Shown: positions 1-64,000 of the stretch, one piece after another | How the letters are laid out: each line of letters opens with the position of its first letter | Position numbering within the stretch: the first letter of the stretch is position 1 | Assembly (NCBI GenBank): GCA_003550305.1 | Contig: QKYT01000220.1 | Span: 61,103 to 125,102 of the forward strand | DNA length: 64,000 bases | Source: Glomus cerebriforme | Lineage: Eukaryota > Glomeromycota > Glomeromycetes > Glomerales > Glomeraceae | Reading direction: 5' to 3' | The notes under the pieces: generated by a model | Seen by the model: only the letters and a program-made list of their open reading frames with translations | Databases searched by the model: none | Told to the model about the DNA's origin: nothing | Translations under genes and position numbers: made by a program

Positions 1-1429
1 TCGCAAATGCCATTCTATACCATTGTTCTGGCCACTGCTCGAAGGTTGGTGAAGTAAGTGGGCTAATGATTTTTGCACCACCAGTTGAAAGAGCAAAATC
101 TGCTTTGTTTAGCTTATCTTGAGAATAAGTATATAACATTTCTTCAACAGCTTTCTTAATTTCTTGTCGCACCATATCCACAACATCATTATCTGATACA
201 CGATTACTTCGATATCTGACTAAATCATAATTTTGTGGCGGAATTCTTTTTTGGACTTCAGCCGCACAGACTGTTTTTACTTGATCAGCAACAACATCTC
301 GAATCAACAAATCATTATGCACAAATTCAGTGTCATCATTTAAGCTATAGTTTGATAAGTTACTGTTTTGTCGAAACACATTATGAATTTTTGGTATATA
401 TTTTGCGAATTCCAGGTTTTGAAGATTAGTCAAGTTATAAGGAGTACGGTAAAGAATAATAAAAATCATTGCTATTCCCACGGACGAAAATAACAATTTA
501 ATCAAGTTCGGTTGCGCTCTAACCGCGTTATTGGGACTTGTCAACATTGTTGAATTGGTATCGTTATTTGGATTCGCATTTCGAGGTGATACCATAGTTG
601 TTACATTTATCATTCTAATAAGTTTTTTCCAAACAGGCTCAATAAGATATTTGAAAATGATTATGTTTAAATTCAAGATCATCTGAATAATCAAATCTAA
701 TATTTCTTGCAAAATTAATTTGATTCTATTCAAACTATGGCTAGTAAATTCCGGGTGATAGTTTTGTAACTGAACGTTATTGTTTTCATCACCGATTCTT
801 GTATCAGATTCTTCTTGTACAACCGATGCCGCAGAACTTTCTAGAAGTTGAACACCTGATAATTGTCTAAAAGATCTTGAACTATTATCTTCATGAATAG
901 AATTCCCATCATATGAGACATAAGATTGATTTGCTGATGAGATCACTGAGTGGTAAGTGGTTTCAGAATTATAACCCGAAGAAGTTTCCGAAGTGACGAA
1001 GGGAGATGATGCACGCGATCTGTTATTAGCCGAGTGTACAGATTCAGTACCAATAAACGAATTCCCTCTAGATAATGAAAGTGATGAAGAACGAGAGAAA
1101 CTATAGTAGGAACTGCCTGAGTGACTGATAAGTAAATTTGAGCAAATTTCTTCAGATGAATGCTCGGAACCATCAGATAGCTGAGATTGTAAATTCAACG
1201 ATTCTGTTTGTACGATATTATAATCTTCGATCGGAACACTAGATACAGAATAAAAACTTGCATTTACACTATGTTGACTAAAAGATTGGCTAGCTGGTTG
1301 AATAAGAGAAATTGATGATTGTTGTTGAGTTCCTCGTTCATTTGACACCTCCCTATTCACCGACTGCGTCATTTGTTGTACAATTGTTCTTGTTTGAGAT
1401 CTCAGTTTTCTTTGGCTCGAATGTTTCAT
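1..1429 (-). CDS. SUN-domain nuclear envelope protein (Sad1/UNC-84 type), C-terminus cut off
   Basis: The frame opens at the ATG ending at 1429 and stays open to the window edge (about 476 residues), so the C-terminus is missing. Residues 1 to about 220 are Ser/Gln-rich and disordered. A hydrophobic segment lies near 230-265 and a clear single transmembrane helix near 308-327. About 110 luminal residues follow, then at about 442 the beginning of a SUN domain (ADFALSTGGAKI, then a stretch with WPEQWY). SUN proteins span the inner nuclear membrane and bind KASH proteins in the perinuclear space, linking the nucleus or spindle pole body to the cytoskeleton. The architecture (disordered nucleoplasmic tail, TM, luminal SUN) matches that family. 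The assignment rests on the first 35 or so residues of the SUN domain plus topology. No intron is seen in the visible part. Dus4 lies divergently upstream. Confidence 0.8.
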   Translation of the reverse strand, partial: MKHSSQRKLRSQTRTIVQQMTQSVNREVSNERGTQQQSSISLIQPASQSFSQHSVNASFYSVSSVPIEDYNIVQTESLNLQSQLSDGSEHSSEEICSNLLISHSGSSYYSFSRSSSLSLSRGNSFIGTESVHSANNRSRASSPFVTSETSSGYNSETTYHSVISSANQSYVSYDGNSIHEDNSSRSFRQLSGVQLLESSAASVVQEESDTRIGDENNNVQLQNYHPEFTSHSLNRIKLILQEILDLIIQMILNLNIIIFKYLIEPVWKKLIRMINVTTMVSPRNANPNNDTNSTMLTSPNNAVRAQPNLIKLLFSSVGIAMIFIILYRTPYNLTNLQNLEFAKYIPKIHNVFRQNSNLSNYSLNDDTEFVHNDLLIRDVVADQVKTVCAAEVQKRIPPQNYDLVRYRSNRVSDNDVVDMVRQEIKKAVEEMLYTYSQDKLNKADFALSTGGAKIISPLTSPTFEQWPEQWYRMAFA

Positions 1430-1902
1430 AACTTTTGGATAGACGTAATTGGTGGTAGTTAAAGTAATTTATTGCGTCGTTACGTATTGTGACAAACTGT
1501 CTTTATTTGATAGTTGCGAAGAGCAGAAACTATAAATCACGCGTTATATACAATTGTAAACAAGAACACGTGACGGTAAAACATTTATCATTTATATCGG
1601 CCGCATTTTGTTCCGTGATTGTGTTACTGATAAAGGGTAATTTACTGAAGAAATTCGTCAGTTTTCAAGTTTTTTTGTTTTTTTTTCCTGTTTTTAGCAA
1701 GAAATTGTGACGTTTTTTTTTAGATTTCTTAGATAATCTTATGAAAAAGACAAACGCATTTAATGATATATAGTATGATGATTAAATTTTGAACGAGATT
1801 CCAAGCCGTGTTTAGTATCAAATCACATGTATTTAGGTTATGTAATCCTGGATAATCTTTTGATAAAATTTATTTCCTTTCTCTTAAAAATATACTAATA
1901 AA
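1430..1902. other. Divergent spacer between SUN gene and DUS4
   Basis: About 470 bases between two start codons. It should hold both promoters and 5' UTRs. I see T-rich and A-rich runs but no convincing TATA box, RNA gene or repeat. Confidence 0.5.
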
Positions 1903-3168
1903 ATGGCAACAAAGACATCAGTTTTAGAGCTTTTTAATATTAATAATTCTGCCTCTGATCCTTCAAATAATAAAAAGTATATTAATGTATGTGCACCAAT
2001 GGTTAGATATAGTAAATTGCCTTTTCGTGAATTAGTTCGTAGGTAAATAATATTTCACTATGCATTAATCATTTATTTTAACCTTTTCTTATATATATTT
2101 TTTTAGTTATAATGTAGATTTAGCGTATACGCCAATGATATTAGCAAAAGAATTTAAAAATTCAAATATTGCAAGAAATTTTGATTTTACTACTAATAAA
2201 AATGATAAACCTTTAATAATACAATTTGCAAGTAATAATAGTATTGATTTATTAAGAGCTGTCGAATTAATTGTCAATTATGTTGATGGAATAGGTAATA
2301 AATTACGGTAATTAGAAATTTTTTTATGATCAAAAATTAATGAAATTAATGGTTAACTTTAACTTTTTTAGATATCAATTGTGGATGTCCACAAAAATGG
2401 GCTATAAATGAAGGAATTGGAGTGCATTTAATGGAAAAACCCGAACTTATAAGTGATATGATTAAAACTATTAAAAGGAATATACCAAATTTACCATGTT
2501 CAATTAAAATTAGAATTCATAATGATATGAGGTAAGCGTTATATACATGTTAAGATATTAGCTTTTTCGAGAATTTTCTAATTCCTTTCCTTTTTCTCTT
2601 TTTCTCTCATATGTAGGAAGACGATAGAATTTGTAAAAAGAGCAGAATCAATAGGAATAGATTTTATAGCAGTACATGGACGTACACGTAGACAAAAATC
2701 AACTGAACTAGTTAATTTAAATGCAATAAAATTAATTAAAGAAAATTTGAAAGTTCCTGTTATTGCTAATGGTAATATATTTACTTTATCTGATGCTGAA
2801 AATATTTATAAGGAAACTAGTATAGATGGTGTAATGTCTGCTAGAGGTTTGTTAAAAAATCCTGCTTTGTTTGCTGATTATGATTTTGCTCCTTGGGATT
2901 GTATTGAAAATTTTGTTAGATTATCAATTGCTTATGGAACAAATCACTTTATATTTCACCATCATTTGTAAGTATATTAAATTATGATTTATTATAATTA
3001 TTTCGCTTTATTTTAATTTCAATTAATTAGTTATTATACGTAATTTATAGAATGTATATGTTTGAGGATGTTATGAGTAATGCAGAGAAAAAAACTTTTA
3101 ATACATTGACAAGCATTCCTGCAATTATAGATCATTTAGAAGAACATTACGGATTACAACTAAAATAA
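1903..3168 (+). CDS. DUS4: tRNA-dihydrouridine synthase, Dus4 type
   Basis: Five exons (1903-2042, 2107-2294, 2372-2531, 2617-2967, 3051-3168) join in frame to 318 residues, close to the usual Dus4 length. The FMN-binding TIM barrel starts with CAPMVRYSKLPFR. The catalytic-cysteine motif reads DINCGCPQKWA, the form typical of Dus4. The FMN-phosphate region is seen as VPVIANGNI and DGVMSARGLLKNP. Dus4 reduces uridines 20a and 20b in the D-loop of cytoplasmic tRNAs using NAD(P)H. The product has no extra zinc-finger or RNA-binding domain, which argues against Dus2 or Dus3. All junctions are GT-AG. The TIM-barrel motif order and the unbroken joined frame make this call firm. Confidence 0.93.
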
Positions 3169-3320
3169 TATTTTCTTAATATTGAAGAAAATAATAAAAA
3201 ATCATTATACATTTCTTTCTGTTGCAGATTTATTAACAATAAGAAATCGATTTACTTCTTACAATGTTCCAGTTCGGTATAAATATTACTGCGGAAGAAA
3301 ACCAAATAAAAAGTAATTTA

Positions 3321-4269
3321 TTAGTTATCAGTCTGCATTTCATCTTCATCATCCGATCGTCCTTCTCTGAAACGTGGATTCTTTTTTTTTTTTAAAAAAA
3401 AAAAAAAAGAATAAGTATATTCGTTTAATACTTAATTAAGTACATCTAAAGATACCATACCTTAACCTTTTCACGATTTTCACGTTCATCATCTTCGGTT
3501 CTATCACGTTTCTTTGAACCTGAAGCTAAAAAAGATTTTTAAAATATAAATAAATTTCCAGCACCTTAATTCAAAAATTCATTAAAGTACATACATTTTC
3601 CTTTATATTCTTGAGCACCACTTGGAATAATAGTAATAGCTTCATATTCTTCTTTTTGTCTTCTCGCACGTTCAGCTTCTTGTCTAGCGCGAACATGGCC
3701 CCAACCTCCACGTCCTGAATCGAAATCCTGACGATACTCATCACGTACTTGTCCCCCTGATCTACCTCTACCAAATTGCCTACCATCTCTATATCCTGGA
3801 TCTAAATCTGTTCTGATAATCCTTTCGTCCAATTTTGTACTATTAATATATTTCATACAATCTAATGCATCTTGATGATGATAATACCTATATGCAAAAA
3901 CTTTTAGAAACGCTTTAAATAAAAAGTTTAACAACGAAGGAGATAAAAGTACTTACTCAACGAAACAAAAGCCGCAGGGAGTTTTTTGAAATTTATCTAA
4001 TCCCATAATAATTCTTTTTATTTCACCTGCTTTTGAAAATAATTCGTAAATTTGTTCTTCTGTAGTATAAAAAGAAAGATTCCCGACATATAACGTAGTA
4101 CTATGTGAAAGATCTTTTGCAAGATCTGTTGAAGAACCCTATGTTCAATTAAGGAAAGAAGGTTAGTAAAAAGTAATTAAATAATAACAAATCAAATACA
4201 AGTTAGGACCTGATATTGTTGATCTTTATATGAAGAAGGAACGCAGAGAGGTTGAACGATATTAGCCAT
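3321..4269 (-). CDS. CBC2: Nuclear cap-binding protein subunit 2 (CBP20)
   Basis: Five exons (4210-4269, 3957-4138, 3595-3887, 3461-3525, 3321-3380) give exactly 220 codons including the stop. One RRM occupies about residues 35-115 with RNP2 ([11 protein letters not shown]) and RNP1 (CGFCFVEYY). It is followed by the CBP20 signature [26 protein letters not shown], given here in pieces: RTDLDPGY, then GRQFGRG, then SGGQVRDEY. These residues stack on the 7-methylguanosine cap when the protein is bound to CBP80. The tail is an Arg/Glu/Asp-rich fungal extension, making it longer than human CBP20 (156 residues). It acts in the nuclear cap-binding complex on pre-mRNA, in splicing and export. Its start codon lies 169 bp from that of SRPRB on the other strand. 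The last intron contains a T-run/A-run palindrome at about 3381-3409. Confidence 0.95.
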
Positions 4270-4438
4270 GACGGTAAAGTTGTTAGAGAAAACTATACAT
4301 CGAATGCGGAAAAAATTTACATTGGTTTATTTATAAATATTTAATATTTGGGGTAGATCATTGATTTGAATCTTACGTCATACGTTATTTAACTGTATCG
4401 TTTTATTTTTTTTTCAATGAACTATAAATTATTCGGAA

Positions 4439-5604
4439 ATGGACAACTCAACGTTTACCTTGATCACTTGGATTATTTTAACAATTTTGGCAATAATTAT
4501 TGCAAGTACGTTATATTGAATATTGGATTTCTTTTGAAATTCTAAATATACTTAAAAAAAATTTTTTCACATATTATTTGTTATTCAAGTTATATTCAAT
4601 GTGTTAAAAAATCGTTCAAGAAAGGATACATTTCTTATACTAGGATTAGCAGACTCTGGTAAAACATCATTTTTTATTAAAGTAAGTTAACTTATATTTA
4701 AATATTTCATTTTAATTTGATACATTACATTTCGAATAATTCTAATATTTGATTTATTTTAGTTAAGAGATGGAAAACAAGTGCAGACGCATACATCAAT
4801 GAAAGAAAATGAAGGATATATTAACCTTGAAAATAACGTACGTACTATTAACATTTTTTTTATAATTAATCTTATTATTTAAACTTATATTACCTTTATT
4901 AAAATAGGGTATACCATTAACAAAAGTTCCGATACATTTTGTCGATGTGCCAGGACACGAAAAATTACGATTTAAATTTTCAGATTTTATACCGATTACA
5001 CGTGGAATTATATTTCTTGTTGATAGTTCAACATGTGTAAAGAATGTACGATCAATAGCAGAGTAAGTAAACAAATTTATTCCTTCCAGGAATTTTTACG
5101 ATTCTTCCTATGGTTGGTCTATTGATTATAAAATTCAACTATCCAATGTATTTGTTTATATGATTTTACTAATTGTACTACTATATCATATTAGATATCT
5201 TTATGATATATTTTCAAATAAAGATGTTATAAAACATAATATACCTACTTTAATCGCTTGTAATAAAAGTGATATGATTACAGCATTACCTCCTGAACGA
5301 ATTCAAACAATGTTAGAAAATGAAATGTACGTAATCTTTCAAAAATCGTTATAACCCTTTTTTTTTAATTTATTAATATGTAAATTTTTTTTTTATTAGA
5401 AACAAACTTCGAAATACACGTACTTCAGCTTTGGATAATCAAGATTCTTCTATAACAGATAACATAGAATTTTTAGGATATGAAAATGAAAAATTTAAAT
5501 TTGAACATTTAGAAAATGAAACTCATTTTGAAAAATGTTCTGTAGATAAGAATGAAATTGCAGAAATTAAAAACTGGATTGCTGAGGTTTATGGAGGACG
5601 ATAA
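4439..5604 (+). CDS. SRPRB: Signal recognition particle receptor subunit beta
   Basis: Multi-exon gene. It opens with a short N-terminus and one transmembrane helix (about residues 6-25: FTLITWIILTILAIIIAIIF). An Arf-like GTPase domain follows: G1 GLADSGKTS, G3 DVPGHEKLR, G4 NKSD, and a C-terminal helix ending AEVYGGR. SR-beta anchors SR-alpha on the ER membrane during co-translational targeting. The G1 motif (ADSGKT rather than GxxxxGKT with Gly before Lys) and DVPGH are typical of SR-beta and set it apart from Arf and Sar1. Exon junctions were checked at 4505 (GCA A / TT), 5060 region (GA / A TAT) and 5397 region, all in frame. The start at 4439 is the first ATG before the TM segment. Confidence 0.92.
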
Positions 5605-5816
5605 TATATATATTATTTAATGATAAAAACCATATAAATTTTAAGGATATTAAATGATCCTTAAATATAATATTCATGAACGGTTCAATAACATAATAAT
5701 ATTAAATTTCTAAAAACTTAAAATACTTATTTAGTATGCATATATTTATCAGCAAAATTGTTAATCTTAAAACATAAAACAAAATTTTATTATTTAGCAT
5801 TCATAAATTCAAGATT

Positions 5817-8279
5817 TTATGACAATGGATCTTCGTCTTCCATAACTTCATCCGCATGTATAAAATCTTCAAACATTTGAGAAGAATCTCCTCCATAATT
5901 GGTACTAATGGCCAGACCAGTATAATTTGAATGATCTTCGATGTTTGGATCTCCAGTAAGACCACTAAGTTGAAGATTTGGATCATTTGTTAAACCAGGC
6001 ATATTAGCAGAACTAAAATACCCTTGAGGATCTATTCCTCCCATTCCTCCCATTCCTTCAATTCCTCCAATCCCTTGAATATCTTTCAATCCTTCTAACT
6101 CTTCGATTCCTTCGATTCCAGAAGTATCATGTAATTCGCTCGTATTAACTAAATCTTTTCCGATTTCAAAATGTGAAAGTCCTTGATTAAGTTCGACTAA
6201 CCCTTCATGTTCAGAATTTCCTTCCATCAATAATTCTTCACTTATTGCATCTTCTTGCATCAAATCATTATGACCCTCAACTTCCACATCTGATTCCGGC
6301 CCATCTCGAATTTGTATTAATGTAACTGGGTTGTGAGGTTGAATTACGATATCTAGTTCCTTTTCTGTTCGTTCTTGTAATTTCACCAATTCCTATTAAA
6401 AGACATTTATTTATTGTGTGAAATTAAGAATATAAAATAATTCACAAATTATTATTTTTACCTCCATGGTGTTACATTTGCTAAGATCATTCATGCTTTT
6501 AGATAATATATTAGAATGTCGTTTGAATTCCTCAATCTTTTCGGAATGTTCACTATTCAACTTTTCGATATCTGCCTGATGCACAGCCTATTTATAATAT
6601 ATAATATTAAATCAATTACGTTAAAAATATCAAATTCATAAGCAATAATATATTTTATTTGACGAACCAATTGCTGTTTTAATTCGTCGATATTCTTCTC
6701 TTGATAAACTGAAGTAGGTGGTATTATAGAACCTAAAAACATTTTTTGAATAGGAAATGTAGATAGATTAAATATTGAGATTATTTCTTTTATATTATTT
6801 ATGAAATCATTAACGTAATTAGAACTAATAACTTACTAACGCTATATGCGGAAAAAATCTCAGAGATATAATCGTGGTTTCTTTTAAATCTTGACATCGC
6901 AACTTCTCTAAATTTCAGATTGTCGATTTCGTCTAATAACAGATAAAATTAACACGTATTGATTTTAATAATTTTTTTTGACTTTAGAATATTATAATTG
7001 TACCTCCCGAGGGTTCATCGGCTTCTTCAACAGAGGCGGCAGCGGCGGTAGCAGTAGCGGCAGCTTTATTCTAAATTGTAAATTTAATTATATACTTAAT
7101 TAGTAATTTAGACTAAGAAATAACTTAATAAAATATATATATACACCTTAGTATTCTTTGTGCGTCTTCCTGTTGATTTTGTTGGAGTCTGTGGCATTCC
7201 CGGCTGTGGTCCACGTTGAACATTACGAGACTGAAATTGAACGTAAGAGTTACCCATCGGTGAAGGAGTACCTGTAGCAGGACCACGAGCCAAAGCAGAA
7301 GGCGGTGTATGCATTGACGAAGGACCAGGTGACTGGATCGCCATTGGCGAAATAGCATTCGGTGGTCGCCCGTAAGGATTCATACTTTGTTGCATGGGTG
7401 CCATAGGTGTCATAGGATATCTGCCTTGCGCTGGATGTCTTGCATATGGCGGAACAATCTGTTGCTCTATACGCATTATATAATTTTCCTTAGAATATTG
7501 AATACCCTATAAATAATAGGTTTTCGTAGCATCAAAAATAATTAAGTTTCAGAAATGGTTATAAATTTTACTTACGATGTCCATCGGGTAAAGAATAATG
7601 TAATAATTGAAGATCTTGATGATCGTTTACGAATCGATATCTCCTTCTACTTCTACTTATTACTTGATCGCCAGGCGCGAGACCTTGTAATCTTTCCATA
7701 CAAAGCAATTCCTTTATTAATAAATTAGTGGAACTGTTAGCATAGAATACAAGGTGGTCAAACGTGTTATCCACTCTTACTTACCCTTCCATCTGGTAAT
7801 GATATTTTGCGGGTTACTTCAGGATCCAAATAAGTATAACTATCGATTATAAATAAAATGAATGTTAAAAAACCTAATGTATATAAATTAAATTATCGAT
7901 GCGTTCATCAAATAAGTGAAAACATACTTTTAGTACATACCCATCTGATGGAATTTCCGCCGCGTTTGGAGGCAGAGATATGAGATATATTTGTCCTCCT
8001 GCAATAAGATTATAATTAATAATTTTTTCCTTATGCAAAATTCGGATATAAAAGTGACCAATAAACACCTTGCGGCTTATCAATTATTGAGTATGTGAAA
8101 GTAACATTTGCTATTACATTCGCTAACTTGCTAAGTATATCCGCGACATAAGTATACGACACTTCTAATTGTGGCTTATATTCAATGTTAGCCAAGCGAA
8201 AAAGATCTTTAGAAGAAGGGTTGCTATAGGACATCCCTTGCATGGATTGTTTTAGACCTCCTGGTATCGCGCTTGCCAT
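5817..8279 (-). CDS. ssr4: SWI/SNF and RSC chromatin-remodelling complex subunit Ssr4
   Basis: Many-exon gene read from the ATG ending at 8279. The N-terminal part carries the Ssr4/SWI-SNF_N pattern: LEVSYTYVADILSK, then SIIDKPQGGQIYLISLPP, then IPSDGYTYLDPE, then LPDGR and APGDQVISRSRRRYRF. A Pro/Met/Gln-rich linker follows (about 7130-7470), then an Ala run, then the second conserved block (DEIDNLKFREVAMSRFKRNHDYI followed by EIFSAYS and IIPP). The end is a coiled coil and an acidic, Gly/Ile/Glu-repetitive tail ending EDEDPLS. Fungal Ssr4 proteins share this two-block plan and act with ATP-dependent nucleosome remodellers in the nucleus. The call is from recalled family motifs, not a search. 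The tail from 5817 to 6389 is unusually repetitive. The exon from 8280 upward begins after a good acceptor, so the 5' UTR is probably spliced. Confidence 0.72.
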
Positions 8280-9586
8280 TTTGTAATGTAACGCGTCTAT
8301 AAGAGATGTTGAGCTAACTGAAACAAACAACACTCTTTTTTATTATATAATATTATAGTACAACGTGATTGAGATTTTGGCTTTTGTGTAATATGTATAA
8401 CATTTATCTTTTCATAGAAAAAATGATCTATATAAAGTACTGTACTTTGTTAAACTTATAATTCCGGCCAAAATTATACAATCACGACAAATAAATATAT
8501 TTTTTGCTGATCACATGACACCACGCACTTTGTTCATTTACCCTGTATCACCACAAAAAATTTCACCCCACGTCGTAGTTTAAATAGTTCACCCCTGGGG
8601 GGGGGGGGGGGGAGAAAAAAAAAGTTTTATTAAAAGCGTCACATAAAAAAAAAAAAAAAAAAAAAAAAAATTCACCCCACGTGACATGTGGCCGGCATTA
8701 CGGCATTAAGAAATTAACCATGTGATGAATAATGGCGTGATAAATAAGTTTTCACCCGTTGAAAAAATTTTAAGTTCCTGGTAAAAATATGATTGGCTAA
8801 AAAACGCAGTTATGTGGCACAAGTAGGGCGTCCGATTTTGGACGATCAGTAACTTATTTTTAGGCAAAAATATTTTAATTTCAATGATTTTCAAATATGA
8901 ACAAAATTATTTATATGTATTTTATTACAAAAAATTTAAAAATATTTTTATTCATCCAAATATTCACGTTACTTAATGTATTCTATACTCTATTGAACAA
9001 CTCGGTCAGTTTAGTTTAATGTCATAAAATAAAAAAACATATATGCGCACAATAAATTTCATTACAAAAAATGATAATTAACCTATGAAAACTATGATGA
9101 AAATTAATATCTAAATATTTTCATATCCATTAAACGACTTTGCTTATTCAATAAAAGCTAGTTTTGTTTGACCAAAGTGCTTAAATTACCTACAAAGTGC
9201 CTGCATAAAAATATAATAAAATTGAGTATAGCTTCATGAATATTTAAGCTAGCTTAATGAAAATTAAAATATGAATAGTTTCATACCTGTTGAACAACTT
9301 TACTTAGATATCTTCCAAACAATTTTACTTAGTTTAGTAAAAGTGTTTCCAAAGTGTTGTAAAGTTTCTAAAAATAAAAAAACGCGTTTATTAAAAAAAA
9401 TATTCAAAATAAAAATATTTCTACATGCTGCAAATAAAACTTTTAAAAAACTTAAAGAAGAGAAAGGAAAGTTTGGAGTGTAAGCGATAAACAAATAAAT
9501 CAGTGGTCGTGCCACTATCACGTGGGGGAACAGGATAAAAACGTATACCCCCTGGAACAGGTTGATTCCCCTTTCATTTTTTAAAA
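8280..9586. other. 1.3 kb spacer with homopolymer tracts and short repeats
   Basis: No gene seen. It contains a run of 16 G at 8597-8612, a run of more than 20 A at about 8647-8670, and a 12 bp direct repeat TTCACCCCACGT at 8562-8573 and 8671-8682. From about 8890 to 9480 a loose, decayed repeat of roughly 140 bp appears three times, with shared words such as GAACAACTT(T)ACTTAG and CCAAAGTG. Short ORFs here look random. Confidence 0.5.
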
Positions 9587-10840
9587 ATGGCTTTAAGTTT
9601 GACCAAGGTTATTCAAAATGCTCGTAAACAACATACAGCTACCGTATTCTTTTTGCATGTAGGGCTTTTGTTATAAATCGAATTTTTTCTTAAAAAATTT
9701 TTACAATATACTTTTCATATAGGGCTTGGGTGATAGCGGGGATGGTTGGGCTCCTGTAACAGCAGAAATGGGTTACACGTTGGAACATGTCAAATTCATT
9801 CTTCCAAACGCGTAAGAAATCATACTCATTTTTTATATAATTTTTCTTCTCTAAACCGGTCAATGCTATTATTTAGTCCTATTCGACCAGTAACCGTAAA
9901 TTATGGCGCTAGAATGCCCGCATGGTATTTTAATTAATTCAAATTAATATTCAAATTAGTATCCGATTAGTTTTGTGCGTGAATTTGAATATTTTATACT
10001 TTAAGGTATGACATTTATGCGTTGGCGAATACTGAAGATGTCCTTAATCAAAGAGTGGATGAAGAAGGAGTTTTATTGTCCATTGCTTCAGGTTATAATT
10101 TACAAAGCTTTAGTTGAAAATCAGTTAATTCCTAAAACGACACTGAAATTGTTTTACAATTATATAGTAAATCGTCTTGTACGTGGTGAAATTGACGCGG
10201 GTATTCCTTCAGATCGTATTGTTATTGGAGGATTCTCCCAGGGAGCAGCGGTTGGAATTACCGTTGGATTATTATCCGAATATCGCCTGGCTGGAATTAT
10301 AGGGTAAATTAAATTATGATTGAATCGTTATTTTATTTGAAAATTTAATTTAGGAAATTCACTTACATTGCTAATTATTTATTATATATAGACTGAGTGG
10401 ATATGTTCCTCTGAAAGAAAAAACATTTACTGTATGATTCATTATTCTTTTTATTATCTGTTATCGTACAACCATTAAATTTATTCGATCAATTCGTTGA
10501 AAAAATCGTTATTTTTTTTAGATGGCCACTGACGCAAATAAGAATACACCTATTTTCATGGGTCATGGCGATAGTGATATGGTATTTATTTTTTCGATTT
10601 ATAGTTCAATTTTGATGATATATGAAATATGAATAACAAATTAACAACTGATCAAAATTTTGTTTATAGATTTTGCCTTATCAGATTGGGAAGTTGTCAC
10701 ATGATCTTCTTAAATCAGGGGGATATTCCGGCGTAACATTTAAAACTTACTATGGTATGGGACACCAATACTCTCAGAAAGAAATCAAAGACGTGATAGC
10801 TGACGTGATTTCATTTTTGCAAGAAGTCATTCCTGCTTAG
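9587..10840 (+). CDS. APT1: Acyl-protein thioesterase 1 / lysophospholipase
   Basis: Alpha/beta hydrolase of the APT1/carboxylesterase family, about 230 residues from seven exons. Signature elements in order: FFLHGLGDSGDGW (oxyanion-hole loop), PNAPIRPVTVNYGARMPAWYDI, the nucleophile elbow GGFSQGAA, SGYVPL, then GHGDSD with the catalytic Asp, and GMGHQYS with the catalytic His. It removes palmitate from cysteines of cytoplasmic membrane-associated proteins such as Ras and G-alpha. Two junctions use less common donors (GTAGGG near 9659 and GTTATA near 10093), but the joined frame keeps every family motif. The start MALSLTKVIQ lies just before the hydrolase core, as usual for fungal APT1, which has almost no N-terminal extension. 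The next gene starts about 195 bp downstream on the same strand. Confidence 0.92.
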
Positions 10841-11035
10841 AATTCAGAATAAAATTTTACATATAATTTATTGTTAACACAAATTTAATTTTAAAATGAA
10901 AATGCAAGTCACGTAATTTTTGTGGTACAAAAACTTGGTAATACGCAACTAAGCCACTAAAAATTTAAATAAATTCTTTCTTTTTCATATTATTCTTAAC
11001 AAAAGAATAATCTTAAAAAAAAAAAAAAATAAATA

Positions 11036-12073
11036 ATGGATGATTCACCTATGACGATAAATCCAACTATTTCACCAAATGATTTTAAAGAAACGACGGC
11101 AGTACTTCGATTTGAAATACCGTTAAAAAAAGGTCAAGGAAATAATGTAATTTACTTCCCTGACCTAATTAATCCTCCAAAAGAAACAACGAATGATCAG
11201 AATATTGATGATACTTTATCAGATCAACAACATTTAGATGATGAAATGGCTTTAGAGAATTTTGTAGTATCAGAAACCGCAGATTTTTTAGAACATATGG
11301 CTATTGAAAAACGTCCCGAACCGAAGTTTTACGCGATTTCAAGGAAAAATACTATTCCTGGATTTTTTGGTGCTGGAAAAAATACAAATCCTCCCGAAAA
11401 TATTCTTCAATTCTTTGAAAATGAACAATCAAATAATAACATGTCTACAACCATCACTTCTAATACTCCTGGAATAATTGATAATAATGAAAATAAAATT
11501 ATAAATAAACCAATTAAATCAAGAACAAGAAAGAATACTTCATCAAAATCAAAAGGAAAAAAAACTATTAAGCAAGAAGAAAAAGTAGCGGTTGCAAATG
11601 AAGCAGTTGTTAGCGGTAGTACATCATCATCAAAAAAAACAAAGAGAGAACCACCACAACAATCAGAAACAAAAACAAAAATACAAAGAACTAAGGCTAT
11701 CAAAAAAGTTCAAAGGTTATTATTAGAGAAACGAAAACGTAAACTTCGTAAAGAAAAAAAAATAAATAAAGATGTTACTACAAGTAATATAGTAAGTAGT
11801 TCTTCAAAAAATGCATCTCCTATAACTAAATCGTTAAAATCTGTAAAAAATGAAGATTTATCATCATCATCATCATCATCATCATCGACTGAGTCGTCTC
11901 CAAAAAGAAAAAGCCGGCCTGACGCCCGTTCTCGAAGTTCTTCAACTTCATCTACAGTAACTTCTACGAAAGCGAATAAATCAAAATCAAAGGCTAATAA
12001 TCCAAATAATTATAATGTTGAGAGTTCTGAATCAACACAAAAGACAATACCATCTTCTGATTCTACTCCATAA
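11036..12073 (+). CDS. Unrecognised Lys/Ser-rich, probably nuclear protein
   Basis: Single-exon ORF of 345 codons that I do not recognise. The first 110 residues look structured or at least conserved in style (TAVLRFEIPLKKGQGNNVIY at about 20-39, then FPDLINPP, an acidic stretch, and FYAISRKNTIPGFFG near 99-113). The rest is low-complexity: Lys/Arg-rich blocks that resemble nuclear localisation signals (for example LLLEKRKRKLRKEKK near 228-242), Asn/Thr runs, and a TCA/ATC repeat at about 11860-11886 encoding poly-Ser. A chromatin or RNA-processing role would fit but is a guess. It is uninterrupted by introns, unlike nearly all its neighbours, and the ATG is preceded by an A-rich leader. Codon use resembles the neighbours, so it is likely a real gene. 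Confidence 0.7.
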   Translation: MDDSPMTINPTISPNDFKETTAVLRFEIPLKKGQGNNVIYFPDLINPPKETTNDQNIDDTLSDQQHLDDEMALENFVVSETADFLEHMAIEKRPEPKFYAISRKNTIPGFFGAGKNTNPPENILQFFENEQSNNNMSTTITSNTPGIIDNNENKIINKPIKSRTRKNTSSKSKGKKTIKQEEKVAVANEAVVSGSTSSSKKTKREPPQQSETKTKIQRTKAIKKVQRLLLEKRKRKLRKEKKINKDVTTSNIVSSSSKNASPITKSLKSVKNEDLSSSSSSSSSTESSPKRKSRPDARSRSSSTSSTVTSTKANKSKSKANNPNNYNVESSESTQKTIPSSDSTP

Positions 12074-12789
12074 TAATAGAAGGTTAATAACGCATTTTTA
12101 TAAATTTTCTTTGCGAGAGTTTTAGCTTTAAATTTTTTATGTATATAGTATATGGAATAGTTAAATTATAGATATCTAAATATAATAAAATTATGTTATT
12201 TATTCATTTACTATGTTGTATGTATATTTTAATGTAATGTAATATGAAACAGCGGTTAAAATCTTTTCTAAGATTCAATAAGTTTGTACCTTAATTTATT
12301 TTAAATCTAAATTTAAAATAGTTTCTCCGAAAAAGAAACCAATAAAAAACCATATTTAAACAAGAAACAATATAACCCTACAAATTTCTAAGAAAAATAC
12401 AAATAAAAGAAAAAAAAAATACACATACAAAAATTTTTTATAAGTAGTAAGAGGATGAAGGTATAAAAGGTATAAAATTACTTCGATGTGAACGGAATAA
12501 TGGTCAATTTAGAAGGTTAAAAGGTTTATATATAAAATATAATAATAAAATAAAACTATTATAACACGTTATTACGATTATTGACGAAGGTTGGAAAGCG
12601 TTTATCAGGTAAACTTTGCCTGCAATTGGGCTTATTATAATAAATGTGTATATTATTTTTTAAGGAAATAAATTATAATGCTTTATTAAGGTGTCCAAAG
12701 TAACAATAGAATAACTATTTCCTTCTATAGGAATTAAAAAAGAAAACGTAAGAATGTTAATTATAATAAAAGAAATTTGTTTACTTTAC
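12074..12789. other. Convergent 3' spacer
   Basis: AT-rich sequence between the unknown gene and the kinesin gene, where both 3' ends meet. It may include a last kinesin exon ending at 12715 (see the kinesin entry). Otherwise nothing is recognised. Confidence 0.4.
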
Positions 12790-15700
12790 TTAAATGAGAA
12801 AAATAGATTCATACCCTTCGAGGACTGGCACACCACCTCGGAGTGGTTTGGCAATACGACCGAAATTTATGCTAGAAGCAATGGAATTTGATTTTTGGGC
12901 TACAAAATTTTATTAATTATTAATTAATTAATTTTAATCGTCAGAAACAAATTATGTAAGAAAAAATTATAACAATACATACATCGTGCTTGTTCTAAAC
13001 GTTCTCGCACTGCTTGTAATTGTGCTTCGAATCTTTTTAAATTAGATTAAGTTAGTAACAATCCTAACGAAATATAATTTATATAATTTATATACATATA
13101 CATATATATTATATAACTTACTTTTGATTTTGTGTAGTTAATTTTTCCTGTGCATCTTGCAATAAGGCTTCCAGAGCCTGGATACGTTCATTACGGGCAA
13201 GAAGTTTTCGCTCTGCGATGGCTACTTCTTTTTTAAGTGATGAATTTTGTTCAACAAGCTGAAAAGAAATAAATTATGAGCATAAAGTTTTTACTGCTAA
13301 ATTCATAACAATTTGATTGTAATATATAAAGCTTACTTGTTTCTGTACATTTGTAAGTTGTTCTAAATTCCTTTCTAAAAATGCCATCTTTTTTTGTTGT
13401 GCCTTATTATTGCTATTACGTAAAACGTTGTTATATTGTTCTCTTGTCTCATCTAATGAGATTTCAAGTTCCACAACTTTTTCACAACGATTTTGTAAAT
13501 CGCGCATAAGAGCTTTCTTCATGACATCAAAATCAGCCAATTGTTGTGCCATTGTCTTGCGGATACGTTCCATATCTTTTTCTTTTTCCGCAACATTCTT
13601 TTGTCCTCCTTCAGATTTAGCTTCTTTATCACTAATAACAGTCTGCTTTTTTTTTACAAATTAATGATGTACAAGAATGTGATGTACAAGAATGAGTAAT
13701 TAAACATGAATAATATACATCCAGAAGTAATTTTTACATTACCTGTAATTCCTCATTAACTCTCTTCAAATCAGCAAGAGCACTATAAATATTTAATAAG
13801 ATATATATTAGCAAACCCAGTATAATTGAAACTATTGTAATAAAATTCGTAACCAACCTATTGAGTTTATGTAATTCTTCATTCTTCTTTTCTAATTCTT
13901 GTTTTAGTTCATCAATTTCTTTTTGTTGAACTTCCTTCTTGGCAACAAACTGTGCTTCCAATTTACCCTAACAAAGTCAATAATTACAGTTAATATAACA
14001 AATATTATTATTATACCATAATTAAGTAATCATGCAGTGTAACTTACTCTTAATTCTGCTATTGTCTCAGTGATATCAATATTGTTATTTGCCTCCTCCT
14101 CGGCAATTGTCTTATCTAAAAGAATTTAAAATTCAAAGGGAAAAAAATATATTTATATATTTACCTTAGTAAAAGCAATTGTTTATATTATTACTTACCC
14201 AACAATTCCTCATATTCGAGTTCAAGTGTGGTTAAGCGGATTTCAAGTTCATCTCTCTTTCTTGTCAAATGTTCATTTTCATAATGTAATTCATTAATTG
14301 TTTGTTCATGTTGTGAAACCAAACTCTTTGAATCAGATAATTCACGTCGTAACGTTGAAAGTTCTTCCATTGTAAGTGGGGTGCTGTTATCTCCACCGAT
14401 TGTTTCAAGTTTGAGTAATGTATCCCGAATTTGCTGTTCTTTCTTTGAGATAACGCCTGATGGGTCAAGCTCAGCAAGCATAGCAGCCATTTTCTCTTGC
14501 TTCTTTTGCTCTTTGTCACCTTCCTTTTGAGAAAGTCTGAGCTCTGAAAGTGCTTTCTATATAAGAATATATTGCATGAAAGTTAGCAAAACGATAACTT
14601 ATCAAATTCATTAATTTCTATAACAGGAAAATGACATTTTTAATTTACCTTAAGCGATTCTAATTCAGCGGATAGTTCCAGATTAGCCTCACGCAAACTG
14701 TCCATTGTAATAGCACCTTCTTTATTTTCATAAGTGACTTTTTCTAATTGCACTTTAAGCTCATTGAGCTCAGATTCCATCTGCTTATTTTCCTGTTGAA
14801 AAGATACACAAGATTTAGAAATTTTTTACTAAATTAAATATAACCTTTATAACATATATCAAATACAACACCTTTGTAATTGTATCTTCTTGTGACTTAT
14901 AGAAGACAAGCTCTTCTTTCATTTCGTTTAATAATTTCTCTTGATTTGCTAATACTGACTCTTTTTCAGCAATTTGGTCTGTAAGCTCATTTTCTCGTTT
15001 TAAGAATTCCTCTCGTTCATCTTTCTCTAAAATTGGTGCAGGAGTGCCTGGTCGAGAATCCATCTCTCTCTTTGCAGCTTCTATTGCAGGATTAGCCGGA
15101 GTAGTTGGCGTTGGAGGTTGAGTCGGAGCCGAAGAAGCTTTGTCCATAGAAGCCCATTTTTCTTTTGGAACTGTACCACCAGCACGCCAAACACCAACTT
15201 CGCCCTCAAGGGCTGAAATATATTGTTGGAAGCTAACAGCCTCATTTTTGGCCTTCTTAAGAAGTGCTTTAAGTTCAGCGGGACTAAGTTCAGCATTGAC
15301 TCTGGCTTTATTCTTAATACTCTTAGCTCTATAAAGAGAGAATATTTGAATTTGTTATATTGAAAAATTTAGGTCAAAAATATTATTAATATTATTGATG
15401 ATTTTACATACCTCATACCAAATCTTAGGGTACTTAGCGTTTCAGCTTCATTGAAAGATGATGGAGAACAATTTATAATTAAAGTTGTTCTGGAGTTACC
15501 ACCAAGAGATTCTTGAAGAATTCTAGTAAGTTTACTATCACGATATGGAATATGCGTTGACTTTTTAAACGAAAAAAAAAAGAAATTAATTAATATCGAT
15601 CATAGTAATATATTTATGAAATAATATTACGTTATTTTTTCAACATTACCTTTCCATCCGTTAAAGCGTTAATTACCATACCCAACGCCGATAAGGATTT

Positions 15701-17335
15701 GTTAATCTTCTTTGCTTCTTCTAGAGTTTGGCCAGAAGCACCAGTTTTACCGACCTATTTTCCAAAAAAAAAAAAAAGGTAAAAAAAATTTTATATTCTA
15801 AATGTTATTTTCTGATCCGGTACTTAGTATAGGAATCTGTAGTAACCAGTAAAAATACTTTTTCGCATATAAATCATATTTTTTTCTTCCTTGCATGGTT
15901 ATGTGACTTGTTTATCTTGTTTATGTTATTCTAACTAACTTAACTTTAACTCCCAAATTGATATAAATATGTTGTTGATAATAGCTAGATCTAAACTTAA
16001 TTTGATTTACAAACCTTTTCGGAACCTGCCAGATCGACAAGTGACAATTTACCACTCTTTACACTACCGTCATTGAGATTCTTTTGATTTACGGTAATAA
16101 CAAAGATTGAATGTGATCGCGAACTTTCAGCATTCATGTCTATAATTAATTTAAAATGTATTTTGGTTATTTACATTGTTGCAATTGTTCGTAAAATAAA
16201 AATTTTAAATTAAAAACATACTTGTATATGCTACAATACGAGAATTACCACCACGTTTCATTACTTCATATACTTCTTGTACGGAACTGACATATACTTC
16301 CAAAAGACCCTTAACGTATACACCTCTATTCTTTTCTTCATGAATAGGAAGATTGTCGTTTTGGGCTAGAATGAAATATATTATATATTAATAATCAAGA
16401 AAGATTGCTTGATGAACAAAAATTAGCTAATAAGTCAAATACAAACGATTAAGTAAGTCACGAATCTTTTCCATATAAATTTCCATATAAGAGACTTTTA
16501 CGGTGTATTCCATTGTGGATGGAGAAGAAATAATGCTGTGGAATATCTGTTCCACAATACGAGGAATAAGACCTTTGAATTCTTCGTTATCCATATCTCC
16601 CTATTAATAAATTATATATGTGTCAGTTAAGTCTAAATTATGAACTCATAAATAATTAAGTTTATTTATTTATACAAACCATCATAGTATGTGTTTTACC
16701 GGAGCCCGTTTGACCATAAGCAAATACAGTTCCATTGTAACCCCCAATGACATCTATTTGAATTATGAGGGAAAAAACATTCAAATTAATACAGTGTCAT
16801 CAGACAGAAAAAACTAAATAGTTATATTATACTAGATACCATCGACAATAGGTTTTATGGATTCATCGAAAAAGAATTTCTGTTGTGTTTCTGGCGGAAA
16901 TATTCGATCAAATGTAAAATTTCCTTGAAATTCTTTGCCCTGTTATATCAAGAAACAATAAATAATAATCAGATCAGACATCGATTAGTTGATAAATAAC
17001 TTAATCGATAATGCGTGCATTCGGAAGTAATAATCATATTCGGTAATTTATTGATCGTAAAAACTCATTATGTGAAGTTGAAGTTGTTGAATTCCAGATT
17101 GTAAAGTTATTTAATTGACGGCATTTGCTTTTCACGTCATGGTTAAACTTTATTCTCTGTAATGTATCTTATATTTATAAAAAAAAAAAAAAATTCTGGT
17201 GCTGACCTCCATACGACACGAGTCCCCATTATCATCGTAGTTTATAATGGGTACACCACCTTCCCTTATTTCACGAGAATTCTGCGGCCGGAAGCGGCAC
17301 ACTACTCTGATATTATTTCTATTAGAATCGCCCAT
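12790..17335 (-). CDS. Conventional kinesin heavy chain (kinesin-1)
   Basis: About 18 exons. The N-terminal motor domain begins [16 protein letters not shown] and contains the P-loop GQTGSGKT, switch [10 protein letters not shown] and switch II DLAGSEK, then [16 protein letters not shown] and the neck region [16 protein letters not shown] long heptad coiled-coil stalk follows, with a Pro/Thr-rich insert (about 15050-15140). The tail reads [12 protein letters not shown], the IAK autoinhibitory motif shared by fungal kinesin-1. It is a plus-end microtubule motor that moves vesicles, endosomes and dynein in hyphae. No light-chain-binding signature is evident, as in other fungal kinesin-1 heavy chains. 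The 3' end is uncertain: either read through to the stop at 12790, or splice at GTATGA (about 12821) to an acceptor at 12725 and stop at 12715. Confidence 0.95.
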
Positions 17336-18633
17336 TATGGTTATCTTCTATAAATTTGGATAGATATAAGAGTCTATATGATGTATCTGTAACAAGATGA
17401 AACAAATTGAACATAGTCAAAATATAAATTACAGCATCTAATTTAACTATATAGCTCTTGGAACAACAATAACATTTTAAAATAACGAAACTATACATGA
17501 GATGAAACTTACTGTTCAGGAGAGTTCCCGTCGTATAAAATTAAACTTATAATTCTTAATAAAAAATCGTAGGCTTTAATTTAAAGGTCCTTTTAATTGT
17601 AATATGTATAAAAATAAATAATTTATTTTATTTTGGATTTTTTTTTTGTGAAAGATATTTATATTTATAAAGAATTTTTTTTTTTTTTTTTTACTTTCGA
17701 AAATTTGCCTTCGAACTCCTGCGAAGTGGAAGTTGAGGGGAAACTTAAAAAAAAAGGACTAGTTCCTCTTGACCAAAACCTAGCAAGCTGGAATCGATAG
17801 GATTGTCAATATACATAACAACTGAACTGATAAGCTTTTTAACTGTACAATCAAACGTTAAAAGACTTTATGCCGAAATATTGACGTATAGCCATGATGT
17901 TTCACACTCGTTTCACATACCAATTAATATGTCCAAATTAAGTACAAAGAAGGCCAATAAAAGGTGTTCAACAATAGTGAAAAAATACAAATTTTTGTAT
18001 GTTCCTGCGCCCCTTTGTCACCATCATCAAGTAGTTTACCGAGCACAACCCCAATCAACAATATCTTTGATCCCTCTCATCGCAATCTTTGCCTAAAGAA
18101 AAAATTTATGTAACATACTTGTTTAACTTAACTTTTCTTATTAGGTACTTTTCTATTGTTAGTTGCTTTGCGGCATACAGCAACAATAACCTATATTCTT
18201 ATTTAATGTCACTATCTTATGATTTTTGTTTCCAATTTAGTATTGATCTTATAATAATATTTAATTTTCGGCTTTTTTTGTGTTCCGTTAACGCAGGTCC
18301 ATTGTATTTACCATTGTGCACATGTTAATACAAACAAATGGGTTAAGAAATTTCCAAGATATTATTACTTCTGATCGTAAAGCTTCATGATTAATCAATT
18401 ATCCAACTGGGTTATGAATCAACATAATAAAGATATTCATTGTCAAAAAAAAAAAGAGAAAAATAAACAATATATTTCTTATTACAAAATCTTTCAATTA
18501 GAAAGCAGTGGTATATCTCAAAATCGTACACTAACTAAAATCAGCAAAGCAGTTCTATATCCAATATAAGTATTGAATAAACTATGGTAAACAATACTGC
18601 ACTGACCCGGTCATTTGTAGTACTAAAATTGCT
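17336..18633. other. 1.3 kb gene-free spacer
   Basis: Between the kinesin start and the Rpt3 stop. Only short ORFs of up to 97 codons occur, without recognisable motifs or splice partners. It must contain the kinesin promoter. Several T runs are present (for example about 17673-17693). Confidence 0.4.
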
Positions 18634-20113
<1,480 letters not shown>

Positions 20114-20274
20114 CAGTAATAAATATTGAAGTAGATTCAAGGTCGAAATCTTTTTATGCCCTTCAAAAATTATGCGTAACTGCATGCGTCATCTAAGATT
20201 TGTGTTACATGAACATTAATCTGCCGATCATATAACAGATCTGATCAAAAAATTTTTTTAAAGCTCGTTTCATA

Positions 20275-22949
20275 ATGACTGGTAGTTCTTCGAAGCCCAA
20301 AAAACAAAATAATAAAAATAATAAATCAAAATCAAATGAAATATCTTCTGATGATCCACGTTTCATCCATGTACGAAAGGACCCGCGATTTGTCCGTCCG
20401 AGAAAAAAGGACGTAAAGATCACTTTAGACGATCGTTTCGCTCATATGCTAACCAGTGAAGAGTTTAACGATTCTCGTAAGTTTTATTTTTTTTTATAGT
20501 TAAAATTACCTTCTATATGAAGTTTTCGCATTCATATGTAATGTATTATATTTTTTTAGTTAAGGTTGATAAATACGGGAGGACAATTTCATCAGATAAA
20601 GTTGCTAAAGAATTAAAACGATATTATAATTTAAAGGAGGACGAAGATTTATATAAAGATGAATCCTCAAAAACAATCAATAAAAAGGAACATGTTACTA
20701 CGGAGGAAGAAACAGATGAAGAAAATTTTGATTCTCCAATGTTTGATCTTGCTAGAGGTGAAGGAATTCTTGAGTCATCTTCCGATGACGAAGAGGAATA
20801 TATTCATACTGAAAGTAAATATTTAGTTGAGAAACAGGAATCTAGTGAATCAGATGAGCAGGTTCCATTAGGAGAGGAGACTCATCGACTTGCTGTAGTC
20901 AACCTTGATTGGGATAATGTAAAAGCATCCGATCTTATGAAAGCATTTAATGGTTTTACACCAGATGGATCTATTATATGTTCTGTAAAAATTTACCCGT
21001 CAGAATTTGGAAAGGAACGTATGGAAAAGGTAACTTTTTTAGTATTTTGATTAAATAACCTTTCAAAATTCAATTAGTTTTTATATTATAGGAAACACGA
21101 GAAGGCCCACCAAAGGAAATTTTTAAATCCATGTCATTCTCATCTGACCGTAATTATGAGGAAATTAATGATATCAATAATGATAATGGAGAAGAATTTG
21201 ATACAGAAGCGCTAAGAAAATATCAATTGGAGCGACTTAGGTTCGTAAATAATTTAATTTAGCCACTTTTATATTGTTGCTAATCAAATTTATTTATATA
21301 GATATTATTATGCCGTTGTTGATTGTGATACTGTCGAAACCGCTCATCATATTTACCAACAATGCGATGGAGCAGAATTTGAAAGTACCTCTAATTCCTT
21401 AGATCTTCGTTTTATACCCAATGACATGGAATTTAATGATGAACCAAAGTAATCAAATTATTATATTTATGTTTAGTATTGTTTGATATAATTAAATATC
21501 AATGAAAAATTTATCTGCTATTTAGAGACGAATGTTTCCAAGCACCTGATATATACAAACCCGTCGACTTTGTCACCGAAGTAAGACATTTTAATTTTTA
21601 TGTTTCAATTTTTCATATAATTTATTTAATAAGATATAATTTTATTATGTATATATATATATTAAGGCATTGCAATATTCAAGTGTGAAATTGACTTGGG
21701 ATGATGACGATCCAGATCGGGTTAAAACTATACGTCAAAAATTCACGAAAAAAGATGTTGATGATATGGATTTTAAAACTTATCTTGCTTCGTCTAGTGA
21801 GGAATCAGATGAAGATGTTGAAGAAACAAGGCAAAAATATAAAAATTTGTTATATGAAACTGAAAATGAAAATATGGAAATAGATCAGGAAATGGAAATT
21901 ACTTTTACTCCTGGATTGAGTGAAGTTACTGCTTTGAATTCAGAAAAGGTTTGATAAATATATTCATTTAAATATTATATTAGTTCGTTTTATTAACCTA
22001 CAATGTTTGCAACAGGCCATTGAAAATGAAACGAGTTTGGAAACATATTTGCGTAAACAACATGAAAAACGTAAAGAAAGGAAAGCCGCAAAAAAGAAAG
22101 AAACAAAAGATACAAGCGATGGTAGATTTTTTTCCTATAATAATTTTTTGTTAGTTATTCTTGTATTTTAAGATGATATTGACAGAAATTCGAACAATCT
22201 TTATTAGTAAGCTCGAATACTTCAAAGTCAAAATCAAAAGACGCGCGTAAATTGTCTAAAGAGGAACATAAGGAAGCTGATCGACAAAAGGTTGAATTGG
22301 AGCTTTTAGTTCTGGATGATGAGAAAGAGGGCCATATGCATTTTGATTTGAAGGAGATTATAAAAAACGAGAAAAGAAAGAGTAAAAAGAAAAAAGGCAA
22401 AAAAGATATTCAGGATGATAATTTCGAAATTAACATTAATGACCCTAGATTTGCGGCAATACACGAGTCACATCATTTCGCAATAGACCCTTCCAATCCA
22501 CAGTATCCTTATTTTATTTTATTCTCTTCCGTTTTTAAAATACACATATATATATTCAACCTTGATTACGTTAACTTGCTAATAGATTTAAAAAGACTAA
22601 ATCTATGAGTAAACTTTTGGAGGAACGACAACGGCGCCAGTCTGAATTAAGTCAACAGAATTCAAATACAAATTTCGAGGTAATGGAATAAAAAATTAGG
22701 AATAATAATCAATGATTTTATTAATCGGACATTTCATTTATATAACAGGATGATAAGAATCCCAATATTCCATTCAAAGATTCAAGTTTATCATTATTAG
22801 TAAATTCTGTGAGTATTTTGATTGTAAATAAACAAGATACTTTACTATTTCAATAATATTAAATAATATCTATTTTATAGGTAAAACGAAAGAATGCATT
22901 AGCTATTGAAAACAATCAAAAAGGAAAACGTCGAAAAGCCAAATCTTGA
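20275..22949 (+). CDS. ESF1: Pre-rRNA processing protein Esf1
   Basis: Roughly ten exons encode a very acidic and basic nucleolar protein. N-terminal [20 protein letters not shown], then [11 protein letters not shown], are hallmarks of Esf1. Acidic blocks follow, then the conserved core [18 protein letters not shown] segment (here [19 protein letters not shown]), [31 protein letters not shown] and [20 protein letters not shown]. The C-terminal NUC153-type patch is [11 protein letters not shown]. Esf1 is needed for 18S rRNA maturation in the small-subunit processome. The end is Lys/Arg-rich (KGKRRKAKS). A perfect 8+8 hairpin (22966-22982) lies just after the stop. The exon joins I checked keep frame. 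Around 22120-22210 the exact junction is less certain. Confidence 0.92.
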
Positions 22950-23976
22950 TACTTAAAATTGTAAATTGCTTCTGAGAAGCAAGATAGATAATCAATTAAT
23001 AAGGTTAATGGCAACAATCAAAGTATTTATTACATAAAGCTAGCTGACCTGATAATAGAAATATTTGGACTGATAAGACTCTGATAAGTCTTTTAATTTA
23101 AAATTAAATAAATAGTCACTGCTGACGTGGTAAAAAAAAAACATTTTTTTTTATTGTATGGTGCCGGAAGTCTTAACTAGACAATAAATTGTAATACTTG
23201 GAAAATTTTTAACATTAAAAAATAATATTAAATTACTGATCCGATTTTTAAAAAAATGCCTACATAAAACAAATTTTGTGCAATTTTATTGGCCAAAGAT
23301 CATCATAATTTGAGCTGAAATTATGATAATTTGATGCCGGCCCGAATTATCATAATCAATTTTTCACGAGAGAAACAAGTGATCGTGAGAAAATTTTTAG
23401 ATTTCACATGTAAATGAAAAATGTTTTATTTGAATAAACTGATAACCATTTCACGTAAAACAAAAAGGCAACTATATGACACTTATCAAAATCTGGGATT
23501 TTTATTGGCTGATTTCCAAACACGTGATTCAGGTCGGTTCCAAACATAATCACGTGATTGTCGAGTTAAGACTTCCGGCACCATGGTCAGGTCTGACAAT
23601 TGATATTTTGTAAACCATCCAATAGATTGTTCTTGGACGAATGAACTTTACATTATTTCTGATACTAAAAGAAGAGGTATTGAAATACTTAGACCTTAAA
23701 TAATAAATAAAAAAGGTAGTAAATGTAGTATATTGTATTTATTTAATTTCATTTATTATTAATATCATTATTTATGTACTAAATTACGAGATATAAAAAT
23801 TATAATAAATACAAAATCAAAAGGAAGAAAATTAATCTTTTATGGTTTGAATCTCTCCTTTTTACAAAAAAAAAAAGAATTCACCAACGTATGTAAAGCT
23901 AATAACTTCATAAGATAGATGTTATGTGACCCTAACCTTAACAAGTTATCTATTAAAAAACATAATAAAAGATCAT
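22950..23976. other. Spacer containing an inverted-repeat element
   Basis: Convergent spacer between ESF1 and the D-amino-acid oxidase gene. The middle is occupied by the element at 23158-23584, described separately. The remainder is AT-rich 3' flanking sequence. Confidence 0.5.
23158..23584. mobile_element. Non-autonomous inverted-repeat (MITE-like) element, 427 bp
   Basis: The ends are perfect inverted repeats of 21 bp: the left end starts ATGGTGCCGGAAGTCTTAAC, and the right end (23564-23584) is its reverse complement. The match continues after one mismatch for six more bases (GACAAT). The inside has no ORF. It carries a 12 bp inner palindrome (ATTATGATAATT...AATTATCATAAT around 23310-23360) and CACGTGATT twice near the right end. 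The structure fits a DNA-transposon-derived MITE. I could not identify a clean target-site duplication, and the superfamily is unknown. Confidence 0.65.
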
Positions 23977-25386
23977 TTATAATTTAGCAACGTTCCTTTG
24001 CCTATTTTTAACAGCAGCTTCTATAAGATCTAATACTTCCATTGCTGAACCCCAACTTCTTGCATAACCATGAGAATGATGACCATAATTATGACAAACT
24101 ATTACATCTTTGCCGGCGGAATTTTTTCTTATCTCCGTTTCAAGACGAATCCCATCTTTTCTTGATGGACGTAATCCAACAGTATGTCTTATTATTTGTA
24201 AACTGGATAATCCTTTTCCTTGATGTAATTCCGGACAAAGTTTAACGCAACGGTTAAGAATTAATTCTGCTGTTTTTGGATCTGGTGTTCCGTCACTATT
24301 ATAAAGAATATTGATTTTAATAGTAAAAAACTACCATAAAAATATTAAAATTACTTACTATTCATTAACATCCGAAGTTCCTCCTAGTATGACTTCACCA
24401 TCTTCTCGAGGGATTATATAAGTTAGCGTATCGTCCTCTATATAAAAAAAAGTGCGAAGTTTTAAGTAGATTATTTAATAAACACATAAAACCACCTTAC
24501 ATTTACCATGGAGTGCCTTAGCAGTTTTTACATGTGGAGCCCAAACGGCAACAAGCTGTCCTCTGGTAGAGAATACCTTATCATCTTCTACACCGCCAAA
24601 AGTTCGTGCACTGATGCCTGTACAGTTTACAACGATATCAACATCAGGTTCAAACGCGTCATTGAGATGGTTAAGATGAGCCTTTTTCTTTGTTCCACCA
24701 GCATTTGTGAACTGATTCAAAAGCCATCTTAAATATTTCGGGACGTCCATTGAAACTAGAAAGAAAAAGATTGAACCATGAAACATGTATAGAAGAAAAT
24801 AATTGGTTATATAATATATATTTACCAGTTGTATAAGAAATACCATATTCTACGCCTTTAGGAAGTTTATCCTTGGGTATAACTTGGAACTAAAAAAATG
24901 AAACAAGTCGATTAACTGGACGTAAAAGCAAAATCAATTAAAAAGAATTTACCTTATGATAAATACCCTTGAGCCATGGCTCACCATTAATTTGAAGATC
25001 CTTCGAGTACATATCAAAGCCTGGAATACGTATTACACTGGTATCATCCATGTAAGATAACGCCCATAACGTTTTATACGAAACCTCTTCGAGTTCTAAT
25101 AAGTTAAAAAAATTAATAATTGACATGTAGAATATTAAAGACGAGTTGATCAAATCGAATCGTATCGAAATACGAAAAAATTCAGATTACTTCTCCATTT
25201 TTCGTCAAGTTTAGGATCTGGCTTAATATAAGCGCCAGCCCATGGACTTGTATAATTGACATTTAAATCACCGGGCCAATGTTCAGCAATGATATTTACT
25301 TGATACCCGTTTCTTTGGAGGACCAAGCCCGTTGTTAAACCAATAACGCCCGCACCAACGATATTTACTCGAGTTTTTTTTACCAT
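23977..25386 (-). CDS. DAO1: D-amino-acid oxidase, peroxisomal
   Basis: FAD flavoprotein of the DAAO/DDO family, six exons. The Rossmann motif is at the N-terminus (VNIVGAGVIGLTTGLVL). Further marks are NYTSPWAGA, the central VDIVVNCTGISART with RGQLVAVWAP, GGTSDVNE, the substrate-arginine region TVGLRPSRKDGIRLE, and the C-terminal flavin loop HNYGHHSHGYARSWGSA. The protein ends NVAKL; the final Ala-Lys-Leu is a type 1 peroxisomal targeting signal, usual for this family. It oxidises D-amino acids to 2-oxo acids, ammonia and hydrogen peroxide, letting fungi use D-amino acids as nitrogen. D-aspartate oxidase cannot be excluded because the two differ by a few pocket residues. The stop is the TAA at 23977-23979. 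Confidence 0.9.
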
Positions 25387-26848
25387 TTTTCAATTGAATT
25401 TTTTTTAAAACTGAAAAAATCAAGTTTATTTACAGATTTTTTGGGACTTATCAGGGTACTATGTTCAAAAGGATGATCGGAGGATACTATATAAATGGTA
25501 ATAAACAAACCGAATGCTTGATGAACCGGAACTAGCCTTAAAGCTTTAAGCCGAAACTTTTTTTTTTGGAACCAAATCTTATATACTAAAATACCGAATT
25601 TATTAGTAAAGTCTCCGGAACAGGACCAGAAACTCTATATAAAGGTTAAAGGTTACTGGTAAGATGTTATATTGGTTAAGATAACAAATCACATGATCAG
25701 TAGATTATCAGTCATCTGTTAAAACAAAAAAATATAATTCTGCACGTCTGGAATGTGTGCCAGGTTAGTGGCGCAGCAATTTTCAATTGTTATAAAAAAT
25801 GTTAAAAAACTCCCAAAATCCTAAATGTGACTGTATTTTTAGTCGCTCTGCGAGTTTACTTAAAGGCCAGAAGGGGGTTTTAAAAGTCGTTTTTGACTTT
25901 ATATATATAAAAAAATAAAAAAATCCCTCTTTGCCGATTATTTCCAAAAATGGTTAGATTAATTTTAACGAAAAAAAAGTGTTTTATTGAAATAAGTCAA
26001 ATACGACCTCAAAATCACCTTTGCTACTCTAAGTAAACTTGCAGAGCGGGCAAAAATACACATATTACATGTTTTTTTAAAGCTTTATATCATATATATT
26101 TTTAAGCTATAAATATTAAACTGTTGACGTAACTTATAATAAAATAGTAAAATATCACGATGTTTATTTATAAAAATGTATCATTGATAATTATCTTTGA
26201 TTTTGGCATGTGAACTAGCTCCGGACTTCACCGTTCCCTAGTATTTAGTATTAGTTTTCGAATTTATTAATAATACGAAATGTGTGTTTTATTCTGGAAT
26301 GTTCGAAAATGGACCAACGGTCACTTGTTTCAGAAAATTTATGAGCTTTGACATCATGTTTAATTTTTTTGTTTTGTAATTCTGGCCGAACTTAACTTAA
26401 TTCTGGCCTGATCAAAATTACTTAAATACCCTGTCATACCGGCAAGCCGACAAATTTTGTCAGATGTCCCGTGACTTTAGGATTTAGCTGTAATCACATT
26501 CCCAAGCAAATTCACAAATTTTTTATCAAAGTGGATTAAGTTGGTTTCGTCGGATTTTGTTCCCAGTGCGGGCGAGGCAGTTTTTTTCTTTTTTCTCTTT
26601 ATGTAACTTTATATATATACTTTGTAGTTACAATCTTATTAATAAAATTGAAGTAAAATCCTTGAATTAAAAAAAAAAATTTTTTATCAAAGATGTACCC
26701 CTCGGTGATATCATAATATAACACGATTCAATTTTTATTAAATTCGAAGGGCTAATTTGTATTTATTTTTATGATGATTTTTTTATCGGTAACAAAAATA
26801 TTTTATTTCAATTTATTTCATCAAATGTAAAAATGTTGATTAGAATCA
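25387..26848. other. 1.46 kb spacer with a foldback element
   Basis: Lies upstream of the oxidase start and downstream of the small repeat-protein gene. It contains the foldback element at 25832-26060. Otherwise it is AT-rich, with two near-repeats of AATTCTGGCC (about 26380 and 26399). No gene is seen. Confidence 0.45.
25832..26060. mobile_element. Short foldback (MITE-like) element, 229 bp
   Basis: Arms of about 68 bp face each other: left 25832-25899, right 25994-26060. The best conserved part is CGCTCTGC(G/A)AGTTTACTTA, with TGTATTTTT just outside and GTCGT(T/A)TTTGACTT just inside. Overall identity between arms is roughly 75-80% by eye. The loop is AT-rich with no ORF. The structure is that of a foldback or MITE remnant. 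Its family is unknown. Confidence 0.6.
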
Positions 26849-27358
26849 TTATTTTTTGTCTTCTTCAGATTTTTGGTCTTGAACTTTATCGGTCATAGCA
26901 ATTTTAGCGGATTGGATAGTTCCTAATAATGTATCCTATTTATTTATTTTTTTTTAAAAAAAAAATTACGATTAGTTAAAAAATTTGGAAAACTTGTACT
27001 GAGTGATACTATACCTTAGCAGCAGTATATACGTTTTCTAGAACGCCAGTAACATATTCAGAAGTATTTTTAGGTTGTGGTTGAGATTTAATAGGATCTT
27101 CTAAATAAAAATAAAATGTTAATTTTTTGGTTTATTACGAAAGAAAAATTTTGAAAATAAAATTATATACAAACTTTGTATATTATCAGGGATGACACCT
27201 ACACCATCGAGTGCAGTACTTCCTTTGTGTGGATCAACATGAGCAGTATTTTCATCAAGTTTTTTTCCTGTAGGATTCGTACCTACACCATCTAGTGCAC
27301 TTGAACCTTTTGTTGCGATATGTGCAGTATTCTCATTCACTTTATCAACTGAAGACAT
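26849..27358 (-). CDS. Small hydrophilic protein with a twofold internal repeat
   Basis: About 115 residues from three exons, start ATG ending at 27358. The N-terminal half holds two copies of one unit: ENTAHIATKGSSALDGVG with a Pro-containing spacer, then ENTAHVDPHKGSTALDGVG. The second half reads EYVTGVLENVYTAAKDTLLG and ends in a Lys/Asp/Glu-rich tail (QDQKSEEDKK). It has no signal peptide or membrane segment. The helical Ala/Lys/Thr-rich C-terminal part recalls stress-related hydrophilic (LEA-like) proteins, but I do not recognise a named family and assign no function. Clean introns and codon use like the neighbours support a real gene. Confidence 0.7.
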
Positions 27359-27617
27359 TTTTTGTTTATATATATTTTTTTCGAATTAAAACTATTTATA
27401 TAAGTTTTAATATTTTAAATGATATCATAATGATTCATCGAAACATTTAGCTCAACATTATGTCATAGCTGATAGATTATTAACTGCTGCGGTTAATTTA
27501 AAATGAGTGGTGATGTCATAGCTTTAGTAAATTTTCTCTATTTATTGTTTAGACTTTTTACGGATATACTTGTCCCTATCCTGTTCTAATTATACATATA
27601 TATATTAGAAAAAGAAG

Positions 27618-29582
27618 TTAGTTATCGCACTTTTTTTCTACAATTCCTTTCCCGTAATCATCATATTCTTTACGCGAAATCCACAATTGATGAAACGTTC
27701 CTAATGATGAAAGGATGGATCCACCCAACCAACTACTACACTTGCGTTCAATAGTGTTACCCGCAGCATAGAGTTTGATTTTCGGCTAATTCAAATTAAA
27801 ATGTTAAAATATTAAAATATTACTATGAAAGAATTAGAATAATAATAATATTTTTTTTTTTTACCCCTGGAGCCATATTGGATAATTCATGATTTACACG
27901 ATCAGCGAAACCAGGTAATAAAGTTGTAGCTCCAGTCAAAATAATGTTATTCAACAAATTTGGTCGAACATCAATATCACAGACACAAATACTTTGATGA
28001 ATCATTTGAGGTATCCCCAGTAATGCAGAAGTATCAAAGTTACCATCTTGAGGCTAAAATTAATATAGTTTGTTCGGTTGAAATAATCTGGTCAACAATG
28101 TATTAAAAAATTATCTTGTAACCTAAAATTTACCTGCGATATAAATCTTGGATCAAATAAAATCTCTGGTACATTAAAACGTAGAGTACTGATCGATGTA
28201 TTAAATCCATCAGGAAATTCAAAATATTTCATCGGTCGTGAGTTAATTGATCTAAAACAAAAAAAAAATTATTATGATATGCAATTAGGTTTCTGCTATT
28301 TAGTGATAAATTATTCTAATATTTATTATTAAAATATAGTTGCTATATAAACTTACTGATCATTGTATGTGACTTCAGATACTTGACACACAGATTCTTT
28401 GAATTCTTGCATTATTTTCTATATGAATATATTCGCTGATGAAACGATCAATTCTCATCAATTTTGATTAATAATTTGCAGTCTGCTATCATCTTACCAT
28501 TTGCATGTACTTGTGATAACTACTTGTTGTGTTTGGTCGTTCTTTAAATTCGACGTTTGCGGGTTGGTCTGGATCTACGCTAGTTTTCTTTGCAATCATA
28601 TAATGTGGTACAACATTGATATCTAATCTCTGTAGTCGTTGTAAAAGTTGTTCAGATAAAAAGTCACCAGCGATTGGTTGTTTATAAATGCCTAAAAATG
28701 TATTAATAATTATATGAATTTTTGTTCAAACAAAAATGTAATAATGAAAATAAATGTGCAAACCTTTTTTAATTACATAGCCATCAACCACTGGTACACA
28801 ACTCGTACTGCTTGCTCCACAATCCATAACTACAGCAGTTGGACGACCAGCTGCAAATCTGAATTATGAATAATGTATTGTAAAGAAACATAATATATGT
28901 GAATTCATAAGAGGTGTTCAATTAAATTTCATAAAGGATACGCTGATAATACTGGATTCTTCGCTACATAAAATGCTAAAGAATTGTATTTCTCAAACGC
29001 AAGTTCTGTAAGTTTCTCCCTAATATCTCTAGTATTCCAAGCACATTCAGTTACAAATATTGGATGTTCTGTTGGATCAATTTGTAAACTTTTATAGAAT
29101 GCATAATCCCAAATCTTTTCTAACGCGTCCCAATCTTGAACTAGAAAACAAAAAAAATAAATCGAAGAGTAACAATTATAAAAGATAAACAATAATAAAT
29201 TATCAACATACTCAATCCATCAATAAGAGGATTTTTGATTTCCATATTCGGTCTCCATGCTGCTACACCCGTATCTCCTATTATGTATTTTTTCTCGACA
29301 TTCTTAATAGGTTTACTTTCAGAAGTGGGAATCGCATCCTCCATTTGAGTATCTGGATCAGGAGGGACTTCCTTTTCCTTTTCAATGTATCCATATGATG
29401 TCGGAAAAACAGCTTTTGGAGTATCTTCGCCAGCATAGCCAGCTCGAGTCCAACACGAGCCTACATCTAAAACAATAGCCGAAACTTCGTCTAATATTGA
29501 AATTTAATTGTTATAATATGAGAAACTAACGTGTTTCTTCGAACTTATTTACAAATACAAACTAACCTCCACCATATGACAT
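27618..29582 (-). CDS. ARP4: Actin-related protein 4 (BAF53-type)
   Basis: Eight or so exons. The first exon encodes only MSYGG plus a split codon. An actin fold follows: [23 protein letters not shown] with [10 protein letters not shown], an Arp4-type insertion ([16 protein letters not shown]), [67 protein letters not shown] and [19 protein letters not shown]. Arp4 is a nuclear subunit of NuA4, SWR1 and INO80 complexes and binds nucleosomes together with monomeric actin. The early insertion and the diverged nucleotide loop separate it from true actin. It shares a 211 bp head-to-head spacer with AK6. Confidence 0.93.
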
Positions 29583-29793
29583 TGTTCGATATTATAAAAA
29601 TTAAAAATAATTACTGAAACGGACGGCCATATATATAAATCTAATCCTAAAAGTTTTGTCATCACATGGTTAATGCCGTGATTGTGACGGGATCACGTGA
29701 CAGATATTTATCCGATAAAAATATCCTGCCTGTATTTTCTCTTTCTTTTTGAGCTGAAAAAAAAAGTGTATATGTATATATTTAAATTTAATT

Positions 29794-30732
<939 letters not shown>

Positions 30733-31103
30733 GACATTATTACTAATAAATATAATTTAATAACTTAAAATTTATTATGAGTTTATATTTAATAATGCGG
30801 CAATTTATATTTTCAAATTTAAATTATGTTTGGTCTAAATTATGAGCAATAAGTTGTAAAATTTCTCTATTAAGTTTAGTTACCGAAGAATAATATTAAG
30901 TTGTGAGAGGATAATACTAAGTTACAGGAAAAGACTTTACCGGATTTTAGCTGAAGTTGGTCGTGATAAAAAATTGGCTGGAGGGGAGATTCAGAAGATA
31001 CGCAACCGTATCCTGGAAGTTAATAATGAGACAATACGACTTCAGATCGAAAGTTGTTTCTATTTTACAATTGTGTTTCTCTTAATCATTTGGGTTCCGG
31101 TTC
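30733..31103. other. Convergent 3' spacer
   Basis: AT-rich spacer between the stop codons of AK6 (+) and the TMEM62-like gene (-). Nothing is recognised. Confidence 0.4.
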
Positions 31104-33597
31104 CTAAAGGTATTTCCGGTACAGTCCATACCATCCCCAAAATGCCCACCATAATGTTTGTACATTCGTCCATATGGCTAAATTTCCATATTGTTTTGCT
31201 AACCTTATCAAAGATGATCCCCTCCATAACCAAAGTGCAAATCCCAAAATCCAATATCTTCTCTTCCATTTTCTTTCCCCCGTAATTACCATAAACCAAA
31301 TTATAACTGCTCCAATTGACCAAACTAATTGGTCTTCTAATGCATATCGCCATGTATCAAATATCGGAAGCCATTGAGAATTAAGTTGAATTCCAAACAA
31401 CCAAAATAGTCCAGTTCCATCATCTCCTTCTTCAACAGCAGATGGTATCATATTTCCCATAAACCATGGAAGTGTAATTGATGATAGAAGATAAAAATAA
31501 AGCGTATAAAAGAAAATAGGTTGTGATGCTAATAGAAATGTTTTTCTAAAATATGATTGAATAAAAGTTTTTGGAGAAATGTGGTATGATACAAGTAGTA
31601 GTGGATGATGTGGATGGAATGTAACGTAAAGTTTCGTAAAAAGCATGTTTAAAGTTGTAAACGAATGTCCAAAAATATAAGTAGTTTGAATCTATGCAGT
31701 GAAAATTTTGCGATAAATAAATAGGCATATATGTTAAACTAAATTCAAATGTAAATTGCAAACTTACTACTAAAGCCCAATCGAGACCGATCAAAAATTC
31801 ACTTATACCACCTCGCATGTCACTTCTTTCTCCATCAACGCGGAATATCACCTTACTTTCTCCCTTTTGTCCCATTTTATCACGTGCTTTTACAACAATA
31901 TAATGTTCTTTACTATCATCAAATTGTTTAGGATTCCATGGTGATACCCAAAGTGGGATATAGTCTTTATCCTCTTTCGAATTGCCTCTGTAAATAACCT
32001 GTTCATTATGCTTTTTTCCATCCAAAAATATTTCAATCTCCTCAATATCATGATCTGACCATATTAATAATCTCACGTGGGAACTATCTTTAATTCTATT
32101 TACGGGTTCATGATATTTCATTAAATATCTTGAATCTTTTGGATTTGTCACCAAAATCACTGGAGGAAAAGCTATTTTTTCTGGTAATACCGAAAATCCT
32201 GGTGCAGATGGTGGTGGTATCTTCAACGGAATTTCGTTCAATGGTAATTCTATATCTGCAAAACTTACAAGATCGTGATCAATTGCAAGAATACGATAGA
32301 TAGCATTAACTTTCATGTCTGCTAATTCCAACTCTAAATAATGAGTTGGTTGATATGTTTGTAGCTTATCTCCCAAACCTATATAGATAAGTATGATAAG
32401 AATTTTATGATAGGGTAAATTATAAACCGGACGATCAAACTTTATATTTTGCTTACCCCAAGCTAGTTTATGTAAATGACCGCACATATAAACACTAATG
32501 TATCTTGATATATCGTTAAATGTTTCACCTTTTGAGGTTTTTCCATATAATGTTGTCGCAGTTGGATAATGTGCAAGCTAATGGAAAATATATATGATTT
32601 TTTAAATAAATGTATTAAGGTACATTTACTCTTAATATTATTACTTACAAGGAATGTGTGATTGGAAAACAATGACGCATTAGATAATTTATTAGCCAGT
32701 CGATCCATGTCATCCGTCTCATAATAACCGAAAAAGTTAAAAGGTCGAGCTACTCCCGCTTTAGGACTTTAATAGAAATAGCAATTATGTATAAAAATTA
32801 AATTTAGTATTGAATGTATATAAAACACATTCTACATTAAGTACTTACCAGGCATCAATTCCGACAAATCTATAACGACCAAAATCCTTTTCGACCATAA
32901 AGTCGAAGCCTTGTTGTTTTTCTACGCCATACTTTTTATACATATTTTGTTCACTTCCCCATGATCCTACGTTGAAACAATCATGGTTTCCACGCAGATC
33001 ATGCCAGAATCCCGGCCGATTAAGAGCACCTGATTCCTATGTAATTATAAGTTAAATGTTGATAGATCAGCAACGCTAGTTAAAATTAGGCTAAGTACCT
33101 GCAATGCAGTCTGATATGTAACCCATTCGTCAATGAATTGTCGTGAAGTTACAAAATGTTCATCCTTGGCGTCAGTCAAATCACCAGTGACTAAAACGAA
33201 TGCAGGTGACCGAATCACAGGGAGTACTGTCGCAAGGAAATGTAAAAAATGTGAAGTACCGCCAGTTTTCTGAAATTTCGATATATGCAGGTCGGAAATC
33301 TAAATAGTGATCCAACTTCAATAAAAGTTTGTCATTAAAAGAAACAGAAAACTTTAAATAGTATACCTGCATAAAATAAAGTAGATTATCTCTTCTGTCA
33401 CCCATGGTGATATTATCGAACCTCTGTAAAACCGGATCAGTACTTGTCAAAGGCGAAGTATGTGATACATCTTGACTCTCCTTTTCGCTTACATTTATAA
33501 AAAGCGAAGAAGTTGCTTTTCTATGTAAGTGATATGCGCGAAACCAACAGAATAGTGTTAAAGGAATCAGTAAAATTGGTAATAAAGTTCCACGCAT
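31104..33597 (-). CDS. TMEM62-like membrane metallophosphoesterase
   Basis: Large protein of about 700 residues. The N-terminus has a signal-anchor helix (LLPILLIPLTLFCWFRAY). The calcineurin-like phosphoesterase domain shows all metal motifs in order: SDLHISKF, VTGDLTDAKDE, LRGNHDCFNVG, LAHYPT and CGHLHKLAW. A beta-rich region follows (Ig-like, with RLLIWSDHDIEEIEIFLDG). The C-terminal part is a polytopic membrane domain of about six or seven helices, tryptophan-rich near its end (WTNVQTLWWAFWGWYGLYR). This layout is that of TMEM62 and related eukaryotic proteins, whose substrate is not established. The catalytic domain is expected on the luminal or outer face. The start at 33597 is the only ATG giving the signal anchor. 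Confidence 0.88.
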
Positions 33598-34019
33598 TAT
33601 TTTTTGTTATAAACCCCTCAATTTTTAGTTTAGCGAGCTTTTTTATATGATCCATTACTGCAACTAAAAATTCAAAAAAAAAATTTTATCTGGTCAAGTG
33701 ATACAAATTAAACGGAAAACACTTTTCCGCATAAAGAAATGAATAATGGAATATTTCTAGATTTGATAGAAGCTACATCTTTGGAAAACAAAATCGCATG
33801 ACATGTGACACTATGAAGAAACCAATTAAATACACTTTAAATACCAATATATTTACACTGTCAGTGTTTCCTTCCTATTTGTCCAGACGTCTGAATCACG
33901 TGATTAAGTTATAAGTTTTTAAAAATGTGGCGGACTTGCGTTGTTACAGTATTTAAAATTTCCCTTTATTTTTACTACATTCACAATTTTTTCGTTCATT
34001 TTTCCCCCTTTTTTTTAAG
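33598..34019. other. Divergent spacer
   Basis: 422 bp between the TMEM62-like start and the voltage-sensor-like gene start. It holds the palindromic word AATCACGTGATTA near 33894-33906, a possible bHLH-type (CACGTG) site. Nothing else is recognised. Confidence 0.4.
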
Positions 34020-35021
34020 ATGTCGGCTGCTGATACCACCGTTCTTGTCGACGAGCGAGAAACTTCAAACTCACCGTAAGTTCTATTATTTCCTTAGAAT
34101 AAGCTCGTCTTATCTTCGTTTTTTATTCTGATCAAATTAAATTTTTAATTTTGAAATGTAAAAGAATTACACCCCGTACGCAATATTCTCTATCGAGAGG
34201 AGAAATTGTTCATGGAATAGCTAATAGAATTATATATTCAAGGTTTTATACCCGGTTGTATCTAGGAATGGTTGTGCTGAGTTTGGTTTCTTTATTTCTG
34301 GTTGGTTAATTTCGGTTTATTTTCCGTTAATAAAATCAAATACAATGAATTAATTTAAACTTTTCGATCCGATTTTTAATGAAGTCGTTAGCGGAGGAAT
34401 GGTATGTTTATATTCAACTTAATTTTATTTAGAAAATCGATTATATCAATTAATTTTGTTTTTTTTATAAATAGTCAAACAACAGTATTTCTCATTCTTG
34501 AAGTTATAATTAACACAGTAATGATAGTAGAAGTTATAACACGATTCTTAGCATTAGGAAAGGTTTGTAAATTTATCTGTCGTCTTTCTTCTAATTATAG
34601 TTGCAATGTATAAAAAATGATTTTCTTTCATTATAGTTATTCTGGAAGTCTATATTCAATGTAATCGATATAATTCTTGTAGTTTTATGTATTACTACAT
34701 TATTATTTATTATAAATGGTGGATGCTCTCATAAAGGAGAAGAAGTATTTGATTTAATTTTATTGGTTTTAAGAAATGTTATACAAGGCGCAAGGTTGAT
34801 TATAATTTTAAGAAAGTAAGTCGAGCGATTTAAATTATATATTTTTTTGGAAAAAAAAATATAAATATTTATTTTTTTTTGTTTGAAATAGGAATGAGAA
34901 GAATAGGAAGGCTCGAACAATAGATTTCACTAATGTTAGAGCCCCAAGTGTTTCAATGGACGTTGATTCAATGGGTCATGGAGCATTTTTATCGGACAAT
35001 GAAGTTGACGATATTTTTTAA
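34020..35021 (+). CDS. Stand-alone voltage-sensor-like (S1-S4) membrane protein
   Basis: About 200 residues from five exons. After a soluble N-terminus come four putative helices. S1 is around YTRLYLGMVVLSLVSLFL. S2 is VFLILEVIINTVMIVEVITRFLALG, with the acidic residue and the E-x-x-x-R-x-x-A-L-G end usual in cation channels. S3 is FWKSIFNVIDIILVVLCITTLLFI, with the conserved N-x-x-D. S4 is LLVLRNVIQGARLIIILRK. A short cytoplasmic tail ends EVDDIF, with no S5-pore-S6. It is thus a voltage-sensor domain alone, as in Hv1 proton channels or phosphatase-less VSD proteins. The S4 arginines are spaced 7, 6 and 1, not every third residue, so voltage sensing is uncertain. The gene stop precedes ZNG1 by about 100 bp (convergent). 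Confidence 0.75.
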
Positions 35022-35117
35022 TTGAAAAATAAAAAAAGTTCCATCATTCACTTTATTTTCCTCAATTTTATTATATCCTTTTCCTAAACAAATAAAATTC
35101 TAATGTTTGATAATAGA

Positions 35118-36887
35118 TCAAGACCAATTCATACAATCCCATAAAGATTGTTTTAATTTTTGATAATCCAAATTTTTTCCAATGATAACTAATTTATCTT
35201 CAATTATTTCATCATTATTAGACGAAGGAACTTGTTGTAAATCATATAATTCTTGAACCCCCTGAATTATAATTCGTGAATCTGGATTTGAAATTGGAGT
35301 TAGAATACCTTTAAGTCTTAGAATCGTAATTTTATCAGAGAAAGTAGTTGAAATAGTTTTTTCCCATAATAACCATTGTACCCAACGTTCTATTTTTGGC
35401 ATATCAATAGTTTTTACAGGAAATTCTGATAAGCATATTGTTCTTACATCCTTTAAAAAGACTTAATGTTAGAAAATGTAGAATATATATTTTATTATTA
35501 TAAATATAAAGTAAAAATGGCATACTTCTTCTATATGATGATTGGATTGTGTTGTTGGCTCTAAAGTATTTACTTCTGGATTTAATGTTAGAACTTGTTT
35601 AGCATCAAAAGCATGTATATCTAATATGAAATTTAATGGAACTCTAAATATCCGAAACAAAAGGATAATATTAGATTATAATATTATAATTAATAATTGG
35701 AAAAATATTTTAAGCACGACTTCGTAATAAATACCTTGACTTTTCTGTTCTTAATATATTTGCAGCGGAATTAATTAATCTAATAATATTGTTAGCAAAA
35801 TTCATAATTTAATATAAAGAGTCAAACAGTTATATTTACCTTATTTGTTCTTGTATAGTGTTTAACGTTGATGATGTAACTAAGTCTATCTTATTAATTA
35901 TTATTCTATCTGCTATTGCTATTTGTCTTTAAATTAAAACATAGTGTTAATTTAACAAAAAATCAATATTATATAAAGCTATCATTTTATAAATTTACCT
36001 TACTGCTTCGTTAATTGATTCGTCTTTCTTTTTTTCTAACAAATACTTAATAAAATCGAAGATAAATAAATATATATAAAATACATTTTCCCTTACCAAT
36101 ATTCATAACTCACTTGTTGAATATACTTAGCATCCACTAATGTTATTATACCATCCAAATATACGTCACTGCCTAAATCATCATCTAACCAAAACATTGA
36201 AGCTATTGGACCTGGATCTGCTAATCCTGTTGTTTCTAATAAAATATAATCAAAACTTCCTTTCTTTTGCATTAAATTTTCAATAGCTTTAACTCCATTA
36301 TCTCTATTGATATAATTAAAAGGTTTATTACAGAGAACTGCTGTATATTGAGAAAAAAAAAGTTTTTATAATCTTTTTTTTTTGATAAACTTACTTGACA
36401 GAACAGCATAAACAACCATTTTTTAATTCTAACCATTCTTCAAATAAATCTCCATCCTGACTTATTGATAATAATTTTTCTATTCCACTACCTTATAAAC
36501 AAAAAAAAAAATATCTATTATTAAATATTATTATAAAACAAAGAAATAAATTCAATAGTATACTTACTTTCTCCAAATTCATTTAATACTACTGCGATCT
36601 TCTTACCATGTCGCTCTGTTAAAATGTAATTGAGTAAAGTTGTTTTACCCGAACCAAGGAAACCAGTAACTATTGTTATTGGAACTTTTAAATCAGGCGT
36701 TTTGTTGTTTCCTTCAATATTTAATTTTTCAATTTCCTGAACAGGATTACTTCTTTAGTACAAGCCAAAGTTAGATTGTATAACCTTTCATAAAAAAAAT
36801 TGATAGCTCAGAGAATATATAAACATACATGCTATTTGTTTCTGGAATTACTTCCACTAGCTCGGGAATTTCTGTGTTTTCTTCCAT
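35118..36887 (-). CDS. ZNG1: ZNG1-type zinc chaperone GTPase (COG0523/CobW family)
   Basis: About eight exons. Walker A reads [13 protein letters not shown]. The metal-binding CxCC motif is NGCLCCSV. Others are [18 protein letters not shown] and the G4 motif INKIDL, with a C-terminal CobW_C domain ([10 protein letters not shown] then VQELYDLQ). At the N-terminus, EIPELVEV resembles the CPELVPI peptide with which eukaryotic ZNG1 (CBWD) docks onto methionine aminopeptidase 1, but its Cys is replaced by Ile. ZNG1 passes zinc to that peptidase in the cytosol. The start (ATG ending at 36887) is supported by this N-terminal peptide. The gene lies 124 bp head to head with the copper-homeostasis gene CUTC. 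Confidence 0.9.
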
Positions 36888-37011
36888 TTGAAAATCGAAA
36901 AAAAAATACTAAGATTGGAATATCATTGGATAGATCGTCATAAATTTGTTTACTTTCTTATAAATAGTCACATGTCATCAGAAAATTGGTTTTTTTAAAA
37001 ATCACTTTACA

Positions 37012-38424
37012 ATGTCAAAGACGACTCCGAAAATTGAGGCATGTACAACGATAATTTTTTTTTAAAAAAAAAACTAATTTATTTATTTATTTATTTTTTT
37101 TTGATAAAGGTGTGTATCGACTCGGTGCAATCCGCTGTAAATGCAGGTACATTATCTCTAGCTTTTCATTTTAATAAATTACTTTTTATTCATCTTTAAT
37201 CATTCAAAAGAAAATGGTAGAGCATCACGTGTCGAATTATGCGACAATCTTATAGAAGGTGGAACTACACCAAGTTCAGGTATTGTATTCTCCTTTACGC
37301 TTATTTCATATAAATATGTATATAAATATTATTCGGCGTAGGAATGATCGCCGCAGTTCTCGAGCGAGTGAAAATTCCTGTCATGGTAAGGAAAATATAA
37401 TATGCATTTATTTTGTACTTTTTTAAAATTGAAGTTCAAGCTATAGCAAATTCGTTTACTTATAGGTTATGATAAGACCAAGGTCTGTTAAATTTAATCC
37501 ATCAAATTTTAACTTTTAAGTTACAAATGGGATACAGTAACCGATATACTGCATAAATTTTAGAGGCGGTGACTTCTGTTATAATGAAGATGAATTTAGA
37601 GTTATGCGCCTAGATATCCAACACGCAAAATTGCTTGGAGCACACGGTGTTGTTTTTGGTATCTTAAATCCAGATGGAAGTGTAGATATTGATAGAGTTT
37701 CCAAGTAAAAGGATTTTTTTTTAATTTATTATTATATAGTATTATTTTGGAATTAATAGACATGCGCGGGATTATAGGTTAGTCGATTTTGCGAACCCTT
37801 TGAAAGGTTAATTTAATTTACTCTCAATTCAGACCTGCTTGAAATTTTCACGAGCTTGTGATTATAAATATTTTTTTCTTTTATAAAAGTAACATTCCAT
37901 AGAGCATTTGATATGACTAATGATCCATTCAAAGCACTTGAAGATATAATTTCGATTGGTGGGATCCAGAGGATTTTAACAAGGTAATGAAATCAGTATA
38001 GTATTTATTTGTGAGTTTTTCTAAAATGGTTTTGTTTATAATTGCAAAGTGGGCATGATAGTACTGTTCTAGAAGGTTTAGATACAATCATTAAATTAGT
38101 AAGGCAAGCAAATGGTCGCATTACAATAATGCCAGGCGGTGGTAAGTTTCAATTCTCAGTGGAAAAATTTTAGGATGTTCAATGACAGATTTTTTGATAT
38201 TTTTAGGCATCCGAGAATCAAATATAGAAAGAATTTTATCCGCTATTGAGTTAAAAGAAATGCACGTATCAGCAAGTGCCGTTATCCCTTCTGTTATGGA
38301 ACACAAAATTTCAACTATACATATGGGTAGAGCTTATTACAATAGCGAATATATGATAAACGGTGTAAGTGAAGAAAAACTTAAAAAAATGATTTCCGCT
38401 GCCAGCAGAGGATCCTTCAAGTAA
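37012..38424 (+). CDS. CUTC: Copper homeostasis protein CutC
   Basis: Ten exons: 37012-37038, 37110-37146, 37211-37279, 37342-37385, 37466-37482, 37564-37704, 37760-37806, 37890-37983, 38050-38141, 38207-38424. They sum to 786 bases, exactly 262 codons. CutC motifs are in place: IEVCIDSVQSAVNA, ASRVELCDNLIEGGTTPS, VMIRPRGGDFCY, VTFHRAFDM, RILTSG and IMPGGGI. It is a TIM-barrel protein implicated in copper handling in cytosol. Two oddities hold up because the total frame closes. The first intron begins with GC (GAG / gcatgt ... aaag) rather than GT, and exon 5 is a 17-base microexon encoding part of the MIRPRGG loop. Length (261) fits the family (about 250-270). Confidence 0.94.
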
Positions 38425-39599
38425 TTCTCCACAACATCTATTTCAAAAAATATTGTTTATGTCGTCAAAAATCTATAAGCGAGGTCTTTTTTTGATTTTA
38501 AAAATTTATTATTTTATTTTTTTTCTCTTTTTTCTTTCATCACAATGGTTTATGAATGTGGTTTAAAGTAGCAAAAAGAATTATGTACACTTTTTCATAC
38601 AAAACCTGAATGTTGAATGTTTACGCGTAAAAAAAAATTCTCCTGTAGAATTATCTTTTTATATTTCTCCAGATTAATTTCTTTACCATTTTCGGGGGGG
38701 GCAAAATCAATTTTATGACTAAATATCATTTTATTTGCAATTGCCATAAGGTTTGAACCCTGATGAATTAATATAACAGCATAAATACATTCAATCCGAT
38801 CACATATTTTTTTATTTTTCCAACTGATATGAATCCAACACAACTGAGACTTTGTTCATTTTGATAATTCTCACAATTTAATTTTTTCTTATTACAGCTG
38901 AAATAGTCAGACATATAATCAAACTTAAAGGAATAGAAAAGAAATGAACGAAAATAGAATGTCAGTTTGTCTCTATTCAATGGAATATTTTCATTTGTAT
39001 AAGCATGCGATGTGAAAGTGATCAATTTTTTTCTCTGTAGATAAAAAGTAGCAGTTAAACATCAAATCTTGCATAGTTTATTAATGATTTTTCCAAAGGT
39101 CTTGCAATGGATTCTTAATTCAATCGATTGTAAATAATATTTAGTAAATTCAAAAGTTTATTTAGACTTTTACCACGTGAAGATTGATTGCATAAATTAA
39201 AAAATAGGAAAATTCTTTATTGAACAATTTTTTATTGATAAATATTAAATAGCCATAGACTTAGAAATTAAACCAAATTCTGTCTAATGGTTTACTTGTA
39301 TTTAAATTTTAATTTGGATACTAATTATGTAATAGTCCAAAATATATATTAATATAAGTATAAAATAAGAAATTACCAAAAAATAATGGATTTTAATGAA
39401 TTTTATATCCAAATATATTTAGACATAACAGTATAATAATGAAGGTAATTTCTCAATAAAATTATGCAAACTTATTTATTTTAATATTAATTATAATAAT
39501 CTATTTGTAAAGTAATATAAATTAAGTAGAATAAGTTTAGATCAATCAATATATGATTAATACTTACAGACTTCAGTTTTGATTTTGCTGATCAGAGTC

Positions 39600-40406
39600 T
39601 TATGAAAAGCTGAAGTTGAAGTTTAAAGTACTTACAAAAAAGAGACAAAGTGAAATTGAACTAACCTACAAAAAGAAAGTCCTAATTTCAAATTCAAATT
39701 GAAGTATTTATAAAAGAAAATTCTTAAACCTAAGCTAAAAATATTATTATTTTAAGCAGAAGTTGAATCTGCATTTTATGATTCAATTGTATACTTTACT
39801 ATTGAACTTTTGAAATGCAAAAGTAAAACATAAACTTTTTAAATACAAAAAAAATAGCCAAGTCTAAAATCAAAATAAAACAACTTACAAAAAAAAAAAA
39901 TATTTAAGTTTAAGTTAAAATAAAGTTTTAAAAAAGAAAATATTTAAGTTTAAAATAAAATGAAAATAATAAAAAAAGAAAATACTTAAGTCTAAAGTTA
40001 AAATAAAGATTTATAAAAAAAAAAAAATGGTTAAGTCTGAAATTAAAATGAAAACTTACAAAAGAAAAAAAAATTCAAGTCTAAAATTAAAATAAAGATC
40101 TACAAAAGAAAAAAAAATAATTTACAAAAAAAAAAAATCTAAAGATAAATTAAAATAAAGATTTATAAAAAAAAAAAAAAAAAATTAAAATAAAAAATTA
40201 ATAATAAAATGACTTAATACCAATTGCCTAAAATATCTCAAATTTTGAAAAAAAAAAAAAAAATATCCAAATCTAAAATTAAATAAAGCATTAAAAAAAA
40301 ATCCAAATTCAAAATTAAAATAAAATAACTTATAAAAGAANNNNNNNNNNNNNNNNGTTAAGTCTGAAATTAAAATGAAAACTTACAAAAAAAAAAAAAA
40401 TTCAAG

Positions 40407-40450
<44 letters not shown>

Positions 40451-41250
40451 AAAAAAAAAAAAAATCTAAAGATAAATTAAAATAAAGATTTATAAAAAAA
40501 AAAAATCTAAAGTTAAAATCAAAATAAAGATTTATAAAAGAAAAAATCTAAAGCTAAAAATAAAGCAACTTATGAAAAAAAAAAAAAAAATATCCAAATC
40601 TAAAATTAAATAAAGCATTAAAAAAAAATCCAAATTCAAAATTAAAATAAAATAACTTATAAAAGAAAATATTCAAATCTAAAATTAAAATAAAAAACTA
40701 AAAGAAAAAAAATATCTGAATTTAAAATTAAAATAAAGATCCATAAAAGAAAAAAAACTTAAATCTAAAGTTAAAGAATCAACTTACAAAAAAAAAATAT
40801 CTAAAAGCAAATAAAATAAAAATACATACAAAAAAAAAATTCTCAAAACTAAGCCAAAGAAACATTATTATTTTGAGTAGAAATTATACTTATACATTAC
40901 AATTCAATTATATACTCTACTATTAAGCTCTTGAAATGTAAAAGTAAAATATAAATCTTCTAGATATAAAAGAAAATATTCAAATCTAAAGTTGAAATAA
41001 AGCAACTTATAAAAAAAAAGAAAATGCTTAAGTTGAAACAGATCTATAAAAGAAGAAAATATTTAAGTTTAAAATTAAAATAAAGTAATTTACAAAAAAA
41101 AAAATTCAAGTTCAAAATCAAAATAAAAATCTAAAAAGAAAATAAAGTTTGAACTTTAGAACAATCTATAAAAGTAAACAAAAAGTTAAATAAAAAAAAC
41201 TTATAAAAAAAATTTAGTTAAAGTAATTAAATAAAAAAAAATCCAATTAA
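39600..41250. repeat. Degenerate A-rich minisatellite-like repeat array
   Basis: Imperfect units of about 30-45 bases recur, each built on the pattern (A/T)AGTCTAAA(G/A)TTAAAATAAAG followed by a short word such as ATTTATAAAAG or CAACTTACAAAA and an A run. Unit length and sequence drift strongly. The array is interrupted by an assembly gap at 40341-40356. Confidence 0.75.
40341..40356. other. Assembly gap (16 N)
   Basis: Sixteen undetermined bases inside the A-rich repeat array. The sequences on either side repeat each other (see findings). A further single N is at 42109. Confidence 0.99.
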
Positions 41251-42004
41251 ATTTAGACTTATTGAAATATTAATAGGACCCGAGCATATATAAATAGGTA
41301 ACAAGAAATTGGAAAAAATTTATCTAAAAAAGAAAAGATTTACATAATTATTTTGGCTTATTCTACATATTTTTTTTTGTTACCTATTTCAGTATTGTTC
41401 AGAATCCTATATTAATTAACAATCAAAATAATAAAAATAGTTAATTATTATTATTATTATTAATTGCCAGTAAATCGAATAATTAAATTAAACAATTTGT
41501 GAATTTTTATTAAATTATATAACTAAATCAAATAAAATTTTACTATAAGGTTTTAAAGTCAAAAGGTTTGATTTTGGCTAGTAATTCTGTAATTGTAATA
41601 AATATATTTTTATTATATATAAAAAAAATAAATTTCTAGAATATATAGTAAAATAAAATGCAAGAGATATAATATAGTATAATAAAGAGTATTAATTATT
41701 TTTATATAAGCTAATCTAATATACAAAGTAAATTTATAAAAATTTGATTAATTTTTTTAAAAGTTATTATATATAATTAAATAGATAAATTTAATTATAA
41801 CATCCTGTTACATGTCTTATTTGTAACAACCTTAGAAAATAGGTCTGGATAATAAATTTTTATTTATAGAAATTATTTATTTATTTATAGGATTTTAATT
41901 AATCAAACTAAACACAATAAAAAATGACAATATACATTAATATAGTAAAAGTAAATACGCATTTTTTTTTATTTTTTTATCATTTATATTACTAGGCAAC
42001 CAAG

Positions 42005-42590
42005 TTAAAACATCCTAAAGAAAATGATAAAAAAAAAGAAGTATACAAAAAAAAGAATAAATAAAATAAAAAAAAATGAAAAAGAAGAAATAAACAAAAA
42101 AAAAAAAGNAAAAAAAATAAACAAAGAAAAAATAAATGAAAAAAAATGAAAAAGAAGATAATTAGAACAAAAAAATCCTGCCAAAAATAAGAAAAACAAA
42201 GAAAAAATAAAGAAAAGATTTACCTAAAGACCGAAATGCTAAAGAGCAGGAAAAAAAAAGTTAGAATGAAAAAACTTACTGAAAATGAAAATAAAACCTA
42301 AGAGATGAAGAACTGACCTAAATGGAAAGAAAAAAAAGAAAAAAAAGAAAAAGGGTTAGAAAAGAAAGAAAGGCAAAAACTAACAAACAAAAAAAAAAAA
42401 ATGAAAATAGCAAACGTATCTAAAAAGAGACAAAGAGCAAACTAAATTGAAAGAGAAAATAAAAAAAAAAGAAGGTATTAGAGAAAAAAAAAAGAAAAAA
42501 ATAAGCAAATAAATGGAAAAATAAAAAAAAATAAAAAATAAAATTAGTGAACGTACCTGAGAAAAAGAGAAAAAAAAGTTAAAAAGATTA
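42005..42590. repeat. Purine-biased low-complexity stretch
   Basis: The top strand is almost all A and G with occasional T and C, built from words such as AAAATGAAAAAGAAGA and ATAAACAAAGAAAAAATAAA. The first half includes a near-duplicate (around 42075 and 42145). It does not code on either strand; the bottom-strand Phe/Leu-rich ORF is a composition artefact. Confidence 0.7.
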
Positions 42591-42982
42591 TTATAAATAG
42601 CTGATAAACAAATAATAATATATGCATGATGACATCAATAAATAATATTACACAAAAATTAAAATTTCTGAGGGTATTACAAATAAAGTGTGTAACAGGC
42701 TATTACATGTACATTTATTCTAATTAAATGATCTAGATTGTATTTTAAAATTAAAATTTAAAAATTAGTATAGTCAGACTTCTATATAATTATTCTTTAT
42801 ATAAATATTCTTTATAAGTATCTAAATTTAAGAAATAGTTTCTAAATATATATATTATTTTTATTATAATTAAATAAATTTCCATATAATTACTATAATT
42901 TTAGTCATAAAATATTTTTAGCCAGAATTATAAATAAATTATATAATTTAAATTTTCTTTTTAAAAATTAGAATTATATATA

Positions 42983-43533
42983 CAGTATGTGACAAAAGTT
43001 TTCAGAATAAAAATTTAGTATGAAAAAACTTTAATAATTTCTGCAATATGCACGTGATTGGCAAATAATTTTATATAATTATACTGTGGCTATTTTTATA
43101 TGATATCGATCATTATTTATTTATATTATAATTATGCTACGTAATTTCATTTCCAGTTCAATATGGTTTATGATACTTTTGCACAACGTCATATAATTAT
43201 GACTACTTTATGGCAAAATGGTATGAACCTCAAAATATGTTAATAAGCTGTTGGCAAAAAAAAATCAATTATTATAGATATTTTTTTTGATATTATTCAA
43301 AAGGAGTGGGAAGAAATCGAAGATAAAATTTTTATTAATTTAATTCGTAGTATATCATCATGGCTAAAGCAGATAATTGAGGGTGATGGTAATAAGATAA
43401 GCTATTAAATAAGCTTAGACAAACTTTTTTGCAAGACAATAAAGCATATATATTTAAATTTTCATATATTTTTAATTAATTTTCAAAGTGCAATTAATAA
43501 AAATGTGATTCCGATTACTTTTGTCATGCACTG
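42983..43533 (+). mobile_element. Decayed Tc1/mariner-type transposon copy, 551 bp
   Basis: The left end CAGTATGTGACAAAAGT (42983) and the right end ACTTTTGTCATGCACTG (ending 43533) are inverted repeats differing at three bases. Both are flanked by TA, the Tc1/mariner target duplication (42981-42982 and 43534-43535). The right half (about 43303-43408) still reads as a transposase C-terminus (KEWEEIEDK-like, then LIRSISSWLKQIIEG), including the W..I...LI.S pattern of Tc1 transposases. The catalytic core is deleted, so the copy is not autonomous. Confidence 0.8.
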
Positions 43534-44962
43534 TATGTAAAAGTTAAAACCAATTTTTTTTTTATAAAATTACTATTCTTAAAAAAAGAAAATATTCAAA
43601 TTATATTTACTAATTTTAGCTAAAATTAAGATATTTTAATTTTAATATTTTTAAAGAAAATTTATTTCTCATCCAAATGATTTCTTATCCTATCATATAA
43701 TTTTAATATATAAATATATTAGCTATACAATCGAATTCCCATATAATCACCTCCTATATAATCACACCTTTTTATAAGTATTTATTTTTATGTAACTGAC
43801 ATAAAGTTAATTAAAAAACCCTTCTTTAATCATATACATATTATAATAATTTTAGATAAAGTTACTAATCATTATACTTTCTTGTGAAATAGATTTTTTT
43901 GAATTATAACCAACATAATACAAAGATGTAATTTGATATAATTCATATGTTTTATTAGTAAAAATTATGACTGTCATAATTGATTTTGCCCATAACAAAA
44001 TATTTTGACAATAGCTTTTTAATTTTACTGAAAAGTATACTAATCATCACTGTTATATTAAACAAACTTTTTAATTGGTATGATTTTATCTGAGATAAAA
44101 AATTAGTAAAATCATCTGGAATGATTAAAATTCAAATTTTATCTAGGGTGAAATTTAAATTAATTTAAAATAAAATCTGAAAAAAAAATTTATATTATAT
44201 ATATATTAATAAAATCAAAAATTTAAAAAATAAGAAAAATTTAATGGATTTAATTTAACTTTAATAATTAAAAAATAAATTATTATTACAAAATTAAACT
44301 GATTTACCATATATAATATAGATATTTACTAAATTTATTCTGAGATTCTGAAATACAACATATAATATTTCATAATAAAATCTAATAAAATTCTAAAGAG
44401 TTTTAAATACAGTACAGTTATTATATTTAACTTCTAAGTAAACCAAACAAGTGAAACTATAAACATATTCACACCATCTGGTTTGTTTTTTTAAAAGCAA
44501 TTTTTTAAACTTGCTACATCACAAATCTGAAACATTGTTTTTAGTTATTTAATGCGAGATTTTTAAATTCCATAATAGCATTTTCCATTTTAGCATTCAA
44601 ATTTTGGCATAATGGTTTAAGTCTGTTATTATATATTTTTTTATGATTATGCATTTAGTAAATTTGCGTTAATTTAACTCCGCAAATAGATATAGTATAT
44701 ATATATATATCTATTTTTATTTGATTTACATGATACACGGAAGATACATTTATGTTTATAAATTTATATTCGGAGTTGGAAGTGAAGAAATCAAAATTTG
44801 CCACGAGTTTCTCTATTTGCATAAGAAGTTACACACAAAAAAATTGAAAGATAATTGGTTACCTTTTTTTTTAAGCCGGATAATTATAAATAGAAAAACA
44901 AAAAAAACAAGAGAAATAATATCTATATTTTTAATAAAGAGAGATTTAAGTGATTCTACAAA

Positions 44963-47564
44963 ATGGCACCGTCACGCTCTTTCTTTATTATTTGTATTTT
45001 AATAATTACCATATCGGCAAACACTTTTGCATTTTATTTGCCAGGTGTAGCACCTCGCGATTATAAAAGCGGCGATGAAGTAGAAGTACATGTTAATTCC
45101 CTCACACCGATGATGGCAGCACAACAACTTAAATCTGTTATTCCTTACGATTATTATTATAAACCTTTCCATTTTTGTCAACCAACCGAATTAAAGAGTC
45201 AGCCCGAATCTTTAGGAAGTATTTTATTCGGTGATCGTATTTTCAACTCTCGTTATAAGGTATGAATCTAACTTTTACGTCCGTCTATTAATTATTCAAT
45301 GCACAGTTTTTTGCAAATCATTATTTGAATATTGTTTTCTTTTAAAAATTTAATAGCTTAAAATGCTGGACGACGTAACATGCGAATTTCTTTGCAATTC
45401 AACAGTTCCCGCCGAAGATGCCAAATTCATTAATCAGCGTATAAGAGAAAATTATGCTATTAACTGGCTCATTGACGGGCTTCCAGCTGCTAGTAAAAAA
45501 TTGGATCCTAAGACCCGTACTCCTTTCAACAGTATCGGATTTGAATTAGGAGATACTACACCTGAACCATCTTTACATAATCATTATGAAATAACAATTC
45601 AATATCATTCTCAAGATAATAACAAATACCGTGTTGTCGGTGTAATTGTAAAACCATCCAGGTATAAAGATTTAATTGAATATTTACGATATTATTTGTT
45701 CAAAATCAACATTAATTAATTCTTTTTGCAACAACAGTCGAAAATATGAATCAGAAAAAGAAGCTAGAACCTGTGATTCTAATAGCAACAGATTAATATT
45801 GAGCGAAAGTAGTTCTAATGAAGTATTTTACACTTACAGCGTAATATGGAATGTGAGTATTTTTATATATAATAATATTAAGCATTTTCTTTAAAATTAA
45901 TGTCATAATTTAAACTTTTTATTTAGTCCTCTCCAACCGCGTGGGCAACACGTTGGGACAATTATTTACATACTTTCGATCCGAGAATTCATTGGTTCAG
46001 TTTGGTAAATTCTATCGTCATTGTGTTGTTCTTGACGGGTATGGTTGCTATGATATTACTTCGTGCTTTGCACAAGGATATTTCTCGATACAATCAAATT
46101 GAGGACAAGGTATTTATTTCATTTTATGTAATTTTTTTTTTGTTGATTTCTCATAATAATTAATTTTCCTATATGAATTTATCTGTATAAATTTATAGGA
46201 AGATGTTCAAGAAGATTTTGGATGGAAATTGGTTCATGGTGATGTGTTCCGTCCTCCAGCAAATGTCATGTTATTGTCTGTTTTATTGGGAAGTGGTGCA
46301 CAGTTATTCTTTATGACTGCTGTTACACTCGGTTAGTATTATAATTTCGATCAAGCAATTATGTATATTAAATTGTAATTAATCGTAAATTATTATTGCA
46401 GTCTTTGCCGTTCTTGGTTTCCTTTCACCTTCAAATCGTGGTTCCTTAGCTACAGTAATGATCATATTTTATATGCTGTTTGGTTCTGTAGCTGGATATG
46501 TTTCTGCTCGCGTATATAAAATGTTTAACGGTGATTCGTGGAAAAAAAATGTTTTTTTGACAGCTTTCTTATTCCCATCGTAAGTAATTGATTGGTTTAT
46601 TTGTTAATTAAAAAAAAAATCAATTTGAAAACTAATCCAAAATGTTTTTCATTTGCATATAGACTTATTTTCACTATTTTCGTCGTTCTAAATTTCTTCC
46701 TAGTTTCGGCAAAGTCTTCTGGTGCTGTCCCTGCCACCACACTATTAGCTATAATTGGATTATGGTTTTTAATATCCGTTCCTTTATGTTTCATCGGTTC
46801 ATTTTTCGGATTCAGAAAACCTGTATGTTTAAATTTTGATGATAACGTGTTTGATGAGAAAGAAAAGCGAGATGAAATTTTATATAACTCGTTTCTTTAT
46901 TTGCTTTAGAAAATTGAACATCCAGTTCGTACAAACCAAATCCCACGGCAAATTCCCGATCAAGTATTTTACTTGCGGCCAATTCCTTCCATGCTCATGG
47001 GCGGTGTACTTCCATTTGGTGCTATCTTTATCGAATTATATTTCATAATGAACAGCATTTGGGGAAATAAAGTATATTATTTGTTCGGATTTGCCGCTTT
47101 GGTATTTGTAATTCTTACCATTACGTGTTCGGAAGTCACAATCTTATTGTGTTACTTCCATCTATGTGCAGAGGTTAGTTTGAATACGTCATTAATTTTC
47201 AAATGTGAGTTTCTGTTTATTTACTTTTTTATTTTACATCTTCTAGGATTATCATTGGACTTGGAGGGCCTTCTTAACATCTGGAGCATCTGGATTATAC
47301 ATTTTCATCTATTCTATTATGTATTTCGCAACTAGGTTACAAATTACATCTTTAACAAGCACAGTTATATATTTTGGATGGTCAGGAGTTATGAGCTTAA
47401 TGTTTTTCGTTCTTACTGGTACGTTATTTTTTTAATGCAAATTTATAAAATAGATATCTTCCAAACTAATTATATTTTTACTCGTGTATCATCTAGGAAC
47501 AATTGGATATTTTGCATGCCTTGCTTTCATTCGAAGGATTTTTATGAGCATTAAGGTAGATTAA
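44963..47564 (+). CDS. Transmembrane 9 superfamily protein (nonaspanin, EMP70 family)
   Basis: Multi-exon gene for about 630 residues. A signal peptide ([17 protein letters not shown]) is followed by [24 protein letters not shown], the nonaspanin opening. A luminal domain with paired cysteines comes next (FCQP, CEFLC). Nine transmembrane helices follow, starting at the segment [22 protein letters not shown]. Other marks are [41 protein letters not shown]-like [29 protein letters not shown] and the C-terminal SIKVD. The final Lys-x-Asp is the COPI-binding Golgi retention signal of this family. TM9SF proteins act in Golgi and endosomal sorting and adhesion, and yeast members affect copper balance. 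The leader ATG at 44963 gives the signal peptide directly. Confidence 0.95.
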
Positions 47565-48349
47565 AGAAAGATAACGATAAGATTTAGTGAAGTTTGTATC
47601 ATAAATCAAAAAAGATTGAATATTCTGTATATGTGTATTACATTTGTTATACCCTTATAGTTTATATTACGAGAATTGATGGGAAATTTTTAAGGTTAAC
47701 CAAATAAAGGTTTTTTTTATTTTATTATTGAATAAATCGACCAAGATTTTTAAATTAGTTTAATTATAATGTAGTTGGATAATCAATTGATTTGATGTGA
47801 TTTTCCAATTTAATTTTGTATTTTTTTTTAGATAGTTATTTTTACAATATATATTAAAAAATTATTATTGTTAATTTTCCAGGAAAATTATATCATTTAA
47901 ACTTTAATTTATTGTTGCAATTTGATAATTAAACGTCTTTACTGGAAATCTTCCTATGCATAAACTATTATCTTACCGTAGAAAGATAATCTTTGTTATT
48001 AATAACTGAGTACAAAAGATTCAAAACCATGCGAAAAAGTTTTAGATTATACATATATGATTGTAAACATTGATAATGGCGTTGGGCGAAGATTGGCGTG
48101 TATTGTGGGTTTATATATTGTGTAACATTTGACGCACATTATGAATACTCATCATTTTAATGTAATGGAGTAGTCCGTGTGCCGAGATAAACTTGATCTT
48201 TTTGCATAGATAAGATCCACCATCACTGATAAGACGCGCCAGAGCTTGTAAACCATTTCGTCTAGCGCCCAACTATCAAAGAGTTTGTGTCTGATTCTTT
48301 TGTATAAAGAGAGACATTTTAATCATTTTTCTCCTTAAAATTTCTTCTC
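47565..48349. other. Spacer and promoter region of CPA1
   Basis: Up to about 48000 the sequence is AT-rich 3' flank of the TM9SF gene. From about 48070 to 48300 base composition becomes noticeably more GC. This part contains GTTGGGCG (about 48082) and its inverse CGCCCAAC (about 48267), plus the GATA motifs listed separately. It is the likely core promoter and transcription start region of CPA1. No RNA gene is recognised. Confidence 0.5.
48185..48233. promoter_or_regulatory. Cluster of GATA-factor-like motifs upstream of CPA1
   Basis: Three GATA words within 50 bases: GATAAA at 48185, GATAAG at 48209 and GATAAG at 48228, all on the same strand. HGATAR is the binding site of fungal nitrogen-regulatory GATA factors (AreA/Nit2/Gln3 family), which would suit an arginine-biosynthesis gene. 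In an AT-rich genome such words also arise by chance, so this is tentative. Confidence 0.4.
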
Positions 48350-48501
48350 ATGTTTAACAGATTTAACACACCAACTGCAAACGATTATTTTGATATCCAA
48401 GGTTATTATTTTTTTTTTTATCATTTACTATCGCTTTCTACATATTAATTAACTTTTTTTATTTTTCTATCATAGTCTGGAAGTCCTCATCAGAATTTTA
48501 A
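48350..48501 (+). CDS. Arginine attenuator peptide-like uORF, split by an intron
   Basis: The ATG is at 48350. Exon 1 is 48350-48401 and exon 2 is 48476-48501, separated by a 74 bp intron (gttatt...ctatcatag with a long T tract). The spliced frame is 25 codons plus TAA, and ends 253 bases before the CPA1 start. The peptide has Asp12-Tyr13 and Trp19-Lys20, the spacing of the fungal arginine attenuator peptide (Neurospora Asp12, Tyr13, Trp19; yeast D13, Y14, W20-K21). Its tail is WKSSSEF, where yeast has WKTSSH. In those fungi the nascent peptide stalls the ribosome when arginine is abundant, lowering CPA1/arg-2 translation and exposing the mRNA to decay. Unspliced, the frame would lose the Trp core and stop at 48448. 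Residues 15-17 (DIQ) differ from the usual S-D-H. Confidence 0.82.
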
Positions 48502-48754
48502 AATTTTTTTAGAAACTCTTTTTCATTTTTGTTGTTTCCTTTGCGCGTTTTTCTGAAAAAAAAAAAAAAATTATAATTAATTTACATATTTCAATTGTAC
48601 ATAAATCAAAAAATTTTAAACCACAACCACATCCACTTTTTTCCTTAATATTATACCCTTATTATTATACACTTTATACCATTATACTATCCAATCTTTT
48701 TTTTTTAAAAAAAATACTTCTATTTTAATTTTATTTAAGTTATAAATTGTAGTA

Positions 48755-50222
48755 ATGTTTTCCTTAATCTCAATCAAAACCCCTTTTCATCGTTCTTCCG
48801 CGATCAAGCCTATCATCTTGCGTTGTTTGGCAACAGTCAGTGATAAACCCTTCACGATCGCTGCTCCTCCACCAGCACCTTATGCTAATGTAACCTCGAA
48901 GCCGCCTCGTGCAGTTTTGAAAATGAAAACGGGTGAAGTTTTTCACGGTACTTCTTTTGGTGCAGAACTCCCAACAGCTGGTGAAATTGTTTTCACCACT
49001 TCTGTCGTTGGTTACCCAGAATCAATGACTGATCCCTCCTATCGGGGTCAGATTCTTGTGTTCACCCAACCACTGATCGGTATGTTATCATCATCATCTC
49101 ATGTAATAATTCTCAAAACTTTTGAACTAAAATTTTATATTTACAACAGGCAATTATGGAGTTCCTGGTCTTTTTAAGGATCAGTATGGGCTCCTCAAGT
49201 TCTTCGAAAGTGATAGAATACAGTGCGAAGGCATAGTCGTCAACGACTATGCCACTCGCTATTCTCATTGGACAGCAGTGGAATCTTTGGGCGAATGGTG
49301 TGCGAGGCACGGAGTTCCAGCTATCACGGGAGTTGACACTCGGGCCATTGTTCATTTGTTACGTGATCGAGGGTCAACTCTCGGAAAACTTCTCGTTGGT
49401 GATGATGCTGCCAACGAGAATTTTTCGAAAATTCCTTTCGTTGACCCCAATGAGAGGAATCTTGTTTCAGAAGTCAGCACTGCGGTCCCTGTTTCTTACA
49501 ACCCTTTCGGGGACATCAAGATTGGTGTAATTGGTTTGTAATTTAAAAATTTTTTGTCGATTTTTTTTTCCAAAATTTTAACGAAATGTTTTTTTTTTCT
49601 TCTTCCTTCAAAAGATTGTGGCGTCAAAAATAACATCTTAAGAAGTTTAGTTAAACGCGGGGCGTGTGTCACAGTTTTACCATGGAACTTTGATTTTATG
49701 AAAATAAGTCATGAGTTCGATGGGATCTTTGTCTCGAATGGTCCCGGAAATCCAACCAAAGCCATGGAAACCGTGCACAACATCAGAAAAGCTTTAACAT
49801 CCTACAACCGTCCTATCTTCGGTATTTGCATGGGGAATTTACTGTTGGGAATGGCAGCCGGACTTGATGTACGGAAATTGAGATTCGGGAACCGAGCTCA
49901 CAATGTCCCAGCATTGAACATGCTGAATGGGAAGTGTCAAATCACTTCTCAAAATCACGGGTATGCTTTGAAAGATGATGTTTTCCCCCCAGGTTGGAAG
50001 AAGTACTTTGTCAACGTCAACGATGGTTCCAATGAAGGAATCATTCATAAATCTGCTCCCTTCAGGAGCGTCCAATTCCACCCGGAAGCAAAAGGAGGAC
50101 CAGAAGATACGGACTTCCTGTTTGATGAATTCCTTGACCAGGTCCGTTCCGAGAAAGTCAAACGAGAAGGAAACAAATTTTTTGTTCCCGAAACAATTCA
50201 CCACGAAACAGCACGAGTCTAA
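48755..50222 (+). CDS. CPA1: Arginine-specific carbamoyl-phosphate synthase small chain, mitochondrial
   Basis: Three exons (48755-49079, 49150-49533, 49615-50222) encode 438 residues. The N-terminus is rich in Ser, Arg and Lys without acids ([20 protein letters not shown]), a likely mitochondrial presequence. The CPSase_sm domain follows ([59 protein letters not shown]). The glutaminase domain has NGPGNP, the nucleophile Cys in [21 protein letters not shown] and the His/Glu pair in VQFHPEA. It splits glutamine and passes ammonia to the large subunit for arginine synthesis. The residue four after the catalytic Cys is Leu ([10 protein letters not shown]), where most relatives have Gln. Separation from a pyrimidine-pathway fusion protein and the upstream attenuator-like uORF support the arginine-specific role. 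Confidence 0.95.
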
Positions 50223-50540
50223 AATATTTTAAAAATCTTGGACTTTCATATTTTTTCATTCAAAAAAAAATTTCATTTTCACTTTTTTTTTTCAATTTAG
50301 AATTGCAAAAACATTTTTATTCATTCTTAATTTTTTATTTTTTTTTTTTATTTTTTTTTGGAAAAGCATGTATTTGAAGTTTAAAAAAATAAAGATTTTA
50401 AGTAGTTTGTAAATAATTTGTTTTTTTATTTCATAAAAAGTGTTCTTTTTTATTCTTCATTTTATTTTATCGAAATGTTTCATGAAAATCTTTATTCTCA
50501 AAATGAGAAACTTTCAAACAAATAATTCGATCATTTTGTT
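50223..50540. other. Convergent 3' spacer
   Basis: T-rich and A-rich 3' flanks of CPA1 and the GUCD1-like gene. Nothing else is seen. Confidence 0.4.
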
Positions 50541-51627
50541 TTACCTATTCAAATATTGATGTGATGGCATTCGAATCACAATACAATCCTCATCGGTTCC
50601 ACAAGACCTTCTTGCTCGCTCAAAATCATTCATTGAAATCATACAATATTGCTCCGTAATTCCAGGATCACGATATATAAAACAATTAGAGTTTGGGTCA
50701 AACCCGATAAGAACAATAAAGTGGCCTATTGTCAATAAACAAATAATTTATTAAAAATCTTAATTATTTGACAAAATGAAAATCCAGTTTTTAATACTTA
50801 CCAACGTAATCGTTCACTCTTAACTTATCTAAAATATAATCAAAACCACTCCATAGCGAAGCGCAACATAGTTGTTGAATCTTTTTGGGTAATATTACAA
50901 TCAGCTACTTACGCAAGAAATTGTTAAAATTCATAAACATACCTGACATAATTGACATTTTAAAAACCGAGAATTCACTAAAGCTATTATGACAAACTTA
51001 GAATTAAATAAAAGTCGTCTGAAATTTTCAAGAGGAAGTATCCTATGATTAGATACATATTTTAATATATAAATATTATTTCGGAGTTTTTTCTAATTGG
51101 GTGTTAATCATACACCAGAAAGTTTCAAAACGCACATCCGTATAACATTAACGTTATTATTCTTTGCTATTGAGAACAGTCTATTAACTCGACGCTCATC
51201 TTCGTCAAATGCTTGATAAAGAAAAAGAATGCTGACGTGAATTTAGAGAAAAAGCAAATAAGTAAATGGATTTAAAAAGAATCAAGTTTCTATAGTACAT
51301 GATCTATAAAACTTGTCGTCAGCTCTGGCCCCTGTATGCGTGGTATAAAACGTAAAGTCAAGGTCAGGAGCATAATATCGTAATAAAAACGCCTAAAAGA
51401 AAACAAGGAGTTTGATAAACCCGTTCAAATTGTCCAAAACGACTTCTAGTTCTTACCAAGTCTATTGTCCAAATACTAGAGACTGCGACTTTTTTATTAA
51501 GTTCCCATAAATTTATCCCAAAAAACCCTAAACCTCGTAAAACCATACAAACACAAGCAGGTCCACAATCAAAAGAATTTTGCTGTAACACATGAGGAAC
51601 TATAAAGTGTTCAATTGGGGTGTCCAT
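50541..51627 (-). CDS. GUCD1-like protein (C39/papain-like fold, former guanylyl cyclase domain)
   Basis: Six exons or so. The N-terminus has HFIVPHVLQQNSFDCGPACV, where the Cys sits as in cysteine-peptidase-like folds. Next come LRYYAPDLDFTFYTTHTG and DDKFYRSSFDEDERRVNRLF, then VIRMILPLENFRRLLFNSKF and VIIALVNSRFLKCQLC. The end is VGHFIVLIGFDPNSNCFIYRDP and SCGTDEDCIVI. This order matches the GUCD1 family found in plants, animals and fungi. The family was named for guanylyl cyclase activity reported in plant members. The Cys-His pair (DCGPAC and GHFIVL) instead suggests a peptidase-like hydrolase fold, and true activity is unclear. I had to place an exon at about 50986-51039 to keep the ALVNSR strand in frame, with the donor GTGCGT at about 51130. 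Confidence 0.8.
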
Positions 51628-52170
51628 GTATTTCTCTGAGTTGTATGTGGCGTAGCGTGTTTGCGAATAATTTACGTTCTTTTTCTCGTGGTAACTTAAT
51701 ATTTTGCAAACTTAGACAAGAACGTGTGTGCGATAAGGATATGGATTATGGAATAAGCAATCCTTGATAGAAAGTTATTTAAAATAATGATAGTTTAAAG
51801 AAGCAATTATATGTTTAAGTAAAGATATACAGTAAATTATAGATACTATATTTTAAGGTTTAAAAATATACCAAAAGACGCGAAATTTGCCAAATCTTAG
51901 GGCAGTGACATATATAATATATTACCTAATATTAATTTCATAGTTTGGATCGCAAAATCCGTTACTGTAACCAATCCAAATATGTGATTGCGACTGGATT
52001 GTGTAACTCAATCAGTCCAATGAATAACTAGAACATAAGTTTATGACTGATTCATAATTCAGCACAAATATTAAGTGAATTTTGATTTATTTATTACAAA
52101 TTTCTTAAATCAATCTATTTGAAAAGCTTTTTTTTTAAAAGGAATACATATAATGTGAATTTAATCTAAA
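51628..52170. other. Spacer upstream of the GUCD1-like gene
   Basis: AT-rich sequence between the GUCD1-like start and the HCCS stop. A CCAAT-like pair occurs near 51974 and 52017. Nothing else is recognised. Confidence 0.4.
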
Positions 52171-53230
52171 TCATGACCTATCCCCCTCAGTTTCTTGTCT
52201 TGTAGCTTTTACTCTTTCTTTAAGCTGTGCAAAAGTTTCTTTAGTTGCAACTTTAATTCTATCAACAGCACTATCAATAGAGTCTAATGCTGGTCGTACA
52301 TCAAGGTAAAACACAGGATTATTTCCTTCATCAGGTGCTGAATAATAATCAATTACGTAACGTACTTCTCTGCCACATCTATCAATTGTCCAATCATGAC
52401 GATCAAAAGGTGGTGGTGTACTAAATTTATTATATTTTTGGAATTAGAACTTCAATATAATACATTGATTTTATTGATTTCAAAAGAATAGGAAATAGAA
52501 GAAAAAAATGGTTACCCTAATGAAGGAAATAATTTTGATGTCCATTGTAATATTCGAGCTTTTGGACTAAGTTCTTGCGGTCGTCCTCTGAAACGTAATA
52601 ATTTTGGTCCATTACAATTGCTTTTAAATAAACAAATCGTGTAAGATGAATAAGACATATCGACTAAAGTAAGATCATCTGAAATTTTCAATCAAAAATA
52701 TCATGATAAATCCTTGTACCGCTAAAAAATACCTACCACCGTTTCATTTTCTCCCATTTAAGAATCTCATTCCAAGCTTTTTCATTTAAAAAGTTATGTA
52801 TATCAACCATAGTTTCGATGCTTTCCTCGGGAGTTTCCCAACCCTTCCTAACTAAAGCACTATAAAATTGTTGGGGAGAAGGATATTCCCAATATTCAGA
52901 ACTTCTAGCTTTTGGAATTGAAGAAACGGCACGATCAGTTGGAAGATATATTCGTTGTCCAGGTACTTGTTCTTGAGATAATTTTGGCATTTGATTATCT
53001 GGTGAAAGAGCATCCCCCGAATGTACTATTGGACAACTATTAATTGAACCATTTTTTAAATAACCATTATGTAATGTTTCGTTCTGAGAATCTTGTGTTT
53101 TTTTATGCATAGGACATCCTGAAGGAATATTATGATTACGCTGCTCGTCAAGAACATGACAAGTTAAAGTAATAATATCAGTAGTACCATTTTTTTCAGA
53201 CATAACTATATCAACTTCAGACCAATGCAC
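52171..53230 (-). CDS. CYC3: Holocytochrome-c synthase (cytochrome c heme lyase)
   Basis: Three exons (52737-53230, about 52516-52620, then 52171 to about 52420). Near the N-terminus are two Cys-Pro heme-regulatory motifs, SGCPMH and NSCPIVH. The catalytic domain shows [39 protein letters not shown], then [33 protein letters not shown] and [12 protein letters not shown], with a final Pro/Asp-rich [12 protein letters not shown]. This is the fungal CYC3/CYT2 and animal HCCS pattern, including the heme-ligand His in HNFLNE. It attaches heme to apocytochrome c in the mitochondrial intermembrane space. The true start may be the second Met ending at 53203 (MSEKNGTTD). The first intron most likely runs from GTAGGT to AAAAG, which keeps the motif order. 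Confidence 0.93.
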
Positions 53231-53391
53231 GTTTTTTTTTATTATAAAAGTTTAAATACGAAAAAAAAAGGGTGTAACTGATCAACATACTTATATCCGG
53301 ATAATAGGATAATCCGGATAAAATTCAATTTGTTGCACTGCTTATTCACATCCAATTAAAATTAGACACAAAACAAGGTGTGACAAAATTG

Positions 53392-53403
53392 TATATATAA
53401 ATA
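53392..53403 (+). promoter_or_regulatory. TATA box of the Lhs1 gene
   Basis: TATATATAAATA lies 39 bases before the start codon, with a CCAAT word at 53352-53356 further up. A 10 bp direct repeat ATCCGGATAA (53295-53304 and 53312-53321) sits between the two divergent genes and may be a regulatory site. None of this is proven. Confidence 0.5.
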
Positions 53404-53441
53404 AGTTGTCAAAAATTTCGCATCTTCAAACAAAAAAAAAA

Positions 53442-56400
53442 ATGAGATATAATTTTTTAGTACTAATTACTTTGATAGCGTTATTTGCGTTATCATTAAC
53501 TGAGGCCGCCGTAATTGCGATTGATTACGGAACCGATTGGTTTAAAGTTGCACTCGTAAAGCCAGGAATACCTCTTGATATTGTGTTAAATAGGGACTCT
53601 AAGCGTAAAACTCAATCAGCTTTGACAATACGTGGTGAAGAAAGAATTTATGGTTCCGATGCTGTTAACCTTGTGAGTGAAAATAAAACGATGGGTATTT
53701 TAATAAATGATAGCATAATATTTTATCATGATCATGACAAAATTTATATTGCAATTTAATCGTTGATCCATAGATAACGCTTGAATTGATATGAATTTAG
53801 GGTGCTCGGTTTCCACTTAATACATATTTTAGTATCAAAAAGGTTCTTGGACGATTAGTTGATGATAAAACCATAAAAGATTATCAATCAGTTTTTCCAA
53901 ATAAAATAATACCGGATCCAATTCGAGGAACAGTCGTTTTTCAACATAATGAAACTACTGTTTTCACGGTAGAAGAACTGCTTGCAATGCAATTTACTCA
54001 TGCCAAAGAACTGGCCGAAGTAACTGCACAAGAAACCATCAAAGATGTTGTAATTACGGTATTTATTGAATTTCAATGTACAATTGTAAAACGTTAATCG
54101 TATATATATATATAATATATATATATATTGAAATCCCGATTTATGCATATTTAGGTGCCTTCATATTATAATCAATTTGAAAGGCAAGCAATTTTAGATG
54201 CTGCCGATCTTGCCGGTCTACATGTTCTTTCTTTGGTCAATGATGTAACAGCCGGTGCGTTACAAAGTGTCCGTTAGTTTGTATTATTTTTAATTTAATT
54301 TTATATTAATAATTGATCTGAATTAAATTAGTTGGATTGAATTATGCTATCTCTCATTATACTTCGTTCACGGAAGAACCGCAGTATCACGTGTTTTATG
54401 ATATGGGTGCTGGTAGTACCAAGGCAAGCCTGATAAGTTTCAAAACATCAAATGTAAAAGATGTGGGACGCTTCAACAAAACAATTATCAACCTTGATGT
54501 GTTATCAGTTGGCTATGACCGATCTCTTGGTGGACAAGAATTTGACATTCGCCTTCAAAGACACTTTGCAGAAGAATTTGATAAGAAATTTAGCGGGAAA
54601 TTAAAATCATCGATTTTCACATCGGAACGTGCCATGACTAAACTTTATAAGGAAGCTAATAGAATAAAACAAATTCTTAGTGCAAACACAGATGCTATTG
54701 CTTCGGTTAGTATCAAAGTTTAATAATTATTTCAACATACATAATATCTGAATTATGCATTAAATTTCAGATAGAAAACTTACACGAAGAGCATGATTTC
54801 CGTCTCGCTGTAACGAGAAGTGAACTTGAAAAAATGACGTCTGATCTTAGAAATCGTGTCGGTGGACCTATTAAAACGGCATTGAATAATGCTAAATTGA
54901 CTTTGGTAAGTCTTCTATTCACGCTATAAATTACTTTATTGAAATTTATTTACGCATTTTCCTGCTTATAATAGGCTGGCATTCGATCTTGCGTGTTAGT
55001 TGGTGGTGGAGTTCGTGTTCCATCAATTCTAGCTGAGCTCAAAGATATTATTGGAGAGTAGGTACAGCTGAAGTTTTATTTATATTCTTATAATATGAAA
55101 TATATAATTTTATTATTATTTATAGGGATAAGATTGCTCAGAATGTGAATGGCGATGAAGCTGCTGTACTTGGTATGTTTTGCTCTTTATGCTTTTGGAT
55201 GTTGTACATAATATTTAATTTTCGATTGTCTTTTTTATGACAGGTGCTGCCTTTAGAGGAGCTGGATTAAGTCGTCAATTTAAAGTAAAGGAAATCAAAG
55301 TTAAAGATATAACTCCTTATTCTATTGAAGTTAATCATTCTTCTGAACCAAAAGAGTCTGAAGATGGTAACAAATAAGTGCCTTATTACTAAGATTTTAA
55401 TTTTAAACAAATCGAAGTTTTTCTAATGAATGTTGTTCTTTAGGCACTTTAAAATCTAAAGAATATCATACGGTGTTGTTTAATCAATTTACTGCAGTTG
55501 GAACGCGTAAAATAATGAGTTTCCCACGTATAAGCGATTTCAATTTTTCGTTAAATTACGCTATATTAGATGAGGCCACGAAAGATTTTGGGTCTGCAAA
55601 TATTGCAATTGCGAAAATTACTGGTTTAACTGCCGCCATTAAACAATTTAACGATGATGGCGTAGACCGCCCTAAAGTTAAAGTTACTTTGCAATTGTCT
55701 GAATCTGGTATAGTTTCTGCTACGGATGCAATAGCGACTATAGAACAACAGTCTTTCACAGGAAAGTAGAACCTAAATTTTAATAAATTGTTTTAAATTA
55801 TTATTATTTAAAACTGTTTTAGTTAATTTTTTTTCTCTGGGGAACAATTTTCATATAATAGATAAATTCAAATCATTTTTTGGTGTTAATGGAAACAAAT
55901 CAGAAGAATCAATTAAAGAAGTTCCATTACCAGATGTGAGTTGAATGAAGATTGAATTATTTCCTTTAAATTTGAATAAATTAATAAATTATATATAATA
56001 ATTATATAGGAAATACCAAGTTCCTCCGTGAATGCATCAGAACCTACATCGGAAGCAAATGCAACTCAGACCAATGTTAATGAATCTGTACAAAAACAAA
56101 CCAAAATAGAAACGATAAATTTGAATCTTGAGGTAGAATATGTTGGCATTAAGCCTTTGGGCGTAAATGAAAAAGAAGAATCAATCAAACGGTAAATTGT
56201 TGGGTTGTTTTTTTTATTTCATATATATTTTTTTGTTTAGTAATATTTTATGAATAATTAGACTTCTTGCAATGGATGCTTCTGATCGCCAACGACGAGC
56301 TCGCGAGGAAGCAAGAAATAGCTTAGAAGCTTTTGTTTATCATGCACAGGATTTCCTTCAAAATGAAGTAGTATTACAAGTTAGTACAGACAGTCAACGC

Positions 56401-57086
56401 GCTGAATTATTATCAAAGTTGTCTGAAACATCTGACTGGTTATACGGAGAAGGTGAAGAAGCTCAGACCGCAGAATTTAGGATGCGTCTCAATAATCTCA
56501 AGTTTGTAGAATTTTTATTACCAAATTTAAGAGTTTGATAAATATCAAAATATTAAAATTCTTTTTATTTAGACTACTTGAACAACCTATCGCATATAGA
56601 CGGGAAGAACGCATCAAACTTCCGGATGCAATTTTTACAATCAAAACTGCTATCAATAGTACTCGTGCCTTTGTTGACGGGATCAAAACAAATACTACAG
56701 CCGATCGTTATCATACAGACGAGGAACTTGACAAATTATTAAGTGTATGCGGAAAAGTCGAAGAATGGCTCAATGAGAAACTAGAGATACAAGAAAAAAC
56801 ATCACCCCATGTTGATCCCATTTTGATTACAAGTGATATTAATAAAAAATTAAATGAAATAGAACAACAATTTTTAATTTTGGTTTCCAAGAAGTCACCA
56901 AGGAAACCTAAAGCCACTACAAAAACAACAGAAGATACCAAAGCGACAATGGCTGATGAGCAAAGCACTAGTAAAGGTAGTACTACCGAATCTGTTGATC
57001 AACCAACCACTACAACAATGACCTTTGAATCTAAAGAAACCGGAGAGCCAACAACTTCAGCAAAAGAAAAACATGACGAATTATAA
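53442..57086 (+). CDS. LHS1: ER Hsp70-like chaperone Lhs1 (Grp170/HYOU1)
   Basis: A signal peptide ([22 protein letters not shown]) precedes [20 protein letters not shown], the Grp170-type Hsp70 nucleotide-binding domain. Further marks are [57 protein letters not shown] and [12 protein letters not shown]. The peptide-binding part and long acidic linker (55300-56150) are followed by a helical C-terminal domain with Lys/Thr-rich segments, ending KEKHDEL. His-Asp-Glu-Leu is the ER-retention signal. Lhs1/Grp170 is the nucleotide-exchange factor for BiP/Kar2 and a holdase. About a dozen exons; the intron at 54060-54154 carries a (TA)n run. The start at 53442 is the first ATG before the signal peptide and lies 39 bases after a TATA box. 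Confidence 0.95.
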
Positions 57087-57533
57087 AAGAAACAACTAAC
57101 ATTGGTCATTGTTATTTTTGAACATTATTATTATAAAGCTTATTTGTATAGAAATTTTTAAACAATTAGAATCATTTTTTCGATAGTAAAATATCTGACC
57201 TTTTGATTTTGATAATAAACATATTAATCAATTATACTTTATATATATAGTATATATTTTTTGAATAAAAAAAAGTTATCTGGAATATTTGAGGGAAAAT
57301 TTTCATGATCCAGATTTTTTCCTAAAAATTTTTAATATGAATCAGTCATTCAGTCATGAAAAAAATCCGGTATATTTTACGAATCTCTGGCCGGTAAATT
57401 TTCAGAGACGGATTGGCAATTAAATGATGATTGGTTCTAAATTTTCATCACACATCGCAAATCATATAATCTGAACCGTTTTCAATTTTAAAGTTCTCTC
57501 TCTTACTTCCATCCATTTTGTTGCTATTTGACA

Positions 57534-58199
57534 ATGGTGAGTGTTAGATAACTCAAAGAATTGCGATTAAGCGATTACATACAATCATTTTGCATATTAG
57601 TTTAAAATTATAAATCTTTCTTTTTTTTAAAAAAAAAAATAAAATAATTATATCCTAAGACCACAAAGAGAAGAAACCACGGACGTAACAAACATGGGCG
57701 TGGTCATGTCAAGCCAGTTCGGTGTTCTAACTGTGCTCGCTGCGTGCCAAAGGTACAACATCGACAAATAATTTTTATTCATGTTTAATGGAATAAATAG
57801 ATTATCAAATTTGTAATTCAATTATTCTTACATAATAAAAAAAAAAAATTAGGACAAAGCCATCAAACGTTTTACTGTTCGTAACATGGTAGAGAGTGCT
57901 GCTATTCGTGATATCACTGATGCATCCGTTTACACAGGTATTATTTACATAATTTTGAATTCGTAAACACAAATAAATTAATTATTATTAAAGTTTGAAA
58001 ATAATCCATTATTTAAGAATATGCCCTTCCAAAATTATATATCAAGCTACATTACTGTGTGTCTTGCGCGATTCATTCTCACGTAGTTAGAGTTAGATCA
58101 CGTGAAGGCCGTCGTAATCGCGCTCCTCCACCAAGAATTCGATATAATAAGGATGGGAAAAAGATTAATCCTAATGTTCAACAAAAAGTAACTACATAA
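57534..58199 (+). CDS. RPS26: 40S ribosomal protein eS26
   Basis: Four exons (57534-57536, 57660-57752, 57853-57937, 58018-58199) sum to 363 bases, 120 residues plus stop, the normal size. It reads [52 protein letters not shown] and [22 protein letters not shown]. The two CxxC pairs (CSNC and CVSC) form the zinc site. The tail [15 protein letters not shown] is typical. It sits at the mRNA exit of the 40S subunit. Exon 1 holds only the start codon, followed directly by gtgagt. A long, less AT-biased 5' leader with a C/T tract precedes it, and codons are GC-richer than those of nearby genes, as expected for a highly expressed gene. Confidence 0.98.
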
Positions 58200-59614
58200 A
58201 ATGGCAACAATGGGTTTTTCTCTAGTTTATTATTATTAAACGTGGTTTATCAATATAATATTAATAAATAAATTTTTAACAAATAAGAAATGTTTATACT
58301 TATAACTGTTGAGAAAAATATTACCAAAAGCTGTTCAAAAAGAAACGCCTGGCACAAGCACATCCATGCTGATTCTGACAACAAAAGATCAAGTAAAATT
58401 TGAATTATTGTGATTTTTATAAAGGAAAACAGTCGGGAAATATTTAAATACAATTAACCAAGGTCAATTAACTTTTCCTTAAGTTTGGGCTATTTAAATT
58501 TCTTTATTATTATTATAAATACAATAATACATGTCAAGAACATATGGAAGATCAGTTTGCAGAAAGGTGAATTAGCGACAATTGTAATGAATACCGGTAT
58601 TTTTTGTTCAACTTCATATTCTTATAGCTTTGTATCTCAACAATACCCTAATAAAATCTCAATTCTCAACAGAAGGGTAAGTGCAAAGTGTTTTTAATAA
58701 ACTATATATATTATTTTTAAATTGTCTAAAACCAAAGAAATCATATATATATAGAGAAACTGATCACGTTGTGTTTCAAATTAAAGCATTTTCAATAATT
58801 ACTATATATCAAATAAGAGAAAGAAATAAAAGGTTTGTAACAATTTATTATATTCGCAAAAATAATTCATACCTTTTGGTTTAAATCACAAAGACGCTGA
58901 AGATTCATGATGAAATGATTGGATAATATACATGCTAATACAGAAAAATTTTATTGAGAATTTGCATTTTGCGATGAGAATTGATTCTTGATAATTGGGA
59001 TCTGCAAAACAATGTGTTTTCGTAACACAAAATTATGATCAGTTGTATAAAATACTCCAGGATTTTTAAAAAAGTAAAAAAAGTTTAAAAAAAGGTTTGT
59101 AGGAAGTCAGTTTGTTATTTACATTTTTTGGACAAATAATATAGTTACATGAAATACAAGTCATTGCAAACGGCATTTTCACTATTTTGACTCGAAGTAC
59201 CACTTTGAATACAATAAATGGGTTATCTAAACTTGGTTTTCTGTATCTTAATCACTTAATGGTTAATGAAGGAAAAAATATTTATGCAATACAACAGAGA
59301 GATTATGGAAATCAAGCTTTAGCCCAAGAATAAATGCACTTATGCAGTTGTTACTATTTCTGCTTCCCAACCTTAATTAAGAGCTAATCCCATATCAATA
59401 AGCTAGAAACTTTTTTTTGTTTATCTTCAGTGATGATATCTTCTACACAATGTTACTCAGTATCATTACAAAATAAGAAATTAGAATTTTACAAAAAAAA
59501 AAATATTGATATTCGGATGACATAATTAAATAATCATGTGATTTGTAGTTTTCGGTACATAAATACTAACTTTTAGTCAGGAATATTTTCTGTTCTATTT
59601 TGAACACTTCTACA
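58200..59614. other. 1.4 kb gene-free spacer
   Basis: Between RPS26 and the snurportin gene. Open frames of up to 70 codons (for example 58485-58697) have no recognisable motif and look like decayed or chance sequence. The far right part must hold the snurportin promoter. Confidence 0.4.
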
Positions 59615-61057
59615 ATGGCGAACGAGAAGTGCGAAGATAAGGAAGTAAATAATGGAAGCAGTATATCTAATAGTCAAAAATCAGTGGCCGAAGTCACATT
59701 AATAACTGAAAAAGTTAAAGAACCTGCAGCGACAGTTGACGAAGTTACTGAATTACTTTCGGCTACTTCAGTTTCTTCTTCGACAGGAGTATTTCGTCAA
59801 AAAACCTTTAAAACTTCTCCTTTACAAATAAAAGGTAAAGTTGAAACACAAGAAGAACGGAGGAAGCGAGCGTTAGAGGAACAGAAAAAGGTGAAGCCGA
59901 TCTTTTCATTATAATTGTGTCATATAGAATATTTTAACTTAATGCATTCAAACTTTTTTTTAGAGGAGGCGAGACCTTAATACTCATGCACGAAATCTAG
60001 CACTATTCAAACCGGAAGATTTTTCATCAGAAGAGGAACTAGAGTCCGATAATGAATCAATTAATAATGATTTTCCAATTGAACTAACCAAACCACTTAA
60101 GCGCAGCTTGGATGTAGATCAAGATGATAATTTGCTACAAGAACCAACTGTAGTCAAAAAAGTAAAAATCAAAGGGAAATTTAGAGAACCTCGTCGTAAA
60201 ATTAAAGGATCTAACCCATACAGAAATCAAGTAATGCATGCAGAATGGATGCAAGAAATACCATCTGATTTGGAGAAGAATTGGTATGTTGTGTTATGTC
60301 CTAAAGGCAAGCGCTGTCTTGTGATATCAGCAAAAGGTAAACCTTTGTCTAATAAAAAAATTCTGATCATTTAAAATTATCTGATAATTATTAACAAAGT
60401 TTTTTCGAATTAAGGTAAAACTGTGAGTCGATTACGCAATGGTAAGATATTAGTTTTTTTTTTATAATAAATAATTTATTGGAGCCAAATATTATTTTTT
60501 TATACACGTTAAATTCTTATTAGGAAATGTCATGAATGTTTTCGAGTCGGTTTTACCTGCAGGAGCAAATTCTTACAAGGGAAACAAAACAACTGATTAT
60601 TGTATTTTGGACTGCATTTATGATCAAACAACATTTACTTATTATGTATTGGATCTTATGTGCTGGAAAGGTCATCCAATTTATGATTGTGATACTGAAT
60701 TCAGGTTGGTACAATTATCTTTCTTAATTTCGTTGTAATCTTTTACGATTTCTATTAATTGTTTTTGGAAAAATTTTTAGATTTTATTGGCTCAACACAA
60801 AATTTACAGAAATTGAACGTCCAGCTGCGAACACTTCAACTTATAAATTTAATCCACTCAAAGCTCATTATTGTAATCAAGATAAGATATCATTCTTGAT
60901 AAAAAACCCTCATTCTTTTGGATATCGACCGGATGGATTGCTGTTTTTTAATAAACATACTCAATATGTTCTTGGCGATACTCCATTATGTGGTTGGGTT
61001 GGAATCGAAAAAGTTGAAGAAATGTTTGAAGATTTCATCAAACAAAAAAAACAATGA
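59615..61057 (+). CDS. SNUPN: Snurportin-1-like snRNP import adaptor
   Basis: The N-terminal importin-beta-binding helix is visible near 75-115 (TQEERRKRALEEQKKRRRDL then NTHARNLALF). It matches the snurportin IBB, which recognises importin beta. An acidic, Lys-rich linker follows, then the m3G-cap-binding fold: [89 protein letters not shown], and DGLLFFNKHTQYVLGDTPL with GWVGIEKV. Snurportin binds the trimethylguanosine cap of assembled U snRNPs and carries them into the nucleus. It is missing from budding yeast but present in many early-diverging fungi. The join at 59891-59965 restores the RRRD of the IBB. Confidence 0.94.
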
Positions 61058-61553
61058 GAAATTTTAGTACAAGATTAAATAGACCTTTAGAATCGATAAT
61101 GATTAGGGTTTTATAAATATTATCATGACCAATTTTTTTTTCATATCTGTCAATCCCCATCGAAGTAATTGTGTATGTTCAACTTTGGGTGGAATTTGCA
61201 AAAAATATATGATATGGACCTTTTTTCCTCTTTTTTTTTTCTTTTGTTCTTTCTTAAAAAATTCTTATTATACACAAAAATTATTTAATGATTATTTGTA
61301 TATAAAAACTACATTATTATTATTATTATTATTATTTTAAAAAAAAATATGATTATAAAAGAAGTATATATCAGTGCTATAATCGACTAGTACATAAAAA
61401 AAAAATTGTTTAATAGTTTAGCGTGAACGATATTTCCACTATATTGATAGTTCCAAAGTAGTCTAATAGTATATACAAAAAATTATGAAATGCTTTAATT
61501 AATAATAATAATGAATAATAATTTATTGATGATTTTAAAAAAGTGAATAATTC
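61058..61553. other. Convergent 3' spacer
   Basis: AT-rich, with an ATT microsatellite at about 61313-61336 and several T runs. No gene is recognised. Confidence 0.4.
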
Positions 61554-62750
61554 TCAATGACCATGTCCATGTTCAAATTGTAAAAGTAGAGGCATAAACA
61601 TTCCCAAAAGCATGAATCCAACGTGCGATTTCTTCATCTTAATAATATTATGACCATTAAAACCATTATCTTTTCCATTTCCACTTGTAACATCTTGCAT
61701 TACATGCATCGCAACATACAAGAAAGTTCCACCAGAAAAAAGTAACAATATTGCAGTCCACCATTTCATTCCAATTGGATTTATTTCACCACTTCTTTGT
61801 AATAAAGAATATGTAAGTATTGCAGATAAAGGAGCAGCTAAAGAGAAAGTGAGCAAATGTTTACGAATTTGACGACGAGTATATGCTTCACGAAGTAAAA
61901 TTGTTGAAAGACCAAAAGCTGCAGGAGCTTTATGCAACATAATAGCTAGAAAAACTATAATCTCAAGAGCTGGTTGACTCGCAGAAGCACCAAGAGCAAT
62001 CCCATCCGCGGCAGCGTGTATTACAAGTCCAATAGTTGCGGAAGCTGGTTTCTTATGTATTGAAGAAGAACCACCCAACATTTCATGATCATCATCATCC
62101 CGATCTCCAGAATTAGCCAAAGAACGAAGTTCAGTTAAACTTACAACATTTCCACGTGAATGATTATGACCATGAGATGAATCAATTTGATCAATTACAA
62201 ACATCATAGCGAAACCAGATATTAATGCGAATCCAATATAATGATGAATCGCACGATCATGATCATGATCATTATCATTATCATCTGGATTATTATCTGG
62301 AGGTGTAGTATTATCAGGATTATCTGGTAATGGTTTATTAGGATTAGGTATATCAGGAGGAGTATCTTCTTGACGTTTTATAGAAATTTTCATGGTCCTT
62401 TTTTGTAAAAAAGTTTTAAAAATATTATTATTATTATTATTATCAGAATCTTCATTATTTAAATTTATATTATTATTCCAAATATTACGTTTATCAAGAA
62501 TATTATCATCTATATTTGTTGGTAAATTACTAGGATTAATATCCTTGAATGATTCTGCAGTATATAAAGTTTCAATTCCTTCAGGTATAATTACAATTAA
62601 TGATGTTCCAACTAAAAGACCGACTCCAAATGCAGATATTGTTCGTAATCTATCTTCAGAAAGATGAAATGCTAATGGAATACTTCCCGCCAGAAAAGAA
62701 CCAATAAACATTGTTATCGAAAGAAGAAACAGCCATAAGAAAGTCTCCAT
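61554..62750 (-). CDS. ZIP-family metal transporter, ZIP9-like
   Basis: Single-exon ORF of 398 codons. Helices are visible at about 5-27 (FLWLFLLSITMFIGSFLAGSI), 38-58, then a large Asn/Asp/His-rich cytoplasmic loop (about 70-165, including DDNDNDHDHDRAIHHYIG). Metal-site helices are IGLVIHAAADGIALGASAS (HxxxD) and IMLHKAPAAFGLSTILLREA (HKxPxxFG). The C-terminal SHVGFMLLGMFMPLLLQFEHGHGH closes the protein. The motif choice (HAAADGIALG and HKAPAAFG) is that of SLC39A9 (ZIP9), which sits on Golgi or plasma membrane and moves zinc. The C-terminal HGHGH and the His-rich loop may bind metal. Repetitive AAT runs make the loop (62390-62470) expandable. Confidence 0.92.
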   Translation of the reverse strand: METFLWLFLLSITMFIGSFLAGSIPLAFHLSEDRLRTISAFGVGLLVGTSLIVIIPEGIETLYTAESFKDINPSNLPTNIDDNILDKRNIWNNNINLNNEDSDNNNNNNIFKTFLQKRTMKISIKRQEDTPPDIPNPNKPLPDNPDNTTPPDNNPDDNDNDHDHDRAIHHYIGFALISGFAMMFVIDQIDSSHGHNHSRGNVVSLTELRSLANSGDRDDDDHEMLGGSSSIHKKPASATIGLVIHAAADGIALGASASQPALEIIVFLAIMLHKAPAAFGLSTILLREAYTRRQIRKHLLTFSLAAPLSAILTYSLLQRSGEINPIGMKWWTAILLLFSGGTFLYVAMHVMQDVTSGNGKDNGFNGHNIIKMKKSHVGFMLLGMFMPLLLQFEHGHGH

Positions 62751-63834
62751 TTAATTCTTTAATTCCAATTATAAGAGATTTTTTTTTCAAACGAAACAAA
62801 TTTCTTACTAAAATCTAAAACTTTTTAATTCTATATATATATATATATAATTCAAAAATTGTTTATAATAAACCGCTCTCTAAACCGAGATCTATTTTTT
62901 TTTTTTTTTTTTAAAAAAAAAAATTCTATAAAATACCAGGAAAAGGGAAATTATATTAATGGCAATACAATGATTGGGTGAAATAATATATATAATATAC
63001 AATTGTGTACAAACAATTGTGCATGCATAAAAATCAGCTGATATAATGATTTATAACGAGCATCTTAACCTAGGGTGTGGAATTTTATTGGCCAGATTTG
63101 ATTTGTGTAACATTTATCTTAGAAAAATTTTCGCAAACAATTGAAAATAAATATTTTATCTGAAAAATATGCATAGGGACATTTATTTAGAATAATTCTT
63201 TTCAGTTTCATTTCATAAATTTATTATATATTATTTATTATTTTAAAAATTAATGTAAATAAACATGTTTTCGCAAAGATAATCTAGAATCTATATTTTT
63301 ACATTCTTTACTAATAAAACATAAGCTAATACAGTAAATCTATGAAAGACTGTTGCAAGTACAAAAGTTTCTTTAAGTAACGACATATTTTAAGTAAAAA
63401 TATTTAGTATATTTTGCATATTTAAAAATTATTTAAACATAAAAAAAAAATAAAATTAAATTAAAACAATAAATTATAACAAAAATATTCTTCTAGGACA
63501 AAATCTGCAGCAAATAGAGCGAAAAAAATTAAAAAAAAACCGCGAAAAAATTATTATCTGCTTAATTATATATATCAAATCTTAAAATACACCCCGGTTT
63601 AGGATAAAGGTCTACACTCACCTTAGGTTAAGGATGCTCTATAATAACAAGATCAAAAAAAAAAATTTTTAATGGCGTGTGTATTACGGTACTAAATATA
63701 TTAGTGAGGTCGGAAGTTTTCTTAAACATACTATACATATAAATTTATACAACGAATTAAGTAATTCAAAATTTTTTTTTAAAAAAAAAATAAATAAATA
63801 AATAATGATACGAACCGAATTTAAATCATAATTT
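62751..63834. other. Spacer upstream of the ZIP gene
   Basis: Contains the ZIP promoter, a (TA)n run at about 62834-62849 and a T19/A10 palindrome at about 62895-62923. Otherwise it is AT-rich with no gene seen. Confidence 0.4.
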
Positions 63835-64000
63835 CTAAAAAGGAGAACCATACAACATTTGTGTAATAAATTGGGTTGTGGTAGCATTATGAATCGATTG
63901 TAATGTGTCTTGATTATTAATTCGACGACGACGACGACGAAGCCGTCTTAAATTTATATTAACGGTCACGAAGGGATTATGACGTCTGGAATTATGTAAA
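63835..64000 (-). CDS. C-terminal fragment of an unidentified protein
   Basis: An open frame enters from the right edge and stops at TAG (63835-63837). About 55 residues are visible, with NPFVTVNINLRRLRRRRRRI near its start and FITQMLYGSPF at the end. The Arg run comes from a CGA repeat (about 63923-63940). I do not recognise the family. The open edge-crossing frame and codon style suggest the end of a real gene, but it could be chance. Confidence 0.45.
   Translation of the reverse strand, partial: LHNSRRHNPFVTVNINLRRLRRRRRRINNQDTLQSIHNATTTQFITQMLYGSPF

Follow-up and report, generated by a model that had tools for sequence, protein, structure and literature searches.

A candidate arginine attenuator peptide, diverged and split by a putative intron, in the CPA1 leader of Glomus cerebriforme

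Does the leader of the CPA1 gene of Glomus cerebriforme encode an arginine attenuator peptide (AAP), and if so, in which form of the transcript? As described in PMC11550727 and PMC7049704, an AAP stalls the ribosome at the stop codon of its uORF when arginine is high, which lowers CPA1 translation and leaves the mRNA open to nonsense-mediated decay; with arginine low, CPA1 is reached by leaky scanning. The locus considered here lies in a window of 64,000 nucleotides (the whole stretch of contig QKYT01000220.1 that was analysed), which has a GC content of 29% and comes from a genome of 112.5 Mb. Its features are collected in Table 1.

Table 1. Features of the CPA1 leader and gene, in window positions
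Feature	Position	Strand	Basis or remark
Possible TATA box of CPA1, TATAAA	48303-48308	+	sole TATAAA in ~48100-48360; weak evidence, AT-rich DNA
uORF exon part 1: ATG, 16 codons and one base (MFNRFNTPTANDYFDIQ)	48350-48401	+	frame reading
Putative 74-nt uORF intron, AAG/GTTATT...CTATCATAG	48402-48475	+	compared with 36 reference introns
Alternative 111-nt intron, acceptor 48512; 31-aa peptide without Trp19	48402-48512	+	acceptor score and leader options
uORF exon part 2: rest of V18, W19 K20 S S S E F, and TAA at 48499-48501	48476-48501	+	frame reading
CPA1, CPS small subunit, 438 aa, three exons, intact	48755-50222	+	spliced model
CPA1 exons	48755-49079, 49150-49533, 49615-50222	+	gene model

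Joining 48350-48401 to 48476-48501 yields MFNRFNTPTANDYFDIQVWKSSSEF, a peptide of 25 aa. An earlier, sequence-only reading had proposed an ATG-initiated frame of 25 codons that becomes AAP-like once a 74-nt intron is removed, and its coordinates and peptide were both reproduced. Without splicing, the frame that opens at 48350 gives a different peptide of 32 aa; Asp12, Tyr13, Trp19 and a basic residue 20, at the spacings seen in AAPs, are present only when the intron is removed. Once past an ATG at 48165, the only ATG before CPA1 begins is the one at 48350; CPA1 itself starts 253 nt beyond the uORF stop. ATGs are scarce in the interval 48166-48754 (1 versus 5.4 expected, P 0.012), and the scarcity is less clear in 48353-48754 (0 versus 2.3 expected, P 0.056). 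At the -3 position the uAUG has C and the main CPA1 ATG has G, which fits leaky scanning. The placement of the uORF, in the leader of a CPS small-subunit gene, is that of known AAPs and presupposes an mRNA start upstream of 48350.

The identity of the downstream gene bears directly on this placement. The CPA1 protein scored over the cut-off for PF00988 and PF00117 in a Pfam search, and among 120 listed relatives, the best of 8000 scored, the 13 best are 71-85% identical to it. Those listed include sequences from Diversispora eburnea (73%), Funneliformis geosporum (71%), Geosiphon pyriformis (72%), Ambispora gerdemannii (71%) and Acaulospora morrowiae (75%, a partial sequence), as well as environmental clusters (74-85%). 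By these protein relatives the lineage is glomeromycotan. The longest contigs of the environmental clusters (P0001-P0008), at 1.7-2.0 kb, contain a complete CPA1 frame and so resemble spliced transcripts. The names of these relatives differ, being arginine-specific in several sources and CAD in others; relatives with the CAD name are ~400-470 aa long, the length of the CPS small subunit alone. Where the sequence-only reading took the gene for the arginine-specific small chain, the small-subunit part of the assignment stands; the arginine-specific part has the names given to relatives in several sources behind it, though others call relatives CAD. A genome search with PF00988 gave four places: two CPA1 exons, a strong match (C871) and a weak, sub-cut-off match (C699). 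C871 also bears CPS large-chain domains, which makes the pyrimidine CPS its most likely identity; CPA1 thus looks to be the sole arginine-specific small subunit. The CPA1 leader itself is present in a single copy in its own genome.

For comparison with known AAPs we used the Neurospora arg-2 and yeast CPA1 peptides. Met1, Thr9, Asp12, Tyr13 and Trp19 (uORF peptide numbering) are invariant across the three. Asp12, Tyr13, Trp19 and Lys20 align at the residue numbers of the Neurospora peptide, in agreement with the earlier proposal. D12, Y13 and W19 are critical AAP residues, and Spevak and colleagues reportedly found in 2010 that the AAP requires Tyr and Trp. The likeness to the Neurospora crassa arg-2 and Saccharomyces cerevisiae CPA1 AAPs (PF08252) extends to a uORF of the same gene, to length (25 codons here, 24 and 25 there) and to the succession of Met1, Thr, Asp-Tyr, five residues, Trp, a basic residue and a short tail. 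By BLASTP, 10 of 25 residues are identical to the yeast peptide.

The differences are equally specific. Residues 15-17 are Asp-Ile-Gln in place of Ser-Asp-His, a departure that had been pointed out before and was found again on rereading the spliced peptide; residue 14 is Phe, the stretch after Trp is one residue longer than in either textbook peptide, and the coding region is split by a putative intron. With HMMER filters on, the Pfam model PF08252 (Leader_CPA1) gave no match to the uORF peptide at E<=10; as controls, the yeast and Neurospora peptides scored 58.8 and 56 bits. Run in six frames over the genome, a method blind to spliced peptides, the same model produced two sub-cut-off matches elsewhere, and a comparison of the uORF peptide with PDB sequences gave 0 matches at E<=10. 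The element has the expected gene, position and critical residues of an AAP but lacks Ser-Asp-His and a PF08252 match, and we therefore describe it as a diverged AAP-like uORF and not as a certified member of PF08252. It most likely acts as an AAP.

Comparable elements are found beyond yeast and Neurospora. In PMC7969011, changing the conserved Asp of a yeast-type AAP (D13N) removed the arginine effect in yeast extract. The CPA1 uORF of Cryptococcus, as described in PMC7049704, has strong ribosome occupancy with low main-ORF translation, and its mRNA rises fivefold without Upf1. It resembles the present case as an AAP-type uORF on a CPA1 orthologue outside Ascomycota; it differs in being from a basidiomycete. 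The uORF of Toxoplasma gondii TgApiAT1, according to PMC8370653, likewise encodes an arginine-responsive, AAP-resembling peptide in which Asp19Asn largely removes the response. Unlike the uORF peptide described here, it has 33 aa and precedes an arginine transporter gene in an apicomplexan, and the authors of that study would regard a function shared with the AAP as convergence.

We then asked how often a leader of this kind would yield such a resemblance by chance. Leader options were defined as peptides of at most 40 aa that 48250-48754 can encode either directly or after removal of a single GT-AG intron of 40-150 nt; there are five in total, one of them AAP-like. Each was given a domain score over residues 9-20, the minimal functional domain of the AAP. 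The spliced uORF peptide scores 32, the next leader option 12.5 and the two textbook peptides 63 and 65.5. When the leader was shuffled 400,000 times with dinucleotides preserved, 32 was reached once, a leader-specific chance of ~2.5e-6, and 28 was reached 13 times; the pattern DY-x5-W[KR] appeared anywhere in 2 shuffles, and in none with the correct position and length. Over both strands of the window, a score of at least 32 was obtained by 1 of 19,966 options, the uORF peptide itself.

Genomic background gave a similar picture. The set comprised 592 strand tiles, each 505 nt long and free of N, drawn from the window without the CPA1 leader on the + strand and from L080-L108 of the same genome; none reached 28, and the maximum was 24.5. 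Background inference rests on this set, from which tiles with N were skipped, and not on an earlier sample of 20 pieces in which 0 of 22,156 options reached 28; 9 of those pieces were all N and some others largely so, with N codons scored as alanine. In two control leaders the best domain score was 1.5 among 17 options for a putative CPA2 (at C1110, with a start codon picked by the analyst) and 8.0 among 60 options for an EMP70-family gene. A full-length HMM built from the two textbook peptides placed the uORF peptide at the top of the 13,801 distinct peptides of at least 12 aa in the window, at 8.8 bits versus 8.1 for the runner-up (E 0.91 over the set), with 2.1 bits for the retained-intron peptide and 1.8 for the alternative-acceptor peptide. 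The leader-specific chance by this model is ~3e-4 (6.6e-5 per peptide times 5 options). Because the full-length margin is narrow, the case for an AAP leans on placement too and not on sequence alone: no leader other than that of CPA1 would be expected to carry an AAP.

To judge the putative intron we assembled a reference set of 36 introns from this genome, of which 25 come from CCT chaperonin genes, 9 from the EMP70-family gene and 2 from CPA1. The CCT introns are all those that passed a filter, 24 in which the length agrees exactly with the profile and one, in L100, with a difference of +1; the L100 intron had two tied candidates, of which the first was taken, and exon pairs that failed the filter were left out. 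The EMP70-family and CPA1 introns were placed by eye, from the frame and knowledge of the families. Splice donors in this set (L100-L107 and the window) are loose, with G at +5 in 19 of 36 and A at +3 in 30 of 36. The reference introns measure 62-124 nt (median 76) and have a mean AT content of 80.2%; the putative uORF intron has 74 nt and 83.8%. Its donor is the best of 11 GT sites in 48350-48754 and scores above 6 of the 36, its acceptor at 48475 scores above 15, and the sum of the two is above 12. The GTTATT donor occurs in 0 of the 36 reference introns. Acceptor scores are 6.23 at 48512, 4.53 at 48475 and 3.69 at 48752. The putative intron thus appears ordinary for this genome in both size and base content, although its scores among the 36 introns and the 48512 acceptor would allow splicing to be imperfect or alternative. 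Residues 1-17 are common to the spliced, retained-intron (32 aa) and 48512-acceptor (31 aa) peptides, and Val18-Trp19-Lys20 is found only in the 48402-48475 form among the five leader peptides. The AAP-like identity put forward by the sequence-only reading is backed by placement, by the chance statistics and by an ordinary intron.

Taken together, we consider it probable, at roughly three chances in four, that the CPA1 leader bears a diverged, intron-split AAP by which, at high arginine, ribosomes are stalled on the uORF stop codon. Computed here were the reading frame, the gene model, the beyond-chance resemblance and the plausibility of the intron; stalling, leaky scanning and decay are carried over from yeast, Neurospora and Cryptococcus. 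Splicing of 48402-48475, followed by initiation at the weak-context uAUG, would produce the 25-aa peptide. At high arginine the nascent peptide, with T9, D12, Y13, W19 and the basic residue 20, would hold the ribosome at the uORF stop; fewer ribosomes would then get as far as the CPA1 start, 253 nt further on, and nonsense-mediated decay of the mRNA may follow. With little arginine, ribosomes would scan past the uAUG or terminate normally on the uORF, and CPA1 would be made.

Other readings of the leader share some of this evidence. The uORF might be an inherited AAP frame that lost sensing together with Ser-Asp-His at 15-17 and now imposes a fixed lowering of CPA1 translation. The missing Leader_CPA1 match and a 12-residue domain score about half that of the textbook peptides (32 versus 63 and 65.5) point in this direction, but the critical D12, Y13 and W19 are kept and the frame, length and stop are intact, all of which decay would be expected to break early; we regard such a relic as unlikely. 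That an unrelated leader frame and an imagined intron merely look like an AAP is very unlikely: the small HMM margin over other window peptides and the lack of a Pfam match would suit this idea, but for this leader the chance is ~3e-4 by the HMM and ~2.5e-6 by the domain score, and none of the 592 strand tiles attains 28. It is hardly credible that the frame is instead an N-terminal extension of CPA1, made by splicing donor 48402 to acceptor 48752 and running in frame into the ATG at 48755. Although the join reads ...DIQ-V-MFSL in frame (by eye) and the acceptor scores 3.69, it needs an intron of 351 nt, against 62-124 nt in the 36 reference introns, 18 aligned relatives start within the first 11 alignment columns (their starts being themselves predicted), and the AAP resemblance would be left unexplained.

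Splicing could also do more than assemble the peptide. In this variant of the favoured reading, whose odds overlap with it, only mRNA spliced at 48402-48475 would encode the arginine sensor. Three peptides (spliced, retained and 48512) can all be read from the sequence, the donor falls in the lower fifth of the 36 introns, and the 48512 acceptor outscores 48475. Since the retained-intron and 48512 peptides keep residues 1-17 and lose Trp19, regulated splicing would toggle arginine control. The donor nevertheless scores above 6 of the 36 introns, fungi usually use the nearer splice acceptor, and constitutive splicing of the uORF intron offers a simpler account, which makes a splicing gate distinctly unlikely. 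Equally doubtful is its fuller version, that three mRNA forms share a single uORF start and just one of them senses arginine, with alternative splicing setting the arginine feedback in nitrogen-exporting hyphae.

If the leader does encode a diverged, intron-split AAP, arginine attenuation would extend into Glomeromycota, and the AAP either predates the split from Dikarya or arose twice, as the Toxoplasma authors suggest for their case. Among the literature matches listed, no title or opening of an abstract mentions an AAP in Glomeromycota or Mucoromycota or an intron inside an AAP uORF. Because a diverged, intron-split sequence is missed by the Pfam model and by a six-frame scan, other AAPs may be hidden in the same way. 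According to PMC4879785, arginine makes up >90% of the free amino acids of the extraradical mycelium in arbuscular mycorrhizal fungi and carries nitrogen to the root, so a brake on arginine synthesis, or its lifting, bears on nitrogen delivery to the plant. A working uORF would be a throttle on making the amino acid used to ship nitrogen towards plants, and its peptide would widen the sequence space for the requirements of an arginine-sensing nascent peptide.

Several further searches were made around the locus. Rfam (at gathering thresholds) and ARAGORN gave 0 and 0 matches over the window. Exact Gcn4-type TGASTCA sites are absent near CPA1; the window holds one, at 20771, versus 5.7 expected by chance. 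A search of viral contigs for DNA of relatives gave 5 pattern matches and no relative, and a scan of genome contigs found no fungal relatives, its 72 loci being titled bacteria or archaea with a best segment identity of at most 59%. RNA folding as the regulator was rejected, since the unspliced leader (48335-48755) folds no more stably than its shuffles: z is +1.34, and 91 of 100 shuffles equal or exceed it in stability.

The window also holds other gene families. Directly upstream of CPA1, at 44963-47564 (+), is the EMP70/TM9SF family gene that served as a source of reference introns; it has nine introns (by eye), ends in ...KVD, and two of its exon pieces match PF02990. Downstream lie a piece of a PF09778 (Guanylate_cyc_2) gene with a DCGPAC motif at 51364-51627 (-) and an HSP70-family gene at 53406-54723 (+), of which 54337-54720 matches PF00012 and 53406-53756 has no match at E<=0.001. 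Farther away are a piece of a proteasomal AAA ATPase subunit (PF00004, PF16450) at 19110-19820 (-) and a TMEM62-like frame with a PF24384 (Ig_TMM62) match at 31549-32487 (-). At 61554-62750 (-) an apparently intronless frame of 398 aa encodes a ZIP zinc transporter (PF02535) with a long Asn/Asp-rich stretch.
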